Shown here: one piece after another, positions 1 through 64,000 of the stretch
Layout of the letters: each line of letters starts with the position of its first letter
Position numbering within the stretch: the stretch's first letter is position 1
DNA from: Candidatus Saccharimonadota bacterium
GTDB taxonomy: Bacteria; Patescibacteriota; Saccharimonadia; Saccharimonadales; Saccharimonadaceae
Reading direction: 5' to 3'
DNA: 64,000 nt
Assembly: GCA_027492735.1 (NCBI GenBank)
Contig: JAPUEE010000011.1
Coordinates: 1 to 64,000 of the forward strand
Translations under genes and position numbers: made by a program
The notes under the pieces: model-generated
What the model was told of the DNA's origin: nothing
Databases searched by the model: none
What the model saw: only the letters and a program-made list of their open reading frames with translations

Positions 1-450
1 CGCCTCCGTGATGCGTTAAAAACCGTATCGAGCGAGTATGACTATATCATTATTGATTCGCCGCCATCTCTCAGCCTCCTAACGGTCAATGCCTTGATTG
101 CTGCTGGACATGTACTATTGCCAGTTCAGGCCGAGTTTTATGCGCTCGAGGGCCTCGGTCAGTTGCTCGAAACGATGCAGTTAGTTCGAAAGGGCCTGAA
201 TCCAACACTAGAGCTACTCGGTGTATTGGTGACAATGATGGACTCGCGTACCACATTATCTGGTCAGGTGTACGAAGAAGTTGCGAAACACTTCCCAGGC
301 AAAGTCATGAATACCCGTATTCCACGAAACGTTCGATTAGCTGAGGCGCCATCACATGGATTACCAGTAGGCGCCTACGATCGGTTCAGTAAAGGCTCAC
401 GTGCCTACAAAGCTGCAGCCGAAGAAATCGTAAAGCGTTTAGGGGCATAA
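1..450 (+). CDS. parA: ParA/Soj chromosome-partitioning ATPase, 3' part
   Basis: The frame is open from the window edge, so the N-terminus with Walker A lies outside. The visible 149 residues carry the Walker B-like [10 protein letters not shown], followed by [16 protein letters not shown] and the [16 protein letters not shown] segment typical of ParA/Soj. ParA is a dimerising ATPase that moves ParB-bound origin regions on the nucleoid. parB lies 750 bp downstream on the same strand, with two small membrane-associated genes inserted between them. It ends in TAA at the start of a GC-rich palindromic repeat. Confidence 0.95.
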
Positions 451-460
451 TCTAGATTGG

Positions 461-493
461 CCTCGGGCGACGCGAGGCGGGGCAGGACCCGAG
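461..493. repeat. GC-rich palindromic intergenic repeat, copy 1
   Basis: CTCGGG at 462-467 can pair with CCCGAG at 488-493. The core GACGCGAGGCGGGGCAG (469-485) recurs exactly, in inverted orientation, at 36678-36694, and the right arm GGCAGGACCC recurs inverted at 36618-36627. It sits directly after parA and may act as a terminator-like or REP-like element. Confidence 0.6.
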
Positions 494-510
494 CAAGTTT
501 AAAGTTAAGC

Positions 511-539
511 TTGACAACTGAAAGCGTTTGTGCTAAAGT
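511..539 (+). promoter_or_regulatory. sigma70-type promoter before the small membrane gene
   Basis: TTGACA (511-516) and TAAAGT (534-539) are separated by 17 bp. The transcript would have a leader of roughly 85 nt containing the inverted repeat TCCGACA (583-589) / TGTCGGA (611-617), whose 3' arm lies against the GGAGAAAGG Shine-Dalgarno region of the gene at 634. Confidence 0.6.
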
Positions 540-633
540 GGTAATAAGTTGACCGGATCAACAACAAACACTATACTAACAGTCCGACAAACATTCATAG
601 CTAGAATATCTGTCGGAGAAAGGAAAAGCCACT

Positions 634-855
634 ATGCAAGATGTACAAACAGCGATTGTGCTACTAACAACACTTGTGACGGTCTTGTCGATTGTCATGA
701 TACTGATGATTGTTCTCATCATTGTGCTGCTCGTAAAATTACGTAAAATTGCAAATAACGTACAAACAATCAGCGCAAACATGGCGAGCGCAACCGAGTG
801 GCTGTCCCCTGCAAAAGTTATGGGACATGTAGTTAAACTATTTAAACAACGGTAA
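634..855 (+). CDS. small single-pass membrane protein
   Basis: 73 residues with one long hydrophobic segment (about residues 8-35) followed by a basic turn (KLRKIANN) and an amphipathic tail. This layout resembles small DUF948-like membrane proteins, but I cannot assign a family. GAGAAAGG lies upstream at normal spacing. It is followed after 31 bp by a YtxH-like gene, and such pairs are often associated with the envelope. The position inside the par locus is shared with the next gene. Confidence 0.75.
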   Translation: MQDVQTAIVLLTTLVTVLSIVMILMIVLIIVLLVKLRKIANNVQTISANMASATEWLSPAKVMGHVVKLFKQR

Positions 856-886
856 CTAACTAATAAACGAAAAGGAATCAATTATC

Positions 887-1102
887 ATGAAAAAATTACT
901 CGTAGTAGTCGGTGCAGCAGTAGCAGGGTTTACAGCTGGTATTTTGATGGCACCAAAGAGTGGCAAAGAAACTCGCCAAGACATCAAAGACAAGACAAGT
1001 TCGATGAAAAGCAAAGCTGACAAACAAGTCAAGCAAGCCAAAACAGCCGCCAAAGAGGGGCTCGAATCAGTCAAGGCGAGTGCGAAAAAAGCTACGAAAT
1101 AG
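887..1102 (+). CDS. YtxH-like small membrane protein
   Basis: 71 residues: an N-terminal glycine-rich transmembrane segment (VVVGAAVAGFTAGILMAP) then KSGKETRQDIKDK and a Lys/Ala-rich helical tail. The AP(K)SGKETR junction is the hallmark of YtxH-type (Gas-vesicle/YtxH) proteins, whose biochemical role is unknown although family members are linked to envelope stress. AAAAGGA before the start gives the ribosome site. A 9-bp-stem hairpin follows. Confidence 0.8.
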   Translation: MKKLLVVVGAAVAGFTAGILMAPKSGKETRQDIKDKTSSMKSKADKQVKQAKTAAKEGLESVKASAKKATK

Positions 1103-1128
1103 TTTTTAGCCTGTTGTAATACTGTAGC

Positions 1129-1160
1129 GAACCGGCATTCCTATCACGGAGTGCCGGTTC
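1129..1160 (+). terminator. hairpin terminator after the YtxH-like gene
   Basis: GAACCGGCA (1129-1137) pairs perfectly with TGCCGGTTC (1152-1160) across a 14-nt loop. There is only a short T-rich tail, so termination strength is uncertain. It separates the two small genes from parB, which has its own promoter. Confidence 0.6.
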
Positions 1161-1183
1161 TTGGTTATGCTGGTGATAAAGTG

Positions 1184-1189
1184 TATAAT
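1184..1189 (+). promoter_or_regulatory. -10 box of a leaderless parB promoter
   Basis: TATAAT ends 7 nt before the ATG at 1197, so transcription should start at or next to the start codon. No Shine-Dalgarno is present. This decides the start at 1197 rather than an upstream in-frame ATG at 1161 that would lie upstream of the promoter. Confidence 0.65.
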
Positions 1190-1196
1190 AGACCTT

Positions 1197-2099
1197 ATGA
1201 CAAAAAGGGGATTAGGGAAGGGCTTCGAGTCTCTCATACCGACTGATTTAGTCGAGGAGGACTTCGATCCAACTGCAGCCGAAGACGAAAAGATTTCGGA
1301 TCTCAGAGTAGTGGCTATTGATACTGTCGTACCTGATCAGGATCAGCCGCGACGACATTTCGACGAGGAGGCACTCCAGACCTTGGCTGATTCGATTCGC
1401 GAGCATGGTATTTTACAGCCTATTGTCGTAGTACCGAGCAAACATGGCACCTTTGAGATCGTTGCGGGTGAGCGACGCTGGCGCGCAGCAAAACTAGCGG
1501 GTCAGGCGAAGATTCCAGCTATTGTTCGCACTCTCGGTGCACAGCACAAACTAGAGCTCAGTATTATCGAAAACGTACAGCGATCTGATCTCAATCCTCT
1601 AGAGACCGCAACGGCTTATTTGAAATTGAAGAATCAGTTCAACATGACTGATTCCGATATCGCAAAACGGGTCGGCAAGGCTCTCAGCACTATTTCTAAC
1701 CAAATGCGCCTACTGGGGTTGCCAGACTACGCCAAAGAGGCACTCATTGGTGGTAATCTGAGTGAAGGTCATGCGAGACAGATCTTGGCGTTGCCGGATG
1801 AAAAAGCTAGGCGTCAGTTATTCGATAATATCCTAAAAGACGGTTGGTCAGTGCGCAAGAGCGAGCAGTTTGTGATTGGCTATAAAAAGGGCAACAGTGA
1901 TGAACCAACAGCAGATCGTAGTACCTCAGCTCACAAGGCAACAATGACTGAAACTGATGTCACCAGAGCAATTGCTGCTCGAGTAGGGCTAAAGCCAGAA
2001 TCTATTACTCAGAAAACCACGGCGCACGGCGGGGCAATTATTATCAAATTTGCCGATGAAAAAGAACTAGCTCAGATTCAGCGAGCACTCGGCAAATAA
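1197..2099 (+). CDS. parB: ParB/Spo0J centromere-binding CTP switch protein
   Basis: 300 residues beginning TKRGLGKGFESLIP, the conserved ParB N-terminus. The ParB/sulfiredoxin-like domain contains DQPRRHFDEEAL and the CTP-binding GERRWRAAK box. The central HTH region follows (ENVQRSDLNPLETA, then the DIAKRVGKALSTISNQMRLL recognition helix), and then a C-terminal dimerisation region. It binds parS sites and loads the partition complex with ParA. No obvious parS-like 16-bp palindrome was seen nearby. Confidence 0.95.
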   Translation: MTKRGLGKGFESLIPTDLVEEDFDPTAAEDEKISDLRVVAIDTVVPDQDQPRRHFDEEALQTLADSIREHGILQPIVVVPSKHGTFEIVAGERRWRAAKLAGQAKIPAIVRTLGAQHKLELSIIENVQRSDLNPLETATAYLKLKNQFNMTDSDIAKRVGKALSTISNQMRLLGLPDYAKEALIGGNLSEGHARQILALPDEKARRQLFDNILKDGWSVRKSEQFVIGYKKGNSDEPTADRSTSAHKATMTETDVTRAIAARVGLKPESITQKTTAHGGAIIIKFADEKELAQIQRALGK

Positions 2100-2125
2100 T
2101 TGAGTAATCTTTTTATAGAATGCTA

Positions 2126-2953
2126 TTAAAAGCTGGTCATTTTGTCGAAAGGCCAGACTCGAAAAATTACTGGACCAACAACATTTTCTAGAGGTATAGT
2201 GCCTAAACTAGCACGATCATCTCCGTTGCGACTGTCCATGGAGTAGCTGCCTGCACGATGGTCACCAACGACAAATAACTCATCGTCGGGAACGGTAACG
2301 TCGGTACCGTCGCCATCGACACAGTCGTTATACTCGCTGTCGTTAGTAGCGAGGTTTTTGAAATCGGTATAAGGATCAAAGCCGTCAGGGTTATCTGAGT
2401 TATGAACTTTGAGGACACAATTATTGACCGTTACGCGTTCGCCAGGTAGTCCAATAACTCTCTTTACGACATATTCATCGTCAGTACCACGTACCCATTT
2501 TGGATTGCGAAAGACGATAATTTGACCGCGTTCTGGCACGTACGGTTTTCCTGTGATACTGGCGAGTGTAATGGGGACTCGATTGACAATCAGACGATCG
2601 TTTGGTTCGTCGTTAATACCACCTTCGAGCGTAGGCTCCATACTAGGTCCAACGACATTGAAACTACGAAAGATAAACGTATTGATGAGATAGGCGCCCA
2701 CAATAACGATAACAACAAATACCACTAACCCAAACAGATCATGTAGTTTAGAAGGCGGTTTGCTGGCAGCTGGTTTAGGTGTTTCGATCTTGGTAGCCGA
2801 TAGCGGTTGGTCGGGGATTCTCTGAGTAGCTGCTGAAGCTTGCTTTACAGGGGCAGTGGGTGCTGGCGGCAGAGGCAATCCATCGTAAAAGCTGCCAGTA
2901 GTTTGAGTAGGCGTAACAGTATCTTTTTGGGTATCCTTTTGATTCGGATTCAT
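2126..2953 (-). CDS. lepB: signal peptidase I
   Basis: 275 residues with a long Pro/Thr-rich cytoplasmic N-terminus (about 1-70), one transmembrane helix (LFGLVVFVVIVIVGAYLI), then box B GPSMEPTLEGG with the nucleophilic Ser, box D VVKRVIGLPGE with the general-base Lys, and box E VVGDHRAGSYSMDSR. It removes signal peptides from exported proteins at the outer face of the membrane. The acidic insertion between boxes D and E is larger than in minimal SPases. It is convergent with parB. Confidence 0.95.
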   Translation of the reverse strand: MNPNQKDTQKDTVTPTQTTGSFYDGLPLPPAPTAPVKQASAATQRIPDQPLSATKIETPKPAASKPPSKLHDLFGLVVFVVIVIVGAYLINTFIFRSFNVVGPSMEPTLEGGINDEPNDRLIVNRVPITLASITGKPYVPERGQIIVFRNPKWVRGTDDEYVVKRVIGLPGERVTVNNCVLKVHNSDNPDGFDPYTDFKNLATNDSEYNDCVDGDGTDVTVPDDELFVVGDHRAGSYSMDSRNGDDRASLGTIPLENVVGPVIFRVWPFDKMTSF

Positions 2954-3006
2954 CTCGTATAGTTTACGCTAATGTATCATAAAAGTCCAGCTAGCCCCTC
3001 GTGTGC

Positions 3007-3012
3007 TATAAT
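3007..3012 (+). promoter_or_regulatory. -10 box before the membrane protein gene
   Basis: TATAAT ends 11 nt before the ATG at 3024. With normal -10-to-start spacing the 5' UTR would be only a few nucleotides, another near-leaderless gene. It favours ATG 3024 over the TTG at 3015. Confidence 0.5.
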
Positions 3013-3023
3013 AGTTGCCAGTT

Positions 3024-3803
3024 ATGGTGGAATTGATAAAATCATCAAATCGACGTTCGGTGTTAGCTAGTTTTTTACACGCTTTTTTTTATGTCGTGTA
3101 CGCTATTGCTGTACTCGTGTTGCTCATTGTATTTCCTACGGCACCATGGGCTGCTCTCGCTCTCGTTGTAGTATCAAAATGGCGCGTTGTAGCGGTCCGC
3201 CCACGGTATTGGTGGGCTAATATTCTATCCAATCTACCAGATACGCTATTTGGCATGGGCGTAGTGATTCTCATGTGGGCGAGTGCATCATTACCGCTCC
3301 AAATAGCATTGACGTTAGGACATATAGCATGGTTGATCTATCTCAAACCGAAACATACGAGACATATGATGATGATTCAAGCAGGCGTTTCGCAGTTTAT
3401 AGCGATTTGGGCACTCTTTGTCGTTGGACATGTATTACCACTGTCGGCAGTAGTAGTACTGATGTTCATTATCGGGTTTAGCTCGGCTCGACATGCTCTA
3501 TCGACCTATGACGAAGCCGATAGGGGTTTATTATCGCTGATATGGGGCTTCCTGGCGGCACAGCTAGGGTTTGTCGCGTGGCACTGGACGATCGCCTATT
3601 CAATCGCACCAACACTCAAAATCCCCCAGATAGCAATTATTATAGCGGCGATTGCTATGCTCGCAGAACGAGGCTATGCGGCCTGGTATGATGACGGTAG
3701 AATTAGTTGGAGTGAAATGAAATGGCCGACCATTTTTGTTGGTCTAGTACTAGCACTATTATTACTCATGTTCAGTGGTCTCTGGGACGCTTCGACATTA
3801 TAA
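3024..3803 (+). CDS. polytopic membrane protein of unknown function
   Basis: About 259 residues, almost entirely hydrophobic, with roughly eight transmembrane segments and short basic loops (KPKHTRH). I see no catalytic or transporter signature. It lies between divergent lepB and convergent prmC, so it forms its own transcription unit. The start was chosen from the TATAAT at 3007-3012. Confidence 0.7.
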   Translation: MVELIKSSNRRSVLASFLHAFFYVVYAIAVLVLLIVFPTAPWAALALVVVSKWRVVAVRPRYWWANILSNLPDTLFGMGVVILMWASASLPLQIALTLGHIAWLIYLKPKHTRHMMMIQAGVSQFIAIWALFVVGHVLPLSAVVVLMFIIGFSSARHALSTYDEADRGLLSLIWGFLAAQLGFVAWHWTIAYSIAPTLKIPQIAIIIAAIAMLAERGYAAWYDDGRISWSEMKWPTIFVGLVLALLLLMFSGLWDASTL

Positions 3804-3808
3804 ACGTA

Positions 3809-4612
3809 TTAGTCGCGAGTGAGAACTAGGAGAAAAGGACCACTTTCATCGACACGGTAGTCGTGGTGCTCTGAGAACTTTATCGTTTCAGCTAGTTGTC
3901 TGGTATCTAATTCTAATAATAACGTGCCGTGTTCCGATACATGCTCTTTTGCCTGAACGATGAGCTTCTTGATTAATTCTAGGCCATTATCAGCGGCGAA
4001 TAGAGCTCGTTGTGGCTCGAACGTAGTATCGGGCGAAACTTCCCATGTCGGATCGACATAGGGGAGATTAGCAACAATGATATCGAATTGACCAGATATG
4101 TCGGCTAACAGATCGGATTCTACAAATTTCACTTTGGCGTCTAATTTAGCGGCATTTTTACGTGCAATTTCTAGAGCGACAGGGGAAACATCGCTAGCAG
4201 TGATAGTAGCATTCGGCATCTCCGTGGCTAGGGTGACGGCAATCGCGCCGCTACCCGTGCCGACATCTAGAATATTGGCATTTGAAAAATCGCCATTTAG
4301 CACGAATTCGATCAGAGCTTCGGTTTCAGGTCGGGGAATCAATACGTCAGGCGTGACAGTGAAGTTACGACCATAGAACTCTCGTTGACCGACTAAATAG
4401 GCAATTGGGTGGTGCTGCGTTCGCTGTGCGACCAGGTCATCGAATAGCTTTCGTTCTTTGTCATGTAGTTCCTGGTCGTTATGGGCGTGTAGCCATGTAC
4501 GATCGACTTTTAGGACAAATGCTAACAGAATTTCAGCATCGAGACGGGCCGATGCACTATGTGTTCTATACAGGCGGTCTGTCGCTAGGTCTATTGCAGT
4601 TTCTATCGTCAC
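3809..4612 (-). CDS. prmC: release factor glutamine methyltransferase
   Basis: 267 residues with the PrmC/HemK layout: an N-terminal helical domain ending in PIAYLVGQREFYGR and VTPDVLIPRPETEALIE, SAM motif I ILDVGTGSGAIAV, and the catalytic motif NLPYVDP (NPPY in most homologues). It N5-methylates the Gln of the GGQ motif in RF1 and RF2, both of which are in this window (prfA at 8563, prfB at 29825). Pro to Leu in the second motif position is the one deviation. Confidence 0.92.
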   Translation of the reverse strand: MTIETAIDLATDRLYRTHSASARLDAEILLAFVLKVDRTWLHAHNDQELHDKERKLFDDLVAQRTQHHPIAYLVGQREFYGRNFTVTPDVLIPRPETEALIEFVLNGDFSNANILDVGTGSGAIAVTLATEMPNATITASDVSPVALEIARKNAAKLDAKVKFVESDLLADISGQFDIIVANLPYVDPTWEVSPDTTFEPQRALFAADNGLELIKKLIVQAKEHVSEHGTLLLELDTRQLAETIKFSEHHDYRVDESGPFLLVLTRD

Positions 4613-4690
4613 GCAATAATTGTATCACATTGACACAAACGTTAATTTATGATAGTATATAATCATAGTAATGATACATAAAAAGTAACT

Positions 4691-5344
4691 ATGAAAAAGA
4701 TCCATCAAACACTGTTGTCACCTCGTAGCATTGAACGATCGTCCAATTTGTATCGAGGAATTATCATGAAGTTGTCTGATGTAGCGCTGAATGGTCTGGT
4801 TGCTTCCGGTACTACCACGAGAAGCGACGAAGAGGGTGGTTTCGCAAACTGGGGTGAGAATTCCGGAACATACGCTAGTAGTGATATTCGCACGGCACGT
4901 CTCTACGCTGATACTGGTGCGCTCATAAATCGACAAACTAACCAACTCTCGACACGTGATCAGGATGATTGGACCGTGGGTGTGGTTCGTCGCATCGATA
5001 ACGAGCATAATGACCTGGGTTTTGATCGTGCGCGACCTCAAAAATGGTTGATGAAATTAGACAAATGGATTGCTCATTACGTTATGGGCCGCACTGAATA
5101 TATTACCGTAGAGGAAATACCAGAGGATAAAACGTCAGTGAGAGAAGTCTATTTGTTTCAGGGTGGAACATTGTATGCCAAGTTCGACACTGATGCGGTG
5201 GCACTAGAATCAATTTCGAATACTTTACGAGCCCATCATGGTTATCTGAACGGCGAAGAGGGTGGTGTACAGATCGCTCGGAGCAAGATACGGCGAATTG
5301 ATAGGGTATTTAGCTCTATAGGCGTCAATGAAAAGAAAAGGTAA
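4691..5344 (+). CDS. possible ADP-ribosyltransferase-fold protein
   Basis: 217 residues without a clear family match. Three features in order resemble the ART/PARP-like fold: LYRG near residue 20, GTYASSDIRTARLYAD in the middle, and EYITVEEIPEDKTSVREVYLF in the second half, similar to the Arg / Ser-Thr / Glu triad with its E-x-x-V-x-x-I-P context. This is pattern recognition only. An internal ATG at 4766 has a better Shine-Dalgarno (GAGGA) but would remove the LYRG segment. The next gene is a nucleotidyltransferase-like protein, after a hairpin. Confidence 0.4.
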   Translation: MKKIHQTLLSPRSIERSSNLYRGIIMKLSDVALNGLVASGTTTRSDEEGGFANWGENSGTYASSDIRTARLYADTGALINRQTNQLSTRDQDDWTVGVVRRIDNEHNDLGFDRARPQKWLMKLDKWIAHYVMGRTEYITVEEIPEDKTSVREVYLFQGGTLYAKFDTDAVALESISNTLRAHHGYLNGEEGGVQIARSKIRRIDRVFSSIGVNEKKR

Positions 5345-5366
5345 AATGTCAGACAATTGACATTTT
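5343..5366 (+). terminator. hairpin terminator
   Basis: AAAATGTCA (5343-5351) pairs with TGACATTTT (5358-5366) over a 6-nt loop, and the 3' arm supplies the T-run. It starts immediately at the end of the ART-like gene. Confidence 0.7.
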
Positions 5367-5424
5367 ATAATGATTATGCTAAAATGTATTTTGTACGATC
5401 TATATATAAAAAAGGAATCTCGTT

Positions 5425-5976
5425 ATGGCCCTATTTAGAAAACGTTCACCAGACACTACACCATTTACCCCTGTAGAATCAGAAACTACCTACAAGATTT
5501 TGGATACACTCCAGGCTTCGGATCTAGATCCGAAGGCAACGCTACTCGTCGGTAGCGCTGCCTTGGCTTTACATGGAGCAGTGCTGCATGCCGCTCCTGG
5601 TGAAACTCGCCCAGGCGACGTTGATTTACGAGTCACAACCACACTAGCTCAGGATATATTTGCCCAAGGGTCCTTCAATAGTGCGCCTATTACTATAAAA
5701 GATAACGGAAATCACAAAGCGATGACAGTGTTGCGTCTCGAGACTGCGCCGTTACCGATTGATTTGATTACTGCACCTCTCCATACAATGCGTCGCGAAT
5801 CCTACGACGCCAGGCTCGAAAAGAGAATTGCGGCCGCTCGTCCAATCGTAGGTACCAGGGGTTACCGTATTGTATCGCTCGATGATATCATTCGTGCGCA
5901 GAGGAATAATATGGATGACAAGTCGAGAGATGATCTAGCAAGCGCCTATGAGCTGCTCGTCAGACAGCGCTACTAG
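5425..5976 (+). CDS. nucleotidyltransferase-fold protein
   Basis: 183 residues. LLVGSAALALHG followed by RPGDVDLRV matches the G-S-x(n)-D-x-D metal-binding pattern of the pol-beta/MNT-AbiEii-like nucleotidyltransferase fold, and the C-terminal RIVSLDDIIRAQRNN...DDLASAYELL resembles the helical tail of such proteins. Some members are antitoxin or toxin components and others modify tRNA or antibiotics; I cannot tell which. AAAAAGGA precedes the start. It follows the ART-like gene but seems to have its own promoter region. Confidence 0.55.
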   Translation: MALFRKRSPDTTPFTPVESETTYKILDTLQASDLDPKATLLVGSAALALHGAVLHAAPGETRPGDVDLRVTTTLAQDIFAQGSFNSAPITIKDNGNHKAMTVLRLETAPLPIDLITAPLHTMRRESYDARLEKRIAAARPIVGTRGYRIVSLDDIIRAQRNNMDDKSRDDLASAYELLVRQRY

Positions 5977-6018
5977 TGTTAACCGGTAGGGATCAGTGAT
6001 TTCCCCTCCCAACCCCCC

Positions 6019-6050
6019 TTGACACCAGGGGGGGGGGTAGGTGCTATATT
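6019..6050 (+). promoter_or_regulatory. promoter with a G10 tract in the spacer
   Basis: TTGACA (6019-6024) and an extended -10, TG-C-TATATT (6042-6050), are separated by 20 bp, longer than the usual 17. Ten consecutive G residues (6028-6037) lie inside that spacer. Slippage of the tract would change -35/-10 spacing; seven G would give 17 bp. It drives the collagen-like gene at 6117. Confidence 0.65.
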
Positions 6051-6116
6051 ATAAGCTATAACAATTTATAGCTCTATATAAAGAGAGAATATAGAAGAGA
6101 GAGAGGGAATCAAACC

Positions 6117-6812
6117 ATGACTCGTTTACCAACACCAGGCTCCGATGCAGGAGAGTGGGGCACTATCCTCAATGACTACCTATCCCAAGCCCATAACACA
6201 GACGGTACTCTAAAACCCGCTATTATTACCTCAACTAATCTAGCTCCAGGTGCGGTAACATCAGCCAATCTCTCCCAAGACATCCAAGACCAACTCGATA
6301 CCATAGCTGGCCAACAAGGTGCCACGGGTCCTACTGGCCCTGAAGGCGTTCAAGGTCTCCAGGGTGCTACCGGAGCACCAGGTCTCATTGGTTCAACAGG
6401 CCCCAGTGGCTCACCAGGTCAAGCAGGAGCTACCGGTGCAGCAGGTACACCAGGAAGTAATGGCGCTACAGGGGCAACAGGTCCCAGTGGTGCAAGTGGA
6501 ACACCAGGGATAGTTGGTGCAACGGGAGCAAGTGGACCTACGGGTACTCCAGGTTCACAAGGGGCAACTGGTCCATCAGGCCCTTCGGGAACACCAGGCA
6601 TAAATGGCACTAATGGACAAGATGGAGCGACGGGAGCGACGGGGCCGGCAGGAGCGACCGATATCAACGGCATCACTGGCCTTCGTAGCGAACTAGACAA
6701 CAAAGTCACCGGCCAAAACGGTACTACCGCCCTATGGATTGGTATACAAACCGAATACGACGCCCTACCAACCCATAATGCCACAACGCTGTATGTTGTG
6801 CGGGATGCCTAA
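6117..6812 (+). CDS. collagen-like Gly-X-Y repeat protein
   Basis: 231 residues. Residues 1-65 are LPTPGSDAGEWGTILNDYL-type sequence found at the base of tail-like and collagen-like proteins, about 66-180 are an uninterrupted run of Gly-X-Y triplets rich in GATGPTG and GTPG units, and the last 50 residues form a globular cap. Such triplets form trimeric triple helices in bacterial surface proteins and phage fibres. No signal peptide, membrane segment or sortase motif is visible. It sits 18 bp before the LamG protein gene and is probably cotranscribed with it. Confidence 0.85.
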   Translation: MTRLPTPGSDAGEWGTILNDYLSQAHNTDGTLKPAIITSTNLAPGAVTSANLSQDIQDQLDTIAGQQGATGPTGPEGVQGLQGATGAPGLIGSTGPSGSPGQAGATGAAGTPGSNGATGATGPSGASGTPGIVGATGASGPTGTPGSQGATGPSGPSGTPGINGTNGQDGATGATGPAGATDINGITGLRSELDNKVTGQNGTTALWIGIQTEYDALPTHNATTLYVVRDA

Positions 6813-6830
6813 GGCAAAGGGGCTAGACTG

Positions 6831-8525
6831 ATGGCGTTGATAGCAGAGTATGGGTTTGAACAACCGAGTGGGGGAATATTCACCGACCTAACGGGCAACG
6901 GCTATGATTTGACGATGGGCCAGAATGCAGTACGGGTAGAAGGGCACGGCGGCAGTACACAGGCCATCCAGGCGGGGAGCGGCGTACAAATGGACCTCGG
7001 TGCTGCCGCCTATCGTGCGTACCCTGGTGGCTCACCTATGCAAAACGCGACGACGTGGGCGTTTTGGGCCAAGCTTACCGATATGAACGATGGTACTCCG
7101 TTAGTGTGCGTATGGAACGAATCCGGCCGCACCGATCCGATGAATGTATACATTGACTCCGACGGTTCGCTGGAGGCTTGGTGGTATGATGGTGCTGAAG
7201 GGGGCGGCTCGTTAAGCACGGACACTGGGCTTGTTGAAGTCGGTACATGGGTGCATATTGCGGCTGTGTTTGCTCCGGGTACGAGCGTGAAGTTGTATGT
7301 TAACGGGGTGGCGGCGGCAACATGGTCATGGCAACCTGGCAGCAATGCGCTGTATAGTAGCTGGGAAACATTGCTCGTCGGTTCTTCCAGGTGGGGGTCA
7401 AATGCGGCTATCATTGATGATTTGCGTATTTACAACGAAGCATTATCACAGGCTGCAATTGCTGCTTTGATGGACCAGGTGATTGATGAAGGGGAAGCTA
7501 TCAATACTATGAAGGTGGCTGATGCACCTATAAAAAGTTTATACATTGGCGCTGTGCCAGCCGCGCGAGCTTACTTGGGTGATGTTATTGTGTATCAGGG
7601 CAGCGCAACCACTCCGCCTGTAGATGACGGTGGTGATGGCGATGACGAGGAGAGCAATGGCGAGTACCCGACCGTTACTAATACCGGCGTACCAACTGGC
7701 CAGACACTGACGGCAGTGCCAGGGCAGGTGACCTCTGGTCCCGGCTGGGCCTGGATGACTGTCTATGGGCAGCCTTGCGTCAATATTTACGATGATGGCG
7801 CGGTCCTAAGCGGTTTAGATATCGATGGCCCAATCTACAATAATGGCGCCCAAAGCCCGCGTACCGCTTGCTCGAATGTAGTCATAGAGAACTGTCGTAT
7901 ACGCGGGACTGGCGAGGAAAACTGGGTGATTACGCTTGGGCCAAATTCTACCGTGCGAGATTGTGAAATTGGTGGTGGTGCTAATGGCACGACAACAGTA
8001 GCGATAGGTATCCTTTCGGGCTACTACGCGGGAACACAGGCGACGAATACGATACTGCGCTGCAATATTCATCACGTCGAACACGGCATGCGAGTTGATG
8101 GTAATACGATTGTGCAGGATAGCTACTTCCATGATTTTATTATGGATGACCCGGCTAATCATACCGATGCCATTATGTGTACGGCGGGGACAGATATGCA
8201 CTTTATTCATAATACTATCGAGGCGGGCGTGACGAATTCAGGGCTATTTATCCAGTGGCAAACGGGCAATACATCGATAGGTGTTGTGGAAATACGTGAC
8301 AATTATTTCCAATTCTTGTCGAAAGCGGGTGCAGTGCCTTCATGGGGAGTATCGTACGAAAATAAAGGTGTGGCCAACCCGGCCCAAACTACTATCACGA
8401 ATAACCTTTGGGATCTTGCGTTTAAGACCACTAATGGCTCTGGGGCAATCCAGGCACCGGCGGGCTATGCGGCGTCGGGCAATGTTTATACTGACGGAAG
8501 CGTAGTAGTGGTTGAGGACAACTAG
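6831..8525 (+). CDS. LamG plus beta-helix tail/adhesion-like protein
   Basis: 564 residues. Residues 1-215 form a LamG/concanavalin-like domain (LIAEYGFEQPSG, WAFWAKLTD, WVHIAAVFAPGTSVKLYVNG, AIIDDLRIYNEALS). At 230-255 comes KSLYIGAVPAARAYLGDVIVYQ, a motif I associate with minor tail proteins of actinobacterial phages. An acidic Gly/Asp linker follows, then 275-560 reads as a right-handed parallel beta-helix (repeated VVIENCRI, TILRCNIHH, TIVQDSYFHD). There is no signal peptide. Base composition looks more GC-rich than flanking genes, consistent with acquisition. Confidence 0.75.
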   Translation: MALIAEYGFEQPSGGIFTDLTGNGYDLTMGQNAVRVEGHGGSTQAIQAGSGVQMDLGAAAYRAYPGGSPMQNATTWAFWAKLTDMNDGTPLVCVWNESGRTDPMNVYIDSDGSLEAWWYDGAEGGGSLSTDTGLVEVGTWVHIAAVFAPGTSVKLYVNGVAAATWSWQPGSNALYSSWETLLVGSSRWGSNAAIIDDLRIYNEALSQAAIAALMDQVIDEGEAINTMKVADAPIKSLYIGAVPAARAYLGDVIVYQGSATTPPVDDGGDGDDEESNGEYPTVTNTGVPTGQTLTAVPGQVTSGPGWAWMTVYGQPCVNIYDDGAVLSGLDIDGPIYNNGAQSPRTACSNVVIENCRIRGTGEENWVITLGPNSTVRDCEIGGGANGTTTVAIGILSGYYAGTQATNTILRCNIHHVEHGMRVDGNTIVQDSYFHDFIMDDPANHTDAIMCTAGTDMHFIHNTIEAGVTNSGLFIQWQTGNTSIGVVEIRDNYFQFLSKAGAVPSWGVSYENKGVANPAQTTITNNLWDLAFKTTNGSGAIQAPAGYAASGNVYTDGSVVVVEDN

Positions 8526-8562
8526 CAGGAGTAATACGTTTTCTCGACGAATGCGACGGAAA

Positions 8563-9627
8563 TTAGTCTTTTTGTGATTTTAGAACCCGTTCGCGAGCCT
8601 GTAGTTGTTCGATAATATCGTCAATGTCGCCGTTCATGGCCTGTGGAATACCGGAGCGGCTATAGCCGATGCGGTGATCAGTGATACGATCTTGCGGGAA
8701 GTTATAGGTGCGGATCTTTTCTGATCGATCACCTGAACCGATGAGTTCGCGACGTTCGGCGGTAAGTTTGGCGTTTTCCTCATCAATTTTAATCTGGAGC
8801 AGGCGAGAACGTAGGACGCCCAGGGCTTTTTCCTTGTTTTTGATCTGGGATTTTTCATCCTGGTTGGTCACCACGATCCCCGTGGGCAAGTGAGTGATGC
8901 GAACGGCACTGTCGGTCGTGTTGACGCTCTGACCACCATGGCCACCAGCGCGAAATACGTCAATGCGTAGATCGCTCGGGTCGATCTGGACATCTGTTTC
9001 CTCGGCCTCGGGTAGAACTGCTACGGTCACAGTGCTGGTATGAATACGACCTTGGCTCTCGGTGGTCGGTACACGTTGGACGCGATGGACGCCAGATTCG
9101 AATTTGAGTTTTGCGTATGGCTGGTCGCCTTTGACTTTGAAAATAACTTCTTTGTAGCCACCAGCATCATTCATGTTTTCGCCGAGGAGTTCGGTTTTTA
9201 AACTATGGTTTTCAGCGTAGCGTAGGTACATGCGATAGAGTTCAGCGGCAAATAGGGAAGCCTCATCGCCACCAGCCCCAGCGCGGATCTCGACGATAGT
9301 GTTTTTATCGTCATTAGGATCACGCGGGGTGAGCATGTCGGTCAACGTAGCCTCTAGATCACTAATTTGTTTCTCTAGAGTAGGGATTTCTTCGCGGGCC
9401 AGTTCGGCTAATTCATCGTCACTACTCGATAGCTCTCGGGCCTCGACGAGTTGCTTTTCGGCAGTCTGCAGCGCGGTGTAGCTGTTAATGAGAGTTTCGA
9501 GCTCGTTTAGTCGGCGAGTTTTAGTGGCGAAATCAGGATCAGCGAACGCATCGGGGCGTGCCAGAAAATCGGTCAGAGATTGCTGCTCGGCCTGTAATGC
9601 GGATTGATCGATGGTGATAGTACTCAT
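8563..9627 (-). CDS. prfA: peptide chain release factor 1
   Basis: 354 residues of normal RF1 length. The codon-recognition region reads [17 protein letters not shown], with the RF1-specific P-x-T tripeptide for UAA/UAG, and the peptidyl-hydrolysis loop is [19 protein letters not shown] with the GGQ that PrmC methylates. It lies downstream of rpmE on the minus strand, as in many bacteria, but a hairpin separates the two. Confidence 0.97.
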
Positions 9628-9653
9628 ATTCTATTCAATTATACCAAAAAAGA

Positions 9654-9685
9654 AAAAACCGCCCTCATGTGAGAGAACGGTTTTT
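9654..9685 (-). terminator. rpmE terminator
   Basis: AAAAACCG (9654-9661) pairs with CGGTTTTT (9678-9685), with an inner CTCA/TGAG stem. On the minus strand the hairpin is followed by a T-run (A-run at 9653-9658 on the plus strand). It lies between rpmE and prfA. Confidence 0.75.
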
Positions 9686-9696
9686 CTATTCCGTAG

Positions 9697-10020
9697 CTAT
9701 TTTTCAGCTTCGACTTTTTTGCTCTTTGCGGCTGCTGGTTTAGCTTTTTTAGCCAGAGCGGCTTTGTGGGCTTCGGCAGCCTTGAGACGTGCAGCAAAGC
9801 GATCGACGCGACCTTCGGTGTCGATGATCTTTTCTTCGCCAGTGAAGAATGGATGGCTAGCGCTCGAGATGTGAACCTTTACGAGCGGATATTCATTGCC
9901 GTCTTCCCACTTGACAGTTTCAGTGGTTGGCACCGTTGATTTGGTCAAAAAGGAGAAGTTTGCGGACTCGTCCATGAACACAACTAAACGGTAGTCTGTT
10001 GGGTGTAAACTCTTTTTCAT
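9697..10020 (-). CDS. rpmE: ribosomal protein bL31, type B
   Basis: 107 residues. [21 protein letters not shown], then [21 protein letters not shown] and [14 protein letters not shown] are the type-B (zinc-free, Cys-less) bL31 signature. A Lys/Ala-rich C-terminal extension of about 25 residues follows. bL31 bridges the two ribosomal subunits. Type-B forms are usually used when zinc is scarce; no type-A copy is seen in the window. Confidence 0.95.
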
Positions 10021-10070
10021 ACCGGTCTATTATACAGAAGTTTCTCTAAAAGTCAAAGCTGCCGCGTTGA

Positions 10071-10958
10071 CTAGTTAGGATATATCGTATTTAGTTTGTT
10101 TAGCATCGTATCGACACGAGTAGTAAGATCGCTAATACTCTGAACTTTTTTGGTCAGATCTTCATTGGTTTTCGTAAGATCAGTATTCTTTTTCGTCAGA
10201 TCATCAATCTTGGTCTTGTTCTCGTCTAGGGTCTTTTGCTTGGCTTCGTTCTGTGTCGTTAGCTCGGTGATTTTATCCTGTAACGCATCGAACTGTGAAG
10301 ATGTTTTATTCTCGGTATCTGATGTGCTAGTACCGTTGTTTTCTAGTTCAGCTACCTGGGCCTGGTAGGTTTTCATTTTGTCGTAGTTGGCGTTATTCTG
10401 CATATAGTAATACACTGTGCCACCAATACCACCTATAGCTAGGAGGAATAGGATAATGCTGGCTGTTGAAATCGTAAATTGACGAGCTGGTTTGTCGGCC
10501 TTTTTGTCTTTTTTGGCCTTTTTCTTGTCAGCTTTGTTGTCTGCTTCTGCTGGCTTATCGTCAGGTAGCATGCCGGATAGGATAGGGGTGCTATCGTCTG
10601 CTGCGTTAGTGGATGCTGGCGTGCTATTGAGGAAATCACTCGATGTATCGCTATCGTTCAATAGAGAATCGCTGTTGTCAACAACTGGACTAGCGTTTAG
10701 ATCGCCTGCACCAGAACCTTCGAAAGGTCCTTCGTTTGGAGCGAGTGCGCTGCCCATTGTTGCTATGTCTACTGGCGGCGTATTCGGATCGAATGTATTT
10801 GCTGGTGCTGGGCTCACGCCGTCGAGCATTACTGCTGGCCTGGCTGGTTTTGCCGGCATGTTGTCGTTGTTATCGGCCATAAAATCGTCCGGTGCGTTGT
10901 CGGATGGCTCCAACGTAGCTGGCTCGGGCGATACTGGCTCAAAAGGATTGCTGTTCAT
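10071..10958 (-). CDS. single-pass membrane protein with coiled-coil tail
   Basis: 295 residues from the ATG preceded by GGGGAG (an upstream in-frame start at 10970 lacks such a site). Residues 1-145 are Pro/Asp/Ser-rich and disordered-looking, 150-160 are Lys-rich, one transmembrane helix (IILFLLAIGGIGGTVYYYM) follows, and the rest is a heptad-like coiled coil (ITELTTQNEAKQKTLDENKT). The layout suggests a cytoplasmic tail and an external coiled coil. No family recognised. Confidence 0.75.
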   Translation of the reverse strand: MNSNPFEPVSPEPATLEPSDNAPDDFMADNNDNMPAKPARPAVMLDGVSPAPANTFDPNTPPVDIATMGSALAPNEGPFEGSGAGDLNASPVVDNSDSLLNDSDTSSDFLNSTPASTNAADDSTPILSGMLPDDKPAEADNKADKKKAKKDKKADKPARQFTISTASIILFLLAIGGIGGTVYYYMQNNANYDKMKTYQAQVAELENNGTSTSDTENKTSSQFDALQDKITELTTQNEAKQKTLDENKTKIDDLTKKNTDLTKTNEDLTKKVQSISDLTTRVDTMLNKLNTIYPN

Positions 10959-11027
10959 TTTTCTCCCCACCTTATAATTATGTTAATGGTTAGATTTTAA
11001 CAAAGTTTGCCCATCGGTGCAAGCCCC

Positions 11028-11056
11028 TTGACCAACAGAGATGAGTTTGCTATGAT
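11028..11056 (+). promoter_or_regulatory. rpsB-tsf promoter
   Basis: TTGACC (11028-11033) and TATGAT (11051-11056) have an exact 17-bp spacer. Transcription would begin near 11063, giving a leader of about 75 nt. Confidence 0.7.
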
Positions 11057-11083
11057 GGACGGGTAATAATAATTTAAGATACA

Positions 11084-11120
11084 GTTTTCGCGAATCACTC
11101 CTGATTATAGGCGCGAAAAC
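11084..11120 (+). promoter_or_regulatory. structured rpsB leader hairpin
   Basis: GTTTTCGCG (11084-11092) pairs with CGCGAAAAC (11112-11120). Directly on top AATCA (11093-11097) pairs with TGATT (11102-11106) over a CTCC loop, leaving a 5-nt bulge ATAGG. The hairpin ends just before the AAAAGGAG ribosome site of rpsB. It is a candidate site for S2 feedback control. Confidence 0.55.
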
Positions 11121-11138
11121 GAGGCAAAAGGAGTACAT

Positions 11139-11864
11139 ATGCCACAACCAGATATCAAGCAGTTGTTCGAGGCGGGAGCCCATTTCGGACATAAAACCAG
11201 TCGTTGGAATCCAAAAATGGCTGGCTATATTCATAGCAAAAGAGGCGATAGCCACATTATCAACCTAGAGAAAACGGTTGAACAGCTAGAAAAGGCTCTA
11301 CCATTTATTACAGAAGTTGTTTCACGCGGTCGCCAGGTATTATTTGTTGGTACCAAAAAACAAGCCCGCGATGTCGTTGTGAACGCCGCTGCTGCAGCTG
11401 GACAACCATACGTCACTGAGCGCTGGCTCGGCGGCATGCTGACTAATTCTTCGACGATTCAATCTCAGGTTAAAAAGCTGAAATTACTAGAAAAGCGAAT
11501 GGGAACTGGTGAGCTAGCAAATCGCTACAACAAACTCGAGGTCCAGCGTTTCCAAGAGGAAATTGATGCGCTGAATGTAAAATACGGCGGTGTAAAAGAC
11601 ATGAAAGGTCGCCTAGGTGCACTGTTTGTACTCGATGCCGTTGCTGATCGCAATGCTGTTAACGAAGCCGTAAAACTTGGCATTCCAGTGATTGCTATTT
11701 GTGACACCAACGCTGATCCAACAGGGGTTACGTATCCAATTCCAGCTAACGACGACGCGATTTCGAGCTTGTCGGTGATTGCTGACTATGTTGTAGCGGC
11801 TGTCAAAGCCGGTGAGAGCGTAGCTGCTAAAAAATCTGACGACACGAAAAAGGAGGAAAAATAA
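11139..11864 (+). CDS. rpsB: ribosomal protein uS2
   Basis: 241 residues starting PQPDIKQLFEAGAHFGHKTSRWNPKM, with INLEKTVEQLEKA, FVGTKKQA, ERWLGGMLTNSSTI and the late IPVIAICDTNADP motif, all characteristic of bacterial uS2. It belongs to the 30S platform and is the last small-subunit protein bound with bS1. tsf begins at the next base after the stop, the classic rpsB-tsf operon. AAAAGGAG precedes the start. Confidence 0.98.
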   Translation: MPQPDIKQLFEAGAHFGHKTSRWNPKMAGYIHSKRGDSHIINLEKTVEQLEKALPFITEVVSRGRQVLFVGTKKQARDVVVNAAAAAGQPYVTERWLGGMLTNSSTIQSQVKKLKLLEKRMGTGELANRYNKLEVQRFQEEIDALNVKYGGVKDMKGRLGALFVLDAVADRNAVNEAVKLGIPVIAICDTNADPTGVTYPIPANDDAISSLSVIADYVVAAVKAGESVAAKKSDDTKKEEK

Positions 11865-12473
11865 ATGGCAATTTCACTCGACGAAATCAAGAAACTAAAG
11901 GAATTAACGGGTGTTGGTCTGACTGATGCAAAAAAAGCACTTGTTGAGGCTGACGGTGATTTTGACAAAGCTCTCGCTGCGATGCGTGAAAAAGGTCTGA
12001 CCAAGGCTGAAAAACGTGGTGAGCGCGAAGCTCGCGAAGGTATCATTGAATCGTATGTCCACAGTGGTCGTATCGGCGTGTTGGTTGAATTGAACTGCGA
12101 AACCGATTTCGTAGCACGCACCGAGGATTTCAAAAACTTGGCTCATGATATCGCCCTACAGATTGCGGCTATGTCACCAAAGTGGGCTTCGAGCGAAGAT
12201 ATTCCAGAATCGGAAGTCACTCGTAAGAAAGACGAATTGGCTGCTGCTGCACAAGCTGATCCAAAGAACGCCAATAAACCAGCTGAGGTCCTCGATAAAA
12301 TTATCGATGGCCAGCTCAAGAAATACTTTGATGAACTCGTATTGATGAGCCAGCCATTTTGGAAAGATGATTCGCAGACTATTGGTGATCTCGTAAAGGA
12401 AAACATTGCCAAGCTCGGTGAAAATATCGTGGTTCGACAGTTCCGTCGTATTGAGCTCGGCGTTAGCGAATAA
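11865..12473 (+). CDS. tsf: elongation factor Ts
   Basis: 202 residues: N-terminal UBA-like domain LDEIKKLKELTGVGLTDAKKALVEADGD followed by the core ELNCETDFVARTEDFK, and a shortened C-terminal part. EF-Ts recycles EF-Tu by GDP exchange. At about 200 residues it is the short form lacking part of the E. coli second core subdomain. Its GGAGGAAA ribosome site lies within the end of rpsB. Confidence 0.97.
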   Translation: MAISLDEIKKLKELTGVGLTDAKKALVEADGDFDKALAAMREKGLTKAEKRGEREAREGIIESYVHSGRIGVLVELNCETDFVARTEDFKNLAHDIALQIAAMSPKWASSEDIPESEVTRKKDELAAAAQADPKNANKPAEVLDKIIDGQLKKYFDELVLMSQPFWKDDSQTIGDLVKENIAKLGENIVVRQFRRIELGVSE

Positions 12474-12485
12474 TTCCTCGTTACA

Positions 12486-12956
12486 ATGTCCACCGCGGAG
12501 TATCTCAGAGCTAGTGGAGACCCGGGTTGCCTCGTAGATTGGCAAATCAAAGGAACGGGTGAGGATGTTGATGGCTGTGAACAACAGCATCATTCTGATC
12601 CAATCAACTACTTTGCGGGTCGACATGATCTTTCGATGAGTCGAGATGAGGTGCGGGCGCTGAGTGATACTGCTCTACAGGTGGTTGTAGTTGATAGTAA
12701 TCTCTTGCCGTGTAACTACTGTTTGGAGACTGATGTAGTAGGTAGCGATGGGGTTGCGCGTCAGATACATCAGACAGTAACCGTAGCTCTAGAGGAACAA
12801 TTGCGTCGTAATCGAGTGCGTGATCTAGGCGAACCAGAGCAGTATCAATTACTTGCTCGTGCCGTAGTCGGCGTCTCTGCCTGGTGGCGAAAACATCATC
12901 GTAAACCTTTTCCGTCTAGCCAGCCAGTGCCTCCACCCGATTGTTTCAGAGATTAA
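12486..12956 (+). CDS. unknown protein downstream of tsf
   Basis: 156 residues, no family recognised. It has four Cys, with C-x-x-C at LLPCNYCLET and single Cys near each end, plus a basic C-terminal WWRKHHRKPFP. It lies 12 bp after tsf and 27 bp before frr and may be cotranscribed with tsf. No ribosome-binding sequence is obvious before the ATG, so the exact start is uncertain. Confidence 0.55.
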   Translation: MSTAEYLRASGDPGCLVDWQIKGTGEDVDGCEQQHHSDPINYFAGRHDLSMSRDEVRALSDTALQVVVVDSNLLPCNYCLETDVVGSDGVARQIHQTVTVALEEQLRRNRVRDLGEPEQYQLLARAVVGVSAWWRKHHRKPFPSSQPVPPPDCFRD

Positions 12957-12983
12957 TGCACAATCTGTTATAATAGAACTACT

Positions 12984-13535
12984 ATGGATACTAGCCTATA
13001 CGAACAGAAGTTTGCGGCCGCGGTGGCGCACTTCGCCGAGGAAATAAAGAAAATTCGCACCGGTCGAGCTCATCCGGATATGCTTGACGGCATAATGGTC
13101 GAGGTCTATGGCTCCAAAATGCCACTGAATCAGGTCGCCAGCGTATCGGCACCAGAACCACAACAGATTTTAGTAACACCATTTGATCCCTCGAATGTAG
13201 CGGCGATTTCAAATGCTATCCGCAACGACATTAGCCTCGGCTTTAATCCATCAGATGATGGACGTAATGTCCGTGTGCCGATTCCTCCGTTAACCGAGGA
13301 GCGTCGTCGTGATATCGTCAAGATGCTCGGTGGCAAGGTCGAGGAAACTCGAGTGACTCTGCGCAATATTCGTGAAGATGCCCGCAAAAGCGCCAAGGTG
13401 AAAAAAGACGCCAAAGAACTCAGCGAGGACGACCTCAAACGTATTGAAAAGGCGATTGATGACGAAGTCGCAAAAAACAATGCGAACATTGATGAGCTGG
13501 CTCGCGACAAAGAAACCGAAATTATGAAGGTGTAG
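12984..13535 (+). CDS. frr: ribosome recycling factor
   Basis: 183 residues with the RRF hallmarks IRTGRAHPDMLDGIMVEVYGS, NQVASVSAPEPQQI, ISNAIRNDISLGFNPSDDG, VRVPIPPLTEERRRDIVK and a final helical hairpin. It splits post-termination ribosomes with EF-G. TATAAT (12969-12974) ends 9 nt before the ATG, so the mRNA is probably near-leaderless. Confidence 0.97.
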   Translation: MDTSLYEQKFAAAVAHFAEEIKKIRTGRAHPDMLDGIMVEVYGSKMPLNQVASVSAPEPQQILVTPFDPSNVAAISNAIRNDISLGFNPSDDGRNVRVPIPPLTEERRRDIVKMLGGKVEETRVTLRNIREDARKSAKVKKDAKELSEDDLKRIEKAIDDEVAKNNANIDELARDKETEIMKV

Positions 13536-13539
13536 TTTT

Positions 13540-14043
13540 TTGGAACGTGTACACGACCAATCTCCGGCACCAGCTCAGACAGGTAATATAGGAGTGACAG
13601 TTGATTCTCTAGAAAAAGATCCAGAGATCTATTATTCCTGGATGATATGGACTCTCGAGACAGGGTTTGCCGACCAAGATACCGAAGCGATGGTTGATAT
13701 GTTGGGCAAACTGAACGACATGACGTCCGGTCGCGAAGGCCTTTCTCCACAGGTATGGCCGGAAGGAGCTAGGCGGGATATTCGGTCTGCCGCTCAAAAG
13801 TTACGAGCTGAGGTAGAACTGAGAACACGGGAGACAGTAGCTGAACTAAACTTGGCAAGAGAGGTGTACACAGATCAGCTCCCAGATATGTTTGTGAAAG
13901 TAACCGATAGTACGGAGTGGCATCAGGTGGAAGAATTTGTGATCGGCGGCTATTCTGAGATACATCCTGTTATTGACGGCCGGCCGTATACCGATTTTGT
14001 CGTAGAGGTGCAACGGCATCCAGATCTAGACGAACGATATTGA
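13540..14043 (+). CDS. unknown protein following frr
   Basis: 167 residues from a TTG four bases after the frr stop; the start is doubtful because no ATG or ribosome site is close. Mostly acidic and helical in character (ARRDIRSAAQKLRAEVELRTRETVAELNL in parts), with a C-terminal GRPYTDFVVEVQRHPDLDERY. No family recognised. Its stop overlaps the -35 of the next promoter. Confidence 0.45.
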   Translation: MERVHDQSPAPAQTGNIGVTVDSLEKDPEIYYSWMIWTLETGFADQDTEAMVDMLGKLNDMTSGREGLSPQVWPEGARRDIRSAAQKLRAEVELRTRETVAELNLAREVYTDQLPDMFVKVTDSTEWHQVEEFVIGGYSEIHPVIDGRPYTDFVVEVQRHPDLDERY

Positions 14044-14068
14044 CTTTTGTAGTGAAGTGTGCTAGTAT
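14040..14068 (+). promoter_or_regulatory. promoter of the gene at 14110
   Basis: TTGACT (14040-14045) and TAGTAT (14063-14068) with a 17-bp spacer. The -35 overlaps the stop codon of the upstream gene. Confidence 0.6.
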
Positions 14069-14109
14069 TAGATAGTACTAATTACAAATAAAAACAAAAG
14101 GAAATAACA

Positions 14110-14760
14110 ATGGCACAATCTCATGAAACAGGTGACTCGACAGTAGACACTGGTCATAACGCGGTCGCAACAGATCCAAATATTGCTGAAATTCAGGAGC
14201 GTTTTCGCGTTTCAGAACCTACAGCTGAGGTGATTTCAGTTCTCGATGATGGAGGTATTCATGCAGGCGGTGGTGCGCCAGACGAGTGGCGAGAACATTC
14301 GTTTGCCGGTACTACTGCTGGCACCGATGGAGCATGGGCGACAGCTCGAGACAAGAACGGTATGAATAGAAACTGGAGCACGTTGTCTCCTTTGATAGAA
14401 AAGATTGCAAGTGTGGGTAAAGAGCCAGAAGATGGCGTGCGAGCCTTTAGCTCTGACAGCCCAGAAATGGAAAAGCTAACGAGTGCCGGCTTAACCATGG
14501 AAGAAGCGCGTAATTTCGTCGTTTATTCATTAACGCTTGGCCGGGATGTTAAAGCAAAGGATACTGAAATGCTTCGTCCTATGAACATACACCCAACCAA
14601 TCCTACGATTCTACTCGGTAAAGGTACATTTACGCCTCTTGGTGATGGTCGTCCCAAGACACTCGAAGTTACTACGACAGTTAACAGCGAAGGACAGGTG
14701 ATCGGCTTTTCAGCGGCATCTCGTCGGTGGGATTACGACAAGGACGGCGTGGCCGCCTAG
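14110..14760 (+). CDS. unknown soluble acidic protein
   Basis: 216 residues, no transmembrane segment or signal peptide, Thr/Gly/Asp-rich, with an AAAAGGA ribosome site. Sequence such as NPTILLGKGTFTPLGDGRPKTLEVTTTV suggests beta structure in the last third. I do not recognise a family. It has its own promoter and is closed by a strong hairpin, so it is a single-gene unit. Confidence 0.65.
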   Translation: MAQSHETGDSTVDTGHNAVATDPNIAEIQERFRVSEPTAEVISVLDDGGIHAGGGAPDEWREHSFAGTTAGTDGAWATARDKNGMNRNWSTLSPLIEKIASVGKEPEDGVRAFSSDSPEMEKLTSAGLTMEEARNFVVYSLTLGRDVKAKDTEMLRPMNIHPTNPTILLGKGTFTPLGDGRPKTLEVTTTVNSEGQVIGFSAASRRWDYDKDGVAA

Positions 14761-14781
14761 TGCGATGACAGTAAAAACTGA

Positions 14782-14809
14782 CAAAAGACGGTCGAAAGGC
14801 CGTCTTTTG
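14782..14809 (+). terminator. strong hairpin terminator
   Basis: CAAAAGACGG (14782-14791) pairs perfectly with CCGTCTTTTG (14800-14809) over an 8-nt loop. The T-run lies in the 3' arm. It closes the gene at 14110 just before the rseP promoter. Confidence 0.8.
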
Positions 14810-14855
14810 CTATGGTATAATGGTTCTACTTTAATTTGAGAGGGGAAAACGAACC

Positions 14856-16025
14856 GTGGAGTGGTATCAAATTGTCTTGGGGGTGATAGTTGGTCTAATT
14901 TTGCTGATGATTTTGGTGATCATTCACGAGCTGGGTCATGCAATAGCGGCAGTTCGTAATGGCGTCGAGGTCGAAGAGTTCGGTATCGGTTTTCCGCCAC
15001 GCGCAAAGATCCTCGGTAAATACAAAGGGACATTGATCACCATTAACTGGTTGTTGCCACTCGGTGGCTTTTGTCAATTAAAAGGTGAGAGTGATGCAGC
15101 CAAGGAGAAGGGCAGTTTTGGCGCAGCGAGTTTCTGGGCGAAGACGAAAATCTTGCTGGCTGGGGTGCTGATGAATCTGGTTGCAGCGATGGTCATTTTT
15201 ACTATTCTAGCGTTCACAGGCCTACCAAAAGTCCTACCAAACCAGTTTGTGGTGGCTGGCGACAATCGAGGTGATAGTGGCATCGTGTCTATCGCAGGTG
15301 TCGTATCCGGTTCTCCTGCTGAAAAAGCGGGCTTGAAAAAAGGTGATGAACTGCGTTCTATGGCGAGCGAAAATGATCGATCGATAGGCAGTGATATCGA
15401 GCTCGTCGCCCAAGTTTCAGAAGTGACAAAGGCAAATGCTGGGCAAACTATAACGATCGAATATAACAGGGACGGTGCTCCTCACGTTACGCATGTAACG
15501 CTCAATGTATCGTCTGAATCGCATGGATATCTAGGGGTTCAGACTATGCAAAAACAATATGCAAACGTGAAAGCTACGTGGAGTGCGCCACTCGTTGGCG
15601 TCGTTACGACATTGCAGTTCGTTGGGGCTACGTTCTCTGGTTTAGGGGAGATGCTAGCTAATTTATTTAGCGGTATATGGGGCTTTGTTACGGGTAATTC
15701 GGCAGAGACGCAGAATATTGCTGCAGCTGGTGAATCGGTAGCGGGGCCAGTTAGTATACTGGGTGTTATTTTCCCGAGCGCACTAGCTGCTGGGCCAACA
15801 CAATTGTTCTGGTTGATGGGTATTATCTCACTCACTCTGACGGTTATGAATGTATTACCGATTCCAGGACTTGACGGCGGGCGTTGGTATTTACTAGCTG
15901 GGTTCAAGCTTTTCAAAAAGAAACTAACGAAAGAGCGCGAGGCCAAGGTTAACGGCATTGGTATGCTCGTACTATTCGGCCTCATTATAGTGGTAACCAT
16001 ATCAGATATAGTTAAATTATTCTAA
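14856..16025 (+). CDS. rseP: RseP/site-2 intramembrane zinc metalloprotease
   Basis: 389 residues from a GTG preceded by GAGAGGGG. The first helix carries the zinc-binding HELGH, a PDZ domain lies at about 130-215 (GVVSGSPAEKAGLKKGDELRS), and the second metal-ligand motif LPIPGLDGGRWY is near residue 335. Site-2 proteases cut membrane-bound regulators such as anti-sigma factors and signal-peptide remnants. The next gene, another membrane protease, starts within the stop codon (TAATG). Confidence 0.95.
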   Translation: MEWYQIVLGVIVGLILLMILVIIHELGHAIAAVRNGVEVEEFGIGFPPRAKILGKYKGTLITINWLLPLGGFCQLKGESDAAKEKGSFGAASFWAKTKILLAGVLMNLVAAMVIFTILAFTGLPKVLPNQFVVAGDNRGDSGIVSIAGVVSGSPAEKAGLKKGDELRSMASENDRSIGSDIELVAQVSEVTKANAGQTITIEYNRDGAPHVTHVTLNVSSESHGYLGVQTMQKQYANVKATWSAPLVGVVTTLQFVGATFSGLGEMLANLFSGIWGFVTGNSAETQNIAAAGESVAGPVSILGVIFPSALAAGPTQLFWLMGIISLTLTVMNVLPIPGLDGGRWYLLAGFKLFKKKLTKEREAKVNGIGMLVLFGLIIVVTISDIVKLF

Positions 16026-16831
16026 TGACGACAAAACAAGACCCACACCCAACTACGTTCTCGAGATTGCAGATAAAACGCTATCTAATGGCTGCTGGAT
16101 GGGTGCTATGGGTGGGACTAGCGTTTTTTATGGCTAGCTTTGTAGTGGCCCTCGTACTCTATATGTTGCAAAAATCACAATTACTACATGTCAAAGAAAT
16201 TGGCACAGCAGGGGCTTTTTGGATAGATGCGGCGCTCTACATGATAATGTTTGTCATAGTAATATGGCTGCCGTGGCTACACTGGAATCAGGCACGAAAA
16301 GGGAGCAAGTCATCGCGAGAGAAACGTACAGAAAACTGGAACTTCCTGAAAAAGAATGTGGGTTTAACTCGCCCAGTGCGCAGTAAAGATTTGAAATACT
16401 TTTTTGCTGGGTTGCCTGTCTTTTATATAGCTATTCTCGTCCTATCGATCGTAGCATCGACGATATTAGGGGACGACGTGATGAATCAGTCGCAAGCGAT
16501 TGGCTTTGCTGCGACGAATGACATAGGGGGACTGGTTGTTATATTCGTAGCACTCATTATCGTAGCGCCGCTATTCGAGGAAATGATGATGCGTGGATTT
16601 TTGTTTGGTAAACTGCGCCATTATGTTTCATTATGGCCGGCAGCGATACTGGTCTCACTGTTATTTGCACTAGCGCACGGTCAAGTCAATGTCGGTATTA
16701 TGACCTTTGTATTATCGATGTTCGCGTGCCGTATGCGTGAAAAAACAGGGGTTATCTGGGCTGGATTGTTTCTCCATATGACCGTGAATCTAGTTGCCTA
16801 TAGCGTTAGATTTTTAGGCTTAGGTGCATAG
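16025..16831 (+). CDS. CPBP-family intramembrane metalloprotease
   Basis: 268 residues with about six to eight transmembrane helices. The EEMMMRGFLFGKLR motif (E-E-x-x-x-R) and the later FALAHGQ segment are the catalytic Glu/Arg and His motifs of the CPBP (CaaX protease/bacteriocin-processing, Abi) family; the usual third H/N motif fits HMTVNL. Substrates of these enzymes in bacteria are mostly unknown. The one-base overlap with rseP suggests translational coupling of two membrane proteases. Confidence 0.9.
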   Translation: MTTKQDPHPTTFSRLQIKRYLMAAGWVLWVGLAFFMASFVVALVLYMLQKSQLLHVKEIGTAGAFWIDAALYMIMFVIVIWLPWLHWNQARKGSKSSREKRTENWNFLKKNVGLTRPVRSKDLKYFFAGLPVFYIAILVLSIVASTILGDDVMNQSQAIGFAATNDIGGLVVIFVALIIVAPLFEEMMMRGFLFGKLRHYVSLWPAAILVSLLFALAHGQVNVGIMTFVLSMFACRMREKTGVIWAGLFLHMTVNLVAYSVRFLGLGA

Positions 16832-16933
16832 AATTTTTCCTGTTTGATGCTATAACGACACTAACGTGTCGATGTAACACGGCGTCGTCTCTGAAAAGCT
16901 TGCGAAGCAATCTTTTTCCTCGACTCCTTGTGT

Positions 16934-16939
16934 TATAAT
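16934..16939 (+). promoter_or_regulatory. -10 box of a near-leaderless proS promoter
   Basis: TATAAT ends 9 nt before the ATG at 16949; no Shine-Dalgarno is present. It excludes the upstream in-frame start at 16928, which precedes the promoter. Confidence 0.6.
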
Positions 16940-16948
16940 AACTACATT

Positions 16949-18205
16949 ATGAGAGTAACGGAGATTTTTACGAGGACGAGTAAAACTGCGCCTGCCGACG
17001 AAGTGGCAAAGAACGCGCAGTTACTGATTCGAGCTGGATTTGTATATAAAGAAATGGCAGGAGCTTATGCCTATTTACCGCTCGGTTTGCGAGTGCTCGA
17101 TAATGTTAAACAAATTGTTCGCGAGGAGATGAATAGCATCCGCTCTAACGAACTCATTATGACGACGTTACAACGCAAGGACATTTGGGAAAAGACAACG
17201 CGCTGGGACGATGATGTCGTGGATATCTGGTTTAAAACAAAGCTCAAAGACGACACAGAGGTTGGTCTGGGATGGAGCCACGAGGAGCCAATTGTCGAAA
17301 TGATGAAGCAATTCATCCATAGTTACAAAGACCTACCGGTTAGTCTGTATCAGTTCCAGACGAAGATGCGTAATGAACTACGTGCCAAGAGTGGTATTAT
17401 GCGTGGTCGTGAATTTATTATGAAAGACATGTATAGCTTTCACGCGACAAAAGAAGATCTCGACGCCTATTATGACGAGACGATAGAAGCCTATAAACGT
17501 GTATACGATCGATTGGGGATCGGTGATGATACCTACGTGACGTTCGCCAGTGGCGGCGCGTTTACGAAATTTAGCCATGAATTTCAAACCATTTGCGATG
17601 CAGGCGAGGATGTTATTTATTTGCATCGTGAGAAAAATATTGCTATTAACGAAGAAGTTATCGATGATGCTGTAAAAGAGCTCGGAGTGAGCCGCGATGA
17701 GCTAGAGTCGGTTAAAACGGCCGAGGTCGGCAATATTTTCAATTTTGGCACACAAAAGACTGATGAGATGGATCTCTATTATGTTGACGAGAATGATCAG
17801 CAACAGTCGCTCTACATTGGTTCCTACGGCATTGGTGTGACTCGTGTCATGGGCGTTATCGCAGAGAAAATGAGTGACGAGCGAGGCCTTGTCTGGCCAG
17901 AAAATGTAGCACCGTTTCGGGTATATCTCGTACAAATCGGTGAGGATCCAGCAGTGAAGACAGCTGCAGAGGAACTGTATGGCCAGCTAGAAGCGAAAGG
18001 TGTTGATGTGCTCTATGATGACCGAGCTGATGCGCGTCCTGGTGAGAAATTTGCTGATGCCGATCTGATCGGTATTCCGCATCGCGTGGTGATTAGCCCA
18101 AAGACCTTGGCTGAGAACAAGATCGAGTATAAAGCTCGAATTTCTGACCAGAGTACGATATTGACCAGAGATGAGTTGTTTGCTACACTAGGCACTACTG
18201 CCTAG
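16949..18205 (+). CDS. proS: prolyl-tRNA synthetase lacking the editing insertion
   Basis: 418 residues. Motif 2 region MRNELRAKSGIMRGREFIMKDMYSF and motif 3 GSYGIGVTRVMGVIAE are clear, and the C-terminal anticodon domain reads VLYDDRADARPGEKFADADLIGIPHR. Between motifs 2 and 3 there are only about 100 residues, so the INS cis-editing domain of typical bacterial ProRS (total near 570 residues) is absent. Alphaproteobacterial and mitochondrial ProRS share that lack; editing may rely on a free-standing factor. Confidence 0.95.
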   Translation: MRVTEIFTRTSKTAPADEVAKNAQLLIRAGFVYKEMAGAYAYLPLGLRVLDNVKQIVREEMNSIRSNELIMTTLQRKDIWEKTTRWDDDVVDIWFKTKLKDDTEVGLGWSHEEPIVEMMKQFIHSYKDLPVSLYQFQTKMRNELRAKSGIMRGREFIMKDMYSFHATKEDLDAYYDETIEAYKRVYDRLGIGDDTYVTFASGGAFTKFSHEFQTICDAGEDVIYLHREKNIAINEEVIDDAVKELGVSRDELESVKTAEVGNIFNFGTQKTDEMDLYYVDENDQQQSLYIGSYGIGVTRVMGVIAEKMSDERGLVWPENVAPFRVYLVQIGEDPAVKTAAEELYGQLEAKGVDVLYDDRADARPGEKFADADLIGIPHRVVISPKTLAENKIEYKARISDQSTILTRDELFATLGTTA

Positions 18206-18245
18206 ACCTAAGGTATAGCTTCTATAGATTAAAGGAGGATTTGAA

Positions 18246-18707
18246 ATGGCGAAGAAACAATATGATTTAACGATACATGGTAAGCGTGAGCTTGAAAACG
18301 AACTGAAAGATTTGGTTGGTAGCCGTAGTGCGATTGCTGATCGCATCGCCGAGGCTCGATCCTTTGGTGATCTGAGTGAAAATGCTGAATATTCAGCTGC
18401 TCGCGAGGAGCAGGCCCGAGTTGAGAGCCGCATTGCTGAGATTGAGGAGATTTTGTCGAGTGCAGAAATTATCGAGGCTGACAAAACTGATGGCGAAGTA
18501 GGCCTCGGTGATACTGTCGTATTGAAATCGGGCCGATCGACGAATGAGTATGTATTGGTCGGTGCTGTCGAGGCTGACCCAGCTAATGGCAAAATTAGCA
18601 ACGAGAGCCCCCTAGGTGCTCAACTCATCGGCAAAAAAGTTGGCAACAAAGTCTCTATTGAAACGCCAAAAGGTGAGAAGACCTTTGAAGTGCTAGAGAT
18701 TAAATAA
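18246..18707 (+). CDS. greA: transcription elongation factor GreA
   Basis: 153 residues: N-terminal coiled coil with ELENELKDLV, the tip ARSFGDLSENAEYSAAREEQ carrying the acidic pair used for transcript cleavage in backtracked RNA polymerase, then the FKBP-like C-terminal domain (GDTVVLKSG, SPLGAQLIGKKVGNKVSIETP). AAAGGAGG gives a full Shine-Dalgarno, unlike many neighbours. It is 40 bp after proS. Confidence 0.97.
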   Translation: MAKKQYDLTIHGKRELENELKDLVGSRSAIADRIAEARSFGDLSENAEYSAAREEQARVESRIAEIEEILSSAEIIEADKTDGEVGLGDTVVLKSGRSTNEYVLVGAVEADPANGKISNESPLGAQLIGKKVGNKVSIETPKGEKTFEVLEIK

Positions 18708-18721
18708 ATCATAATCTATCG

Positions 18722-18950
18722 ATGAATCACGAAACAGGAGAGAGTATCCAACTGCCGGTATTTAGTGGTAGTGAGCCACAATTTTTGGCACAATTATTGG
18801 AACTTGCAGATCAAAGAGTCGATAACCAGGTTTGGTATGCTGTCGAACGACAGGGTGGCGCGGCGCGTACGATCTGCTCTGGGTGATTCTAGTAGTGGGC
18901 GACAGGGTCGACGACACTACTCTAATTCTCATCACAGACGTCGTCGCTAG
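18722..18950 (+). pseudogene. possible frameshifted small gene
   Basis: An ATG at 18722 opens 54 codons ending in TGA at 18886 (ends ...YAVERQGGAARTICSG). The +1 frame across the same place continues as RRVRSALGDSSSGRQGRR, then a His/Arg-rich tail to TAG at 18950. A single-base shift near 18850-18870 would fuse them into a roughly 75-residue protein with a basic RNA/DNA-binding-like tail. Its end overlaps the convergent regulator gene. Either a broken gene, a sequencing error or a chance ORF. Confidence 0.3.
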
Positions 18951-19359
18951 ATTTTTTATTTGAACATGCTTCACACAGGCCGAATAGTTCAAAATGATGA
19001 TCGGTGATAGTGTAATTATGTTTTTTAGCGATAATGCTGATGAGCTGCTCGAGCTCGGGCGTATCAATAGCGATAAGTTCGTGACATTTAGTACACTGCA
19101 AATGATGATGGTGAGGCTTGAAAGGATCTGCTAGCTCGTAACGCTTTTTCCAGCCAATGTGAACGATATCTATAATATGCAGCTGTTCGTACAGCTCTAG
19201 CGTGCGGTATATGCTGGTTCGATCGGTTCCGGGAGCTAGCGCGAGGAGCCGTTGAAGCGATAATGGCTCGTCCGCTTGCTGTAATGCGGTAAACACTTGT
19301 CGCCGAGGATTTGTGAGCCGATTACCGCTGGTGCGAAGGAGTTCTTCGAGATGTTCCAT
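18922..19359 (-). CDS. Fur-family metalloregulator, possibly Nur-like
   Basis: 145 residues. The winged-helix domain has RLTNPRRQVFTAL and TDRTSIYRTLELYEQLHII, and the dimerisation domain has the metal-site HHHHLQCTKCHELIAID plus C-terminal LCEAC, giving two C-x-x-C pairs for a structural zinc. Fur homologues sense Fe, Zn, Mn, Ni or peroxide. The intergenic palindrome contains TTGCAA-N5-TTGCAA, the form of the nickel-responsive Nur box described in Streptomyces, so nickel sensing is possible. Divergent from the four-gene operon, with which it shares the operator. Confidence 0.88.
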   Translation of the reverse strand: MEHLEELLRTSGNRLTNPRRQVFTALQQADEPLSLQRLLALAPGTDRTSIYRTLELYEQLHIIDIVHIGWKKRYELADPFKPHHHHLQCTKCHELIAIDTPELEQLISIIAKKHNYTITDHHFELFGLCEACSNKKSSDDVCDEN

Positions 19360-19374
19360 GTAGCAATTATACTA

Positions 19375-19399
19375 CTTATTGCAACATATTTGCAATAAG
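19375..19399. promoter_or_regulatory. palindromic operator over two divergent -35 boxes
   Basis: CTTATTGCAA (19375-19384), 5 bp, TTGCAATAAG (19390-19399) is a perfect inverted repeat. The rightward promoter uses TTGCAA 19390-19395 as -35 with TATAGT 19413-19418 (17 bp). The leftward promoter uses the complement of the same hexamer with TATAAT at 19366-19371 (18 bp). A bound dimer would occlude both. Both genes start 6-8 nt after their -10 box. Confidence 0.75.
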
Positions 19400-19426
19400 C
19401 AAGGTCGATAGGTATAGTTATAAGTC

Positions 19427-20368
19427 ATGAGAATTGCATTTGTAGGAAAGGGTGGCAGCGGCAAGACCACCGTTAGTTCACTTTTTATCCGTAGACTTGC
19501 CGAGACGGGCCGCCAAGTGGTTGCTATCGATGCGGATATCAACCAACACCTAGGGGCTGCGCTGGGATTGCATGATGACGATATTCGCTCACTCCCTACG
19601 CTGGGATACAATCTAGATGATATCAAGCGCTATCTAAAAGGTGATAACGAGCGTATCGAATCGCTCGATCTATTCCTCAAGTCGACACCTCCAGCCAGGG
19701 GTTCGCGTCTACTCCGCGCGGGCGAGCCAAACCCCATATTTGACACATACAGTACTGTAGTAAAAGGCGTTCGGCTGATGTCGACGGGTCTTTATGACGA
19801 GCAGGATATTGGCGTACGTTGCTATCATGGCAAGCAGGGTAGTGCGGAGATAGTGCTCAATCACCTACTAGATGGCGAGGATGAGTTTGTAGCGGTTGAC
19901 CTAACTGCCGGAGCGGACTCATTCGCATCGGGTATATTTTTGAAGTTTGACATGACGTTCCTCATAGCTGAGCCGACGACGAAAAGTCTCGGAGTCTATG
20001 CTCAGTACAAACAGTATGCGGCAAGTCATAACATCGCGGTACGCGTGATTGGCAATAAAGTGGAAGACGAAGATGACGAGCAATTTATTCGGCAGCATGT
20101 AGGCGATGACTATTTTGGTACTATGGGGCGGTCGCGCTATGTCAAGCAGATGGAACGTGGCGAAATTTTGCCTCTCGGCGAGTTGGAGCCAGCTAATCTG
20201 CGTACACTTGATGACATGATAGCGTATGCACAACGGGCCACGAGAGACTGGAAAACGTACCACAAAAATAGTATTCGGATTCATACCAAAAAAGCTGAGC
20301 AAGAATCGGATGCAGTAAAGCGAACCAAGTTGCTACAGCAGATTGACGAGCAGTTTATCTATGAGTAA
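19427..20368 (+). CDS. CooC/MinD-like deviant Walker A ATPase
   Basis: 313 residues. FVGKGGSGKTTVSSLFIRRL is a deviant Walker A (KGGxGKTT), ADINQHL follows as in CooC/MinD proteins, and FVAVDLTAGADSFASG is the switch II/Walker B region. CooC-type ATPases help insert nickel into CO dehydrogenase, while other SIMIBI relatives load metals or move proteins. The C-terminal 45 residues are Lys-rich and helical. First gene of an overlapping four-gene operon under the palindromic operator. No CODH gene is seen nearby. Confidence 0.8.
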   Translation: MRIAFVGKGGSGKTTVSSLFIRRLAETGRQVVAIDADINQHLGAALGLHDDDIRSLPTLGYNLDDIKRYLKGDNERIESLDLFLKSTPPARGSRLLRAGEPNPIFDTYSTVVKGVRLMSTGLYDEQDIGVRCYHGKQGSAEIVLNHLLDGEDEFVAVDLTAGADSFASGIFLKFDMTFLIAEPTTKSLGVYAQYKQYAASHNIAVRVIGNKVEDEDDEQFIRQHVGDDYFGTMGRSRYVKQMERGEILPLGELEPANLRTLDDMIAYAQRATRDWKTYHKNSIRIHTKKAEQESDAVKRTKLLQQIDEQFIYE

Positions 20369-21386
20369 TCCGTATGCAGCTACTGCGCAGCAGAATGTTG
20401 GACCGTATAGGCTCGACAGGGGACTGAATCGACATGTGGACCATACACCGCTCCTGCGCGAGCTGTTAGATCCTTCCTTACTGGCCGATTATCCGTCACG
20501 TCCTATTGCTGAGTTGGTCGATGCTTTGGCGCAGTATCATGACGTTTTGCCAGAGCAGATCGTAGTCGGAGCAGGCTGTCAGGAATTGATACAGCTGATT
20601 ATGGCAAATCTTGAGACGCAGCAAGAAGTGTTGCTTACTACGGCTACCTATGATTTTTATGAAGTTGCTGCACGGACTTGCGGCCGCATGGTCAAAAAAG
20701 TGACAACCGATCCGCTCGTCTCGCCACTCTTTGCTATGACTGGTGCGCTTGAGCCAACAACGGGCGCAGTAATAGTTGACTCGCCCTCTAACCCGATGGG
20801 AGTAAGTGTTCGTCTGCACGAGGTGGAGCATTTTGCTCGTACGTCGGACACACTGCTCGTAGTCGACGAAGAATATGTTGAATATGGCGCTAAAAGCTGT
20901 ATCGGCGTAGCAAAGACCACCGATACTGTTGTCGTGCTGAGGAGCTTTAGCAAATGGGCTGGACTACCTGGGGTGCGAGTTGGTTATGCAGTAGCTCCTC
21001 GGCGGATTGCTGGGCGACTTCGTGCTATGCAGGCCGAATTTCCTATTAGCGGCATGAGCGCTGAACTCGCAAAACGTGCGATTACACACAAGACAGCATT
21101 GTTGAATGATATGGGTACGATGCATAGCGACAAGCAGTGGCTAGTAGATACGTTAAGCGCTGTACCTGGGCTGATCGTCCATAGCGGCAGCGTACCGTTT
21201 GTGGTATTTCGTCATTCGGGCGGCGATACGGAAGAGCTTCATGTACGACTGCGAGAGCAGGGTATTTACACAAAACTTGTGTCGGTCAATGACGTAGCGT
21301 GGATTCGCATGACAGTAGCACTTCACGAAGACAATAAACAGATCGTACAGCATATAAGGAGCGCGGCACATGGCCTATCTCGATGA
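20361..21386 (+). CDS. HisC/CobD-like PLP-dependent aminotransferase
   Basis: 341 residues from an ATG that overlaps the previous stop by 8 bp. Fold-type I markers: QIVVGAGCQELIQLI (phosphate-binding loop), VIVDSPSNPMGVSV (N-P pair), LLVVDEEYVEYG (the Asp to pyridine N), RSFSKWAGLPGVRVGY with the Schiff-base Lys. Closest in pattern to histidinol-phosphate aminotransferase and threonine-phosphate decarboxylase, but no histidine or cobalamin genes surround it. Probably acts on an amino acid or keto acid for the operon's product. Confidence 0.85.
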   Translation: MSNPYAATAQQNVGPYRLDRGLNRHVDHTPLLRELLDPSLLADYPSRPIAELVDALAQYHDVLPEQIVVGAGCQELIQLIMANLETQQEVLLTTATYDFYEVAARTCGRMVKKVTTDPLVSPLFAMTGALEPTTGAVIVDSPSNPMGVSVRLHEVEHFARTSDTLLVVDEEYVEYGAKSCIGVAKTTDTVVVLRSFSKWAGLPGVRVGYAVAPRRIAGRLRAMQAEFPISGMSAELAKRAITHKTALLNDMGTMHSDKQWLVDTLSAVPGLIVHSGSVPFVVFRHSGGDTEELHVRLREQGIYTKLVSVNDVAWIRMTVALHEDNKQIVQHIRSAAHGLSR

Positions 21387-22638
21387 TATTCGCACGCAAA
21401 ACGAGCGTATTGGCGGCCAGCTGGGGGCAGGTGATCGAGCATTTTTTGCGCTGCTTCACCACATGAAGGACGGCGAGGGTTTCATTAATGTTAGTTCTGC
21501 GAGTGATATGCATGTATGGCAAGAAGCGTGGCCTGCAGACATGGCGGAACGATTCACGACTGATTTTTCAGTGACTGCGGTGACAAAATATCCTCCGCTG
21601 GTCACGAGGCACGAGTTTATGGAGCGAGAAGCTGCCGAGTTTCTTTCGAGTGTGTTTAGCAAAGACCTTAACCCAACCGAGGTGTTTCTCACAAACGGTA
21701 GCCTCACTTCGCCGTCGATGCTCATGACGGCTTCACCGCGTCCAGTTGTCATATATGCTGACAAATGCTATACCAGCCAGGTAGCTGCTTTTCGTGCTGC
21801 TGGTAAACAGCCTATAGCCTGCCAGACTGATGTGCACGGGCGGCTCCTGCTCGATGATCTCGAAACACTGCTGGCTGGACGAGACGAGGCGGTTGCATAT
21901 ATTTACCTCCATCATAACGAAGGGGCGGCTGCCACGGTAGACTATCTTGACGCGCTCTATGAGTTATGCGAACGCTATGATACCTATCTGCAATACGATG
22001 CTGATGTTATGGCGACACGTCACAGAGACGATGTCGATCCGCTGCTCGCACTCGATAGGCGCTATCGGTCGCGCTTTATCGTGCTAATAAATTTTTCCAA
22101 AGAATTTAATGCTCCGGCCATTCGTATTGGCCTAGCTATTGGCAACAAAGACCTTGTGTACGAAATGAAGGTCTACCAAAAACACAAGATAGAAATGCTA
22201 CCGCTGCCGAGCATTGCGATTGCCAAGTTACTGCTATGCGAAGCGGATGTGCATCGGTCGGCTGCGATATTTCGTCAGCGCATGCAGCAGTTGGTGGCTC
22301 ACCTGCAGAGACGTGGATGGGAAACGCGCGGACCAGACGTTGGTATCAACTGTTTTGTGCCAGTGCCAGATAGTTTTCTAGAGGCGAAACAGGTATCTCC
22401 GGGTGCGCTGTTTAGCTACTACATTATGAAGCAAGCCAAGGTGATGGTTCGGCCTGGCGTGCTGCATGGTGAGGCGCTGAGACATACGGTGCGGTTTGTG
22501 GTGTCGCCGACATACGACGAGATCGATGAAGTGTTTGCACGATTTGACACGGCCGGAATCCATGGCAACATGTCCATGCCAGAAGGGTTGGAGGACGCAT
22601 TTATGCAGGAGGCTGCGCCTTATGCTCACGAAGCCTAG
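21370..22638 (+). CDS. second fold-type I PLP enzyme
   Basis: 422 residues with AAGGAG before an ATG overlapping the previous gene by 17 bp. VFLTNGSLTSPSMLM, YIYLHHNEGAAATVDYLDAL and LQYDADVMATRH occupy the cofactor-loop and Asp positions, and INFSKEFNAPAIRIGLAIG carries the Schiff-base Lys. It is more divergent than the preceding enzyme, and I cannot name a substrate. Two distinct PLP enzymes side by side in a genome of this type, usually poor in amino-acid metabolism, suggest a dedicated small-molecule pathway. Confidence 0.75.
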   Translation: MAYLDDIRTQNERIGGQLGAGDRAFFALLHHMKDGEGFINVSSASDMHVWQEAWPADMAERFTTDFSVTAVTKYPPLVTRHEFMEREAAEFLSSVFSKDLNPTEVFLTNGSLTSPSMLMTASPRPVVIYADKCYTSQVAAFRAAGKQPIACQTDVHGRLLLDDLETLLAGRDEAVAYIYLHHNEGAAATVDYLDALYELCERYDTYLQYDADVMATRHRDDVDPLLALDRRYRSRFIVLINFSKEFNAPAIRIGLAIGNKDLVYEMKVYQKHKIEMLPLPSIAIAKLLLCEADVHRSAAIFRQRMQQLVAHLQRRGWETRGPDVGINCFVPVPDSFLEAKQVSPGALFSYYIMKQAKVMVRPGVLHGEALRHTVRFVVSPTYDEIDEVFARFDTAGIHGNMSMPEGLEDAFMQEAAPYAHEA

Positions 22639-23668
22639 CGCTATTCCTGTTTCCTCGGCAGATCGTGTGCTAGCGGCTGCACGTGAACTTCTATTGGATG
22701 TGCCAAGCGGTCTGACTACTGCTAGGTCTCCAGCGCCTCTAGATGATATTCTGGCGATTCTATTGTCTACCAGGTATCGACGATCGTCGCTAGCCCCAGC
22801 GAGCCAGCAAAAGATACGGGCGTATGTCGAGCGTCAGATGACGGATAGGCTACCAATACGATGCTATGTGATGGTGGGAGGCTACAAACAAGCCCGGCTT
22901 TCGTCGGCACCGCATATTGATTGGGCTGAGGTGTTTAATGTGCGCCATATGCTACGGCTGGCGTGCGAATTGGCTGCTCGCTATGAGTCTGGCGTTGAGC
23001 TGGTGTGGCGGTTTCATACGAGCATTCTCTCGCAGATCAACAACTATTCACTCAGTGATTTTGAGGTGTACGCCCAGGAGTTTGACCGATTGCTTGCTCA
23101 CTATGCGCAGTGTCTAGGTGACATACCGATCACGATGCGTATCGAGTATGCGGGCAACCCACGAGAGGGTGAGTCATATGTAGGGCAGCTTGAGCCTCAG
23201 CTAGAGCAGTATGAACGATGGTTCGATGGGCTAGGCGAGCATGAACAAGCTCAGTTGATTGCAAAGTCGTGGCGTAACATAAAATGGGAGGGGCGCGAGC
23301 AATGGGCTGGACTGAACGAGCACGAAAAATACGACAAAGCAAAGCGTGCTTTGCTGCTCGATAAGGCCTTTCTCGATAATGATCCCATTACCTCGACGCC
23401 GACGTGCGAGACGGGCATAACCATCTACTCGCGTGCGGGCGGCGCGCACGATAGATTGCAGTACGGAGGCTGCTCAGCTTCATCGGTACAATTTTGGGCG
23501 GGCGAGGGTGTATTTGAGGTACGCACAGAGCGTGTTGTGCCAGTTATCATGCCATATTCGAGTAACACTCGTATAGTTCGCGAGCAGATTGCTATACCGG
23601 ATACGACCAGTATAGCCCCGACACTTACGCACGTTTTCTGGTATCAAGACACAGGATACACTAAATAA
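22622..23668 (+). CDS. unknown enzyme, possibly DIT1/PvcA isonitrile-synthase-like
   Basis: 348 residues from an ATG with AGGAGG upstream, overlapping the previous gene by 17 bp. The order LPIRCYVMVGGYKQ, APHIDWAEVFNVRHMLRLA, LAARYESGVELVW, then a long helical region and a C-terminal HDRLQYGGCSASSVQFWAGE recalls the DIT1/PvcA family (strand with a Lys, P-D-x-A-E, Y-x-P-G, C-terminal W-H-x-x-x-x-x-D-G). This is a weak by-eye match without alignment. It is the last gene of the operator-controlled operon; a ZIP transporter follows. Confidence 0.35.
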   Translation: MLTKPSAIPVSSADRVLAAARELLLDVPSGLTTARSPAPLDDILAILLSTRYRRSSLAPASQQKIRAYVERQMTDRLPIRCYVMVGGYKQARLSSAPHIDWAEVFNVRHMLRLACELAARYESGVELVWRFHTSILSQINNYSLSDFEVYAQEFDRLLAHYAQCLGDIPITMRIEYAGNPREGESYVGQLEPQLEQYERWFDGLGEHEQAQLIAKSWRNIKWEGREQWAGLNEHEKYDKAKRALLLDKAFLDNDPITSTPTCETGITIYSRAGGAHDRLQYGGCSASSVQFWAGEGVFEVRTERVVPVIMPYSSNTRIVREQIAIPDTTSIAPTLTHVFWYQDTGYTK

Positions 23669-23697
23669 GGAATCATAGGATATAATAAAGGGACACT

Positions 23698-24522
23698 ATG
23701 GAACTACTCACAGTATTATTTTGGACATTGGTCGGCAGCGTATTCTCGCTTGTCGGTGGTATTGCACTGCTAGGCAATAAAAAGTTGCGTGATATGGCGA
23801 TTCGTTACGGTTTGCCGTTCGGTGCTGGAGCACTGCTCGCGGCAGCGTTTCTGAGCTTGCTACCCGAGGCGTTTGAAGGTAGCGATATTCATACTGTGAC
23901 ATTGTATGCACTGGGCGGGTTTCTGGTCTTTTTTGTCTTGGAGCGCTGTTTGGGTTGGTTTCATCATCACGAATCACATCACCATGACAAAGTACATGGT
24001 CGGCGCAACAAGACACACCAAGCCTTGGTAATTATCGGTGATACGTTACATAATGCGATTGATGGTGTGGCGATCGGCGCAGCATTCCTGGTTAGTCCGG
24101 CTGCCGGTATCGGCACAGCCCTCGCGGTAGCTGCGCACGAAATTCCACAGGAAATTGGTGATTTCAGTATCCTGCTCGGTAAAGGTATGCGTCCGCGCAA
24201 TGTTATTCTAGTGAATCTCTTTAGTGCGCTGGCGACGGTGGTGACTGCACTCGTAACCTATCTGTTGGGTGGTGTGATCGAATTCAATCCCGCGTTGTTG
24301 CTAGCAGTGGCTGCTGGTTTCTTTATCTATATTGCAGCTAGCGATATCATTCCGGACATTCACGAAAAGTCACGTAGCGAGGGTAATGCGCAGTCTATTA
24401 TGCTACTCATCGGTGTAATTGCTATCGGCTGCATTATCAGCCTCACGCCACATAGTCACGAGGCGACAGATCGTCATGATGATCGTGAGCATGGCGTCGT
24501 TCGACACACGTACGACACGTAG
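23698..24522 (+). CDS. ZIP-family divalent metal transporter
   Basis: 274 residues with about eight transmembrane helices. The metal path is visible as HNAIDGVAIGAAF in TM4 and AAHEIPQEIGDFSILL in TM5 (H-N-x-x-D-G and H-E-x-x-x-E), and the TM3-4 loop and C-terminus are His-rich (FHHHESHHHDK). ZIP proteins import Zn, Fe, Mn or other divalent metals. TATAAT ends 9 nt before the ATG, so it has its own promoter, but its place after the putative metal-regulated operon suggests a shared theme. Confidence 0.9.
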   Translation: MELLTVLFWTLVGSVFSLVGGIALLGNKKLRDMAIRYGLPFGAGALLAAAFLSLLPEAFEGSDIHTVTLYALGGFLVFFVLERCLGWFHHHESHHHDKVHGRRNKTHQALVIIGDTLHNAIDGVAIGAAFLVSPAAGIGTALAVAAHEIPQEIGDFSILLGKGMRPRNVILVNLFSALATVVTALVTYLLGGVIEFNPALLLAVAAGFFIYIAASDIIPDIHEKSRSEGNAQSIMLLIGVIAIGCIISLTPHSHEATDRHDDREHGVVRHTYDT

Positions 24523-24586
24523 TGCTTCGAATTATATAACGTTTATCATTCGAAAAAGCTGGAGAATTCTGCTATAATCATATGAT

Positions 24587-26107
24587 ATGGCAACCTTACA
24601 AGATTTTCGCGATGAGCGACTAAAGAAACTAGAGAAACTACGTGAGATAGGTCTGGATCCTTATCCAGCAAAAGCAGCACGAACGGTTTCTGCTCATGAT
24701 GTGACAAAGAAGTTCGACGAATTGAACGGTACTGAACAAACAGTAGCTGGTCGGATTGCAAGCATTCGCAAATTCGGTAAGATTGCGTTTATCGTAGTAC
24801 GCGACCAGAGCGGCGATTTGCAGTTATTCCTTCGTTTGGGCGAGGTAGAATCAACAACAGCAGAATTATCATTGATCGGTATAGAGGATCTCAATTTGCT
24901 CGATACGGGTGATTTTGTTGAGGCAACTGGCGAAGTTATCAAAACCCAAACGGGCGAGATTAGCCTAGGGGTTAAAAGATTACGATTGCTGACCAAGGCG
25001 CTACGGCCGATGCCGAGCCGTCAGGATGGCTTTACGAACAAAGAAGAACGTTTCCGCAGGCGCTATGTTGATATGAACGTCAATCCAGAAGTTCGCGAAC
25101 GTTTTGAGCGCCGCAGTAAATTCTGGCGAGCCACCAGGCAATTTCTCGAAAACGAAGATTTTATAGAGGTGAACAATACAGTGCTCGAAGCTACGGCTGG
25201 TGGTGCTGACGCGAATCCATTTGTGACACATATGGATGCGCTCGATCAAGATTTCTATTTGCGTATTAGTCACGAGTTACCACTAAAGCGATTGTTAGTC
25301 GCGGGATTTGAAAAAGTTTTTGACATTGGCGCGCGTTTCCGTAATGAAAATTACAGCGACGAACATCTGCCCGAGCACAACGCAATGGAATGGTACTGGG
25401 CTTATGCGGACTGGCAAGATGGTATGGAATTGACCGAGCGGATGATTCGCTTTGTCTGTGATCAGACCTGGGGTACGCGCACATTCACACTGGCTGATGG
25501 TCAAGAAGTTGACTTTGGCGAAGACAACGAACATTTTCCAAAGATTAATTTTGTCGAAGTGCTCGCGAATGAATTCAATATCGATGTGTTCGAATCTTCG
25601 ATGCAAGATATCCAGGCTGCACTGCGACAGAACGGACTAGAAGTAGAAAAAATCGATAATCGCATTCGTAGCCTCGATAAACTATGGAAAAAATATCGAA
25701 AAATGATCGCTGGACCAGTCTTTTTGGTGGGAATCCCGGTATTTATGCAGCCCCTCGCCAAAAAACAAGCCGGTGATCCGCGTATGAGCGAGCAATTTAA
25801 CCTCGTATTTGGCGGCAGTGAGATGTGCAAGGCTTTCTCTGAGCTGAACGATCCACTCGATCAACTAGAACGTTTTCGTGAACAACAGGCTATGCGCGAC
25901 GGGGGTGATAACGAGGCACAAATGCTCGATATCGATTTTGTTGAGGCGCTCGAATACGGTATGCCACCAGCGTGTGGTCTGGGCTATAGTGAACGAGTAT
26001 TTTGGAGCCTCGAAGGTATAACTGCGCGTGAAGGCGTGCCATTCCCACAACTCCGCCGTGAAATTGATCAAACAACGCGCGACATTTATCCAGACCTCAC
26101 TATTTAA
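24587..26107 (+). CDS. lysS: lysyl-tRNA synthetase, class II
   Basis: 506 residues. N-terminal OB-fold anticodon domain (VAGRIASIRKFGKIAFIVVRD), motif 1 region RRRYVDMNVNPEVRERF, motif 2 FDIGARFRNENYSDEHLPEHN, and motif 3 GLGYSERVFWSLEGITARE. The family motif LKRLLVAGFEKVFDIG is present. TATAAT ends about 8 nt before the ATG. Motif 3 normally has G-x-G-x-D-R; here it reads GLGYSER, a deviation at the Asp-Arg pair. Confidence 0.9.
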   Translation: MATLQDFRDERLKKLEKLREIGLDPYPAKAARTVSAHDVTKKFDELNGTEQTVAGRIASIRKFGKIAFIVVRDQSGDLQLFLRLGEVESTTAELSLIGIEDLNLLDTGDFVEATGEVIKTQTGEISLGVKRLRLLTKALRPMPSRQDGFTNKEERFRRRYVDMNVNPEVRERFERRSKFWRATRQFLENEDFIEVNNTVLEATAGGADANPFVTHMDALDQDFYLRISHELPLKRLLVAGFEKVFDIGARFRNENYSDEHLPEHNAMEWYWAYADWQDGMELTERMIRFVCDQTWGTRTFTLADGQEVDFGEDNEHFPKINFVEVLANEFNIDVFESSMQDIQAALRQNGLEVEKIDNRIRSLDKLWKKYRKMIAGPVFLVGIPVFMQPLAKKQAGDPRMSEQFNLVFGGSEMCKAFSELNDPLDQLERFREQQAMRDGGDNEAQMLDIDFVEALEYGMPPACGLGYSERVFWSLEGITAREGVPFPQLRREIDQTTRDIYPDLTI

Positions 26108-26127
26108 AAAAGGAGAAAAAACCTCTC

Positions 26128-26385
26128 ATGAATCCACTTCCAACTGACCAAGAAGATACGTACGCAGTGTCGGTAGGGGCACTGTCGGCTTCGTCTCGTG
26201 CCTCGAAATTTACTCGAACAACGCTATATCTCATCATTGCCTTTGTTATCGTCGTAGTGGGATCGGCAGCTCTGGTAGTTCCAAAGATCATTTCTAACAA
26301 CAGCCAAGCCGAAGAAGTAGATACGTTACAAGCTCAGATCGATGAACAATCACGAAAGTTACATAACTCTTCGCCCGATCAGTAA
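26128..26385 (+). CDS. small single-pass membrane protein
   Basis: 85 residues with a central hydrophobic helix (LYLIIAFVIVVVGSAALVVP) and a short coiled-coil-like tail (EEVDTLQAQIDEQSRKL). Located 20 bp after lysS with an AAAAAGGAG ribosome site, so probably cotranscribed with it. No family recognised. Confidence 0.65.
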   Translation: MNPLPTDQEDTYAVSVGALSASSRASKFTRTTLYLIIAFVIVVVGSAALVVPKIISNNSQAEEVDTLQAQIDEQSRKLHNSSPDQ

Positions 26386-26451
26386 GCTTTTTGTGGTACA
26401 ATTGTTGGGAGTGGGACAAGGGATCTATTATCCGAAACTAGACCAGAATAT

Positions 26452-27732
26452 ATGCAATACGAAGTTAGTGAATTCATCTTAAAAGACAATGGGCGCGGTT
26501 TGATTGTAAACGTGCCCTCGGCGCCAGTAATGAGCGCCCAGTTTCATTTCCGGGCAGGTAGTCGATTTGTGCGCGACTTTGACAAAAAATGGGAGACAGC
26601 ACATATCATGGAGCATATGGCGTTCGGTGCCAATAACGGATTTGCTACCGGTTCTGATTATGATGCAGTATTTACTGAAAATGGGGCATACCACAATGCG
26701 TGGACGAGCGATGTTAGTATGTGTTATGTGGCGGAATGTGCTTCGTTTGAGTGGGAGAGGATCCTCGGTCTCCAAAAGTCAGCTATTTGTGATCCGAAAT
26801 TCACCGAGGAAGAGTTTGATGCTGAGTATGGCAATGTCAAAGGCGAACTGACAGGCTATCTATCTAATGCTAATCGGGTATTATGGCCAAAAATATCTCA
26901 GAATCTCGGAGATAATACATTAGGATACCAAGAGCGTCTCGAGATCATGCCAAATATTACGGTGCGAGACATACGAAATCACTATCGTGATACCCACACC
27001 AGCGGCAATTTGCGTTTCGTAGTGGCAGGCGATTTTACTGGCAAATTGACTCGATTGCGCGAACTTTTAAATAGTTTTGAACTAAAGATAGGCGATCGAC
27101 CGCCACTACCAGTTGATGAGATGCATTCATTTGCACCATTTGCGATTCGCCGCAAAGATGTTCCCGACATCACCTTTGGCTGGACGATGAACTTGCCGCG
27201 TCGATTGTCTGATGACGAAGATACTGCCATGAGTGTACTTGACCATATTTTAAACGGCACACTTCATTCTAGAATCCAAGGTGAAGCTCGGCAAAAAGGG
27301 CTCGTTTATGGTATTTGGTCTGAAACGAGTGCGAGCGAGCACAACTCGACATGGGATTTCGGTGCCTCAGTAGAGGCAGACAAGCTCGATCGACTATTTG
27401 ATTTGATAGTACGCGAAATAAAACGAATCCAAGAGGGCGATATTACCGAGGCGGAGATCGAGAGCGCCAAACAATATGCGCTCGGTCGTCATCAAATGGG
27501 TATTCAGACGGTAGGACAGCTCAATAACTGGCTGGCTAATCGCTATTTCTTTGATGGTCGTATCGAGGATTTCGCTGCTCAGCCTGATCGTATCCGGGCT
27601 GTTACCAAAGAGCGTATTATTGCCACGGCGCAAGAATTCTTTTCAGTAAATTGTTGGGGTCTGGGTATCTATGGTAACACTGAGAAAGCAGTTGCCGAAC
27701 GCCTAAATGACAAACTGAGCAAATTATTTTGA
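26452..27732 (+). CDS. M16-family zinc metallopeptidase
   Basis: 426 residues. The inverted zinc motif H-x-x-E-H appears as HIMEHMAFG near residue 52, and the distal Glu ligand region as EEEFDAEYGNVKGEL. The second half contains the RIQGEARQKGLVYGIWS substrate-binding R/Y segment of M16 (insulinase/PqqF/mitochondrial processing peptidase-like) proteins. Single-domain M16 enzymes usually pair with a second copy; none is seen here. Ends in TGA. No signal peptide. Confidence 0.92.
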   Translation: MQYEVSEFILKDNGRGLIVNVPSAPVMSAQFHFRAGSRFVRDFDKKWETAHIMEHMAFGANNGFATGSDYDAVFTENGAYHNAWTSDVSMCYVAECASFEWERILGLQKSAICDPKFTEEEFDAEYGNVKGELTGYLSNANRVLWPKISQNLGDNTLGYQERLEIMPNITVRDIRNHYRDTHTSGNLRFVVAGDFTGKLTRLRELLNSFELKIGDRPPLPVDEMHSFAPFAIRRKDVPDITFGWTMNLPRRLSDDEDTAMSVLDHILNGTLHSRIQGEARQKGLVYGIWSETSASEHNSTWDFGASVEADKLDRLFDLIVREIKRIQEGDITEAEIESAKQYALGRHQMGIQTVGQLNNWLANRYFFDGRIEDFAAQPDRIRAVTKERIIATAQEFFSVNCWGLGIYGNTEKAVAERLNDKLSKLF

Positions 27733-27746
27733 ACGGGAGGGATAGT

Positions 27747-29072
27747 ATGAGAATTGCAATAGCTGGGTTTGGCGCAGAAGGGCAATCAAGCTACCGCTAC
27801 TTTACCGCTAGAGGCGATGATGTAACGATTGTGACTACCAAGATCAGCGATCAGTATCCGATTCCTGCAGATGCCAAAGCTATAGTGAGTGACGATGCAT
27901 TTGATCGACTAGCTAATTTTGATCTCGTTCTCCGCACGCCGCCTATGCCGCCTCAGTCTATCCGTACTCGCGGTAAAATATGGTCCCAGACCAATGAGTT
28001 TTTTGCTACGTGTCCTGCGCCGATTATTGGAGTAACGGGATCAAAGGGCAAGGGAACAACGAGCAGTTTTATTGCCGAGATTATGAAGGCGCATATCACG
28101 CACGACTCGGAGAATAACGGGCGACGGGTTCACCTTGTCGGCAATATTGGCGTTCCAGCTCTCGATATACTCGATAGTGTTCGGACTGAGGATATTGTAG
28201 TATTCGAACTCTCGTCATTTCAATTATGGGATCTCGAACGTTCACCAGCAGTGGCGGTGATGACACTTCTCGAGCCGGATCATCTCGATGTGCATACTGA
28301 TATGGCTGAATATGTAACAGCAAAGAGTCAGATTTTTGCCCATCAAATTCCTCGTGATTTTGCTGTCTATAATGAGCAGGACGATAGGGTGCGGCAATTG
28401 GTTGAAAATGCCCTACGGACTACTCATGCGACAGGCCTACCATTTTTGAACAAAAAATTTGTTCACATTGAAGAGAGAGTATTTTACTATGCTGATCAGG
28501 AGATTGGCTCGACTGAGATAGTCACATTACCTGGGGAGCATAATTTGCGCAATGCAGCAGCCGCAATTGCGGCAACGTGGCATATGACGAATGGTGATGT
28601 CGAGGCGATTCGGCGAGGCCTCGGTAGTTTTACTGGATTGCCGCACCGACTCAAATTGGTAGAAACGATAAACGATATAAAATTTTATGATGATAGTATT
28701 GCAACTACACCAGGCTCGGCCATCGCGGCTATACGATCGTTCGATGCGCCAACCATATTGATACTGGGTGGTCACGACAAAGGTGCTGACTATACTGAGT
28801 TAGGGCAGGCTATCAATAAATCAACAGTAAAAATGATCTATACTATTGGTGCTAATCGCGATAAGATTGAAACTCAAGTCAGAGCAGTTTCGGATATACC
28901 TATCAAAAAATTAAACACGAGTGCCATGACTGAGATTGTGCATGAAGTCTATCAGGCAGCCACGCCGGGCGATATAGTCATTTTATCTCCAGCTGCCGCT
29001 AGCTTCGATATGTTTACCAGTTACAAGGATCGTGGAGACCAGTTTATCGCAGCGGTGAAAGGGTTGTGCTAA
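27747..29072 (+). CDS. murD: UDP-MurNAc-L-alanine--D-glutamate ligase
   Basis: 441 residues. The N-terminal Rossmann segment GFGAEGQSSYRYF is followed by ATP loop GVTGSKGKGTTSSFIAEIM, VFELSSFQLWD, LEPDHLDVH, and C-terminal ILILGGHDKGADY, which together mark MurD rather than other Mur ligases. It adds D-Glu to the peptidoglycan precursor. GGGAGG lies before the ATG chosen, and the upstream TTG in frame was not used. It is separate from the mraY-ftsW cluster at the right end. Confidence 0.93.
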   Translation: MRIAIAGFGAEGQSSYRYFTARGDDVTIVTTKISDQYPIPADAKAIVSDDAFDRLANFDLVLRTPPMPPQSIRTRGKIWSQTNEFFATCPAPIIGVTGSKGKGTTSSFIAEIMKAHITHDSENNGRRVHLVGNIGVPALDILDSVRTEDIVVFELSSFQLWDLERSPAVAVMTLLEPDHLDVHTDMAEYVTAKSQIFAHQIPRDFAVYNEQDDRVRQLVENALRTTHATGLPFLNKKFVHIEERVFYYADQEIGSTEIVTLPGEHNLRNAAAAIAATWHMTNGDVEAIRRGLGSFTGLPHRLKLVETINDIKFYDDSIATTPGSAIAAIRSFDAPTILILGGHDKGADYTELGQAINKSTVKMIYTIGANRDKIETQVRAVSDIPIKKLNTSAMTEIVHEVYQAATPGDIVILSPAAASFDMFTSYKDRGDQFIAAVKGLC

Positions 29073-29086
29073 AATAGGCAGGTATT

Positions 29087-29815
29087 ATGGAACAAATTTG
29101 GCTGAATGAACTGTCGCGTAACAAATCTTTGACTCTAGAGGATATTGAGCGCTCGTCGCGCTATGCCAAAGACCTCACTGCAGGCCTCGAAACGATAAAA
29201 ACCTACCCGCAAGGTGTTACGGTATTTGGGTCGGCACGATTACCTGAGGATAACCCGTACTATATCAAAGCCCGCGAACTAGGGCAGAAATTAGCTGTTG
29301 CAGGTCATCCAGTTATTACTGGGGGCGGCAATGGCATTATGGAAGCTGCTAATCGCGGAGCTTTTGAAAAGGGTGGTCGCTCAATTGGCCTCAATATTCA
29401 GCTACCTATGGAACAAACATTAAATCAATATACGACTGATCATCTCGAATTTCATTACTTCTTTGCTCGCAAAGTTATGCTGGCGGCATCGAGCAAGGTC
29501 TATGTTTATTTTCCAGGCGGTTTCGGCACAATCGATGAATTTAGTGAAATCATTACTCTCATACAGACGAAAAAGATTGATCATGTACCAATTTTCCTAT
29601 TTGGTAGCGATTTTTGGAAACCGCTCGATGCGTTCTTTTACTGGAAGATGGAAAAAGAAGCCGGAACTATTGGTCCGAATGACCGTAGTCTCTATACCAT
29701 AACCGATGATGTTGATGCGATTGTTGAAATGGCTGGCAAAGTGTCTCCACGACAACCGAGCGAGTTAATCTCCCAAGTTTTAGACGAAACAACTAATAGT
29801 CAATCGGCTAGCTAG
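29087..29815 (+). CDS. LOG-family nucleotide phosphoribohydrolase
   Basis: 242 residues. GGGNGIMEAANRGA and the catalytic PGGFGTIDEFSE (P-G-G-x-G-T-x-x-E) define the LOG/TIGR00730 family, formerly annotated as lysine decarboxylases. Members hydrolyse nucleoside 5'-monophosphates (cytokinin-type or general) to base and ribose-5-phosphate. The N-terminal 40 residues are helical and include VFGSARLPEDNPYY. Fifteen bp after murD and 9 bp before prfB, so likely in one transcript. Confidence 0.9.
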   Translation: MEQIWLNELSRNKSLTLEDIERSSRYAKDLTAGLETIKTYPQGVTVFGSARLPEDNPYYIKARELGQKLAVAGHPVITGGGNGIMEAANRGAFEKGGRSIGLNIQLPMEQTLNQYTTDHLEFHYFFARKVMLAASSKVYVYFPGGFGTIDEFSEIITLIQTKKIDHVPIFLFGSDFWKPLDAFFYWKMEKEAGTIGPNDRSLYTITDDVDAIVEMAGKVSPRQPSELISQVLDETTNSQSAS

Positions 29816-29824
29816 GGTTTATTG

Positions 29825-30910
29825 ATGAAATCTGATCTAGAGACTAGACTACAACGTGTTTCAGAGGAGGTTTCGGCGGCTCTCGAGAAGTTAAACATAC
29901 CGGCCAAAGTCAGCGAGATCACTGCACTGGAAGACAATCTAGCTCAACCTGAGACATGGCATAATCCCGAAGCAGCTCAAGCTAGCGCAAAGAGATTATC
30001 GGATCTTAAAAACCAGGTTGATCCGTGGCAAATCTTGGCGACTCAGGCACAGGATTTTACAGAATTAGTCGCACTCGCTGATGATGAAATGATGACAGAA
30101 TTATCTGGTCAAGTCGATGCACTAGAGGAGCATCTAGCTTCGCTCCAGGAGCAACTATTGTTTGATGGCCAGTATGACTCTGGTGACGCAATTGTGCGTC
30201 TCAGCGCTGGTGCTGGTGGCGATGACGCCCAGGATTTTACAGCGATGCTTGAACGTATGTATTTGCGTTGGGCGGAAAAGAATGGCTATAAAACAACCAT
30301 TCTGGAACGATCGGCCGGCGAGGTTGCAGGGGTGAAAACATCAGTGATTGAAATTTCCGGTCCATTTGTCTATGGCAAACTCATGAGTGAAAATGGTGTT
30401 CATCGCCTCGTACGCCTCAGTCCATTTAATGCTGAGTCGCGAGAAACATCATTTGCGCTCGTCGAAGTACTGCCAAAAATCGACACGCCAGATGCGGTGA
30501 AAATTGATGACAAGGATCTCAAAATTGATGTCTATCGAGCGGGTGGTCACGGTGGCCAGAGTGTTAACACGACTGATTCAGCGGTGCGTATCACCCATGT
30601 GCCGACCGGAATTGTTGTGGCGATCCAAAACGAACGTTCCCAGCTCCAGAACAAAGAAAAAGCCATGGAAATTTTACGTGGGAAATTAGCTGCATTGCAG
30701 GTTGAACAACACGTTGAAAATTTGAGTGAGCTCAGGGCAGGTGAGAGCGCTAGTTGGGGCGCGCAGATCAGGAATTATGTTTTGCATCCGTACAAATTAG
30801 TCAAAGATACTCGTACCAAATACGAGGAAAAAGATACCGACGCAGTACTCGACGGTAAAATCGATGGCTTTATCCGAGCCTATTTAGAGAATCGCTCTAT
30901 CGTAGGCTAA
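29825..30910 (+). CDS. prfB: peptide chain release factor 2
   Basis: 361 residues. The codon-recognition segment is HRLVRLSPFNAESRETSF, with the RF2-specific SPF for UGA/UAA, and the GGQ loop is [19 protein letters not shown]. It starts at ATG 29825 in a single open frame, so the programmed +1 frameshift found in many prfB genes is absent. Presence of RF2 shows that UGA is a stop codon in this organism. Confidence 0.96.
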   Translation: MKSDLETRLQRVSEEVSAALEKLNIPAKVSEITALEDNLAQPETWHNPEAAQASAKRLSDLKNQVDPWQILATQAQDFTELVALADDEMMTELSGQVDALEEHLASLQEQLLFDGQYDSGDAIVRLSAGAGGDDAQDFTAMLERMYLRWAEKNGYKTTILERSAGEVAGVKTSVIEISGPFVYGKLMSENGVHRLVRLSPFNAESRETSFALVEVLPKIDTPDAVKIDDKDLKIDVYRAGGHGGQSVNTTDSAVRITHVPTGIVVAIQNERSQLQNKEKAMEILRGKLAALQVEQHVENLSELRAGESASWGAQIRNYVLHPYKLVKDTRTKYEEKDTDAVLDGKIDGFIRAYLENRSIVG

Positions 30911-30925
30911 GTGATATTTTAGTAC

Positions 30926-30954
30926 TTGCATTCTAAAAATTAGTACGATATAAT
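30926..30954 (+). promoter_or_regulatory. promoter of the sortase-like gene
   Basis: TTGCAT (30926-30931) and TATAAT (30949-30954) with a 17-bp spacer. It gives a leader of about 50 nt before the gene at 31011. Confidence 0.65.
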
Positions 30955-31010
30955 CATAAGCATAGCCATAAAACAAACAGGCTAAAACAGGAACAAACAG
31001 GGGACAAACA

Positions 31011-32270
31011 ATGGCAGATCAAAATTTTTTTAGTGGGACATCTCGTCGTGATCATTCGATGAGGATTGAACCTAGAGGTAGGGTGATTGTTCCAGAACAT
31101 CACGTGAGGAATATTCATGCTGTATTTGGATCAGCGACGGTAGCTACTCAGGCTCCGGTAGCCGACCATCCGAAAACTCACGTAGCAGAGCCGGTCATAC
31201 ATAAAAAACCAGAGAAGTTAGAGAAGCCAGCTGTTCATCGTGCAACTCCCGCGCGACCGGTATCTGCAGCTATTGATGGTGTTGTTCCACAAATCGCAAC
31301 AAAACCTGTTATCAAACCCGTGAGCCAGGTAGCAGCAGTACAACCAAAAGTATCAAAAATAGATCACGCAGCGAACCACAAAGCGACTCATGCGACGACC
31401 GCCAATCATCATAAAACGTACAGCAACGGCAGCCTCGCGAGCAAGGTTCTGGCTTCGGCTGCGGAAACAATGCCGACAACCGCCGAATCGAGAGGTGCTT
31501 CAACAATTATTGATACTGGTGGCGCAGGAGCTTTGGCTAATGAGTCAGCCGAGCAAACATGGCTACGCCATCTGAATTCAAAAGTAACGTTCGAGGTAAA
31601 GATTGATCATCGAAAGATCGGTAAATTCCTAAAATACTTCATCATAACGTCACTCATAGCAGTGAGTGGTTATTTGGCATGGGATACCTGGTTTACTAAC
31701 AAACCGATCAACTACATTTTTTCCCAAGCCGTCGGTGCGGTATCTATAGATGACACTAATCCGTTTAGTGTTGATCCTACGACTGTTAGCAATCAAGCTT
31801 GGGCAGCTCATACTGCACCAGCTGATCAACCACGCTATCTCTATCTGCCTTCGATCGGCATCCAGTCTAGAGTCAATAGCGTCGGGATCAATAGTAGCGG
31901 TAATATTGATTCGCCAAAAAATGCCAATGACGCTGCTTGGTACGATGGTAGTGCCAAACCAGGTCAGGACGGACAGGTCTTTGTCAATGGCCACAAATCA
32001 TATTCGTCTTCGTACACATCTGCTTTTGATAAACTAGATCAAATCAAGGTCGGTGACACCATCGTACTAGAGAATGGCAACGGTGATAGGTTTACCTATA
32101 AAGTAGTCAGCAACCAAACAGTACCTACCGACGACGTTGATATGAATAAAGCACTGAATGTGCCGGAAAATGCAAAACAGGGCGTAACATTAATGACGTA
32201 TGCTGGAAAGTACAATTATCGAGACCAGAGTACTGAACAGCGTGTTGTTGTGTATGCTGTACGACAGTAA
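31011..32270 (+). CDS. sortase-fold membrane protein with Cys replaced by Tyr
   Basis: 419 residues. Residues 1-205 are a Lys/Pro/Ala-rich, disordered-looking cytoplasmic region, a transmembrane helix lies at about 210-227 (FLKYFIITSLIAVSGYLAW), and the sortase domain follows (YLYLPSIGIQSRV, WYDGSAKPGQDGQVFVNGHKS, FDKLDQIKVGDTIVLENG). His328 and Arg411 occupy the catalytic positions, but the usual T-L-x-T-C reads TLMTYAG, with Tyr397 (TAT) instead of the nucleophile Cys. It probably cannot transpeptidate by the known mechanism, unless this is a sequencing error (TGT to TAT). Confidence 0.85.
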   Translation: MADQNFFSGTSRRDHSMRIEPRGRVIVPEHHVRNIHAVFGSATVATQAPVADHPKTHVAEPVIHKKPEKLEKPAVHRATPARPVSAAIDGVVPQIATKPVIKPVSQVAAVQPKVSKIDHAANHKATHATTANHHKTYSNGSLASKVLASAAETMPTTAESRGASTIIDTGGAGALANESAEQTWLRHLNSKVTFEVKIDHRKIGKFLKYFIITSLIAVSGYLAWDTWFTNKPINYIFSQAVGAVSIDDTNPFSVDPTTVSNQAWAAHTAPADQPRYLYLPSIGIQSRVNSVGINSSGNIDSPKNANDAAWYDGSAKPGQDGQVFVNGHKSYSSSYTSAFDKLDQIKVGDTIVLENGNGDRFTYKVVSNQTVPTDDVDMNKALNVPENAKQGVTLMTYAGKYNYRDQSTEQRVVVYAVRQ

Positions 32271-32333
32271 TTCTATGATAGCAGTATGAGAGTCTGTCGG
32301 GACAATAAAGGTTATGATATAATAGAAACATAG

Positions 32334-33017
32334 ATGATATTACTAGATAGGGTAACCAAAACATATCATCGCGGTATCAGGCCGGCACTCGATAAAGTGT
32401 CGTTACATGTGGCGCCGCGTGAGTTTGCGATTATTGTCGGTGCTTCGGGCGCTGGTAAATCAACATTGCTAAAACTATTAACCCGCGAGGAAAAACCAGA
32501 TTCTGGCAAGATCGTTGTTGGCGGCATTGATTACGATACGTTAGACGATCGTGACGTTCCGCTGCTCCGCCGACGTATCGGCGTAGTGTTTCAGGACTTT
32601 AAATTATTACCTAATCGTACGGTGTTTGAAAACGTAGCACTCAGTCTCGAAATCTCTGGCCATACTAATAACGAAATTAAAACCAACGTGCCAAAGATCC
32701 TAGAGCTTGTTGGTTTGTATGGCAAACAAAAGAACTTTCCTAGAGAATTATCGGGTGGTGAGCGCCAACGTGTCGCCATCGCTAGGGCTATGGTGCGTCA
32801 GCCAAAGATTCTCATTGCAGATGAGCCGACAGGTAACCTCGATCCTAAAAACAGCTGGGAAATCGTTCGTTTGCTCGCCAAAATTAATAAATTTGGCACA
32901 ACTGTTCTATTGATTACCCATAGTACGGAAATTGTTAACCGTCTCAATACCCGCGTTATTACGTTAGATGAGGGCAAAGTAGCTAGCGATGTAGCTCATG
33001 GAGGATATCGTCAATGA
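32334..33017 (+). CDS. ftsE: cell-division ABC ATPase FtsE
   Basis: 227 residues. Walker A GASGAGKST, Q-loop VFQDFKLLPNRTVFENVA, signature ELSGGERQRVAIARAM, Walker B ILIADEPTGNLD and the H-loop THS are all intact. FtsE-FtsX transmits ATP hydrolysis across the membrane to activate a septal hydrolase. TATAAT (32317-32322) ends 11 nt before the ATG. It overlaps ftsX by 4 bp. Confidence 0.96.
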   Translation: MILLDRVTKTYHRGIRPALDKVSLHVAPREFAIIVGASGAGKSTLLKLLTREEKPDSGKIVVGGIDYDTLDDRDVPLLRRRIGVVFQDFKLLPNRTVFENVALSLEISGHTNNEIKTNVPKILELVGLYGKQKNFPRELSGGERQRVAIARAMVRQPKILIADEPTGNLDPKNSWEIVRLLAKINKFGTTVLLITHSTEIVNRLNTRVITLDEGKVASDVAHGGYRQ

Positions 33018-34033
33018 GTGAGTCAAAGATGCCTAACAAATCAACTACCACGAAAAGTTCAGCACCAAAGGTTCGACGTTTGCAATCGAGGCGGCAACAT
33101 CGTTTGGTTACTAATGTGCGTGTATTTCGCTATGGTGTCCGTAACTTTACACGTAATTCCTGGCTGACTGTTGCTGCTACGGCAGTCATGACTATTACTT
33201 TGTTAATCATGTTCGTTACTATTGCCGCTAGCCAAATGCTGAATAGTACCGTAGTGAGTTTGCGAGAGAAGATTGATATCTCAATCTACCTCGATCCATC
33301 GGTGAGCGACGATACCCTGCGCAATTTAAAGGGCAAGATGCAACTGGTTGAAAACGTCCGTACTGTTTCTATCAGTAATAGCAAACAGCAATACCAGGAT
33401 TACGTACAGCAATATCCAGACAAGTTAGAAACGCTCGCTACGTTGGCCGAGCAAGGCATAGATCCATCAGAGAAGTTTCCGGCGGTAATGAATGTAAAAG
33501 TCAATGATCTCAGTAACCTAACGCCCATTAAAAAAGTAGTCGGAGAAGACCCGCAGTTTAAACAATGGCTCTATTCAAAACGTGCACCGTCTTATGCCGG
33601 GGAACAGCAGGACACGATTAATCGAATCGCTAGTTGGGCCTCGTTTGCAAAACAACTCGGCTTGATACTGGGTTCGGTCTTTCTCGTTATATCAGTCCTG
33701 GTGATTTTCAATACGATTCGTATGGCAATATTTAGTCGCCGCGATGAGATTAGTATGATGCGAGCAGTTGGCGCTGATCGACACTTTATTCGTGGACCGT
33801 TTCTCATTGAGGCGGAAATGTATGGAATATTAGCAGCCATTGTCGCTACAGTTATCGGGTACTTCTTGTTCATCTGGGTGACGCCTGGTCTAGAAGCCTA
33901 TGGTATTGCGACTGCCGAAATTCGCGACATTTTATCGAACTGGATGATAGCTATTTTTGCCGCCATGATAGCGGTTGGTCTATTGATTGGCTATGTATCG
34001 GCTCGTCTGGCAGTACGACGCTATTTGAAATAG
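33014..34033 (+). CDS. ftsX: cell-division membrane protein FtsX
   Basis: 339 residues: basic cytoplasmic N-terminus, TM1 (SWLTVAATAVMTITLLIMFVTI with flanks), a large extracellular domain (EKIDISIYLDPSVSDDTL, EKFPAVMNVKV) and three C-terminal helices containing the FtsX permease motif (RRDEISMMRAVGADRHFIRGPFLIEA in parts). The external domain contacts the hydrolase encoded next. ATGA overlap with ftsE. Confidence 0.95.
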   Translation: MSESKMPNKSTTTKSSAPKVRRLQSRRQHRLVTNVRVFRYGVRNFTRNSWLTVAATAVMTITLLIMFVTIAASQMLNSTVVSLREKIDISIYLDPSVSDDTLRNLKGKMQLVENVRTVSISNSKQQYQDYVQQYPDKLETLATLAEQGIDPSEKFPAVMNVKVNDLSNLTPIKKVVGEDPQFKQWLYSKRAPSYAGEQQDTINRIASWASFAKQLGLILGSVFLVISVLVIFNTIRMAIFSRRDEISMMRAVGADRHFIRGPFLIEAEMYGILAAIVATVIGYFLFIWVTPGLEAYGIATAEIRDILSNWMIAIFAAMIAVGLLIGYVSARLAVRRYLK

Positions 34034-34061
34034 TTTTCCACAGAAATTACCGTAACCACGT

Positions 34062-34091
34062 TTGACAAACATGAGCACTTTAGTGTACAAT
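34062..34091 (+). promoter_or_regulatory. promoter of the CHAP hydrolase gene
   Basis: TTGACA (34062-34067) and TACAAT (34086-34091), spacer 18 bp, so the hydrolase can be made independently of ftsEX. AGAAGGAGG then precedes the GTG start. Confidence 0.65.
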
Positions 34092-34136
34092 TGATGCTAA
34101 GGCTCCTCGCCACCACTGAAAGAAGGAGGGTTACCA

Positions 34137-35309
34137 GTGCGATACAGAAAACCAGTTGCAAACAAGCAACGCAATCAACAACTCAAAACAAGCACCAAGC
34201 GTTCGGCAATTATTCTTGTTGCAGTAGCAGTGCTCGTTGGCGTTATTGCACCATCTTTTTCTCCTGATACACCAGTGGCGGCTCTCGATAATAGCGCGAA
34301 AATCAAAGCTCTCGAATCTCAGATTAGCACTTATAATGAACGGGCGAGGGAATTATCGGCACAATCTGACTCGTTGACCAAAGCTATCGACGTTCTAAAA
34401 AATGAGCAAGCTCAATTACAAGCTGAAATTGATCTCAATAATGCCAAGGCTGTAGATCTAAAGGCGAAGATCGCTGATAACGAGGCAAAGATCAAAGTTC
34501 GTGGTAATGATCTCAGTGAGATTATGGCGGAAATGTATCTAGATAATAAAGTTACTCCACTAGAGATGCTTGCAAGTAGCAATAATCTCAGTGACTACGT
34601 CGATAAACAGTCACAGCAGGCGACAGTCCAGGATCAGTTAAAAGATGCAATCGAGGAAATCAAAGAGCTCAAAGCTCAGCTCGAAAGCCAGAAAAAAGAC
34701 GTTGATGCAATTCTCGTTGACCAAAAAGCACGAAATGCACAGTTGGCTAGTAAACAGGGTGAACAGCAGTCATTGCTAAATAAAACGCAAGGTCAAGAGG
34801 CTGCCTATGCTAAATTAACCGCTGATAATCGCGACAAAATTCGTCAGTTACAGGCCGAGCAGGCTCGTGCTAACCAAACTAGTACTGGTGGCGGTAAAGT
34901 TGTTGCGGGCGATCCGAACCATGGCGGCTACCCAGCATACCTGAACAATGCTGCCAAAGACGCTCTCGTAGATCCATGGGGAATGTATAATCGCGAGTGT
35001 GTGAGTTACGCTGCCTGGAAAGTATACCAAACGTATGGCAATATGCCGTACTGGGGCGGTCGTGGCAATGCTAATCAGTGGGATGATAACGCACGTGCAG
35101 CAGGTATTCCAACTGGCTATACACCAAAGGTCAAATCTGTCGCTGTTTGGCATATCGGCTACTATGGTCACGTGGCTTGGGTAGAGTCTGTGAACAGTGA
35201 CGGTACATTCAATGTTTCAGAATACAACCGTGGTGGCGATGGTCAGTACCACGAGCGCGTCAATATTAGTACGAGCGGTGTCGTCTTTATCTACTTTGGC
35301 GAACGATAG
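34137..35309 (+). CDS. PcsB-like coiled-coil CHAP peptidoglycan hydrolase
   Basis: 390 residues from a GTG with a full AGGAGG upstream. A signal/anchor helix (AIILVAVAVLVGVIAPSF) is followed by a long coiled coil (about 50-240, e.g. KALESQISTYNERARELSAQ) and a C-terminal CHAP domain with Cys in YNRECVSYAAW and His in YYGHVAWVE. In streptococci and actinobacteria FtsEX activates exactly this type of coiled-coil hydrolase (PcsB, RipC) at the septum, and the gene directly follows ftsX. Confidence 0.93.
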   Translation: MRYRKPVANKQRNQQLKTSTKRSAIILVAVAVLVGVIAPSFSPDTPVAALDNSAKIKALESQISTYNERARELSAQSDSLTKAIDVLKNEQAQLQAEIDLNNAKAVDLKAKIADNEAKIKVRGNDLSEIMAEMYLDNKVTPLEMLASSNNLSDYVDKQSQQATVQDQLKDAIEEIKELKAQLESQKKDVDAILVDQKARNAQLASKQGEQQSLLNKTQGQEAAYAKLTADNRDKIRQLQAEQARANQTSTGGGKVVAGDPNHGGYPAYLNNAAKDALVDPWGMYNRECVSYAAWKVYQTYGNMPYWGGRGNANQWDDNARAAGIPTGYTPKVKSVAVWHIGYYGHVAWVESVNSDGTFNVSEYNRGGDGQYHERVNISTSGVVFIYFGER

Positions 35310-35355
35310 AATAGCAGGGTAGTTCCGCGGTATCGTTTATGCTAAAATAGAGGCA

Positions 35356-36603
35356 ATGAAAGTGAGTTTAAATCCTATGCAACCAGGTAGATCTACATTG
35401 CCAACTTCTTCTAATAGAAATACAGGAAAGAATCGAAAAACAGTCACTATTAGTATCATGTCGGTGATAGTGACAAGCCTGATCGTCGGTACGATTGGCT
35501 TTGCTATTGGCACCAGGTACCAGACCATTTTAGCTAGAACGAATGGCAGTTTGGACTATAGCAAGCTCAACGAGATCTATGGCGAGCTATCTCAGAATTT
35601 CGATGGCAAACTGGATAATGACAAACTAGTCCAAGGCGCAGCTGCGGGTATGGTGAATGCTGCAGGTGACCCGTATACAACGTTCTTTACAGCAGCCGAG
35701 GCCAAGGAATTCAATAGTGATCTATCCGGCACATTCGAAGGTGTTGGTATCGAACTAGGGCAGAACAGTGACAACCAGCTAGAGGTAGTATCACCGATCG
35801 ACGGTAGTCCTGCCAAGGCAGCCGGCATTAGGGCTCGTGATGTTATCGCTGGCGTTGACGATGTTAGTTCGGTGAGCTGGACTCCGGAAAAGGCAGTGAC
35901 AAAGATTCGCGGTAAAGCCGGTACGGTAGTTAAACTTACAGTGCTCCGAGACGGGGAGACAAAAGAGTTCAAAGTAACTCGTTCCAAAATCACCGTTCCT
36001 AGTGTTGAGCACGATATAAAAGACAATATTGGCTATCTCCGTATTTCGCGTTTTGGTGATGATACGGCTGGTTTAGCGGCCAAAGCGACTGACGCATTCC
36101 ACTCGGCTAATGTTCGCGGTGTTATTCTCGATTTGCGTGGTAATGGTGGCGGATATGTCGATGCTGCAAAAGCAGTGGCGAGTCTATGGCTACCATCAGG
36201 CCAGGTGATTGTGCAGGAACGTCGTGGTAACCAAGTGGTAGGAACAGAAACGTCTTCCGGAGAGGCAACACTCCAAGGCATTGCTACTGTTGTCCTCATT
36301 GATGGCGGTTCAGCCAGTGCTAGCGAAATAGTCGCGGGTGCACTAAAAGACAACGAGGCCGCAACGTTGGTCGGTACGACATCATATGGTAAAGGTAGCG
36401 TTCAGAAATTAGTGCCATTATCGAGCGGCGCTGAGCTCAAAGTCACGATCGCTAAATGGTATACGCCAAAGGGTCAAAATATCAATGGTAACGGTATTAA
36501 ACCAGATATTGAGGTAAAAATGACCTCAGATGAGTATAATGCCGGTAATGACACTCAACGCATCAAAGCTACCGAGATTTTGAATAAGAGAGAGACCCTC
36601 TGA
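35356..36603 (+). CDS. ctpA: S41-family C-terminal processing peptidase
   Basis: 415 residues: an N-terminal membrane anchor (ISIMSVIVTSLIVGTIGFAI), a PDZ domain (VSPIDGSPAKAAGIRARDVIAGVDD), then the protease core with the catalytic Ser in DGGSASASEIVAGALKD and Lys in TSYGKGSVQKL. CTPs trim or degrade envelope proteins and often control peptidoglycan hydrolases, fitting the position after the FtsEX-CHAP module. TAAAAT is 9 nt before the ATG. Confidence 0.95.
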   Translation: MKVSLNPMQPGRSTLPTSSNRNTGKNRKTVTISIMSVIVTSLIVGTIGFAIGTRYQTILARTNGSLDYSKLNEIYGELSQNFDGKLDNDKLVQGAAAGMVNAAGDPYTTFFTAAEAKEFNSDLSGTFEGVGIELGQNSDNQLEVVSPIDGSPAKAAGIRARDVIAGVDDVSSVSWTPEKAVTKIRGKAGTVVKLTVLRDGETKEFKVTRSKITVPSVEHDIKDNIGYLRISRFGDDTAGLAAKATDAFHSANVRGVILDLRGNGGGYVDAAKAVASLWLPSGQVIVQERRGNQVVGTETSSGEATLQGIATVVLIDGGSASASEIVAGALKDNEAATLVGTTSYGKGSVQKLVPLSSGAELKVTIAKWYTPKGQNINGNGIKPDIEVKMTSDEYNAGNDTQRIKATEILNKRETL

Positions 36604-36613
36604 TAATTACGAA

Positions 36614-36702
36614 CCCCGGGTCCTGCCGCTCGGTCCGCCCCTAAAATTTTTTATCTCTGGTAAAAACATTTTAGGGGCTGCCCCGCCTCGCGTCACCCGG
36701 GG
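36614..36702. repeat. GC-rich palindromic repeat, copy 2 with internal hairpin
   Basis: Outer arms CCCCGGGT (36614-36621) and ACCCGGGG (36695-36702) enclose an 11-bp perfect stem GCCCCTAAAAT (36637-36647) / ATTTTAGGGGC (36668-36678). CTGCCCCGCCTCGCGTC (36678-36694) is the exact reverse complement of 469-485 after parA, and GGGTCCTGCC (36618-36627) of 481-490. The middle hairpin is absent in copy 1. Possible REP/MITE-like element that also ends the ctpA transcript. Confidence 0.65.
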
Positions 36703-36734
36703 TAGGTGTGAGCAAGCAATAGTTTCACAAAAAT

Positions 36735-36764
36735 TTGACTCAATGGTTTCGTTTGGTGTACACT
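36735..36764 (+). promoter_or_regulatory. promoter of the leader-peptide transcript
   Basis: TTGACT (36735-36740) and TACACT (36759-36764) with an 18-bp spacer, followed by GAGGAAAG at the expected distance before the leader ATG at 36784. Confidence 0.65.
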
Positions 36765-36783
36765 AGTATTCGAGGAAAGTACT

Positions 36784-36882
36784 ATGACGAAGTTTGCAGA
36801 CAGCCAGACCCCAGTCACGCACCATAACATGGTGTGCTTGCTAGGTTTGATTGTACCGCGTCCTTCGGCTGTTGCTTTCTAG
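36784..36882 (+). CDS. 32-codon leader ORF
   Basis: A short ORF with its own promoter and a strong Shine-Dalgarno (GAGGAAAG, about 6 nt spacing), ending in TAG. The peptide begins MTKFADSQTPVTHH and ends IVPRPSAVAF; there is no run of a single amino acid that would point to tRNA-based attenuation. Its last codons overlap the 5' arm of a hairpin (36862-36871) that competes with a downstream terminator, as expected of a regulatory leader peptide. Too short for product assignment. Confidence 0.5.
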   Translation: MTKFADSQTPVTHHNMVCLLGLIVPRPSAVAF

Positions 36883-36937
36883 TACCACATACAATTTATA
36901 AACGAAAAGCAGCCGAAGGGAAACCTCCGGCGTTTTT
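36862..36937 (+). promoter_or_regulatory. attenuator with competing hairpins
   Basis: CCTTCGGCTG (36862-36871) can pair perfectly with CAGCCGAAGG (36910-36919). The latter also forms the 5' arm of a terminator, GCCGAAGG (36912-36919), GAAA loop, CCTCCGGC (36924-36931), with one A/C mismatch, followed by T5 (36933-36937). Only one can form. A ribosome at the leader stop codon (36880) would cover the upstream arm and favour termination. Confidence 0.6.
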
Positions 36938-36971
36938 GTTTATAAAAAACCAAAGAGAAGGGAAAAGTACG

Positions 36972-37229
36972 ATGACCGTTCGAAAGAGGGTCGAGGCATT
37001 CCTCGATCAGCGCCTATGCGGCATGGACTTCGTTTCATGGCGAAATGCCATGCGAGCGATGTCTGAGTTCGGCATTCGCAAGCGCGACGTAGGTCGCGCC
37101 ATCCGGAAAGGGTGGCTAAAGGTCTACTGTGGGTTTGATACCCACAATGGACACGGCGGCGGATCGACGGGGTGGGTGCTCCTTGCAAAGGGGCCAAACC
37201 TCTCCACCGGGGAGCCGAGCCTTACCTAG
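36972..37229 (+). CDS. 85-residue basic protein behind the attenuator
   Basis: Starts at an ATG with AGAAGGG upstream. Basic N-terminal two-thirds (VRKRVEAFLDQRL, FGIRKRDVGRAIRKGWLKV) with a Trp and helix-turn-helix-like spacing, then a Gly/His-rich NGHGGGSTGWVLLAKGPN. Third codon positions are mostly G or C, unlike most neighbours, which hints at transfer. I recognise no family. Expression should depend on read-through of the terminator at 36912-36937. Confidence 0.55.
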   Translation: MTVRKRVEAFLDQRLCGMDFVSWRNAMRAMSEFGIRKRDVGRAIRKGWLKVYCGFDTHNGHGGGSTGWVLLAKGPNLSTGEPSLT

Positions 37230-37453
37230 GCTGAGCTCTCAGTAGGAGGCATGGTCACATCTCCTCACGAGGGAGAATCTGGCCAGAGGGGATGGCGGCA
37301 TACGGCCACAAGCTGAAAACCGCCACCCCGGGCCTCGTCCACTTTTTCCTCTCTCTGACAACATAGTGTCGTCCTCGCAGGCTGTTTTTAGCCTCGGACG
37401 ACACTTCGCCTCTCTACTTGCACAAAGTTAGCGAAACCTTTATACTGATAGGC
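37230..37453 (+). other. GC-rich structured intergenic segment
   Basis: No ORF of note. It contains short inverted repeats such as GAGGCATGG/CATCTCCTC-type pairs and ends in a large hairpin described separately. It may be the 3' UTR of the 85-residue gene or a separate small RNA. The -10 box of the response regulator (TATACT, 37441-37446) lies at its end. Confidence 0.4.
37365..37405 (+). terminator. large two-part hairpin
   Basis: AGTGTCGTCC (37365-37374) pairs with GGACGACACT (37396-37405), and inside it AGGCT (37379-37383) pairs with AGCCT (37390-37394) over a GTTTTT loop. It likely ends the attenuated transcript, although the U-run is in the loop rather than after the stem. Confidence 0.6.
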
Positions 37454-37843
37454 ATGGAACATGGAACAAAGCACAAGATTTTATTGGTCGAAGACGATGA
37501 AGTACTGGCTACTGTCTATAAACAGCGACTGGAACTCGAGGGTTTCGAAGTTCAGCGTGTTGATAACGGCGAGGATGCTTTGCAGACTGCACTAGAGTTC
37601 CAACCCGAGCTTATTCTATTAGATGTTATGATGCCAAAACTAAACGGTTTCGATGTGCTCGATATCTTGCGAAACACCCCAGCGACCCACAATATTCATA
37701 TTATTATGCTAACAGCGCTCAGTCAGCCAAAAGATGCCGAACGCGCCAAAGAACTTGGTGCTGACGATTTCCTCGTTAAATCTCAAGTTGTCATTAGCGA
37801 TGTGGTGGATCGTATCAAACACCAACTCAGTATCAAAGACTAA
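37454..37843 (+). CDS. single-domain response regulator (CheY-like receiver)
   Basis: 129 residues, receiver domain only. The acidic pair is in LLVEDDEVLA, the phosphoacceptor Asp in LILLDVMMPKLNGFD, the Thr in IIMLTALSQ, and the Lys in DDFLVKSQV. Start chosen at ATG 37454, 7 nt after TATACT; the in-frame ATG at 37418 precedes that box. No output domain and no adjacent kinase; the next gene is an FHA protein. Confidence 0.92.
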   Translation: MEHGTKHKILLVEDDEVLATVYKQRLELEGFEVQRVDNGEDALQTALEFQPELILLDVMMPKLNGFDVLDILRNTPATHNIHIIMLTALSQPKDAERAKELGADDFLVKSQVVISDVVDRIKHQLSIKD

Positions 37844-37896
37844 TAACAAGACCCGCATTGCCCAGCGGCTTCGAAGGAAATGCAAGCAATAGTTCA

Positions 37897-37925
37897 TTGA
37901 CTTTTTATCGTTTCTGTGCTACAAT
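37897..37925 (+). promoter_or_regulatory. promoter of the FHA-protein gene
   Basis: TTGACT (37897-37902) and TACAAT (37920-37925) with a 17-bp spacer. Confidence 0.6.
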
Positions 37926-37953
37926 TGTAGCTAGAAAACAATAACATAAACAT

Positions 37954-39657
37954 ATGACTACCACTGATCCATCGTATAATCACAAGAACGACCAGCCTGT
38001 ATATCCGGAGATTCCATTAGAGTTTGCTCACAAACTGGAAAAGAATCAGCCTCAGAGGCTAGCAGTTGGTCCAGAAATACCTAATTATCCCAAACCGCTG
38101 TTGTTGATACAGGTTGAAGCGGTAAAAGACGCTGCGCCGGTGAATCTAGCAGTGTTTGATGTGAGAGGTCTTGCTTTCGCACCAAGTGATTTTGCAATTT
38201 TTAACCTGGACTCGCCAAAAAACTACAAGGTGTCATTTGGCACTGGAGACAGTGATCGATTTACGCTCGGTCGATCTTCGACAGATGCTAACGAAGAACA
38301 GCGAAAGGCTATGCAAGAACTTGGGCTAGGAGATCATCTCAATGTATCTCGAGACCATCTCATTATTTCTAGTCAAAAGATTGATAATCGAACAGACCTC
38401 TATTTCGAGGATGTCTCGAGTAATGGCACTGTTGTGAGTCGAGATCCAGAACTGTTGATTGCCGCAATGGAGAGTGCCAAGATGCCGACTGCTGACCAAA
38501 TCGCCAAAAATATGCGGACTGAATACAAAGAGACGACGGTGAACGAGGTGATCGCCGAACCCGAACCCCTCTCTGCAATTGGTGATACGGTGGACCGCTC
38601 AAAACTCGAGCAGCCAGCAGAGTCGTTTGAACATCGAAAAACTATCAAGACTCAGCCCGAATGGATTAAAACAGCCGAGGAAAAGATTGGTTGGATCCTG
38701 AATAGTCCTGGTGATACTAGTATGGCACGTGACTTTTTGCGTACCCTCGGTGCTACGCCAGAGGAAATTCGCGCCAAACTTGATCCTAATACCGGAGATC
38801 CGGAGGCAAGAGTGGGACTTCAGAATATTATTCGACGTACTATCGATGAGTTGGGTGATCAGAATCTCTTGCCCGAACGCGTACAGGCTAACCTCCTGGA
38901 TCCTTATGGTCAGGGCGGCAAGGCAGATGACTTCGGCTTTAGCTTCGACTCAAAGCAAAAATATGAATCGAGAGATTATTCGGCCATGCTCGCAGTAGCG
39001 ATGCTCGATGGCCGGTTCAATACCGAGCGATCAGATAGAGAAGAGCAGTCTATCGGTGCAGGTCATCACCGCACGGCGGCTAAAATGGCTCTAAAACAAA
39101 TCGGCGCTGACGAGAGCTATGCTAACGCTCCTGATACCGCCAACGAAGAGCTTTCGGCTGAGCAGGATAGCATTCGTGAATTACACCGCACATTAACGGA
39201 ATACATCAATAACAGCGGTATAACCGAAGAGATCAAAGGAATTATGACTATTGCTCGCGATCTCGAAAGTATCGTTAGTCCCGATAGGATCGATGTAGAT
39301 ACTCTTCGTGATCGCGCGGTATTTTTCGTAGACAAGATCGAACAACTCACCAATCGTCTCCATGAACTGCAGACTATACCGGGCAAAGTTGAGCAGGAAA
39401 TAGATCTACGCCAGTCTAGCAAGGATGAGCAGCGAACCTTTGAAAACATAGGGCACGAACTGAGAGCGATAACTTCGAGATCTGATAGTATTTCTCATCA
39501 GGATCACCTCGTGCGATTATTGTCGAGTCTCAAATATACTGACGACGGTATGCATATATTACAGATCAAGGGACTCATCCGTCGTGGCCAGCTCAATGAA
39601 ATCGCTCGAATACTCCATGATATAGGTAACAAGGTAGAGACGCTGGCCAATAGATAA
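37954..39657 (+). CDS. large FHA-domain protein
   Basis: 567 residues. About residues 85-160 form a forkhead-associated domain: FTLGRSSTD, LNVSRDHLIIS and YFEDVSSNGTVVS match the G-R-S, S-x-x-H and S-S-N-G-T core that binds phosphothreonine. The remaining 400 residues are charged and helical with no recognised domain. It suggests Ser/Thr phosphorylation signalling, yet no Hanks-type kinase or phosphatase lies in the window. Closed by a strong bidirectional terminator. Confidence 0.85.
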   Translation: MTTTDPSYNHKNDQPVYPEIPLEFAHKLEKNQPQRLAVGPEIPNYPKPLLLIQVEAVKDAAPVNLAVFDVRGLAFAPSDFAIFNLDSPKNYKVSFGTGDSDRFTLGRSSTDANEEQRKAMQELGLGDHLNVSRDHLIISSQKIDNRTDLYFEDVSSNGTVVSRDPELLIAAMESAKMPTADQIAKNMRTEYKETTVNEVIAEPEPLSAIGDTVDRSKLEQPAESFEHRKTIKTQPEWIKTAEEKIGWILNSPGDTSMARDFLRTLGATPEEIRAKLDPNTGDPEARVGLQNIIRRTIDELGDQNLLPERVQANLLDPYGQGGKADDFGFSFDSKQKYESRDYSAMLAVAMLDGRFNTERSDREEQSIGAGHHRTAAKMALKQIGADESYANAPDTANEELSAEQDSIRELHRTLTEYINNSGITEEIKGIMTIARDLESIVSPDRIDVDTLRDRAVFFVDKIEQLTNRLHELQTIPGKVEQEIDLRQSSKDEQRTFENIGHELRAITSRSDSISHQDHLVRLLSSLKYTDDGMHILQIKGLIRRGQLNEIARILHDIGNKVETLANR

Positions 39658-39676
39658 TTCACTGCACATTTAAACT

Positions 39677-39705
39677 AAAATCTCCCTGAGAAATAGGGAG
39701 ATTTT
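39677..39705. terminator. bidirectional terminator
   Basis: AAAATCTCCCT (39677-39687) pairs with AGGGAGATTTT (39695-39705) over a 7-nt loop, with A-run and T-run on opposite sides. It serves the FHA gene on the plus strand and rpmA on the minus strand. Confidence 0.85.
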
Positions 39706-39721
39706 TTAGAAAATGATTCTA

Positions 39722-39994
39722 TTACTCAACGCACACTTGGGTGCGCCAGGTAGTTTTACCGGTGAAATTCTTTATCTTGCGGCGAACAAACTTGACGACG
39801 CCATCTTTGTCGGCGTGAATAGTAAAGTTGCGGCTGACGTAAGTGCCAGGACCAGCAATTTTTGTAGCGCCAACTTGACGTACGATAACTTGACCAGCGT
39901 TAACTTTCTGACCACCGAAAACCTTGACGCCGAGGCGCTGACCGGCGTTGTTATGGATGTTTTTGGACGAACCGCCCGCTTTAACATGAGACAT
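39722..39994 (-). CDS. rpmA: ribosomal protein bL27
   Basis: 90 residues: SHVKAGGSSKN, QRLGVKVFGGQKVNAGQVIVRQ and HADKDGVVKFVRRK are the bL27 core; the usual N-terminus AHKKGGGS is recognisable. The N-terminal tail reaches the peptidyl-transferase centre. A C-terminal basic extension (KNFTGKTTWR) is longer than in E. coli. On the minus strand, TTGCAC (40054-40049) and TACAAT (40031-40026) form its promoter; rplU is not adjacent. Confidence 0.93.
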   Translation of the reverse strand: MSHVKAGGSSKNIHNNAGQRLGVKVFGGQKVNAGQVIVRQVGATKIAGPGTYVSRNFTIHADKDGVVKFVRRKIKNFTGKTTWRTQVCVE

Positions 39995-40058
39995 ACTTTA
40001 AAACACTCCTTCGTTATTTTCGTCCATTGTACACTAAAAAGACTTTTTGTGCAAGCGA

Positions 40059-40087
40059 TTGACATGTAGTAAAATCTAATGTAATAA
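40059..40087 (+). promoter_or_regulatory. promoter of the HAD-like gene
   Basis: TTGACA (40059-40064) and TAATAA (40082-40087), 17-bp spacer, divergent from and interleaved with the rpmA promoter. Confidence 0.6.
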
Positions 40088-40110
40088 TATGCTCTAATAG
40101 TGGAGAAAGG

Positions 40111-40755
40111 ATGAGAATGGCAAGAGGGGAACGAGAAACCTGGGCGATAGATATTGACGATGTGTGTTTAGATTATGGTGGTGGGTTTACTCGCTTTAAT
40201 AATCGGGTTGGTTGGACATCTGGCATGAGGCCGCATGACTACAGCGAGCAATGGGGGCAGTTATGGGGGGGGGTCGGCTCGGAAGAAATAGCTAGACGGA
40301 CGACTTCTATGAATCGTGGCATGAATCCATTTTTGCGGCCGGTCAGAGATTCACAGCTAGCTCTCGCGGCTCTCGCGAAGCATCACGATTTAATAATACT
40401 AACCTCTAGGCCGAGGGATATTCATGAAATCACAAAATCGACTATAGACAGACATTTTCCTGATATATTTCGAGATATACGCTATCTCGAAGGTGGCTGG
40501 GGTGATCGAGGGGCTAACGAAGCAGTCACCAAAGGCGAAACTGCCATAGAGATCGGTGCTTCGACATTAGTTGATGATCAACCGCGCCATGCCATTGGCA
40601 TGGCTATGGCTGGTGGTGTTGGTCTATTGTTTGGCGGTAGTCAGTTAGCGGCCACTACTGTCTCGGACGAGGCCGGAGTAATAAAGGTGGCCACGTGGAG
40701 AGAGGTTCTAGATCATGCTGGAATCGAACCTGACTCAGCGCTTCCTCAGGACTAA
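40111..40755 (+). CDS. HAD-superfamily 5'-nucleotidase-like protein with G9 tract
   Basis: 214 residues. AIDIDDVCLDY is HAD motif I (D-x-D), LIILTSRPRD motif II, and GASTLVDDQPRHA motif IV, in the arrangement of NT5C-like (deoxy)ribonucleotidases. ATG 40117 has better spacing to GAGAAAGG than 40111. Nine consecutive G (40265-40273) encode Trp-Gly-Gly-Val about residue 52; a one-base slip would truncate the protein. The 3' end overlaps the convergent methylase by 21 bp. Confidence 0.7.
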   Translation: MRMARGERETWAIDIDDVCLDYGGGFTRFNNRVGWTSGMRPHDYSEQWGQLWGGVGSEEIARRTTSMNRGMNPFLRPVRDSQLALAALAKHHDLIILTSRPRDIHEITKSTIDRHFPDIFRDIRYLEGGWGDRGANEAVTKGETAIEIGASTLVDDQPRHAIGMAMAGGVGLLFGGSQLAATTVSDEAGVIKVATWREVLDHAGIEPDSALPQD

Positions 40756-41850
40756 CAGCTCGCGGCCGACAACTTGGTCTTCGCGATGATAGACGAGGGG
40801 AATTGATTTGTCTGAATAATATAGTTGTTCAAATCCTATCTCTGATAAATCACGAATAAGTGGGAGATGATGAACGTTTCCGTGGACAAACCAGCAGGGC
40901 ACTGCGATGGTCATGCCAGTGTCGGACGAGACCTGCGTGCGGAGATTTGCTAGGAATTTTGACAGAATGATATTACAAGTATTCATTACTTCATTCAGAA
41001 CTGCTGGTGGTGGAACAGCGGTGAAAGCGCGACCAAGATAGGTTTCGGTAGCGATGATATCTATCGGTGCTTGCCAGCGGTGCGATGTGGCGTCGCCGAC
41101 TTCTAATTTGGATGCAAAATCTATATGATGAGTTGATTTTAGCCACTTCAGATTGGCTTCTGAGTATTCGATCATGCGTGGCTCTAGATCAGTACCATAG
41201 ACTGACAATCCCATGAGGGCTGCCTCCTGGAGAACGACGCCCGTACCACAGAAAGGGTCGAGGAGCATGGGTGTAGTGGCTTTGTCTAGCTTGGCGACGC
41301 CAGCGGCCAGGTTGACCATGGTTTGAGCTAGTTTTGGCGGCAGCATCCCAACGCGGGCGTCGCGCTTTGGCCGCGATCGGTCTCGAAAGGTATAGGCAGG
41401 TATGTCTTGGACGAATATGGTTTTTGCGAGCAACTCGCGACCGTTTATGTGGGCAAAAATAAATTCAATTTTGTTTGGCTTGGTTAGTTTGTTATGGAAA
41501 ACGGTAGCGCTCGATAGAGCAGCTTCGGTGCTGGGGACGAGCCGGACCGACCCACGACGTTTTTTAACATCGAGCCCAAAACGAAACAGCTCACGCGGCG
41601 AGAGTTTTGTGCCATAGGTGGACAGTCCGAGCGTCACTTTACCCTCGACCGGAAGATGCTCGGCAATATTTTTCCAGGTATTATCAACCACGGTCGCTAC
41701 TTTGACGACAGAACCGAGACGGCTGAAATCGACGTCTACTGCTGTCTCGAGCAGAGCGATAGGGCCATAGAGTTGGACCTCTGATCCAAACACTGCTCGC
41801 AGCTCAGCAAAGCCAATTTCTGGCTGACGGCCTAAAACGAATAATAACAT
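40735..41850 (-). CDS. Trm11/UPF0020-like RNA guanine methyltransferase
   Basis: 371 residues. The N-terminus LLFVLGRQPEIGFAELRAVFG and following region resemble the THUMP-containing part of Trm11/TrmG10 proteins, and the Rossmann domain has LLDPFCGTGVVLQEAALMG then VYGTDLEPRM. The motif IV position, normally D/N-P-P-Y-G, reads IATETYLGRA, so the catalytic P-P-Y is missing. It may still bind SAM and RNA. Homologues N2-methylate guanosine 10 of tRNA. Confidence 0.75.
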   Translation of the reverse strand: MLLFVLGRQPEIGFAELRAVFGSEVQLYGPIALLETAVDVDFSRLGSVVKVATVVDNTWKNIAEHLPVEGKVTLGLSTYGTKLSPRELFRFGLDVKKRRGSVRLVPSTEAALSSATVFHNKLTKPNKIEFIFAHINGRELLAKTIFVQDIPAYTFRDRSRPKRDARVGMLPPKLAQTMVNLAAGVAKLDKATTPMLLDPFCGTGVVLQEAALMGLSVYGTDLEPRMIEYSEANLKWLKSTHHIDFASKLEVGDATSHRWQAPIDIIATETYLGRAFTAVPPPAVLNEVMNTCNIILSKFLANLRTQVSSDTGMTIAVPCWFVHGNVHHLPLIRDLSEIGFEQLYYSDKSIPLVYHREDQVVGRELLVLRKR

Positions 41851-41938
41851 GATGCCTATTGTAACAGTTTTATGATATGCGTACTAGCTAGGGTCGTCAT
41901 TGACATAGGTCAAAGGAAGAGGATATACTCTTTACTAT

Positions 41939-42400
41939 ATGAATATGCTTATCCTTAATAAGCAAAGAGGATTTACCATTATTGAAGTTGTTCTGGTACT
42001 CGCTATTGCTGGGTTAATATTTCTCACCGTGTTTCTCGCTCTTCCAGCCATGCAAAAATCCCAACGGGATAATGCTAGGCGCCAAGATGTCGGCAGAGCC
42101 ATCGCTGCACTGCAAAAGTACTGGGCCGATAATGGTACGCGACCTCCTGGTGGTACGCAGCCAGCAAATAGCGAGTATTTCTCTAGTTTTGGACAAGCCA
42201 ACACCGTATATGTTCGCACTACCGATGCCTGCCAAGCAGTTCCTACCGGATCTACCTACGAAGGCTGGATAATCATTAGTCCGGGCTGTTCTTGCGCACA
42301 GAGCATCTCTAATATGGGATCAGGGATAACAAATGCCAAATACGGTAGCGCAGGGATCATTCTCGAAACTACCAATAGAATGTATTGTAAGGATTATTAA
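41939..42400 (+). CDS. type IV prepilin-like protein
   Basis: About 153 residues. KQRGFTIIEVVLVLAIAGLI is a textbook prepilin leader and transmembrane stem: short basic leader, Gly before the cleavage site, Phe at +1, Glu at +5. The globular part has four Cys in the last third (DACQAV, GCSCAQ, MYCKDY), consistent with disulfides. It stands alone, without pilus assembly genes, and may be a minor pilin or pseudopilin. ATG 41945 is an alternative start. Confidence 0.88.
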   Translation: MNMLILNKQRGFTIIEVVLVLAIAGLIFLTVFLALPAMQKSQRDNARRQDVGRAIAALQKYWADNGTRPPGGTQPANSEYFSSFGQANTVYVRTTDACQAVPTGSTYEGWIIISPGCSCAQSISNMGSGITNAKYGSAGIILETTNRMYCKDY

Positions 42401-42462
42401 ACCAGGGATTATTCAGGTAATTCGTTAGCGCGATGCTCGTCTTTACTGTATAATAGTCGATA

Positions 42463-43569
42463 ATGTCGAAAAAATTCGGTGAACGAACAGGAAAAACGGT
42501 GAAGCGTTTCAGCGGTCGTTCTTGGCTGAATATTATCACTATTGTGCTCATCGTCATTGTATTAGTGGCAGCACGAAAACAGCTTTACGAAGCCTGGAAG
42601 TTGCTCGGACAGGTTAATATCTGGATATTATTGCTACTCATACCATTACAATTTGCGTCGTATTATACTAATTCCGAAATCTTTTTCACCTACTTGCGGG
42701 CGAGAGGCCAGTTGAAAAAAACGAGCGCACTCGAAGCCACTAGCATGGCGCTAGAGCTCAATTTTGTGAATCACGTTTTTCCGAGCGGTGGCGTATCCGG
42801 CATTTCCTATATGGTGTGGCGTCTCGGTAAATTAGGGGTGAGTGCGGGTCAGGCAACTATGGCGCAACTCATGCGTTACGTAGTACAGCTGGGAACATTC
42901 GCGTTATTGTTGGCGATCGCTCTCGTCGTTGCGACACTTGAGAATCGGACGAGTAACTGGGTGGTTATGATCGCAACTGGTGTTGTGACCTCGATAGTGT
43001 TCCTCGTTGTGTTCGGTAGTTATTTAATTGGTAGCGAAGATCGGATGAAGAGTTTTGCTCGTTGGCTCACACGTACAGTTAATGCTATAGTGAGCAAACT
43101 CACGTTCAAACGACGTAACGCAGTGCTATCTATTGAAAAGACAGAAAAGTTTTTCTCAGAATTTCATGACGATTACATGATATTACGCCGTGACAAAAAA
43201 ATGCTCATAAAGCCTATTGTTTGGGCTGTGGCTTTTAACTTGGTCGATGTAGCGCTATTTATGGTTAGTTTCTGGGCGCTCGGTATTTCATTCAACCCCT
43301 CTGTGCTACTCATAGCCTACGGAGCTGCTGCTGCCGCCGGCTTCCTCGTGCTGACTCCGGGTGGTGCAGGAGCCTATGAGGCGATCATGGTAGCAGTGCT
43401 GACGGCAGGTGGTATGAGCGCTGGAGCAGCGTTTGCTGGCGTGGTATTGACGCGGGCAACGTTAATAGCTGGCTCATTATTGACTGGGTTTATGGCGTAT
43501 CAGCATGCGCTAAAGAAATATGGTCAACCAAAGCTTGACGAGGTAGATTTTGCAAGCGCCAGCAAATAA
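42463..43569 (+). CDS. flippase-like LPG-synthase-TM-domain protein (UPF0104)
   Basis: 368 residues with about eight transmembrane helices. FVNHVFPSGGVSGISYMVWRL and the late LTPGGAGAYEAIMVA are the conserved motifs of the UPF0104/AglD/MprF N-terminal flippase-like family, which move or help synthesise lipid-linked amino acids or sugars. No soluble aminoacyl-transferase domain is attached. TATAAT (42449-42454) ends 8 nt before the ATG. Confidence 0.88.
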   Translation: MSKKFGERTGKTVKRFSGRSWLNIITIVLIVIVLVAARKQLYEAWKLLGQVNIWILLLLIPLQFASYYTNSEIFFTYLRARGQLKKTSALEATSMALELNFVNHVFPSGGVSGISYMVWRLGKLGVSAGQATMAQLMRYVVQLGTFALLLAIALVVATLENRTSNWVVMIATGVVTSIVFLVVFGSYLIGSEDRMKSFARWLTRTVNAIVSKLTFKRRNAVLSIEKTEKFFSEFHDDYMILRRDKKMLIKPIVWAVAFNLVDVALFMVSFWALGISFNPSVLLIAYGAAAAAGFLVLTPGGAGAYEAIMVAVLTAGGMSAGAAFAGVVLTRATLIAGSLLTGFMAYQHALKKYGQPKLDEVDFASASK

Positions 43570-44689
43570 CAGTTCTCCTGATCCGGTATTTGGCGTTTCA
43601 GATGCGGTTGCACTGTTTAACCAGATGCTGGAAACGGCAACGCCACATATTACGATAGTTGGTGAGGTTGCGAATTTTAAAATCAATCATAATAAATGGG
43701 TATTTTTCGATATAAAGGACGAAGAGTCCACACTTAATTGTTTTATGTCGACATTCAACCTGCGCGTGGCTATCGAGGATGGGATGAAGGTTGTGGTGAC
43801 GGCTCGACCGAATATAACGCGTTGGGGTAGATTTAGTCTAACGGTGCAGACTATTCGGCCGATGGGCGAGGGGAGTATTAGGCGTTCATTTGAACTGCTA
43901 AAGGCCAAGCTGGATCAGGAAGGTTTGTTTAATCCAGAGCGCAAGCGGCCTTTACCAGATATACCGCAGGTAATTGGTGTGATTTCGTCGACCGGAGCTG
44001 CTGGATATGTCGATTTTACGAAAATTATTGGAGAGCGGTTTTCGGGTCTGACATTGCAGGTTGCTAATGTGCAGGTCCAGGGTGATAGCGCGCCTCAGCA
44101 AATAATCGCTGCGCTAGAATATTTCAATGAACTTGCGCTGCCGCCAGAGATAATTGCGATTTTGCGTGGCGGTGGTTCTAGGGATGACCTCGTAGCCTTT
44201 GATGACGAACCGCTCGTGCGGGCGATCGCTAGCTCGCGCGTGCCGGTAATCACCGGTGTCGGTCATGAAATCGATGTGACACTGGCGGATCTCGTGGCCG
44301 ATGTGCGGGCGGCGACGCCATCAAATGCCGCGCAATTGCTCGTGCCGTCGCGTCACGAAATAGCGGATCGGATCGATAGTTCTTTGAAACGCGTGTTGTC
44401 CCAGATGGATCATACGATCGCCGATCTAGCCGATCATGTGAACGAGCGCGAAAAAAGTTTACTCGAAACGATAGAACGACACCTGGATGATTTGACTCGG
44501 CGGTATGATACTATGCGTCAAGTTATGCGACAGATTGATCCGCGGGCGGTATTGAAGCGAGGCTATGCACTAGTTCGAGATCATATGGGTGGCGTAGTAA
44601 AATCTAAACCGCTCATTGGTGATAGTTTGACGATTGAAACGGCGCAATTTATAATCGAAACGGAGGTGAAGAATGCCAGAGAAAAGTAA
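43550..44689 (+). CDS. xseA: exodeoxyribonuclease VII large subunit
   Basis: 379 residues from a TTG overlapping the previous gene by 20 bp. N-terminal OB-fold (ITIVGEVANFKINHNKWVFFDIKD), nuclease domain with VIGVISSTGAAGYVDF, AILRGGGSRDDLVAFDDE and PVITGVGHEIDVTLADLVAD, then a coiled coil and KRGYALVRD. It degrades single-stranded DNA with XseB. Shorter than the E. coli protein, mainly in the coiled-coil region. Confidence 0.95.
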   Translation: MQAPANNSSPDPVFGVSDAVALFNQMLETATPHITIVGEVANFKINHNKWVFFDIKDEESTLNCFMSTFNLRVAIEDGMKVVVTARPNITRWGRFSLTVQTIRPMGEGSIRRSFELLKAKLDQEGLFNPERKRPLPDIPQVIGVISSTGAAGYVDFTKIIGERFSGLTLQVANVQVQGDSAPQQIIAALEYFNELALPPEIIAILRGGGSRDDLVAFDDEPLVRAIASSRVPVITGVGHEIDVTLADLVADVRAATPSNAAQLLVPSRHEIADRIDSSLKRVLSQMDHTIADLADHVNEREKSLLETIERHLDDLTRRYDTMRQVMRQIDPRAVLKRGYALVRDHMGGVVKSKPLIGDSLTIETAQFIIETEVKNAREK

Positions 44690-44894
44690 AAGTTTACGTC
44701 AATTACTCGATGAATTTGAGACCATCGTGGAATGGTTTGATAGAGACGATCTCGATATCGATCAGGCAATTAGTAAATTCGAAGAAGGATCGAACTTGGC
44801 CGAAACTATCAAGCAACAACTAGCGACCGCCAAAAACAAGATCGAGATCGTCAAAGCTGACTTTGCCGCTAAAGCAGCACAACCGAAAGAATAA
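44673..44894 (+). CDS. xseB: exodeoxyribonuclease VII small subunit
   Basis: 73 residues; SLRQLLDEFETIVEWFDRDDLDIDQAISKFEEG is the conserved XseB helical hairpin, with Glu/Asp-rich spacing. It overlaps xseA by 17 bp and has GGAGG before the ATG, so the two subunits are probably translated in a coupled way. Confidence 0.92.
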   Translation: MPEKSKSLRQLLDEFETIVEWFDRDDLDIDQAISKFEEGSNLAETIKQQLATAKNKIEIVKADFAAKAAQPKE

Positions 44895-44896
44895 AC

Positions 44897-45406
44897 GTGG
44901 TGGTATTGTGGCTGGTGCTCGGAATACTGATCATCGTGGCGATTGGTATTGGCGTATTGTTTGGTGGAGCGCCATTTGTGCCGACTCGACGGGCGTGGAT
45001 CAAACAAGCGCTAGACCTGTCTCGTATAGGAAAAGATGACGTGATTGTTGATCTAGGATCTGGTAATGGCGCGGTGCTAGGACTCGCGTTAGAGCGCGGA
45101 GTAAAATATGCTGTCGGCTACGAGATAAATCCTGGGCTGGCATTTTGGTCGCGACTGCACCTTCGTCGATTTAGGGGTCGTTTTTCTATTAGAATGACGG
45201 ATTTTTTTCGATCTGATTTGCCACCTGATACGACCGTTATCTATATGTTCCAGACGTCTGGCGTGATGCGACGGATAAAGCCGTATCTGTTGAGTCAAAA
45301 ATCTCATTTGCGCTGTAAAAGAGTGAGAGTGGTCTGTTTTGGCTTTTCTATACCAGGGGAAGCAGTGGTGCGAGCCTTGGGCGGCATGAACTTGTATGAA
45401 TTCTGA
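44897..45406 (+). CDS. membrane-anchored SAM-dependent methyltransferase
   Basis: 169 residues from a GTG two bases after xseB. One N-terminal transmembrane helix (LWLVLGILIIVAIGIGVLFG) precedes a compact class I methyltransferase with motif I VIVDLGSGNGAVLGLA and GYEINPGLAFWSR. The layout resembles membrane-tethered KMT-like small methyltransferases. Substrate unknown. No long gap or ribosome site, so translation is probably coupled to xseB. Confidence 0.8.
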   Translation: MVVLWLVLGILIIVAIGIGVLFGGAPFVPTRRAWIKQALDLSRIGKDDVIVDLGSGNGAVLGLALERGVKYAVGYEINPGLAFWSRLHLRRFRGRFSIRMTDFFRSDLPPDTTVIYMFQTSGVMRRIKPYLLSQKSHLRCKRVRVVCFGFSIPGEAVVRALGGMNLYEF

Positions 45407-45441
45407 TTGCAAGGCTAGGGTGCTTGTGATAGACTTGTTTT

Positions 45442-46131
45442 ATGATAACGCTCATGCCTAAACAGAAATTAGTTGACGAGAGAGGAGAATCGAATTCTTT
45501 TCTCATCACTACGATTATTTTTGTCATACTGGCTGTCGGCCTCGGTATTGGTTTTGGGTGGGCCTATATGCAGATGGTGGATTATCGTGACAATGTGACG
45601 AGCAAAGTAGATGTCGCAGTAAAAGCAGCCAAAGAAGATCAGAAGAAAGCCGACAAGGCTGAATTTACCGAGGAGTACAAAAAGCCTAATCTGACCTATG
45701 AAGGTCCATCGGAATCTGGTTCGGTGACATTCAATTATCCTAAAACTTGGGCAGCCTATGTCGAAAAAAGTGGTGCAGGCGGTAGCGAGTTGTCAGTCTA
45801 TTTCAATCCAAAAATGGTACCAACCCTCAACAAGGGAACGGTCTATGCACTCCGTGTTACTATCAATAATAGTTCCTACGGATCAGTACTGCAATCTTAT
45901 AACAACGGTATACAAAAGGGTCTATTAAAAGCCAAAACCGTCACTGTTGGCAAGACGGATAGTTTCAGCGGGTACGAAGGTATGCGGATAGATGGTCAAT
46001 TCGGTGATAACATCAATGGATCAGTCGTCATATTCAAAATTCGCGACAAGACCTTGCGCCTCTATGTCGACAGCCAAGATTTTATGACTGATTTCGATAC
46101 AGTTCTCAATTCTCTACAGTACGAATCCTAA
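45442..46131 (+). CDS. membrane-anchored extracytoplasmic protein
   Basis: 229 residues. A signal-anchor (FLITTIIFVILAVGLGIGFGW) is followed by a Lys/Ala-rich linker and a domain starting FNYPKTWAAYVEKSG, which resembles PsbP/DcrB-like folds (F-x-Y-P-x-x-W). No enzymatic motif is seen. Probably exposed on the outer face and held by the anchor. Confidence 0.7.
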   Translation: MITLMPKQKLVDERGESNSFLITTIIFVILAVGLGIGFGWAYMQMVDYRDNVTSKVDVAVKAAKEDQKKADKAEFTEEYKKPNLTYEGPSESGSVTFNYPKTWAAYVEKSGAGGSELSVYFNPKMVPTLNKGTVYALRVTINNSSYGSVLQSYNNGIQKGLLKAKTVTVGKTDSFSGYEGMRIDGQFGDNINGSVVIFKIRDKTLRLYVDSQDFMTDFDTVLNSLQYES

Positions 46132-46176
46132 AAAGCATCAGCGCCATCAAATCGAAAAACTTGCTATACTAGTTGT

Positions 46177-46872
46177 ATGAGCGAGCTGGAGGGTAGTGCA
46201 GTCGCCGTGGCGCACGAGCTAAAGACGCCACTGGTATTGTTGCGTCAATTGACGCTATCCTTGGAGCGGTCGGATAATGTGTCCGAACAGTTAGAAATTA
46301 TCAAGCGGCTCCGATTTACCTCGGAGCGGTCATTGCGATTAGTCGACTCTTTGACGAAAACAGCACGGCTAGAAGACGCTCTATTTGAGCTGGAGCCGGT
46401 GCAGCTCCATACGGTATGTGTGTCGGTGGTTGATGAGTTGTCGCCGTTAGCTAAAGCTCACAAACAACACCTGAAATTACGTTCAATACACCAACCGCTA
46501 GTAGCGGTGGGAAATCGAGAGCTTCTCAGTTCGTTATTGTCAGGATTGATCGACAACGCTATTCAGCATAATCCGATCGGTGCTAGCGTAGAAATTGCGA
46601 GCAAAATACATCATGGCGAAGCAGTGCTGACGGTACGAGATTTTGGTTCTACAATAGATCTATCAGACTTCAGAGCATTAAAAGATTCACTCGGCAAGAG
46701 GGCTCTCCCAATATCATCTCGACCAATGTCCTCTGGCTTGGGGCTCTTTATCGCCAGTCAATTCTTGGCAGCTATGGATGGCCGTCTGTCTGTACAGCGA
46801 CATTATAGCGGTGGTATGACATTCTCGGCGCATTTGCCACTCAGTCGACAGTTAAGTCTATTGGAGGTGTGA
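46177..46872 (+). CDS. soluble histidine kinase
   Basis: 231 residues, no transmembrane or sensor domain. The H-box is AVAHELKTPLVLLRQLTLSL, the N-box SGLIDNAIQHN, and the G2-box SGLGLFIASQF, with the DFG-like VRDFGS G1 region. It autophosphorylates on His and probably passes phosphate to the receiver encoded 1 bp downstream. With only about ten residues before the H-box, its signal must come from a partner or from the receiver itself. TATACT lies 8 nt before the ATG. Confidence 0.9.
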   Translation: MSELEGSAVAVAHELKTPLVLLRQLTLSLERSDNVSEQLEIIKRLRFTSERSLRLVDSLTKTARLEDALFELEPVQLHTVCVSVVDELSPLAKAHKQHLKLRSIHQPLVAVGNRELLSSLLSGLIDNAIQHNPIGASVEIASKIHHGEAVLTVRDFGSTIDLSDFRALKDSLGKRALPISSRPMSSGLGLFIASQFLAAMDGRLSVQRHYSGGMTFSAHLPLSRQLSLLEV

Positions 46873-46873
46873 T

Positions 46874-47266
46874 ATGTCAGAGCAGCGCGCAACACTGCTA
46901 ATCGTCGATGACGATGCCTGGTTTAGCGATACTTTGACCGCGAGTCTCGATAGCTACGTGGTTATTAGGACGCCAGATCCTGACGAGGTGTTCGATTTAA
47001 TTGAACGGCATCATCCGGATCTCATTATTGCTGATGTTATGTTGGGTGCTCGTAATGTCTTTGCGTTACTGCAGGAAATGCAGAGCTACCTCGACACTAG
47101 AGACATTCCTATTGTTATCTTGTCAGCACTCGCGGGGCAAATTGATCTGGACGATGTCAAACAGTTGGGCATCCAGGCGGTACTTGACAAGGCCGAAATC
47201 ACGCCGGAAACTTTGGTCGATTGTATCAATGATGTCATACGATCTAAAAAAGGGCTGGCGCCATGA
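46874..47266 (+). CDS. single-domain response regulator paired with the kinase
   Basis: 130 residues, receiver only: LLIVDDDAWFS acidic pair, phosphoacceptor Asp in LIIADVMLGARN, Ser in IVILSALAG, Lys in VLDKAEI. Directly follows the kinase stop and overlaps recO by 4 bp (ATGA). With no output domain it may act by protein contact. The kinase-receiver-recO arrangement is unusual. Confidence 0.9.
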   Translation: MSEQRATLLIVDDDAWFSDTLTASLDSYVVIRTPDPDEVFDLIERHHPDLIIADVMLGARNVFALLQEMQSYLDTRDIPIVILSALAGQIDLDDVKQLGIQAVLDKAEITPETLVDCINDVIRSKKGLAP

Positions 47267-47952
47267 GTCAGACGATTCGGACCAAAGCTATTGTATTACG
47301 CCGGACTAATTATGGCGAAGCCGATCGCATTATTCAGACGATCACACCTGATCACGGACGTTTATCTATCATGGCCCGCGGAGTACGTCGAGAAAAGTCT
47401 CGATTAGCTGGTGGCATCGAGCTATTTGCGATTTGTGATCTAGTGCTAACACGGGGTACAAAGTCGACTAGTAATTTGTGGACCTTGACCGGAGCGCGCC
47501 TCGATACATTCTTTGATCAAATTATGTCTGACTATAATCGACTGCAATTTGGATACGAAGCCATCAAGCAAACTGCCAAGGCTGCCGAAACGATCGACGA
47601 GCCCGAGTTTTATCATTTGCTCGAGGCAACATTTTCGTCGTTACATAATCTCAGTGTTAATTTGACGATAACCGAAACGTGGTTCTATCTGAGACTAGCT
47701 AAACTGCTTGGCAACGAATTAAATACGGCAACTGATGCGAGCGGCATGAAACTGGTCGAAGATGCTAGATATAATTTCGATCAATCTGATCAAGTATTTG
47801 TATTTAACGAATCTGGTCGTTATGGCTCGGATATCCTAAAAATTCTCCGTCTCCTAGGCGCCAATGACCCGCAGATTGTCAGTCGAATTCAGGGAATCGA
47901 TGACTTGATCGATGATGGACTAGTTCTGGCACGCGCGGTCGCGAAAATCTAA
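47263..47952 (+). CDS. recO: DNA repair protein RecO
   Basis: 229 residues. The OB-fold N-terminus (IRTKAIVLRRTNYGEADRII, HGRLSIMARGVRREKSRLAG in parts) is diagnostic, followed by the helical C-terminal domain. RecO anneals ssDNA and with RecR loads RecA. The zinc-finger Cys residues found in some RecO C-termini are absent. Translation is probably coupled to the receiver gene by the ATGA overlap. Confidence 0.92.
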   Translation: MSQTIRTKAIVLRRTNYGEADRIIQTITPDHGRLSIMARGVRREKSRLAGGIELFAICDLVLTRGTKSTSNLWTLTGARLDTFFDQIMSDYNRLQFGYEAIKQTAKAAETIDEPEFYHLLEATFSSLHNLSVNLTITETWFYLRLAKLLGNELNTATDASGMKLVEDARYNFDQSDQVFVFNESGRYGSDILKILRLLGANDPQIVSRIQGIDDLIDDGLVLARAVAKI

Positions 47953-47974
47953 TTTATAGTGTATACTATCAGAT

Positions 47975-49300
47975 ATGGAAGAGATTGTTAGTCTAGCAAA
48001 GCGGCGCGGATTTATTTATCAAGGCTCAGAAGTGTACGGCGGGTTATCCGGTACCTGGGACTATGGTCCACTTGGCGTGGCCTTGAAACGCAACATCATG
48101 CAACTCTGGTGGAAGATGTTTGTCGATGAGCGTGATGACATGTATGGTGTTGACGCAGCAATTCTGATGAACCAAAAGGTCTGGCAGGCGAGCGGTCACG
48201 TCGATACGTTTGTTGATCCGCTTTGCGAGGATACAGTGAATCATCGTCGTTATCGTACGGATCACATTTTAAAAGATAATGGCGTCAATCCGGATGGTAT
48301 GACCATGGAGCAGATGGACGCAGCGATTATCGAAAAGAGAATCAAGAGTCCCGATGGTAATCCGCTCAGTAAATCTCGAACGTTCAATATGATGTTCAAG
48401 ACGCATGTTGGCGCAACGGAGAGTGACGATTCAATCAGCTATTTACGACCAGAAACTGCCCAAGGCATTTTTACGAACTTTAAAAATGTCGTCGATAGTT
48501 TTTACCCTGATCTACCATTTGGTTTGGCGCAGCAGGGCAAAGCGTTTCGCAATGAAATCAGTCCGCGCGATTTCGTATTCCGTAGTCGCGAGTTCGAACA
48601 GATGGAAATTGAGTATTTTGTCCATCCTGACGCATGGCAAGAGGCATTTGAAATGTTGCTCGCAGCCACGCATCGTTATCTCGAGGCTTTGGGGCTACCG
48701 GCGGCATCAATTCATGAGCTCGAGGTTCCGGCTGAAGATCGCGCGCATTACTCGAAACGGACTATTGATATCGAGTTCGATTATCCAATTGGGCGCTCAG
48801 AGCTGATGGGTATCGCGTATCGTACTGACTTTGATCTCGGTAATATTCGGCGTGTCGCTGGTAAATCGATGGAATATACCGTCAAAGGCACCAATGAAAA
48901 GTTTGTACCGCATGTTATCGAGCCAAGTTTTGGCGTTGAGCGAGCATTGATGGCGGTCCTATGCAGTAGCTACCGCGAGGATGAGCAGAATGGTGAAAAG
49001 CGTGTCTATTTGGCACTACCAGAACATCTAGCTCCATATAAATTCTGTGTGTCACCACTACTGAAAAACAAACCTGAACTGGTTGAAAAGGCTCGCGAAG
49101 TTTATCAGGCTCTAAAGGCGAAATACGGCAATGTAACCTGGGACGATAATGGTAACATCGGTAAACGCTATCGCCGTCAGGACGAAATCGGCACGCCGCA
49201 TTGCATTGTGATTGACTTTGACACACTCGAAGACGGCACAGTGACCGTCCGTGACCGCGATACGACTGAACAGAAGCGTGTAGCTAGCCAGGACCTATAG
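47975..49300 (+). CDS. glyQS: glycyl-tRNA synthetase, alpha2 type
   Basis: 441 residues. The N-terminus LAKRRGFIYQGSEVYGGLSGTWDYGPLG, motif 2 region QGKAFRNEISPRDFVFRSREFEQME in parts, and motif 3 EPSFGVERALMAVL define the single-chain dimeric GlyRS of archaea, eukaryotes and some bacteria, not the alpha2beta2 GlyQ/GlyS form. The C-terminal anticodon domain ends VRDRDTTEQKRV. TATACT lies 8 nt before the ATG. Confidence 0.96.
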   Translation: MEEIVSLAKRRGFIYQGSEVYGGLSGTWDYGPLGVALKRNIMQLWWKMFVDERDDMYGVDAAILMNQKVWQASGHVDTFVDPLCEDTVNHRRYRTDHILKDNGVNPDGMTMEQMDAAIIEKRIKSPDGNPLSKSRTFNMMFKTHVGATESDDSISYLRPETAQGIFTNFKNVVDSFYPDLPFGLAQQGKAFRNEISPRDFVFRSREFEQMEIEYFVHPDAWQEAFEMLLAATHRYLEALGLPAASIHELEVPAEDRAHYSKRTIDIEFDYPIGRSELMGIAYRTDFDLGNIRRVAGKSMEYTVKGTNEKFVPHVIEPSFGVERALMAVLCSSYREDEQNGEKRVYLALPEHLAPYKFCVSPLLKNKPELVEKAREVYQALKAKYGNVTWDDNGNIGKRYRRQDEIGTPHCIVIDFDTLEDGTVTVRDRDTTEQKRVASQDL

Positions 49301-49307
49301 TAGCGTT

Positions 49308-50039
49308 ATGACAACAATTGGTATTATCGGCTTTGGTAGCTTTGGCAAATTTTTGGCTGAAAAGCTCAGTTCGCATTGTGCCGTAAAGGTTTATGATCGA
49401 CGTGAACGGCCGACGACATGGCGGGCAGATTTTGATGACGTAGCAGTCTGCGACTACGTCGTGCTGTCGGTGCCGCTCGGTGCCTATCCTGAAACGTTGG
49501 AGCGCTTGGCTACGGTGATATCACCCGACAGTGTGCTTGTCGATGTCTGTTCGGTAAAGGAGCGTCCAGTCGAACTCATTCGCCAGTATGTACCAAAACA
49601 GCCACTCGTCGCCACCCATCCGTTATTTGGCCCCGAATCAGCGAGTGGTTCACTCCAGGGAATGACGATAGTGATGTGTCCAGAGGTTTCTGATGTCGAG
49701 TCTTATGCGAAAATAAAAGATTTTTCCGAAAAACTCGAGCTATCAATTGTTGAGATGAGTGCCGCAGAGCACGACAAAGAGATGGCGGTTGTACAGGGAT
49801 TGACCTTTTTTATCGCGCGAACACTCGATGATATGAAACTGCATAGCCAACAGCTTTCGACACCATCGTTTGAGCGACTACTTCACCTGGCCGAGTTGGA
49901 ACAGCATCATTCGGCTGAGTTATTTCGGACGATTCAGCAGGGCAATTTGTATGCGCGATCGGCACGTCGGGCTTTTCTCGGTGCGGCACGGGCAATTGAT
50001 AGCGAGTTGGATAATGACGAAGAAAGCGAAGTGGTCTAG
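49308..50039 (+). CDS. tyrA: prephenate/arogenate dehydrogenase-like protein
   Basis: 243 residues. The Rossmann motif IGIIGFGSFGKFLAEKL, VVLSVPLGAY, VDVCSVK and ATHPLFGPESASG are TyrA hallmarks (H-P-x-F-G-P), and the helical domain has HDKEMAVVQGLTFF. It oxidatively decarboxylates prephenate or arogenate on the way to tyrosine. Slightly shorter than typical TyrA and without an ACT or chorismate mutase domain. pheA lies 3.2 kb away on the opposite strand. The stop overlaps the next GTG. Confidence 0.9.
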   Translation: MTTIGIIGFGSFGKFLAEKLSSHCAVKVYDRRERPTTWRADFDDVAVCDYVVLSVPLGAYPETLERLATVISPDSVLVDVCSVKERPVELIRQYVPKQPLVATHPLFGPESASGSLQGMTIVMCPEVSDVESYAKIKDFSEKLELSIVEMSAAEHDKEMAVVQGLTFFIARTLDDMKLHSQQLSTPSFERLLHLAELEQHHSAELFRTIQQGNLYARSARRAFLGAARAIDSELDNDEESEVV

Positions 50040-50764
50040 TGAAAAAGGTATTACTCCTCCAGTCGCGGCCAGAGCTAGAGGCGAGTGATGATGAATTCCG
50101 AGCTTTCCGTCGATTCGGTGGATTAGATGAGAAGCAAGTGGTGCGCCTGCAGATGCATGAAGTACAACCGACGATCGATTTAAACGACTATGCGGTGATA
50201 CTCATGGGCGGCGGACCAGCTAATTTTGCCTATGATGACGATCACAAATCGTCTGAACAAAAAGCGTTTGAACCATGGTTGTGGCGATTACTTGATCGAA
50301 TTATCGCCGAGGATAAGCCATTTTTCGGAGCGTGTTTAGGGCTCGGTGCATTAGTGACGCATGCTGGTGGACGGATGGATTTTCGGGCTGGTGAGCCAGT
50401 AGGCGCGGTTGATATTCGTTTGGTCGCCGAAGATCCGATATTAGCAGATGCACCCCAGGAATTTGCGGCCTTTGTCGGTCACAAAGAAGGTGCTAGAGAA
50501 GTTCCATCCGAGCTAACAGTGCTAGCTAGGAATGATACCTGTGTGCAAATGGTTCGTCGTGGCCAAAATGTCTATGGCACACAGTTCCATCCCGAGCTTG
50601 ATCCGGCAGGTCTCGAGCTACGAATCAATACTTATCGTCATGCCGGCTACTTTGAACCCGAAGAGGCTGACGATTTGATTGCAAAGGCTAGGCAGTCTGG
50701 TATTGGCGATGTGCCAACAAATATATTGCGAGCATTTATTGTACGTCATGTAGCAACGGTATAA
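50039..50764 (+). CDS. class I glutamine amidotransferase-like protein
   Basis: 241 residues from a GTG overlapping the tyrA stop by one base. The GATase1 triad is present: Cys in FGACLGLGAL, His and Glu in YGTQFHPELDP. The stand-alone form resembles the GuaA-N-like amidotransferases annotated as GMP synthase-like, whose acceptor is often unknown; no synthetase subunit is fused or adjacent. Confidence 0.88.
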   Translation: MKKVLLLQSRPELEASDDEFRAFRRFGGLDEKQVVRLQMHEVQPTIDLNDYAVILMGGGPANFAYDDDHKSSEQKAFEPWLWRLLDRIIAEDKPFFGACLGLGALVTHAGGRMDFRAGEPVGAVDIRLVAEDPILADAPQEFAAFVGHKEGAREVPSELTVLARNDTCVQMVRRGQNVYGTQFHPELDPAGLELRINTYRHAGYFEPEEADDLIAKARQSGIGDVPTNILRAFIVRHVATV

Positions 50765-50772
50765 AAATTTTA

Positions 50773-50784
50773 ACATGTTGAACG
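50773..50784 (+). repeat. direct repeat, left copy
   Basis: ACATGTTGAACG here recurs exactly at 51558-51569, each preceded by a similar A/T-rich AAAA(G)TTT(A) stretch. The pair brackets the riboswitch-like leader and the PQ-loop gene. Confidence 0.5.
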
Positions 50785-50834
50785 TCTAGGACTAGTAAAA
50801 ACGTCAGTGATATGATATGATTAAGAGTGAAATA

Positions 50835-50939
50835 GTTACATCTCGCGCTCGCGATAGGGGTATGCTCCCTAAGGATGTAGCACTTGGTCAGTTCAGCACT
50901 AGCTGACCGGCAATAGCAATATCGTCGGCCAGCTTTTTT
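50835..50939 (+). ncRNA. riboswitch-like three-way junction with terminator
   Basis: P1 GTTACATC (50835-50842) / GATGTAGC (50874-50881); P2 TCGC/GCGA (50843-50854, loop GCTC); P3 TAGGG/CCCTA (50855-50871). Downstream, GGTCAG (50886-50891) pairs with CTGACC (50903-50908), and the same segment AGCTGACCG (50901-50909) alternatively pairs with CGGCCAGCT (50926-50934), a terminator followed by T6. TATGAT -10 boxes lie at 50811-50821. No known riboswitch consensus recognised. Confidence 0.6.
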
Positions 50940-51021
50940 GGTGCGGTGATGTTGCAAACAAAAAATAATAACTAGCCACGGCATGTACCTCAGGACGTTG
51001 TTCGTGGCGGAAAGGATCTTT

Positions 51022-51513
51022 ATGATATCGGCTTTAGTAACAATTGGCGCGCTCGTTTCAGCGGCAGCATCAATACCGTATATATTGGCAGTTATTCGTG
51101 GTACAGTGCGTCCACGGCTCGTATCATGGACGGTATGGGCTGTTTTAGCAGGGGTGAGCCGGCTTGACATCCTCTGCTTGGTGGGTGCTGCAATGGGCAT
51201 TGCATCACTCGTGGTATTTAAGAATCCGCTGATCGCCTTGGGCGTATCGGTGGCGGTGGATATTGTCGCGTTTATACCGACATTAGTGCATGCTTGGGTT
51301 AGTCCACACGAGGAATCATTAGCATGTTTTGCGCTCAGTGCAACTGGGGGTATCTTGGCTGTAATGGCTGTAGTGATGGGCGATATATCGCTCGCAGCGT
51401 TGCTATATCCAGTGTATTCTATGATATTTAACGGCGTAGCGGCCTTGTTAATACTGAGCGGACGCACTAAATTATTACCGTGGCAACAACAGCGCTACGG
51501 CGAAGAAGTCTAA
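51022..51513 (+). CDS. PQ-loop/SWEET-like small membrane protein
   Basis: 163 residues from the ATG preceded by GAAAGGA (the upstream in-frame start at 50983 has no such site). Five to six hydrophobic helices in two similar halves; ASIPYILAVIRGTVRPRLVSWTVWAVL in parts resembles a PQ-loop repeat (P-Q-x-x-x-x-x-R...S-x-W). Such proteins transport sugars, amino acids or other small solutes. It directly follows the riboswitch-like leader, so its substrate may be the ligand. Confidence 0.65.
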   Translation: MISALVTIGALVSAAASIPYILAVIRGTVRPRLVSWTVWAVLAGVSRLDILCLVGAAMGIASLVVFKNPLIALGVSVAVDIVAFIPTLVHAWVSPHEESLACFALSATGGILAVMAVVMGDISLAALLYPVYSMIFNGVAALLILSGRTKLLPWQQQRYGEEV

Positions 51514-51557
51514 ACTGTTTGTTTATTGTACGTTACATGGCAATGGCATAAAAGTTT

Positions 51558-51569
51558 ACATGTTGAACG
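51558..51569 (+). repeat. direct repeat, right copy
   Basis: Exact second copy of ACATGTTGAACG (50773-50784), abutting the GC-rich hairpin that starts at 51568. Confidence 0.5.
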
Positions 51570-51622
51570 CCCCGGGAATGGAGCGCCCAACGTGATGTCG
51601 GGTCCGCTCCACGCGCGGGGCG
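51568..51622. promoter_or_regulatory. GC-rich long hairpin
   Basis: CGCCCCG (51568-51574) pairs with CGGGGCG (51616-51622) and GGAGCG (51580-51585) with CGCTCC (51605-51610), with short internal loops. No T-run follows, so it is not a standard terminator. It lies between the PQ-loop gene and the convergent GC-rich orphan. Confidence 0.5.
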
Positions 51623-51656
51623 CATGGGGTAGGACGGTGGGTGTGGGTAGGGTCAG

Positions 51657-52181
51657 TCAGCAGGGGGGGGGGTTCTCCCCATCGAGGAACTCGAACAGCC
51701 GCTCGTCGAAGTCAGCTGTGACTTCGAGTTCGTCGTTTGCCCACTTGGAGCTGACGTTGCCGACGATCTCGGCTCCTCGCGGATCAGGGTTTGAATCCCC
51801 GACCAGGCCACTGATGACGTGACAGCTCCTTGAACGGATGTGGCGGTAGGCCCAGTTGAGAGCTGTGACCACATGGTCGGCCAGCTCGAAGTAGTCCTGG
51901 GCGCAGAGCAACTGCGTCTGGATATTCGCAGGCTGCTGGCGCAGCGCTGCGACATCGTGCTCGTTCGGCATGACGAAGCCGAACTTCGTGACCGGATTGC
52001 CGGTGTTGAACTGCGGCATCGGCTCACCGGTGAGGTGGACCGCGACGAACACTGAGCCGTCGCCACCTCCCGAGCCGATCAGCAGACCGTTGCTCGAGGC
52101 GACGAGTTTTCGCACGGCGACTTCTGCGAAGTCATTGTACTCGTTGTACACCGTCTCGATCGCATATGCAACCGAATCCAT
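51657..52181 (-). CDS. GC-rich orphan gene ending in a C10 tract
   Basis: 174 residues. AGGAAGGGA lies 8 nt before the ATG. The sequence (DSVAYAIETVYNEYNDFAEVAV, GLLIGSGGGDGSVFVAVHL, DYFELADHVVTALNWAYRHI in parts) matches no family I know; it looks globular and acidic. Codons are strongly GC-ending, unlike neighbours, suggesting transfer. Ten consecutive C on the coding strand (G run 51663-51672) encode the last Pro-Pro-Pro, so slippage would change only the extreme C-terminus. Confidence 0.65.
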   Translation of the reverse strand: MDSVAYAIETVYNEYNDFAEVAVRKLVASSNGLLIGSGGGDGSVFVAVHLTGEPMPQFNTGNPVTKFGFVMPNEHDVAALRQQPANIQTQLLCAQDYFELADHVVTALNWAYRHIRSRSCHVISGLVGDSNPDPRGAEIVGNVSSKWANDELEVTADFDERLFEFLDGENPPPC

Positions 52182-52248
52182 AATGGAACTCCCTTCCTAG
52201 TCCTATCTATAATTATATCACTATTAACTATAATTGTCAAATTCATGC

Positions 52249-52254
52249 TACAAT
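52249..52254 (+). promoter_or_regulatory. -10 box of a leaderless FKBP promoter
   Basis: TACAAT ends 7 nt before ATG 52262 and overlaps an in-frame ATG at 52253, which therefore cannot be the start. No Shine-Dalgarno is present. Confidence 0.6.
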
Positions 52255-52261
52255 GACAAGG

Positions 52262-52645
52262 ATGAAATACGAAGGAACAAAACTACACGATTTTGAGCCG
52301 CGAAATGGGGTTCAGGAGCTAGAGATTATCGATATTGAAGTCGGTGATGGAGAAGAGGTCAAGCCAGGCGCGACTATAACGGCGCATTATACTGGAGCAC
52401 TATGTAAAAATGGCATTATTTTCCAGAGCAGCTTTGATTTTGGCAATCCGATAACGTTCGGACTAGATCAGGTGATAGCGGGCTGGACACATGGCGTACC
52501 TGGCATGAAAGTCGGCGGTACTCGTCGATTGATTATTCCAGCTGAAATGGCCTACGGTGCAGCGAGCCCAGCCAAGAATATTCCAGCTAACAGCGACCTC
52601 GTATTTGATATTGCCTTGACGGCAATTCCACGAAACGGAGAGTAA
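52262..52645 (+). CDS. FKBP-type peptidyl-prolyl isomerase
   Basis: 127 residues with a single FKBP domain: ITAHYTGALCKNGIIFQSSF, VIAGWTHGVPGMKVGGTRRLIIP and AYGAASPAKNIPANSDLVFDI retain the active-site aromatic and hydrophobic residues. It is cytosolic (no signal peptide) and may act as a folding chaperone. Six bp before the CYTH gene. Confidence 0.95.
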   Translation: MKYEGTKLHDFEPRNGVQELEIIDIEVGDGEEVKPGATITAHYTGALCKNGIIFQSSFDFGNPITFGLDQVIAGWTHGVPGMKVGGTRRLIIPAEMAYGAASPAKNIPANSDLVFDIALTAIPRNGE

Positions 52646-52651
52646 TATCGC

Positions 52652-53242
52652 ATGAATACTGAGATCGAAGTCAAATTCATCCAGGTTAATCACGATACCA
52701 TTCGGAGCCAACTACAGGCATTGGGTGGAATATGTACGCATCCGATGCGGTTAATGAGACGGGTAGTCTTTGTTAATGAGGCGCTAGAATCTCGCCATGG
52801 TTGGCTGCGAGTGAGAGACGAGGGTGACCGGGTGACGGTATCGTATAAACAACGAGATAGCCTGGATATTCATGGAACAAAGGAGATCGAAACGGTTGCC
52901 GAGGATTTTGAGGCGATAACGCAGATTATTCGTCAACTCGGTAACTGGATTGAGTCATATCAAGAGTCGAAACGGGAAACGTGGCGCGTGGGCGAGGTGG
53001 AGGTAGTGCTCGATGAATGGCCATGGCTTGATCCGATCGTAGAGATCGAAGGGCCGACGGCGGAGTCGGTAGAACATATCGCTACGAGTCTCGGTTTTTC
53101 GATGGAAGATGCTCAGTATGGTAGTGTTATGAGTGCTTATCGAAAACAATATCCGAATTTGGATTCTAGCTTTGAAATCGGGAATATTCCGATAGTGAAA
53201 TTTGGTGATCCTATGCCGCCAGAGCTAGAATCGGCTATTTAG
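52652..53242 (+). CDS. CYTH-domain phosphohydrolase/cyclase-like protein
   Basis: 196 residues. The E-x-E-x-K signature is TEIEVKFI at the N-terminus, followed by WLRVRDEGDRVTVSYKQR and VEVVLDEWPWLDPIVEIEG, matching the triphosphate-tunnel (CYTH) fold of thiamine triphosphatases and class IV adenylate cyclases. Bacterial members usually hydrolyse triphosphates. Convergent with pheA, 4 bp apart. Confidence 0.9.
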   Translation: MNTEIEVKFIQVNHDTIRSQLQALGGICTHPMRLMRRVVFVNEALESRHGWLRVRDEGDRVTVSYKQRDSLDIHGTKEIETVAEDFEAITQIIRQLGNWIESYQESKRETWRVGEVEVVLDEWPWLDPIVEIEGPTAESVEHIATSLGFSMEDAQYGSVMSAYRKQYPNLDSSFEIGNIPIVKFGDPMPPELESAI

Positions 53243-53246
53243 GTAA

Positions 53247-54071
53247 TTAGTAATTACCCAGGAATACTACGGCATTGTCGAGTGATTCCAGGTCGTGGAT
53301 AATACGCATGGTTTCCTCCAGATTCGCTTCGAAATCGAGATAGAACCGATAATGCCACTTTTCGCCAGCAATAGGGCGAGACTGTAGTTTAGTGAGATTG
53401 ATTTGATGCGAGACAAATATACCGAGAGCTTCGTAGAGGGCACCAGGTTGATGTCCGGTTGTTAAAATGATACTAGATTTGCCGGCCAGAGGTTCTCTGA
53501 TTAGCTGGCGATCGCGTTCTGGATTGCGTGACAAGGCGGCGAATTTGGTGAAATTGACTGCATTATCCTCGATCTGCGGAGCGAGAATCTGAACATCATA
53601 TAGATCAGCAGCACTGTGTCCGGCGATCGCGGCGAGAGTCGGATCATTTTGTTCGACAATATAGCGAACGGCGGCTGCGGTGTCTTCATATTCAATTTTT
53701 TCAGCCTGTGGCACGTTATCCGCTAGATATTTTTCACACTGCGCCAGTGCTGCAAAATGAGAGTAGACTTTGCGAATATCTGCGACAGCAACTCCAGGCA
53801 AGGTAATCAAATTCTGATGGATTGAGAGTTCGGTTTCGGCGATAATCTGCATTTTTGATGTCTCGAGACCGTCGGATACTTCGTTAATGTTGCCATAGAG
53901 TGAGTTTTCGATTGCGACGAGCGCGAGCTCCGCATCGTTATTCTCTAGGCGTGCAAATACGTTAGCAAAGCTAGGGCAGGGAATAATTTCGACACTATCC
54001 TGACCAAATAATTTGACAATAGCCTCGTAATGGAATGAACCAAGCTCACCTTGGGTTAGTATCTTTTGCAT
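53247..54071 (-). CDS. pheA: prephenate dehydratase with ACT domain
   Basis: 274 residues from the ATG chosen because TATGAT lies 8 nt before it on the minus strand. The PDT domain shows TQGELGSFHYEA, LALVAIENSLYGN, TVxx-like YEDTAAAVRYI and the N-F-T-K-F-A-A-L-S-R version of the catalytic T-R-F box. The ACT domain (SIILTTGHQPGALYEALGIF, then the ESRP-like LQSRPI) binds Phe. It converts prephenate to phenylpyruvate. No shikimate or chorismate genes are in the window. Confidence 0.92.
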   Translation of the reverse strand: MQKILTQGELGSFHYEAIVKLFGQDSVEIIPCPSFANVFARLENNDAELALVAIENSLYGNINEVSDGLETSKMQIIAETELSIHQNLITLPGVAVADIRKVYSHFAALAQCEKYLADNVPQAEKIEYEDTAAAVRYIVEQNDPTLAAIAGHSAADLYDVQILAPQIEDNAVNFTKFAALSRNPERDRQLIREPLAGKSSIILTTGHQPGALYEALGIFVSHQINLTKLQSRPIAGEKWHYRFYLDFEANLEETMRIIHDLESLDNAVVFLGNY

Positions 54072-54093
54072 GAGGAATATCATAGCACAATCC

Positions 54094-54208
54094 GATACGA
54101 TATCGCTACGCTCCTCTACTCGAAAAGGGTCGAAAACGAGTTTTCGCTTCCTTTTCGAGCTCCGCCGAACGTCTTTTGCTAATGCAAAAGCTACGTTCTC
54201 ATCGTATC
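54094..54208. repeat. nested triple palindrome
   Basis: Outer arms GATACGAT (54094-54101) / ATCGTATC (54201-54208). Inside are hairpin 1, CTCGAAAAGG (54119-54128) / CCTTTTCGAG (54150-54159) with CGAAAAC/GTTTTCG in its loop, and hairpin 2, GAACGT (54167-54172) / ACGTTC (54193-54198) with CTTTTGC/GCAAAAG. It lies between the pheA start and tRNA-Arg; no ORF. Confidence 0.65.
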
Positions 54209-54220
54209 TCGATCAATAAC

Positions 54221-54262
54221 CAAGAAAAAAGAGCCAGATTGAACTGACTCTCTTTTCTTGGT
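54221..54262 (-). terminator. tRNA-Arg terminator
   Basis: On the minus strand, directly after the tRNA, AGAGTCAG pairs with CTGGCTCT (one wobble) over TTCAAT and is followed by T6. Longer flanks CCAAGAAAA/TTTTCTTGG also pair. Confidence 0.75.
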
Positions 54263-54335
54263 ATGCCCGATACGATTCGAACGTACGACCTTTTGCTCCG
54301 CAAGCAAACGCTCTATCCAGCTGAGCTACGGGCAC
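54259..54335 (-). tRNA. tRNA-Arg (anticodon GCG), CCA encoded
   Basis: Reading the minus strand: acceptor GTGCCCG / CGGGCAT, D-arm GCTC...GAGC, anticodon arm TTTGC-TTGCGGA-GCAAA with GCG at 34-36, T-arm GTACG-TTCGAAT-CGTAT, discriminator A, and an encoded CCA (54259-54261). GCG reads CGC and CGU. All cloverleaf stems form with few wobbles. Confidence 0.92.
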
Positions 54336-54345
54336 TCATCAGTCA

Positions 54346-54428
54346 GTGCCCTCCGCTTTTATATAGCTGGATAGAGCAACGCTGGTCATTATAACCGGCT
54401 TGCGCCTAGGCAGCTGAGCTACGGGCAC
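54346..54428. pseudogene. scrambled tRNA-Arg remnant
   Basis: CAGCTGAGCTACGGGCAC (54411-54428) is identical to the 5' end of tRNA-Arg (54318-54335) in the same orientation, while AGCTGGATAGAGC (54365-54377) is identical to its D-arm (54310-54322) in opposite orientation. Ends GTGCCC (54346) and GGGCAC (54423) are complementary. No coherent cloverleaf with a T-arm can be drawn on either strand. Confidence 0.6.
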
Positions 54429-54533
54429 ATAACGTGGTAGATTATAGCAGTTCAGACACGTTAACGCAAGATTTGACCTCTCTATACTCGTGTAGTACAA
54501 TATAATGATAAAGCTAATTTTTATTTAGTAATA

Positions 54534-55538
54534 ATGGCGAAAAAGAAAACGAAATATAACAAGTGGTTGCTGGTAGGTCTTTTATCAGTAGTAATTGGTG
54601 CGCCCAACGGCACTATTATAAAGAGTACCCTGGGCGAAATTAACAGTACAACGTTCACATTTCTAAAACTTGCTATGATGGCCGTTGCATTTTTACCTGC
54701 AGTAATAGTATCTGTACTCAGGCACTGGAAGGTCATAAAGAGGAACGCATTTAACCTAACGGTGTCGATAATCGGAACGGTTGTTAGCCTGATAACATTT
54801 TACAAGGCAATTGAATATAGTGCTGCGAGCTATGCCTCGATTATTTCGCTATTGTCGCCGATAGTATTAGTTATCATGTCGAGCAAGCTAATCAAGGAAA
54901 AAGTTGGCCCTAGAGCTGTTGCTGGTATTACACTGGCTGCGATCGGCGGGCTGCTCGTCGTGGCGGTACCGGCTATTTTTCACGGTTCGGCAGCGTCGGT
55001 GTTTTATCCGCTTGCAACAGTTCTGGTACTCATTAACTGCGTATCATCGCCACTCTCCATCATTTACCAGCGAAAGGCGAATGATAACGGGGTATCTTTT
55101 TCGGTATATGCCGGGCTATCTGCTATAGCAACAGCTGTAGTTGCACTAGTGATGTCGTGGATTGAGAGTGGCTCTGGTGAAATTATCGCTCAGGCTGCGA
55201 ATTTATCGTTATGGGGCTGGGTTGGTATTGCCTACAGTGCCTTTGCGGTGTCGTTTGCCTCTCGCTCGCTATGGATTGTAGCCTATCAACGCATGGGTTC
55301 AACAGTATCTGGTGGTTTATCCTATCTAGAAACGCTGATGGCAATTGCGTTACCAATTATTCTACTGGGCGAGAAATTATCACTAGAGTTAGTCACTGGA
55401 GCATTACTGATATTACTCGGTATCTATGTCGCCGAGTCGCGACCGAGGCGGAACAAGCCTAGGAGGCGAGCAAAACGCAAGCGTCCATCTCGTACTACTC
55501 GAGCACATGATCTTCAAAATCGCCATCACTTGCGCTAG
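54534..55538 (+). CDS. EamA/DMT-family transporter
   Basis: 334 residues with ten hydrophobic helices in two halves, each an EamA repeat (GAPNGTIIKSTLGEINSTTFTF in parts; second half WGWVGIAYSAFAVSFASRSLW), and a basic C-terminal tail (SRPRRNKPRRRAKRKRP). DMT carriers export or import metabolites such as amino acids and nucleotide sugars; substrate unknown. Its own promoter region follows the tRNA remnant (TATAAT near 54501). Confidence 0.9.
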   Translation: MAKKKTKYNKWLLVGLLSVVIGAPNGTIIKSTLGEINSTTFTFLKLAMMAVAFLPAVIVSVLRHWKVIKRNAFNLTVSIIGTVVSLITFYKAIEYSAASYASIISLLSPIVLVIMSSKLIKEKVGPRAVAGITLAAIGGLLVVAVPAIFHGSAASVFYPLATVLVLINCVSSPLSIIYQRKANDNGVSFSVYAGLSAIATAVVALVMSWIESGSGEIIAQAANLSLWGWVGIAYSAFAVSFASRSLWIVAYQRMGSTVSGGLSYLETLMAIALPIILLGEKLSLELVTGALLILLGIYVAESRPRRNKPRRRAKRKRPSRTTRAHDLQNRHHLR

Positions 55539-55572
55539 GTGGATAATACATTGAGATGTTAGAATAGAAACC

Positions 55573-56016
55573 ATGATAACGTATTATACTGATGGTAGTG
55601 CTAGCCCGAATCCAGGCCCAGGCGGTTTTGCTGTGATTAAAAATGGCCAACCTTGGCTCATTGGCGGGGAAGCCGAGCCAGTAGAAACGACGAATATTCG
55701 TATGGAGGGGATGGCGCTCTTTGCAGCACTAAAAGATGCGGCGGGGCAGAACTGCGAAATTTGTTCGGATAGTGAGTTTTGGATCAATGTTCTGAACAAA
55801 TGGGCACCAAACTGGGAGGCAAACGGGTGGGTTAAAAAAGGTGGTATCAAAAACCTGGACATCGTAAAGCCGCTATATGCTGAATATCAGGCATCAAAGG
55901 CAAAACTAACCTGGGTACGTGGTCATGTCGGGACCGAGCTCAACGAGCTCGCAGACGAATGGGCTAACCGGGCTCGTGAACAAAAAGTCCGTGGTATTTC
56001 GAGCGTCACCGGCTAG
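55573..56016 (+). CDS. rnhA: ribonuclease HI
   Basis: 147 residues. Catalytic residues in order: Asp in YYTDGSASPNPGPGG, Glu in IRMEGMALFAAL, Asp in EICSDSEFWIN, His in WVRGHVGTELNELADEWAN and the final Asp in the same segment. It removes RNA from RNA-DNA hybrids. WVKKGGIKN corresponds to the basic protrusion region. Confidence 0.95.
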   Translation: MITYYTDGSASPNPGPGGFAVIKNGQPWLIGGEAEPVETTNIRMEGMALFAALKDAAGQNCEICSDSEFWINVLNKWAPNWEANGWVKKGGIKNLDIVKPLYAEYQASKAKLTWVRGHVGTELNELADEWANRAREQKVRGISSVTG

Positions 56017-56036
56017 ATGTAGTATAATTATGTACC

Positions 56037-56999
56037 ATGGACGAACAACAAACTACCAAACCAGTTGATATTTTTGAATGGGCAAACAATGCCGGGCGCT
56101 TTAAAAAAGAATTCGATGTCGAATTCTTTCTCGTTAACAAACGATACACCGTATTTCATTTGCCGATGGCGGGCGATTTGAAACCACAAGTAGCTCCCGT
56201 GTTTCTCCTAGAGATTTTAAACGAAGTTGAAAAGGGTGCAGGACTAGGACTAGAGCCACGACCATTCGAGGAAAGTGAAGACGAGCCCGGCGTATTATTA
56301 TGGTCGACGCGCGAGCGGGTAGCGAATGCTAAAATGGTGCTCGATCAGATTGAAACATCGCGGAGCGCTATCGAAACATTTAACGAATATGATCATGAAT
56401 TCAAAACGATCAAAATGATCATCGCTCGTTTCTCACATAAAAACACCACACCATTTTATGTTATCAAACAGGTCACCGGGTCGAGCTCGCTCAGCGAACG
56501 TAATGCCTGGCAAATCGGACAAGACGGCAAAGTATCGGCGCTCGAACCAGCGGCAGCATTCAAGATAGCAACTGATAATCAGGTATTGGTCGTCCATGAG
56601 CAAATTTTTGCCTTTAATTCAAAGAAATTTGAGGCTATATTTAGTTATAGCTACAAAAAACAGGCAATTGCTGATAAAAAAGTCGAACAAATCCTCGATC
56701 GCTATCAACTAAACTTCCCAGAAGGCCAGGATCTCAACACCTTGATTGCGGGTCGGGCAAAATCGATCAACAAACTGCAGAATCTGGAACTTGGCACCAA
56801 GACCCAAGAGGAGCTGGTTCAATATAGCGAAGATATGGCACTGGATCTCATGACGGCTGACGATGGAGCGATTATTATTCTCGATGGGCGAGATGTCGAT
56901 ACATTCGTAGGTCTCCTCAATGATGATTATATGACGAGCGATCTAACGGGATTACGATACGAAATCAAGGGCAAAAAGCTCCTGAAGGGCGATGAGTAG
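56037..56999 (+). CDS. KwaB-like DUF4868-family protein
   Basis: 320 residues. Features typical of DUF4868: a mid-protein strand block (IIARFSHKNTTPFYVIKQV), then QVLVVHEQIFAFNSKKFEAIFSY, and the C-terminal LLNDDYMTSDLTGLRYEI-KGKKLL motif. KwaB of the two-gene Kiwa antiphage system has this domain together with the membrane protein KwaA. Here no KwaA-like gene is adjacent; neighbours are rnhA and yvcK, with which it overlaps by 8 bp. TATAAT (56022-56027) lies 9 nt before the ATG. Confidence 0.55.
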   Translation: MDEQQTTKPVDIFEWANNAGRFKKEFDVEFFLVNKRYTVFHLPMAGDLKPQVAPVFLLEILNEVEKGAGLGLEPRPFEESEDEPGVLLWSTRERVANAKMVLDQIETSRSAIETFNEYDHEFKTIKMIIARFSHKNTTPFYVIKQVTGSSSLSERNAWQIGQDGKVSALEPAAAFKIATDNQVLVVHEQIFAFNSKKFEAIFSYSYKKQAIADKKVEQILDRYQLNFPEGQDLNTLIAGRAKSINKLQNLELGTKTQEELVQYSEDMALDLMTADDGAIIILDGRDVDTFVGLLNDDYMTSDLTGLRYEIKGKKLLKGDE

Positions 57000-58035
57000 T
57001 AGAGGAACGGGGGTTCTCATGGAAACGAGCAAGGTTTTAGGCGCAAAAATAGTCGTCATCGGTGGCGGCACAGGATCTTTCGTAGTCTTGTCCGGGCTAA
57101 AACATTACGCAACTGATATTACGGCGCTCGTGAATATGGCAGACGATGGCGGATCGACAGGGCAGTTACGTGATGAGCTGGGCGTGTTGCCGCCTGGTGA
57201 CGTTCGGCAATGTCTAGTGGCTCTCAGTAGTTCACCGAGGGCTCGCGAATTGTTCAATTACCGATTCGACGAGGGAAGTTTTAGCGGTCATGCTTTTGGC
57301 AATTTATTCCTCACGGCCCTAGAAAAGATGACCGGCAGCTTTGCCTCGGCTATCGATCTAGCCGAGGAAGTGTTGCGTGTTGATGGCAAAGTAGTACCAG
57401 TGACATTAGATAGTATTATAATGAGCGCCAAACTAGGACACCATGTCTATCATGGCCAGTCAGAGATAGAACGGCAACATTTTGGTGAGTCGCGTCGACC
57501 GAAAATTACTGTGGCAAAGACGAGTGGCGGTCGTGTGCGTGTCAATCCACAGGCAATCAAGGCTATCGAGGAGGCTGATCTGATTGTTATAGCCCCGGGT
57601 AATCTATATTGCTCGCTAGGACCAGTGCTAACGACGCCGGGTGTCGGTAAGGCACTTCGTGAAGCCTCGGCGCGCAAGGTGTATGTTTGCAATCTGGTTA
57701 CCAAACCGGGGCAAACTGAAGGGTTTGCCGTGCATGATTTTGCCTCCGAGATAGAACGGCTCGCTGGCGGTGCGTTCCTAGACTACGTCATATACAATGT
57801 AAATAAACCTTCCAAGGTATTATTGGATAAATATGCGGCTGATGGTGAGCTACCAGTGGAAATTGATGCAACTATGTTCAAAGGCAAGCACTATCGAGCC
57901 AAAGGTGCCGAGTTGCTCGCAGGTCAAATTTGGCAGAACCCAAACAAAAAAGATCCGATTGCCTATAGGCGAACACTCATTCGGCATGATCCAGATGCAA
58001 TAGCACGATCTATTATGAAAATTTATTTCTCGTGA
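56992..58035 (+). CDS. yvcK: YvcK/CofD-like cell-wall and carbon-metabolism factor
   Basis: 347 residues. IVVIGGGTGSFVVLSGLK, LVNMADDGGSTGQLRDELGVLPPGDVRQCL in parts and SGHAFGNLFLTALEKM are the YvcK signature; APGNLYCSLGPVLTTPGV follows. YvcK binds UDP-sugars and is needed for peptidoglycan balance in gluconeogenic growth. Translational overlap with the KwaB-like gene; a second in-frame ATG at 57019 is possible. It precedes the division cluster. Confidence 0.93.
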   Translation: MSSRGTGVLMETSKVLGAKIVVIGGGTGSFVVLSGLKHYATDITALVNMADDGGSTGQLRDELGVLPPGDVRQCLVALSSSPRARELFNYRFDEGSFSGHAFGNLFLTALEKMTGSFASAIDLAEEVLRVDGKVVPVTLDSIIMSAKLGHHVYHGQSEIERQHFGESRRPKITVAKTSGGRVRVNPQAIKAIEEADLIVIAPGNLYCSLGPVLTTPGVGKALREASARKVYVCNLVTKPGQTEGFAVHDFASEIERLAGGAFLDYVIYNVNKPSKVLLDKYAADGELPVEIDATMFKGKHYRAKGAELLAGQIWQNPNKKDPIAYRRTLIRHDPDAIARSIMKIYFS

Positions 58036-58151
58036 GATAATTCTACTATTTTCGTGAGCCAAGCATGAATGGCCTTCTTTACCTATACCAGATAGAAATA
58101 ACTAAAACAGGGCACTTTTCCACAGCTTTGCTGTAATTTTGTCATAAAAAG

Positions 58152-58205
58152 TGGGTAAAATGTATCGAAAAAGGCTTGCATGTGGGTGGTTGTGGGTAGT
58201 ATAAT
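58152..58205 (+). promoter_or_regulatory. mraZ promoter with MraZ-type TGGGT boxes
   Basis: TTGCAT (58176-58181) and TATAAT (58200-58205), 18-bp spacer. Inside the spacer TGGGT occurs at 58183-58187 and 58193-58197, exactly 10 bp apart, and a third at 58152-58156 upstream. TGGGN direct repeats with 5-bp gaps are the known MraZ recognition motif, so MraZ should repress its own cluster. Confidence 0.75.
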
Positions 58206-58275
58206 AAATCCAGTGGCAAATGAATGAAACAAAAACCACTGAACCACACCACAAATAACTTAACGGGAAAGGGCG

Positions 58276-58641
58276 ATGACCAAAATCGATTACTTTGAGC
58301 GAAAGCTAGACGACAAACGACGATTAACCGTTCCGTCTGAGCTGCGCGCCGAGTTCTCGGGTGGCATCGTTATCACACGCGGTTTCGGTACCTATCTCCA
58401 CCTATACCAAAAATCAGTATGGGACGAAGATATGGAAACAGCGCTCCAAGGTGATATTCTCGATGAACGGGTAGCTGATCTCAACGTCCAGTTCCGTACC
58501 GGCAAAGTCGAAACCGAACTAGACGCCAAACAGGGGAGAATCACCCTTGAAACGCATCAGCTAGAGTACGCCGGGATTGATCGCGAAGTAGTAGCTGTCC
58601 GAGCTGGCAAATACTGGCGACTCAGTGCCAAACCCGACTGA
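58276..58641 (+). CDS. mraZ: transcriptional regulator MraZ
   Basis: 121 residues with two SpoVT/AbrB-like halves: DYFERKLDDKRRLTVPSELRAEF and KQGRITLETHQLEYAGIDREVVAVRAG in parts, each with the D-x-K-G-R-hydrophobic-x-hydrophobic-P-like motif (DDKRRLTVP, DAKQGRITL). MraZ forms ring oligomers on TGGGN repeats at the division cluster promoter. GGGAAAGGG precedes the ATG. About 15-20 residues shorter at the C-terminus than E. coli MraZ. Confidence 0.93.
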   Translation: MTKIDYFERKLDDKRRLTVPSELRAEFSGGIVITRGFGTYLHLYQKSVWDEDMETALQGDILDERVADLNVQFRTGKVETELDAKQGRITLETHQLEYAGIDREVVAVRAGKYWRLSAKPD

Positions 58642-58933
58642 TATATGGTTTACTCAGCGCTAAACGCTGGATAGACTGTAGAAAAGCACCTTAACAATTA
58701 CAGAGGCCAACTACTCGGCAATCAGCTGGAAAGCAATCGCCAGCTTGAATGGATTGCCGCACTTCGGTTTATGGTGACATAAACCTAAGGAAAAAACTCC
58801 ACCTCACACATAAGTCTCTCATATGGTTGCGCTTTCGTCACCCGACGAAAGTGTAAACATCTTGAAAATCTAAAACAAACAATCAGAAAATAAATACTGA
58901 TTGCCGAATAGGTGGCCTCCGTAAAGAAAGAAT
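58642..58933 (+). ncRNA. structured mraZ-rsmH intergenic leader
   Basis: A 292-nt gap without an ORF but with several clean hairpins: CAGCG/CGCTG near 58653-58668, GGTTTAT/ATAAACC near 58765-58786, and CTTTCGTC/GACGAAAG near 58830-58850, plus a longer pair around GCAATC...GATTGC at 58716-58756. It may be an internal regulatory leader or a small RNA; no known family recognised. Confidence 0.4.
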
Positions 58934-59827
58934 ATGACAACACCACAACAACTCCATATTCCAGTCTTGCTCGATGCAGTGATTGATTTGTTGCATCCAG
59001 AAAAGGGCGAACGCTATTTGGATTTGACAGCCGGTTACGGCGGTCATGCCCAGGCGGTAATTGCTCGCATAGGCTCTGCGAACTTGGCGACACTAGTAGA
59101 TCGAGATGCATTCGCGATCAGCCAGCTAGAGTCACTAGGGCAGCAGGGAGCTAGACTGATACACAGCGACTTCTTGCAAGCTAGTCAAACACTCGCTTCT
59201 GAGAATCAGCAATTTGATATGATCTTGTTGGATTTAGGTGTTAGCTCTCCGCAGCTCGACAAAGCGGAGCGCGGGTTTAGTTTCCGTCTGGAATCGGATC
59301 TCGATATGCGCATGGATCAATCGCAAGATATATCTGCTGCAACTATCGTCAATCACTATTCAGAAAAGGAACTCAGTCAGATTATTCGTAATTACGGAGA
59401 AGAGCCATCAAACAGAGCGCATCGGATCGCTCGAGCAATTGTTACGAGACGTGCTAAACAGCCAATTGTGACAACGACCGAACTAGCCGATACTATCGCT
59501 CAAGTCTTGCCGCGACGGGGCAAAATCCATCCCGCGACACGCACCTTTCAAGCTCTACGGATCGAAACCAACGATGAACTAGGTCAGATTGAGCGGACAT
59601 TACCGCTACTCATCAAACTCTTAGCTCCAGGTGGGCGACTGGCGGTAATTAGCTTCCATAGCCTCGAAGATCGATTGGTAAAGAATTTCCTGAAAGAGCA
59701 ACTGAATTCCGGTTTGGAGGCAGATTTGACAGTACTAACCAAGCATCCAATTTCCGGCACTGATGATGTTTACAATCCGCGCGCTCGTAGTGCTAAATTA
59801 CGAGCCGCAGCAAAGATAAATAACTAA
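58934..59827 (+). CDS. rsmH: 16S rRNA m4C1402 methyltransferase RsmH
   Basis: 297 residues. HIPVLLDAVIDLL, YLDLTAGYGGHAQAV (SAM motif I), DMILLDLGVSSPQLDKAERGFSF and the late LAVISFHSLEDRLVKNF define RsmH/MraW. It N4-methylates C1402 in the ribosomal P site. Second gene of the division cluster, as in most bacteria. Confidence 0.96.
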   Translation: MTTPQQLHIPVLLDAVIDLLHPEKGERYLDLTAGYGGHAQAVIARIGSANLATLVDRDAFAISQLESLGQQGARLIHSDFLQASQTLASENQQFDMILLDLGVSSPQLDKAERGFSFRLESDLDMRMDQSQDISAATIVNHYSEKELSQIIRNYGEEPSNRAHRIARAIVTRRAKQPIVTTTELADTIAQVLPRRGKIHPATRTFQALRIETNDELGQIERTLPLLIKLLAPGGRLAVISFHSLEDRLVKNFLKEQLNSGLEADLTVLTKHPISGTDDVYNPRARSAKLRAAAKINN

Positions 59828-59844
59828 AAAGAAAGGACTTGCTT

Positions 59845-59904
59845 ATGCCAATTCAAGTCGTAAACAAGTCACGCGCACAGAAAATTGTGGTCCGCCACAA
59901 ATAA
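59845..59904 (+). CDS. 19-codon ORF before ftsL
   Basis: GAAAGGA lies 7 nt before the ATG; the peptide is basic (starts MPIQVVNKSRAQ, ends VVRHK) and ends in TAA four bases before a strong hairpin. It could be a leader peptide, a tiny protein, or chance. Confidence 0.35.
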   Translation: MPIQVVNKSRAQKIVVRHK

Positions 59905-59907
59905 GGC

Positions 59908-59951
59908 GCGAGACCAAAAGCGAGCCTCGACCCACACGGTCGAGGTCTCGC
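59908..59951 (+). promoter_or_regulatory. strong hairpin between rsmH and ftsL
   Basis: Inner stem CTCGACC (59926-59932) / GGTCGAG (59938-59944), outer stem GCGAGAC (59908-59914) / GTCTCGC (59945-59951) with an 11-nt bulge on the 5' side. No U-run follows. The remaining 59952-60068 holds AT-rich sequence and the AAAAGGAAAAC ribosome region of the next gene. Confidence 0.55.
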
Positions 59952-60068
59952 ACGGTTCCGTTACAAAAACAAACACTTTATAAACAAAATTTACACGCGG
60001 ATCTTTGCGAGGGTAGGGTACAGGCGCAAACATCCATGTATAAATAAAAAGGAAAACGAAAAACAACA

Positions 60069-60431
60069 ATGACTAACCAACGAACACAATTCATCTCAAC
60101 TCGCGGACGCGGTACTGTGCCAGCTGCAGGATGGGGCAGAAATCAGAACCTAACAGCTTTTCGATCTGAGCGTCGACTCGGCCCAGTAGCAAATACCGTT
60201 ATGATCGTTCTGCTGACGGCGTTCCTAGGCCTACTATATTTGACGCAATTGACAAAAACGAGTGCGTTTGGCTACGAGATGAATGCCATCGATGAAAAGA
60301 AAACCCAACTAGCAGCTGAACGAGATGATCTGAAGATCGAAAATGCTCGTTTACAATCAATTGCCCGTGTCGAAAGTAGTAGCGTAGCGGCAGCTATGAC
60401 AGCTCCAACCGACATCCAGCAATCGGAGTAG
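60069..60431 (+). CDS. ftsL: FtsL-like septal membrane protein
   Basis: 120 residues: basic N-terminus, one transmembrane helix (VANTVMIVLLTAFLGLLYLTQL), then a heptad-type stretch (NAIDEKKTQLAAERDDLKIENARLQSIARV in parts). Topology, size and position between rsmH and ftsI match FtsL, which with FtsB and FtsQ activates FtsWI. Sequence identity in this family is always low, so the call rests mostly on layout. Confidence 0.75.
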   Translation: MTNQRTQFISTRGRGTVPAAGWGRNQNLTAFRSERRLGPVANTVMIVLLTAFLGLLYLTQLTKTSAFGYEMNAIDEKKTQLAAERDDLKIENARLQSIARVESSSVAAAMTAPTDIQQSE

Positions 60432-60440
60432 AATTAAACT

Positions 60441-62198
60441 ATGACCAATCAGTCTGAACAATTATCGCGTGCGAGCCGACTGACACTCGGTCTATTTTTG
60501 ATTTTAGCAATATTTTTAGTGCGATTGTTCTATATCCAGGTTATTAGTCACGAAGAGTTTTTGGCCAAAGCTAACCAGATGCAGATTAGCAAACGAACTA
60601 TCAATCCAGAGCGAGGGCAAATCTATACAAAAGACCAAAATGGTGAAATTGTACCGCTCGTTCTGAATCAGACGGTTTATACGGTATTTGCTGACCCTAC
60701 ACAGGTAAAGAGCCCTGAAAAAGTGAAACAGTTAGTGACCGAGGTTGCAGGTAGTCAGGTGATCAAATCCAATTTTGACAAGCTGAGTAGTACGAGTTTG
60801 CAATACGTGGTTCTGGCTCGTCAAATCACCCATAGTCAAGCTGAAAAAATCCAAGAAGCCGACCTTGCTGGTATAGGTCTTCAGTCTAGTAGCCGTCGAG
60901 TCTATACCGAAGGAAAACTAGCGAATCAGGTGCTCGGCTTTGTCAATGCTGACGGGAAAGGCCAGTATGGTCTAGAGCAATATCTCAACACCGAATTATC
61001 AGGCAAAGCTGGGTTACTGCAGTCAGTCACTGATGTTCGTAGAATACCGCTGACTATTGGTGTTCACGATGTTAGTATTCCAGCCGAAGACGGCACTGAT
61101 TATGTTCTCACGATTGACCGTAGTGTCCAGGCCCAGGCCGAAGCGGTTCTCCAGGAAGGTCTCAAAAACGTAAACAGCGACAGTGGTAGTATTATCGTGA
61201 TGAATCCGAATAACGGACATATTATGGCTATGGCGAACTATCCGGATTTTGATCCGAGCGATTATACCAAGGTTACCGATGCAACAGCTTTTCAAAATCA
61301 TGCCGTGAGCTATGCATTTGAGCCTGGTTCTGTCATGAAGACTATGACCACCTCTATGTCACTAGACCTCGGTAAAATTAATCCAGACACCACATTTACT
61401 GACCCAAATTGTGTGCAGATCGATGACGCAAAGATCTGTAATGCAGAGGGTGATGAAAAATTTAAAGGTCGGACGTTTACTATGACAAAAGTGTTGCAGT
61501 ATTCGCTCAACACCGGTGTTATTTGGCAACTCGAACAGATTGGGGGCGGCGATATCACAAAAGGCGCACGCCAGACGATGTATGAATATTTCCACGATAA
61601 ATATCGTTTTGGTCAGACAACAGGTATAGAGCAGCCGGGCGAGGTGAAAGGTACGATCTTTTCACCGGATAATGTGCAAGGTAACAAAGTCCGCTATGCG
61701 AACATGACGTTTGGTCAGGGTGTATCAGTCACGATGGTGCAAATGGCGACGGCCTTTTCGGCTACGGTCAATGGCGGAACGTATTATCAACCTACACTCA
61801 TTGAGGGGACACTAGACAAAGACGGCAAAGAAACTACCCGAGACCCCAAAATTATCAGCGATACTGTTGTTAGCGATGGTGCTAGCCGTGATATTCGAAA
61901 AATGATGTTTGAGGCTAGACGGGGTAGCTGGCCAACCGCTGATGGTGGCTACTATGTTGGATCAAAGACCGGTACAGCGCAGATTTACGACGACACAACG
62001 CGAACCTACTCAAAAGATAGAACGACCGGTACTACCATCGGCTTTGGTGCTGACAAAGACGGTAACGCTCAATATGTTATAATGGTCAGGATCGAATACA
62101 GTGGTAATCAGGGTTTTGCTGGCTCAGTTGCGGCAAATCCAGTGTTTACCAAAATGAGCAATTGGCTAGCTCAATATGAAGGGATGACAAAACCATGA
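60441..62198 (+). CDS. ftsI: septal penicillin-binding protein (FtsI/PBP2x-like)
   Basis: 585 residues. N-terminal membrane anchor (LTLGLFLILAIFLVRLFYIQV), the pedestal/dimerisation domain with INPERGQIYTKD, then the transpeptidase with S-x-x-K in FEPGSVMKTMT, S-x-N in QYSLNTGVI and K-T-G in GSKTGTAQI. It cross-links septal peptidoglycan together with FtsW. The stop overlaps mraY by 4 bp. Confidence 0.96.
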   Translation: MTNQSEQLSRASRLTLGLFLILAIFLVRLFYIQVISHEEFLAKANQMQISKRTINPERGQIYTKDQNGEIVPLVLNQTVYTVFADPTQVKSPEKVKQLVTEVAGSQVIKSNFDKLSSTSLQYVVLARQITHSQAEKIQEADLAGIGLQSSSRRVYTEGKLANQVLGFVNADGKGQYGLEQYLNTELSGKAGLLQSVTDVRRIPLTIGVHDVSIPAEDGTDYVLTIDRSVQAQAEAVLQEGLKNVNSDSGSIIVMNPNNGHIMAMANYPDFDPSDYTKVTDATAFQNHAVSYAFEPGSVMKTMTTSMSLDLGKINPDTTFTDPNCVQIDDAKICNAEGDEKFKGRTFTMTKVLQYSLNTGVIWQLEQIGGGDITKGARQTMYEYFHDKYRFGQTTGIEQPGEVKGTIFSPDNVQGNKVRYANMTFGQGVSVTMVQMATAFSATVNGGTYYQPTLIEGTLDKDGKETTRDPKIISDTVVSDGASRDIRKMMFEARRGSWPTADGGYYVGSKTGTAQIYDDTTRTYSKDRTTGTTIGFGADKDGNAQYVIMVRIEYSGNQGFAGSVAANPVFTKMSNWLAQYEGMTKP

Positions 62199-63229
62199 AC
62201 GAAGCTCTAGACCAACTAGCGCAGGCAATGCTGCGAATTTTACTCTTGGGTGGATCGGCCTTTATTATGGCTATGGTGCTGACTCCAGTTTATACGTATT
62301 TTGCCTATCGATACAAGTTCTGGAAAAAGCAGAAAACCGTCACACTCGACGGCAAAGTTCTCGAGGTGATATCTAAATTACATGCTCATAAAATTGCCCG
62401 TCGTATCCCAACTATGGCTGGACTAGTGTTCGTGATAGCGATAGCGGTAACAACGCTCATTTTTAATTTTAGTCGACCTCAAACCTGGTTGCCGCTCGCG
62501 GCACTCATCGCTGGAGCGGTCATAGGTCTCATTGATGATATATTGAATCTCCGTTCTAATGGTGGGGTAGCAGGGCTCAGAGCCCCAGTGAAATTCACCA
62601 TGGTGACGGTCGTAGGATTGCTGTTAGGATGGTTCTTTTGGCAAAAACTGGGCTTTACGACGGTCCATATCCCGTTTGTCGGCGGATGGGACCTCGGTAT
62701 ATGGATTGTCCCGGTCTTTGCTTTTGTCGTGGTGGCTACTGGAAATGCGGTCAATATCAGTGACGGTCTCGATGGTTTGGCGGGTGGTTTGGCTGCATCG
62801 GCATTTGTCATGTTTGCGGTTATTGCGGTCATGCAGCAGCAGTTTGGGCTGGCAGCATTCTGTATGACTATCGTCGGAGCATTATTGTCGTATTTATGGT
62901 TCAATGTGTATCCAGCACGATTCTTTATGGGGGACGTGGGTTCATTTGCTCTCGGTGTTAGCCTAGGGGTAGTGGCGATGCTGACGAACTCGCTCTTTCT
63001 CCTGCCGGTCATTGGCTTGATGTTCGTCGTCGAGGCAGGATCAGTGATTATTCAGCAGGTGAGCAAGCGGTTGCGTGGCGGTAAAAAAGTTTTCCTAGCG
63101 GCTCCGTTGCACCATCATTTTGAGGCGAAAGGCTGGCCTGAAACCAAAGTTACTATGCGTTTCTGGGTCGTCGGGAACATCGCCGGGATCTTGGGAATAA
63201 TCATAGCGTTAGGCGGGGGAAATGTCTAA
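62195..63229 (+). CDS. mraY: phospho-MurNAc-pentapeptide translocase MraY
   Basis: 344 residues, about ten transmembrane helices. The catalytic Asp pair is in GLIDDILNLRS, and VNISDGLDGLAGG and FMGDVGSFALG plus the C-terminal PLHHHFEAKGWPE are diagnostic. It transfers phospho-MurNAc-pentapeptide to undecaprenyl phosphate, forming lipid I. Overlaps ftsI and ftsW by a few bases. Confidence 0.96.
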   Translation: MNEALDQLAQAMLRILLLGGSAFIMAMVLTPVYTYFAYRYKFWKKQKTVTLDGKVLEVISKLHAHKIARRIPTMAGLVFVIAIAVTTLIFNFSRPQTWLPLAALIAGAVIGLIDDILNLRSNGGVAGLRAPVKFTMVTVVGLLLGWFFWQKLGFTTVHIPFVGGWDLGIWIVPVFAFVVVATGNAVNISDGLDGLAGGLAASAFVMFAVIAVMQQQFGLAAFCMTIVGALLSYLWFNVYPARFFMGDVGSFALGVSLGVVAMLTNSLFLLPVIGLMFVVEAGSVIIQQVSKRLRGGKKVFLAAPLHHHFEAKGWPETKVTMRFWVVGNIAGILGIIIALGGGNV

Positions 63230-64000
63230 TGAGCAATTGGGCTCAAACAACTAATCGTCCTAGCGAAAGTCGTCGCAATAAATTAGCGGCGGCAGAGATT
63301 AAATCGACCCTGTTTGATACAGCCGGGGCATTGAAACTAGGTCGCAAACATCGACCTGACTATCTGATGGTTGTTTTGATGATCGTACTGTCTTTTGTCG
63401 GTGTAGTGATTTTGTTTTCAATAACACCAGCTCTGACCGGTGGGGATAACGACGCCTCAACTAAATTTATGCTTCGACAAGCTATGTTTCTCGTGGCGGG
63501 TCTCGCGTCTTTTTTCGTAGCTAGTCGAGTACCATTAGATTTCTGGCGTCAGCATGGAGCTAAACTGTTTGTTATAGCACTCGCTATCTGTTTTGTGCTA
63601 CCACTCATGGGGGCGTTAAAAATACCACCGGCCTATTGTACGCTCGGTGCTTGTCGTTGGATCAGCCTAGGTAGCCTGGGGACATTCCAGCCAGCTGAAT
63701 TTTTGAAATTTGGCACGGTATTATTCACCGCAGGCTTTCTAGCGATTCGCTGTGCGCGTGGCGAGTTGAATTCTTATCGTAAAACACTCATACCGCTAGG
63801 TGTAGTGGTTCTAGCGGCTTTATTCGTCCTGGCGATTATGCAGAAAGATCTGGGTACTAGTATCTCTTTGGCTGCGATTGTTCTCGTTCAATTGATTGTT
63901 GCCGGCCTGGAAATGCGAAAGCTTGCCGCCATTCTCGGCGTGGGCGCTGGTTTGGCGATCCTGTCGATTATTATGGCGCCGCATCGTATTGCTCGAGTCG
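63229..64000 (+). CDS. ftsW: FtsW septal glycosyltransferase, 5' part
   Basis: Starts at the ATG overlapping the mraY stop (TAATG) and runs open to the window edge (257 residues visible). A cytoplasmic N-terminus of about 45 residues is followed by SEDS helices; ARWISLGSLGTFQPAEFLKFG-like CRWISLGSLGTFQPAEFLKF and IMQKDLGTSI are FtsW/RodA hallmarks. It polymerises lipid II at the septum with FtsI. The C-terminal half lies outside. Confidence 0.95.
   Translation, partial: MSNWAQTTNRPSESRRNKLAAAEIKSTLFDTAGALKLGRKHRPDYLMVVLMIVLSFVGVVILFSITPALTGGDNDASTKFMLRQAMFLVAGLASFFVASRVPLDFWRQHGAKLFVIALAICFVLPLMGALKIPPAYCTLGACRWISLGSLGTFQPAEFLKFGTVLFTAGFLAIRCARGELNSYRKTLIPLGVVVLAALFVLAIMQKDLGTSISLAAIVLVQLIVAGLEMRKLAAILGVGAGLAILSIIMAPHRIARV

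What the first reader, a model, noticed from the sequence alone, without database searches (positions are those of the whole stretch)
6019..6116. G10 homopolymer inside a promoter spacer: candidate phase switch
TTGACA and an extended TG-C-TATATT -10 are 20 bp apart, and ten G lie in the spacer. Spacer-length changes by slipped-strand mispairing are a known phase-variation mechanism. The controlled genes encode a collagen-like and a LamG/beta-helix protein, the kind of surface factor that is often phase-variable. An epibiont may use it to vary host attachment.
Basis: partly seen in the sequence, partly recalled or inferred. Interest (0 to 1): 0.8.

Follow-up and report, generated by a model that had tools for sequence, protein, structure and literature searches.

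The report
Slippery poly-G promoter switches in Saccharibacteria
A run of ten G bases sits inside the promoter of a surface-type gene pair in a tiny parasitic bacterium, and the same arrangement recurs before many of its surface genes, so the cells probably turn these genes up and down at random by gaining or losing a G.

Summary
In detail: TTGACA (6019-6024), G10 (6028-6037) and extended -10 TGCTATATT (6042-6050), spacer 20 bp, ahead of a collagen-like and a LamG/beta-helix ORF. It is not a one-off. The 817-kb genome has 21 G>=9 tracts (about 1.5 expected); 13 lie in a TTGAC...G8+...TAnnnT promoter (reversed-pattern control 0), two more in weaker -35 versions. These 15 stand before two gene families: 9 of 10 genes with the MTRLPTPGSD N-domain, 4 of 11 prepilin hits, and 2 at contig ends. 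Four tract-free paralogues have fixed spacers of exactly 18 bp; fixed promoters in sampled own DNA peak at 17-18 bp. The tract promoters span 17-22. In the family, 51 of 295 genomes have such promoters (control 5 of 295); none of 295 has MutS. Of 17 near-identical paralogous promoter pairs, 8 differ in tract length. Best reading: a regulon of promoter-spacer phase switches of the porA/opc kind, in Saccharibacteria. As assembled, this copy (20 bp) should be weak; G7-G8 should be ON. Switching at this locus, its effect on expression and any role in host attachment are not shown.

The parts
6019..6024 (+). -35 hexamer TTGACA
   Evidence: sequence
6028..6037 (+). G10 homopolymer in the promoter spacer (candidate slippage tract)
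   Evidence: 1 of 21 G>=9 tracts in the genome
6042..6050 (+). extended -10 TGCTATATT; 20-bp spacer from the -35
6117..6812 (+). collagen-like ORF, 231 aa, with MTRLPTPGSD N-terminal domain; first gene behind the switch
   Evidence: Pfam Collagen PF01391 E 3.1e-19, Phage_tail_C PF24243 E 6.9e-08; N-domain profile A1
6831..8525 (+). LamG-like / right-handed beta-helix ORF, 564 aa, probably co-transcribed (18-nt gap, no + strand terminator-like site found between)
   Evidence: Pfam Laminin_G_3 E 2.8e-20; Beta_helix E 1.6e-05, just under its cut-off
5357..5385 (+). comparison: ordinary fixed promoter TTGACA-N17-TAAAAT upstream of ORF 5425-5976
41900..41929 (+). comparison: fixed TTGACA-N18-TATACT promoter of a prepilin paralogue (ORF from 41939) whose paralogues on C13 and C21 have poly-G spacers

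Best explanation
The tract is a simple-sequence contingency element. Slipped-strand mispairing during replication, uncorrected because MutS is absent, adds or removes G residues; this changes the distance between -35 and -10 and so the strength of the sigma-70-type promoter for the collagen-like/LamG operon. It is one of about 15 such switches in this genome, which vary independently and together control most MTRLP-domain fibre-like proteins and some type IV prepilins, giving a population of cells with different surface sets. In this genome the working spacer should be 17-18 bp, so this promoter should be ON at G7-G8 and weak at the assembled G10. Shown: architecture, recurrence, gene association, fixed spacers of paralogues, paralogue length differences, no MutS. 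Inferred: slippage at this locus, its effect on transcription, surface display, benefit in host contact.
For: Own genome: 21 G>=9 tracts; 13 in strict promoter pattern, reversed control 0; 15 with two weaker -35s, before 9 of 10 MTRLP genes, 4 of 11 prepilin hits, 2 at contig ends. Fixed paralogues: MTRLP gene on C4 and prepilins on C11, C22, C18 have spacers of exactly 18 bp; non-homopolymer TTGACN...TAnnnT pairs in 173,616 own bases peak at 17 (14) and 18 (6) over about 1 per spacer in shuffles, poly-G pairs lie at 18-23. Family: 51 of 295 genomes (23 of 61 genera) match, reversed control 5 of 295; spacers of 89 family sites cluster at 15-19 bp. Tract length differs in 8 of 17 same-genome promoter pairs with similar flanks, e.g. 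window G10 / C3 G11, C5 G12 / C17 G13. Relative G279 has a G9 copy and an interrupted GGAGGTGGG copy at the same 17-bp spacing. MutS_I in 0 of 295 genomes, control rings in 11 of 14. Precedent: porA poly-G between -10 and -35, 11G high, 10G two-fold lower, and mononucleotide switching raised 100- to 1,000-fold in mismatch-repair mutants (PMC3639595, passages).
Against: No reads or second strain: length variation at this locus is not seen. The extended -10 may keep the promoter partly active whatever the spacer. In another genus tracts also precede genes that look like housekeeping (G020: DeoC-type aldolase, Methyltransf_4), and 24 of 89 family sites have products without a hydrophobic segment by a crude rule, so 'surface regulon' is a bias, not a rule. 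244 of 295 family genomes have no match although MutS is found in none, so lack of MutS does not by itself make the tracts. 9 of 17 paralogue pairs have equal tract lengths.
Confidence: 0.8

Rival explanations
1. Fixed regulatory spacer: the G tract is a static element (A-form-like spacer DNA or a protein/G-rich binding site) that tunes or coordinates this promoter class, and does not switch.
For: The architecture recurs at many promoters; 9 of 17 paralogue pairs have equal lengths.
Against: Tracts sit at different distances from -35 and -10 and vary from G8 to G17 across sites; paralogues of the same genes have ordinary sequence spacers of 18 bp; poly-C replaces poly-G in some relatives (27 rows in 11 of 51 genomes).
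Confidence: 0.1
2. Neutral drift: without mismatch repair, homopolymers expand anywhere, and those in promoters have little effect (the extended -10 carries the promoter).
For: MutS found in 0 of 295 genomes; six own tracts are not promoter tracts; G020 has 52 G>=9 tracts.
Against: 13 of 21 own tracts are exactly between -35 and -10 against about 0.08 expected; strong gene-family bias; 244 MutS-less family genomes have no such promoter match.
Confidence: 0.07
3. Assembly or sequencing artefact: the tract is real but its length, or the repeated promoter, is produced by misassembly.
For: Five of the 15 own tracts lie within about 170 bases of a contig end.
Against: The same architecture appears in dozens of other assemblies; the contig ends fall where paralogues share their 5' coding or leader sequence. 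Exact lengths do remain uncertain.
Confidence: 0.03

Closest known systems
porA, fetA and opc promoters of Neisseria meningitidis (homopolymer between -35 and -10)
   Same: G or C homopolymer in the spacer of the promoter of a surface protein; PMC2791445 passages and PMC3639595 passages.
   Different: Here about 15 promoters in one 0.8-Mb genome share this one design, in a lineage without MutS; length-dependent expression is not measured. PMC2791445 names these three genes for this tract position.
Phasomes of Campylobacter and Helicobacter (poly-G/C contingency loci)
   Same: Many G/C tracts per small genome acting on surface traits (search listings and abstracts).
   Different: There often inside reading frames (frameshift ON/OFF; abstracts, and recalled); here mostly in promoter spacers.
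Saccharibacterial type IV pili (Nanosynbacter lyticus T4P-1/T4P-2)
   Same: Prepilins, by PF07963, stand behind four own tracts; T4P-2 contributes to host binding (PMC12206443 passages).
   Different: A word search of that paper found no mention of phase variation or homopolymers.

Membership tests
Promoter-spacer simple-sequence phase variation (porA/opc class) | homopolymer tract between -35 and -10 | tested here: met
   window 6019-6050; 13 of 21 own G>=9 tracts
Promoter-spacer simple-sequence phase variation (porA/opc class) | tract length varies between cells or isolates at the same locus | tested here: inconclusive
   only paralogues could be compared: 8 of 17 pairs differ; genus holds a single genome
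Promoter-spacer simple-sequence phase variation (porA/opc class) | spacer lengths spread around the working optimum of the organism | tested here: met
   fixed promoters peak at 17-18 bp; tract promoters 17-22 in own genome, mostly 15-19 in family
Promoter-spacer simple-sequence phase variation (porA/opc class) | expression depends on tract length, reversibly | not testable with these tools
   needs reporters or RNA
Promoter-spacer simple-sequence phase variation (porA/opc class) | controls surface-exposed products | tested here: inconclusive
   collagen/LamG/beta-helix and prepilin domains; of 89 family sites 43 N-terminally hydrophobic, 7 prepilin, 7 MTRLP, 24 none, 1 TM elsewhere, 7 truncated; export of MTRLP proteins unknown

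The most novel reading that the evidence does not exclude
Saccharibacteria (and scattered other Patescibacteria) carry a regulator-free, combinatorial phasome: about 15 independently slipping poly-G promoter spacers over fibre-like proteins and prepilins, kept hypermutable by loss of MutS, which diversifies the surface that meets the bacterial host and so lets clonal epibionts bet-hedge on host strain.
Probability: 0.5. Interest if true: 0.85.

Novelty: new member of a known kind. Interest (0 to 1): 0.72.

Why it matters
How obligate epibionts with under 1 Mb of DNA vary their host contacts is open. A set of poly-G promoter switches on fibre-like proteins and pilins gives a concrete, cheaply testable answer: tract lengths can be counted in existing metagenome reads, and reporter and knockout tools exist for cultured Saccharibacteria (PMC10633639 passages). 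No paper on phase variation in this group turned up in the searches of the held PMC library. Of the four hits, two were read in passages: one concerns an intragenic repeat in a Gracilibacterium, one is off topic; the other two look off topic from their listing. Absence there is not proof of absence.

Tried and rejected
Named-genome scan with the whole collagen-like protein was drowned by collagen repeats: of 79 loci I followed one Saccharibacteria record (L058), which carries the N-domain without a tract. Idea that the locus is a prophage tail-fibre gene: the collagen part matches PHROG tail fibres as any Gly-X-Y repeat may, the N-domain alone has no PHROG hit but matches six Streptomyces phage records; neighbours look like ordinary chromosomal genes (by eye) and copies are scattered over the genome, so a prophage was rejected. 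Idea of tract/leader length compensation: the correlation between tract length and the rest of the spacer was only -0.10 over 103 sites, so no claim is made. Seven of 110 sites were left out of that count for weak hexamers; its hexamer weights are recalled. G-quadruplex or recombination roles were not tested. Structure prediction was not used. The ortholog search in genus g2 returned a huge paralogous family rather than clean orthologues; it was used only for the G279 comparison.

Full report
The observation. The first ORF has collagen and tail-tip-like Pfam matches, the second Laminin_G_3 and a sub-threshold beta-helix match. An ordinary TTGACA-N17-TAAAAT promoter lies about 660 bases upstream and serves as a local yardstick.

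More than chance. The genome (816,744 bases, 26 contigs) has 21 separate G runs of nine or more; a first-order model of the window scaled up expects about 1.5. In the window, G runs thin out to one of length six and none of seven or eight, then reappear at nine and ten. The pattern TTGACN{1,10}G8N{0,14}TANNNT has 13 distinct places (15 rows) in the genome and the reversed control none. Two more tracts (C18, C24) have weaker -35s but stand before the same gene families. The remaining six lie in or antisense to reading frames or have no clear promoter.

The genes behind the tracts. A profile of the MTRLPTPGSDxGxWGxILNDYLS N-domain (A1) finds ten genes in the genome; nine have a tract of G9-G14. 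PF07963 finds eleven prepilin hits; four have a tract. Two tracts lie 43 bases from contig ends and their genes are not seen. The exceptions are informative: the tenth MTRLP gene (C4:103861) and three prepilins (window 41939, C22, C18:39859) have no homopolymer and spacers of exactly 18 bp. A fifth tract-free paralogue, C5:120515, has a T9 in a 16-bp spacer and was not counted; the other three prepilin hits (C18:22201, C5:124448, C5:123612) were not compared.

Spacing. Over 173,616 own bases, non-homopolymer TTGACN/TAnnnT pairs peak at 17 (14) and 18 (6), against about one per spacer in shuffles; poly-G pairs fall at 18 (2), 19 (1), 20 (4), 21 (2), 22 (1), 23 (1) by the same rule. Hand-assigned spacers of 14 own promoters run from 17 to 22. 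In the 80 family stretches, 89 sites give spacers mostly of 15-19 bp when the -10 closest to 17.5 is taken, a choice that favours ON states. So in the own genome the assembled state is often too long; G7-G8 is predicted ON for the window promoter. An altered helix in poly-G could shift that optimum by a base or two, and the extended -10 may leave some basal activity (inference).

Relatives. In the same family 51 of 295 genomes and 23 of 61 genera match, against 5 of 295 genomes for the reversed pattern. Across the phylum sample 23 of 379 match, 19 of them outside the family, against 3 of 379 for the control. In the 51 positive genomes a poly-C version occurs in 11 (27 rows, control 4 rows), not in the own genome. 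Pfam over 81 downstream proteins: Fib_succ_major 11, TIG 7, N_methyl 6, Collagen 5, Flg_new 4. By a crude hydrophobicity rule 43 of 89 are N-terminally hydrophobic, 7 prepilin, 7 MTRLP, 24 without, 1 elsewhere, 7 truncated. Against a purely surface role, G020 has tracts before a DeoC-type aldolase and a Methyltransf_4 gene. MTRLP genes in other family genomes often have no tract: none of the 22 upstream regions read from genomes other than G075, G087, G140 and G152 shows one, so the switch is lineage-specific; even in those four genomes some copies lack it.

Instability. No second genome of this genus is held, so the same locus could not be compared. Among same-genome paralogous promoters with similar flanks, 8 of 17 pairs differ in tract length; six of the pairs come from one genome (G238) and are not independent. 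In G279 one paralogue has G9 and another GGAGGTGGG at the same 17-bp spacing, as expected of a locked copy. MutS domain I is found in 0 of 295 family genomes while the control rings in 11 of 14; in Neisseria, loss of mismatch repair raises mononucleotide switching 100- to 1,000-fold (PMC3639595, passages).

Known and new. The mechanism is that of porA, fetA and opc (PMC2791445 and PMC3639595, passages). What is new to my searches is its use at about 15 promoters of one tiny genome and its spread in this family, which I take to be Saccharibacteria because G152 matches a record titled Candidatus Saccharibacteria. Papers on saccharibacterial pili, strains and genetics (PMC12206443, PMC9040727, PMC10633639; word searches and passages) showed no mention of phase variation or homopolymers. 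I rate it a new member of a known kind, interesting for its scale and host biology, with the key test, counting tract lengths in reads, still to be done.

Noticed in passing
window 40265-40273 and 51663-51672: G9 inside a 230-codon open frame and a C10 on the opposite strand near the 3' end of an open frame; possible translational or C-terminal-switching contingency tracts.
   Followed up: partly
L021 2278 (G000:C22): G11 a few bases before a short prepilin-like stub (GFTIVELLS then stop), perhaps a decayed prepilin cassette.
   Followed up: no
L302 / G000:C18:23187: The prepilin behind this tract is out of frame just after its hydrophobic start relative to its paralogues; pseudogene or assembly error.
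   Followed up: no
L297 / G000:C5:120515: A prepilin promoter with T9 in the spacer, possibly another homopolymer switch.
   Followed up: no
window 6117-6296: In the phage collection the MTRLP N-domain matches only six Streptomyces phage records, two of them annotated as a collagen repeat protein; cultured Saccharibacteria live on Actinobacteria.
   Followed up: partly
G072, G028: Poly-C-spacer promoters (8 and 5 rows) beside poly-G ones.
   Followed up: no
L181 (G140:C14) and L353 (G087:C16): Identical MTRLP promoter and N-terminal coding DNA in genomes assigned to different genera; gene transfer or contamination.
   Followed up: no
G396, G323, G618: Multi-copy poly-G-spacer promoters in other Patescibacteria families, with near-identical flanks and G8-G10 tracts in G396.
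   Followed up: no

Follow-up and report, generated by a model that had tools for sequence, protein, structure and literature searches.

Candidate surface-fibre cassettes of probable phage-tail origin and their association with Tat genes in Saccharibacteria

Phase variation at the promoter through homopolymeric tracts occurs in Neisseria, for instance at fetA and porA. Helicobacter pylori sabA carries tracts both in its promoter and in its coding sequence (PMC2715451), and in a Gracilibacterium a hypervariable gene with PTD repeats, predicted to encode a surface protein, varies synonymously within a coding repeat (PMC6851277). Then there is the matter of export. The twin-arginine translocase (Tat) moves folded proteins, and partners without a signal can ride with one that bears it (PMC4273604). 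A Tat system has been noted in 'T. rhizospherense', with four Tat-motif genes, two of them of unknown function (PMC6031116), and in freshwater Saccharimonadia (PMC9166423). The papers searched mention Tat in Saccharibacteria without tying it to fibres, and nothing nearer was found in them; nor was any text found in the literature on phase variation by G runs in promoter spacers in Saccharibacteria or CPR. These matters bear on host recognition and host change in ultra-small episymbionts, for which few attachment factors are known.

The P1/P2 pair and its relation to phage

The window (the whole stretch of DNA analysed, 64,000 nucleotides from a Saccharibacterium) contains two genes, P1 and P2, on the same strand and separated by 18 bp (Table 1). 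The first-pass annotation had described them as a collagen-like protein and a LamG/beta-helix protein, neither with a signal peptide, and in this it was right: open reading frames and Pfam matches confirm the pair, and a hydropathy scan agrees on the signal peptides. P1 matches Pfam Collagen at 3.1e-19 and, in the comparison with phage tail profiles that the annotation had suggested, Phage_tail_C (PF24243) at 6.9e-8, which passes the family cut-off. Residues 13-25, within the N-terminal LPTPG module, are predicted to form a helix. P2 matches Laminin_G_3 (2.8e-20) and Beta_helix, the latter at 1.6e-5 and 25.1 bits, slightly below the cut-off of 25.9. Neither protein has a stretch hydrophobic enough for a signal peptide or membrane anchor, as judged by the mean Kyte-Doolittle value over 19 residues, which peaks at 0.76 in P1 and at 1.19 in P2, where the first 60 residues reach 0.36. 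Sequence searches of the PDB with P2, with its beta-helix alignment, and with the LPTPG module gave no match, and an AlphaFold model of P2 made without an alignment (pLDDT 35) was not usable.

The pair lies between prmC (3809-4612) and prfA (8563-9627), both on the minus strand, with two open reading frames of no known function (4691-5344 and 5425-5976) between prmC and P1. It is not within a prophage or a tail gene cluster, and no phage gene was recognised in the interval from prmC to prfA. A prophage remnant was rejected on the basis of these flanks. Base composition sets the pair apart from neighbouring sequence, with a G+C content of 0.54 at 6001-8000 and about 0.45-0.50 around it.

Residues 272-562 of P2 are 42% identical, over about 300 aa (E 9e-69), to a protein encoded by an IMG/VR contig of 65% G+C. 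The genes beside it there encode a major head protein (4e-109), a head-tail adaptor (2e-63), and a major tail protein (1e-29). Four further IMG/VR contigs contain the P1 module (RLPxxGxD..W...LN..L). L149 and L150 also encode a major head protein within the stretch that holds the module, and in L149 and L152 the gene after the module gene opens with a sequence of the 'FExGxNG' type, like partners found in the Saccharibacterium's own genome. Six Streptomyces phage records also contain the module, which in the two examined lies among tRNA genes. A search with P2 of 50,697 phage records gave nothing at E 0.01, and the LamG part alone gave weak matches only, the best at 5e-3.

The relation to phage that the first-pass annotation proposed is thus borne out by the beta-helix homologue, by Phage_tail_C in P1, and by the P1 module in phage structural modules; the homologues are neither confined to chromosomes with clear export signals nor unrelated to phage. 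What does not stand is the claim that the KSLYIG segment (KSLYIGAVPAARAYLGDVIVY) marks an actinophage minor tail protein, since its matches to mycobacteriophage, at E 0.3-0.8, are not significant. To judge by sequence, P1 and P2 are very probably derived from phage tails and now chromosomal, and the source may have been a phage of a host. The P1 module is a widespread Saccharibacteria family rather than one recent capture; the beta-helix of P2 may have been captured recently.

Table 1. Features of the P1/P2 locus, in coordinates of the window
Feature	Coordinates	Strand	Basis
Predicted sigma-70-type promoter: TTGACA (6019-6024), 20-bp spacer with G run, TATATT (6045-6050)	6019..6050	+	Sequence, consensus match only; layout shared with several prepilin genes and with other LPTPG loci
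G run of 10 within the promoter spacer; putative tract for phase variation by strand slippage	6028..6037	+	Sequence pattern counts
Inverted repeat AGCTATAA-caat-TTATAGCT in 5' leader, perfect 8 bp, 4-nt loop	6054..6073	+	Read from sequence; also at C22 locus, nearly at C3
P1, candidate signal-less collagen-like fibre protein, 231 aa	6117..6812	+	ORF list, Pfam, hydropathy
LPTPG module, RLPTPGSDxGxWGxILNDYLxxxHxxDGTLK, P1 N-terminus conserved across a multigene family	6117..6224	+	Sequence comparison
Collagen-like Gly-X-Y stretch of P1, 39 triplets, residues 65-181	6309..6659	+	Pfam, sequence
Phage_tail_C (PF24243), C-terminal domain of P1	6732..6803	+	Pfam
P2, partner protein, 564 aa, no signal peptide	6831..8525	+	ORF list, Pfam, hydropathy
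LamG (concanavalin A-like) domain of P2	7041..7463	+	Pfam
KSLYIGAVPAARAYLGDVIVY linker segment of P2, residues 235-255	7533..7595	+	Sequence; non-significant likeness to mycobacteriophage minor tail proteins
Beta-helix region of P2, homologue in phage structural module	7644..8516	+	Sequence comparison

The LPTPG family and its G-run promoters

The genome that contains the window has ten loci with the LPTPG module, seven with the full start region and three cut off at codon 17 where the contig ends. Among 61 related genomes, representing 61 genera, 23 have the module. Saccharibacteria account for nearly all of the best 80 loci that bear it. In the window's own genome, the LPTPG proteins have collagen regions, joined in some of them by phage-tail-repeat or lectin-like parts. 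A second gene comes after each of the seven with a full start region, at a distance of -1 to 26 bp; these second genes encode LamG with a beta-helix (P2), CotH (in two cases), a protein with a PKD domain, or unassigned proteins. In G013, G023, and G036 as well, LamG genes stand directly 3' of LPTPG genes. Most LPTPG copies lie away from tatC, in the own genome between housekeeping genes. The two second genes of the CotH kinase family (L037, 9311-10870; L040, 3868-5136) encode no evident signal peptide.

Upstream of P1 the sequence runs TTGACA, CCA, ten G, TAGGTGC, TATATT, a predicted promoter whose run of G the first-pass annotation did not mention. Nine of the ten LPTPG loci have a run of 9-14 G, preceded in eight of them by TTGAC. 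The pattern TTGAC-N1-10-G9 matches 15 times in this genome, against none for the reversed pattern, and of its 21 distinct runs of at least nine G, 13 lie within 10 bp after TTGAC, three of these at prepilin genes (C13 and C21). Across 294 genomes of the order, TTGAC-N-G9 gives 59 matches against 3 reversed, distributed over 15 genomes and 9 genera, and the genes 3' of the pattern encode LPTPG proteins, prepilins, proteins with apparent Sec signal peptides, and others. In the own genome most spacers are longer than the 17 bp that is ideal, measuring 17-22 bp where the promoter is clearer, and several loci have an ambiguous -10 box. Ten is by far the commonest tract length (23 of 45 tracts), and two near-identical promoters at contig ends have G12 and G13, lengths that are taken from assemblies and may err by one G. 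Runs of 9-14 G are unstable in other bacteria. It is likely, given the tracts and where they lie, that these promoters are phase-variable, a proposal that goes beyond the first-pass annotation.

Several contigs of the own genome (G000) break at codon 17 of an LPTPG gene or just past a G-run promoter: C24 and C17 at their starts and C6, C3, and C5 at their ends. C24 and C6 share their end sequence, as do C5 and C17, and the recurrence of the same sequence at contig ends points to repeats or shuffled cassettes beyond what the assembly could separate.

G runs of 9-12 are also found just 5' of four prepilin-like genes, on C13 (L081, near 5805 and 6308), C18 (L083, near 6326), and C21 (L084, near 5120), three of the four with a clear TTGAC -35 sequence. 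The gene in L083 has an apparent frameshift. Phase variation may extend to the pilins of this bacterium. Elsewhere in the window, the gene at 40111-40755 has a G9 run at 40265 within its coding frame, which could subject it to translational switching, and a G+C-rich gene on the minus strand (51657-52181; 0.545), without a Pfam match, has a G10 run at 51663, its 3' end. A diversity-generating retroelement was considered and rejected: the sole reverse transcriptase match lies in a restriction-modification-like island, and no pair of template and variable repeats was found between the stretches compared. The enzyme, of about 450 aa (L079; C11, about 76000-87000), sits in an apparent type I restriction-modification island and is possibly a defence reverse transcriptase.

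Association with TatC and a small twin-arginine-like protein

The own genome encodes both TatA and TatC. Among the 61 relatives, 23 have LPTPG genes and 24 have TatC (over the cut-off), the 23 all falling within the 24 (Fisher p 6e-16), and among 286 genomes of the phylum, 14 have LPTPG genes and 24 have TatC, again with all 14 included (p 1e-17), although related genomes are not independent samples for such p values, a reservation softened but not cancelled by contrasts within genera and by how widely the genomes are spread across families and classes. When the two samples are merged, every one of the 31 genomes with LPTPG genes has both TatC and a small protein of 56-82 aa, marked by (S/T/D)-R-(K/R)-x-F-L, a hydrophobic segment, and GYGxxxYGG at the C-terminus.

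The small protein is present in all 24 relatives with TatC, plus G045, and in all 14 genomes of the phylum sample with LPTPG genes, plus two weak matches. In the ten genomes of the phylum sample that have TatC and no LPTPG gene, it was never found (p 5e-7). One genome, G024, combines TatC and the small protein with no LPTPG gene; a search for LPTPG found none there or in G045, G002, G009, and G010. Within single genera, G142 has all three (LPTPG, TatC, and the small protein) where G137 has none, G035 and G130 have all three where G140 has none, and G007 has all three where G145 has none.

In 16 instances, from 15 genomes, the small gene precedes an LPTPG gene by no more than 250 bp, when about 0.03 such instances would be expected, and it lies just 3' of tatC in 19 genomes. 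An LPTPG gene is within 3.5 kb of tatC in 13 genomes, and tatC - small gene - LPTPG gene is a frequent order. On contig C6 of the own genome, tatA, tatC, and the small gene are followed by two more genes and then by a G-run promoter and the start of an LPTPG gene, 2.8 kb beyond the tat group. By the adjacency criteria used here, the small gene adjoins neither tatC nor an LPTPG gene in 9 of the 31 genomes.

All 17 of 17 small proteins match NCBIfam NF038009, 'twin-arginine translocation system-associated' (best 3e-23), the one from the own genome at only 32 bits against a family cut-off of 100. Three of the 17 match the TAT signal model TIGR01409, and all except a few miss the curated TAT-signal models; in most the basic pair is R-K, not R-R. 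A link of NF038009 to the LPTPG family, or its absence from Tat-bearing genomes without LPTPG genes, was not found described in the papers searched. The association of LPTPG genes, Tat, and the small protein goes beyond the first-pass annotation, which had the proteins 'perhaps exported by an unknown route'. The absence of a signal peptide stands, while co-occurrence and adjacency point to a known machine, Tat, put to an unusual use.

LPTPG genes of 60-62% G+C are also found in records that bear the labels Mycolicibacterium, Sinomonas, Mycobacterium, Gordonia, and Pseudonocardiales (L226, L213, L193, L198, and L175). A small twin-arginine-like gene directly precedes the LPTPG gene in L226; L213 has a TatC-like gene close to its LPTPG gene, and L175 a TatA-like gene. 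Such records reflect either transfer to hosts or episymbiont DNA inside host assemblies.

A model of export and display, and its relation to known systems

I propose a model that would join the observed homologies, co-occurrence, gene adjacency, and promoter layout through physical binding, Tat export, switching, and host recognition. P1-P2 would be one of about ten cassettes in its genome for phage-tail-derived, signal-less surface fibres and their partners, P1 serving as a collagen-like stalk tipped by a domain of phage-tail type and P2, with LamG and beta-helix, as a partner that binds carbohydrate or a surface. The fibres would fold in the cytoplasm and then leave by the translocase (TatA/TatC). 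The small protein would bind the LPTPG module, take the folded fibres and bound partners to Tat in the manner of a 'hitchhiker', and probably keep the fibres at the membrane as an anchor. Gain or loss of G in the promoter spacer would turn each cassette on or off, so that cells of one population would display differing sets of fibres to bacterial hosts. Taken whole, the model seems to me slightly more probable than its negation.

Tail-type fibres presumably trimerise and fold before use, which would suit Tat better than Sec. Since Tat carries folded and signal-less cargo, and the fibres would fold first, the small protein is proposed as the guide of LPTPG fibres to Tat; that it binds the module is suggested by adjacency of the genes and their common distribution. 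As P2 lacks the LPTPG module, it would have to be bound to P1 for export. The size limit of Tat, set against a long collagen trimer, could pose a problem. From the genomic evidence, dependence of the fibres on Tat is probable, adhesion to hosts is moderately favoured, and the chance is even that the small protein is a pilot rather than an anchor or a Tat subunit.

The small protein might instead be a membrane dock inserted by Tat, or a TatB-like subunit, with LPTPG proteins leaving by other means (lysis, the pilus machinery, or an unrecognised signal) and binding the dock afterwards. NF038009 bears the NCBIfam name TatB_1, given by its curators, so the small protein could be a Tat subunit, but the ten Tat-bearing genomes without it argue that it is not a general one. 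A YGxGxYG-like motif occurs also in small proteins that carry a membrane segment at the C-terminus and are encoded beside LPTPG genes (L175, L183, and L193), and so could be an extracellular docking tag. However, P1 and P2 have no other export signal, and it is TatC itself that LPTPG genes track, so I consider this account rather unlikely. It is quite improbable that tat, the small gene, and LPTPG genes simply travel together on one mobile segment, which would make their co-occurrence uninformative on export. All three are adjacent in several genomes (e.g. G514, G575, G142, G043, G050, and G060) and their presence is patchy even inside genera, but LPTPG copies are mostly scattered away from tatC, and yet none of the 31 genomes with LPTPG genes lacks it; mere co-transfer followed by loss of tat would leave genomes with LPTPG genes alone. 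As for the small proteins of L175, L183, and L193, they have a basic tail after the membrane segment, some with an NTG motif before it, and resemble the small Tat-associated protein at its C-terminus; they may be a second dock.

Tail-type domains, a clear phage homologue, and a G+C content that departs from the surroundings are what one would expect if P1 and P2 were debris of a prophage of the Saccharibacterium, without a cellular role. It is too much to ask of debris, however, that it should lie between prmC and prfA without any recognised phage gene in the interval, and that there should be ten loci of the same family with promoters of one design, open frames, partners, and a strict link to tat, and I regard this origin as very improbable. 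The G runs present a different question: they might be a fixed feature of a class of promoters, with no switching of expression, as the dominance of length ten would suggest. That is unlikely, in view of the instability of such runs in other bacteria, the difference in length between near-identical promoters, and the surface genes downstream, which are the usual targets of phase variation.

Under the proposed model of Tat-exported, switchable fibres, P1/P2-type cassettes are a candidate attachment set with a putative switch, an export route, and an adaptor. The link to Tat and the putative G-run switch suggest how a parasite could display changeable host-recognition fibres. If the model is true, then the Tat system of these bacteria, almost without known substrates so far, gains a main job, and there is a further case of multi-cargo Tat export by way of a common docking module. 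More tentatively, phage tail fibres may have become in Patescibacteria an exchangeable, phase-variable surface set to which Tat is devoted, a small adaptor reading the shared N-terminal module, so that a general code for Tat export would lie in the cargo's adaptor and not in a signal peptide.

How does this compare with what has been described? A homopolymer run in the promoter of a surface gene is common to Neisseria fetA and porA, H. pylori sabA, and the cassettes, but here the runs are in Patescibacteria and recur across a fibre family and pilins, and the switching is putative. The Gracilibacterium PTD-repeat gene shares the variability of a predicted CPR surface protein and differs in having no promoter switch and no link to Tat or phage tails. 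Earlier reports of Tat (PMC6031116, PMC9166423) concern the same translocase in the same class but name no fibre proteins. The family NF038009 (TatB_1) is matched by every small protein compared, and the gene often adjoins tatC. Phage tail fibre and minor tail proteins resemble the cassettes in their domains (collagen, LamG, and beta-helix), in the close homologue that the beta-helix has in a phage structural module, and, in viral contigs, in the order of module and partner, but the genes here are chromosomal, scattered, individually promoted, linked to Tat, and without virion genes around them. Finally, in the Tat hitchhikers of E. coli (HybO/HybC and PaoABC; PMC4273604), a signal-less folded partner exits with one that bears the twin arginine. 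P1 and P2 likewise lack an export signal of their own and the translocase is present, but where the partner in known cases is an enzyme subunit, here one pilot of roughly 60-80 aa would serve many different fibre proteins through a common N-terminal module.

Follow-up and report, generated by a model that had tools for sequence, protein, structure and literature searches.

A Fur-operator-ATPase core with exchangeable enzyme cassettes in Patescibacteria: a putative zinc-starvation operon with a PvcA-fold enzyme

On balance, we favour reading the divergent locus described here as a Zur-like zinc-starvation switch whose operon enzymes most likely make a small zinc ligand. The locus lies in a 64-kb window, the whole stretch of Saccharibacterium DNA that was analysed, and combines a Fur-family regulator gene, a perfect palindromic operator and a set of genes for a CooC-type ATPase, two PLP enzymes, an isonitrile-synthase-fold protein (gene 4) and a ZIP transporter (Table 1). 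We infer that the regulator represses in both directions: when zinc is ample, its metal-bound form would bind the palindrome, block the common −35 element and silence both its own gene and the operon, and when zinc is scarce it would leave the operator and the operon would be switched on. The ATPase would then handle or deliver zinc through a Cys2His2 site of its dimer, the ZIP protein would import metal, and the two PLP enzymes together with the isonitrile-synthase-fold enzyme would convert amino acids into a hypothetical small zinc-binding molecule, used either as a zincophore or as an internal zinc buffer. Patescibacteria are generally regarded as having next to no biosynthesis of their own and as drawing on the host cell for their needs, and a biosynthetic operon is unexpected in such a small host-dependent bacterium.

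Table 1. Positions of the genes and regulatory elements in the window, with the main evidence for each.
Feature	Position	Strand	Evidence
Fur-family regulator (fur), 145 aa	18922–19359	−	PF01475, 2.1e-19; HHHH motif, two CxxC
fur promoter −10, TATAAT	19366–19371	−	predicted start at or adjoining the ATG (leaderless)
Operator, TTGCAA-N5-TTGCAA core	19375–19399		perfect 10-5-10 inverted repeat
−35 TTGCAA common to both promoters	19390–19395	+/−	self-complementary, inside the operator
Operon promoter −10, TATAGT	19413–19418	+	predicted promoter-like site
CooC-type P-loop ATPase	19427–20368	+	3kje, E 2.5e-12; Foldseek 1.9e-11
PLP1, class I/II aminotransferase fold, HisC/CobD-like	20361–21386	+	PF00155, 1.4e-34; solved HisC, 2e-22
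PLP2, divergent class I/II aminotransferase fold	21370–22638	+	PF00155, 5.5e-19
Gene 4, DIT1_PvcA-like isonitrile-synthase-fold protein	22622–23668	+	AlphaFold model, Foldseek 1.1e-9
ZIP-family metal transporter	23698–24522	+	PF02535, 1.4e-41; 143 bits versus cut-off 35.1

The operator, CTTATTGCAA-CATAT-TTGCAATAAG, has 10-nt arms of 100% complementarity around a 5-nt spacer, exactly as the first-pass annotation had described it. That annotation had also placed both divergent −35 boxes under the repeat, and a single self-complementary TTGCAA indeed forms the predicted −35 element of both promoters, with spacers of 18 nt to the −10 element on the minus strand and 17 nt on the plus strand. The extended form TTATTGCAAN5TTGCAATAA occurs once in the window against 0.03 copies expected, and the core TTGCAAN5TTGCAA is found without mismatch at one site in the 817-kb genome; when up to one mismatch is allowed, the genome has as many sites as the backward-read control. 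In leave-one-out scans with a position weight matrix of the operator, the best site lay directly 5′ of the ATPase gene or of the fur-ATPase unit at every Patescibacteria locus with the ATPase (26/26), and an operator with at most one mismatch is present at 23 of these 26 loci compared with 1.5% of random windows. A chance palindrome is ruled out by the window and genome counts together with this conservation.

The Fur-family gene proved to be divergent from the operon, as first proposed, and the genome encodes no PF01475 protein besides its product, which has the PF01475 domain and the HHH-type and CxxC motifs of the Fur superfamily. The gene adjoins the ATPase gene in nearly all loci, mostly divergently; at two loci (L062 and L066) it lies directly upstream on the same strand. 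The ATPase had been described as CooC/MinD-like, and among solved proteins CooC (3kje) is its best match both by sequence and by structure, which places it among MinD/NifH-type P-loop ATPases closest to CooC. At the position of the CYC metal motif of CooC it carries C132-Y133-H134 (codons 19820–19828), so that the CxC of CooC is absent; CxH replaces it in 100 of 102 homologues, and C132 and H134 are invariant in both ATPase alignments (A2 and A3). In the dimer, the Cys-x-His motifs of the two subunits probably come together as a Cys2His2 metal site. No CO dehydrogenase was seen among the neighbour genes inspected, and no description of a Zur-linked CooC-like ATPase was found in the open-access literature.

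The operon had been presented as four genes overlapping by 8–17 bp. The overlaps hold (8 bp between the ATPase and PLP1 genes, 17 bp between PLP1 and PLP2, and 17 bp between PLP2 and gene 4); the gene count does not, since the co-directional ZIP gene, which begins 29 bp after gene 4, had been missed. It is probably the last gene of the operon and might have its own promoter. Its product is 59% identical to the ZIP protein that ends the corresponding operon of locus L188, and a ZIP gene is found within or next to the module of the window and of L064, L067, L179, L182, L187 and L188. The two PLP enzymes are different proteins, as claimed. PLP1 matches the HisC model at 7.9e-55, yet under its cut-off, and has relatives at the 24–30% level only, in 8 of 380 genomes of the phylum; PLP2 reaches no equivalog cut-off and has no relatives at E<1e-3 in the 294 other genomes of the family.

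Gene 4, previously listed as an unknown enzyme, can now be assigned a fold. Its AlphaFold model matches PvcA (3e59) with a Z score of 18.2 over 273 residues and PIsnA with 17.6, compared with about 8 for other folds. The protein itself has no Pfam match and thus lacks a PF05141 hit; 6 of 18 aligned members match PF05141 weakly, and one relative (G413) passes the cut-off. The additional PF05141 loci (G387, G413 and G821) are unlinked to the module. Of the 393 genomes in the class, 17, its own included, encode a homologue with the PvcA fold; in the other loci inspected these are orphans lying outside the module. Scanning genome-wide with the PvcA-fold protein at first gave no matches, and relatives of the locus were found with the ATPase alignment. 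Because the fold match to PvcA is a remote one, at 13% identity, and WRFHT stands in place of the SDG/DD motif of PvcA relatives, gene 4 may catalyse other chemistry.

Conserved synteny of the operon with the palindrome in relatives had been proposed as a check, and its absence as grounds for refutation. The locus passes this check in that relatives keep the operator together with the regulator and ATPase genes; the full four-gene order was not found in them. What stays constant among the Patescibacteria relatives is the Fur-operator-ATPase core alone; the enzymes behind it are exchanged between lineages, with alternative cassettes often in one chromosomal slot. These cassettes include an SbnA-like enzyme with a decarboxylase, an SbnB-like enzyme with CobW, PvcA with YibE, and KH_NucS_shadow proteins; a second Saccharibacterium has the order operator-ATPase-PvcA (4e-17)-YibE, and matches to SbnA, SbnB and DAP-decarboxylase-like enzymes were obtained for further cassettes. 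Biosynthetic enzymes follow a metalloregulator-type operator, as in metallophore clusters, and the operator is kept before all cassettes. Searches of plasmids and phages returned only generic aminotransferases, an ATPase from Nonomuraea and a single weak match to the ATPase.

The first-pass annotation had inferred a pathway under metal control, with a metal ligand as its possible product, and we judge this to be right; its interpretation as a whole is partly supported, and its nickel reading is not supported. As the sensed metal, zinc is favoured over nickel because orthologous ATPases carry Zur-type boxes and relatives adjoin ZnuA, ZrgA, CobW and ZIP genes; zinc control is inferred from this context. 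The Zur-type motif, taken from PMC5472717, precedes 19 of 30 ATPase orthologues outside Streptomyces, against 1.6% expected. ZnuA is divergent from the ATPase gene in Ktedonobacter, ZrgA lies upstream in Geminicoccaceae and CobW adjoins it at L186; that this genome has no ZnuA also counts for the zinc reading. Against zinc, the Zur box is absent from all 50 Streptomyces-like orthologues, and the operator, as first noted, has the consensus of the published Nur-box, tTGCaa-N5-ttGCAA (PMC3919588). A nickel sensor (Nur) with an ATPase that loads nickel would suit that box, the place of Nur (3eyy) as third best among the solved relatives of the regulator, and the role of CooC proper in serving a nickel enzyme. 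We nevertheless dropped nickel as the first choice and regard it as very unlikely, on the CxH motif of the ATPase family, the Zur-type boxes and the neighbours, with a ZIP gene in the operon and no nickel gene beside any locus inspected; the genome, moreover, has a single operator. In the pairwise alignment to 3eyy, Q, I and P stand at the positions of the Nur metal ligands, which we take to be H33, H70 and H86, suggesting that several of them are replaced. A search of the genome for Ni-SOD gave no match, but neither did the control genomes, which makes this absence uninformative. Iron or manganese, sensed by a Fur/Mur-type regulator and imported by the ZIP protein, is unlikely to a lesser degree. 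The closest solved relatives of the regulator are C. jejuni Fur and S. coelicolor Nur and Zur; it scores only 29.7 bits against the curated Zur model (PRK11639, cut-off 167), has Glu at the position of the Zur Cys and scores best, far below cut-off, against Fur models. ZIP proteins, moreover, vary in metal and can carry Fe or Mn. The regulator residues leave the metal choice unsettled, which weighs against zinc, whereas iron or manganese is hard to square with the Zur boxes and zinc-specific genes that accompany orthologous ATPases in several phyla.

That the enzymes make a ligand is suggested by the PvcA fold of gene 4, the PvcA locus of the second Saccharibacterium and the Sbn- and decarboxylase-like cassettes, and Zur-controlled metallophore synthesis is of an established kind (PMC6103462), with [S,S]-EDDS as an example (PMC4993170). 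Several observations pull the other way. No counterparts of PLP1 and PLP2 occur in the cassettes of relatives, several relatives hold KH_NucS_shadow proteins only, with no biosynthetic enzyme, and the operon showed neither an exporter nor a receptor that would serve a secreted metallophore. The last two points and the wide variation of the cassettes, several of them sulfur-like (a PALP-rhodanese fusion, a SufS-like enzyme), would fit a different role under zinc control, in which the PLP and PvcA-fold enzymes stand in for zinc-dependent steps or recover amino acids or sulfur in zinc starvation; Zur regulons often include zinc-sparing paralogues (PMC6103462). We think this role rather improbable, as metallophore enzyme types (PvcA, SbnA, SbnB, DAP/Orn decarboxylase) stand convergently behind the same operator and ATPase. 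CooC-type ATPases also mature client enzymes, and the ATPase tree divides by partner type, as if the cassette enzymes were clients or substrates of a chaperone or maturase with no common pathway; PLP enzymes, however, need no inserted metal and the folds of the partners are unrelated, which makes such a relation highly doubtful.

Extending the ligand reading, we tentatively raise the possibility of a modular zinc island in Patescibacteria, in which a core of Fur regulator, TGCAA-N5-TTGCA operator and a new class of CooC-like zinc ATPase with a Cys2His2 dimer site would be combined with interchangeable cassettes making different zinc ligands, here of the isonitrile type. To our knowledge, no earlier metallophore system is known from the candidate phyla radiation, and such an island, if real, would be the first; the ATPase would then be a widespread, unrecognised zinc-starvation protein, Actinobacteria included, giving a functional context to their large unnamed CooC-like family. 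A conserved metal-controlled operon with swappable cassettes would imply that zinc must be fought for, possibly against the bacterium's own host, and that Patescibacteria may make dedicated chemistry for it. For experiments, the locus offers short, well-defined material: a single regulator, an operator of 25 bp and an ATPase whose metal motif comprises two residues.

Finally, we compared the locus with known systems. With the actinobacterial Zur regulons for [S,S]-EDDS of Amycolatopsis and for coelibactin, it shares a Fur-superfamily repressor and a short palindromic operator (PMC6103462, PMC4993170), as well as an importer alongside ligand-synthesis genes, the ligand being hypothetical here. 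The operator core is TGCAA-N5-TTGCA here and TGANAANNNTTNTCA there, and the constant CooC-like partner and the single operator site in the genome are peculiar to this locus. Streptomyces Nur has the same operator consensus; the regulator differs in that the Nur metal ligands are apparently not all kept and in its zinc-type context. The ATPase shares fold, P-loop and motif position with CooC, the nickel ATPase of CO dehydrogenase, but differs in its CxH motif, its longer C-terminus (313 versus 254 residues) and its zinc-type neighbours. Gene 4 agrees with PvcA and PIsnA in the whole-domain fold (Z 17–18) and in the positions of the Lys, D-x-A-E and Y-x-x-G motifs, and differs in its low identity, the loss of the SDG motif and the lack of an adjoining PvcB-type oxygenase. 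The cassettes of relatives (L183-L188, L065, L186) contain the enzyme types of the staphyloferrin B proteins SbnA, SbnB and SbnH, which are absent from the window itself; these cassettes differ from that pathway in the fused rhodanese and the SufS-like third enzyme, with all matches under the curated cut-offs.

The intergenic region between the fur gene and the plus-strand gene run contains promoter-like elements for both directions and the palindrome CTTATTGCAA-CATAT-TTGCAATAAG, an exact inverted repeat, as the first-pass annotation had described. The chance expectation for this palindrome is 0.03 per window with three mismatches permitted, and exact TTGCAA-N5-TTGCAA is present as a single copy in the 817-kb genome. 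The divergent −35 boxes that the repeat was said to overlap are predicted here as one element common to both promoters; thus, a bound dimer would close both. The predicted −10 elements stop 6–8 nt short of the ATG codons of fur and the operon alike (19359–19371; 19413–19427), so both transcripts would be nearly leaderless.

Features of the window and of selected homologous loci (L-numbers, loci of other genomes)
Feature	Position	Strand	Remark
greA	18246-18707		flanks module
fur	18922-19359	minus	Fur-family regulator, divergent from operon
TATAAT	19371-19366	minus	predicted -10, fur promoter
Palindrome	19375-19399		exact inverted repeat
TTGCAA	19390-19395		self-complementary; predicted shared -35
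TATAGT	19413-19418	plus	predicted -10, operon promoter
ATPase	19427-20368	plus	CooC-type
PLP1	20361-21386	plus	HisC/CobD-like
PLP2	21370-22638	plus	divergent class I/II aminotransferase fold
Gene 4	22622-23668	plus	model with PvcA-type fold
ZIP	23698-24522	plus	PF02535, 1.4e-41
lysS	24587-26107		flanks module
PLP enzyme-rhodanese fusion	L066:5662-7122; L067:5026-6495; L065:490-1815; L183:11164-12486
KH_NucS_shadow/SCO5389 family	L060:6478-6870; L062:5485-6318; L069:13004-13414; L118:9081-9563

The first four plus-strand operon genes overlap one another. Four had been counted previously, but the ZIP gene, 29 bp beyond gene 4, makes a fifth: a terminator and promoter scan gave no strong ground for splitting it off, and the corresponding operon of the Saccharibacteria locus L188 closes with a ZIP gene 59% identical to it.

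The regulator is the sole PF01475 protein in the genome. It reaches no cut-off of the curated Fur, Zur and PerR groups, and among its relatives of solved structure are Fur, Nur and Zur proteins. The ATPase, earlier called CooC/MinD-like, has CooC as its best solved match by sequence (2.5e-12) and by model fold (pLDDT 90). CooC carries a CxC site between its subunits, and in the alignment its C-Y-C motif pairs with C132-Y-H134 of the ATPase; C132 and H134 are unchanged throughout the aligned sets, and C-x-H is kept in 100 of the 102 homologues collected. The two PLP enzymes are indeed different, each scoring under the curated cut-offs. The gene 4 protein has no Pfam match, and its model (pLDDT 73) resembles the isonitrile synthases PvcA (Z 18.2, 273 residues) and PIsnA (Z 17.6), compared with Z about 8 at best for other folds. 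Intermediate sequences join its family to PF05141. Where PvcA has its SDG motif, the gene 4 protein has WRFHT and may do other chemistry. The model points to a PvcA-type fold, and isonitrile-synthase activity is putative. Genes of a remote PvcA-like family (L019–L035) stand alone in about 4% of class genomes, and most of their products share the start MTAQ-YI.

Of 393 class genomes, 22 encode the ATPase, which also occurs in other Patescibacteria and, very widely, in Actinobacteria. A Fur homologue adjoins it in nearly all complete Patescibacteria loci, mostly divergently. The 150 bp preceding the ATPase gene contain TGCAA-N5-TTGCA, allowing one mismatch, in 23 of 26 loci, which are related by descent and not independent events, against 1.5% of random windows. 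As the ATPases are only 32–50% identical, little unselected DNA similarity is expected among these loci. In a leave-one-out scan (PWM consensus TTATTGCAAnaatnTTGCAATAA), the top site of each whole locus lay upstream of the ATPase (26/26); for L062 and L066, whose fur gene precedes the ATPase in the same orientation, this meant upstream of fur. The operator is kept in relatives. L188 has several further operator-like sites (1770–2480 and 8757), lying near fur and upstream of the main site, which suggests multi-site control.

Every cassette type stands behind the same operator and ATPase, in different genomes. The cassettes comprise PvcA (PF05141, 4e-17) with YibE_F (L123/L173, one genome); an Orn/DAP-decarboxylase-like enzyme with an SbnA-like PALP-rhodanese fusion, some adding a SufS-like class V enzyme (L065, L175, L183–L185, L187, L188); PALP-rhodanese with no other cassette enzyme (L066, L067, L177, L178, L190); an SbnB-like protein, a 440-aa protein and CobW (L186); a dehydrogenase-like protein (L180, L181); and KH_NucS_shadow/SCO5389-type proteins and relatives (L060, L062, L064, L174, L176, L182). 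Rhodanese fused to a PLP enzyme of the cysteine-synthase type recurs in these operons, and the KH_NucS_shadow/SCO5389 family is a frequent ATPase partner from Patescibacteria to Actinobacteria and Chloroflexota. Nine Saccharibacteria loci (L064, L174, L176, L182, L183, L185–L188) share one chromosomal slot, between dprA (mostly with topA) and pth-der, yet carry differing cassettes; this slot is a hot spot of cassette exchange. The window module, between greA and lysS, lies outside it and would therefore have been moved or separately acquired. In the ATPase tree, the PLP-cassette and dehydrogenase loci split from the rest (support 100/97); ATPase type thus tends to go with cassette type.

Nickel had been proposed because the box fits the consensus of Nur, the Streptomyces nickel regulator (PMC3919588), which it does match. 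The genomic context argues for zinc instead. The actinobacterial Zur motif (PMC5472717; at most two mismatches) occurs at 19 of 30 orthologous ATPases outside Streptomyces, against 1.6% of control windows, and at none of 50 Streptomyces-like loci. In the Streptomyces orthologues (L071–L149), a GGAGTGGTCTTCTTCAC-like element is conserved some 60 bp before the ATPase gene, pointing to a different control. ZnuA (9.2e-49) is the divergent neighbour in Ktedonobacter, the zinc-uptake gene ZrgA (1.1e-51) lies upstream in Geminicoccaceae, one Saccharibacterium has a CobW-type gene inside the operon, and ZIP genes lie within or adjoin seven modules, including that of the window. No nickel genes were seen among neighbours at the loci read.

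We infer that the metal-bound regulator represses fur and the operon, and that zinc shortage would derepress the ATPase, the enzymes and ZIP. By analogy with CooC, the ATPase likely holds zinc across its subunit interface, in a Cys2His2 site. The cassette enzymes may produce a small ligand, as in metallophore clusters under Zur control (PMC6103462), of which the EDDS cluster is an example (PMC4993170). A serious rival is that they serve zinc-sparing or sulfur/nitrogen salvage metabolism instead.

All module parts fall in known superfamilies, and there is precedent for metallophore synthesis under Zur-type control. As far as the open-access literature shows, the new features comprise the Patescibacteria operator family, the CxH ATPase together with its connection to zinc, and the swapping of biosynthetic cassettes among organisms said to lack biosynthesis.
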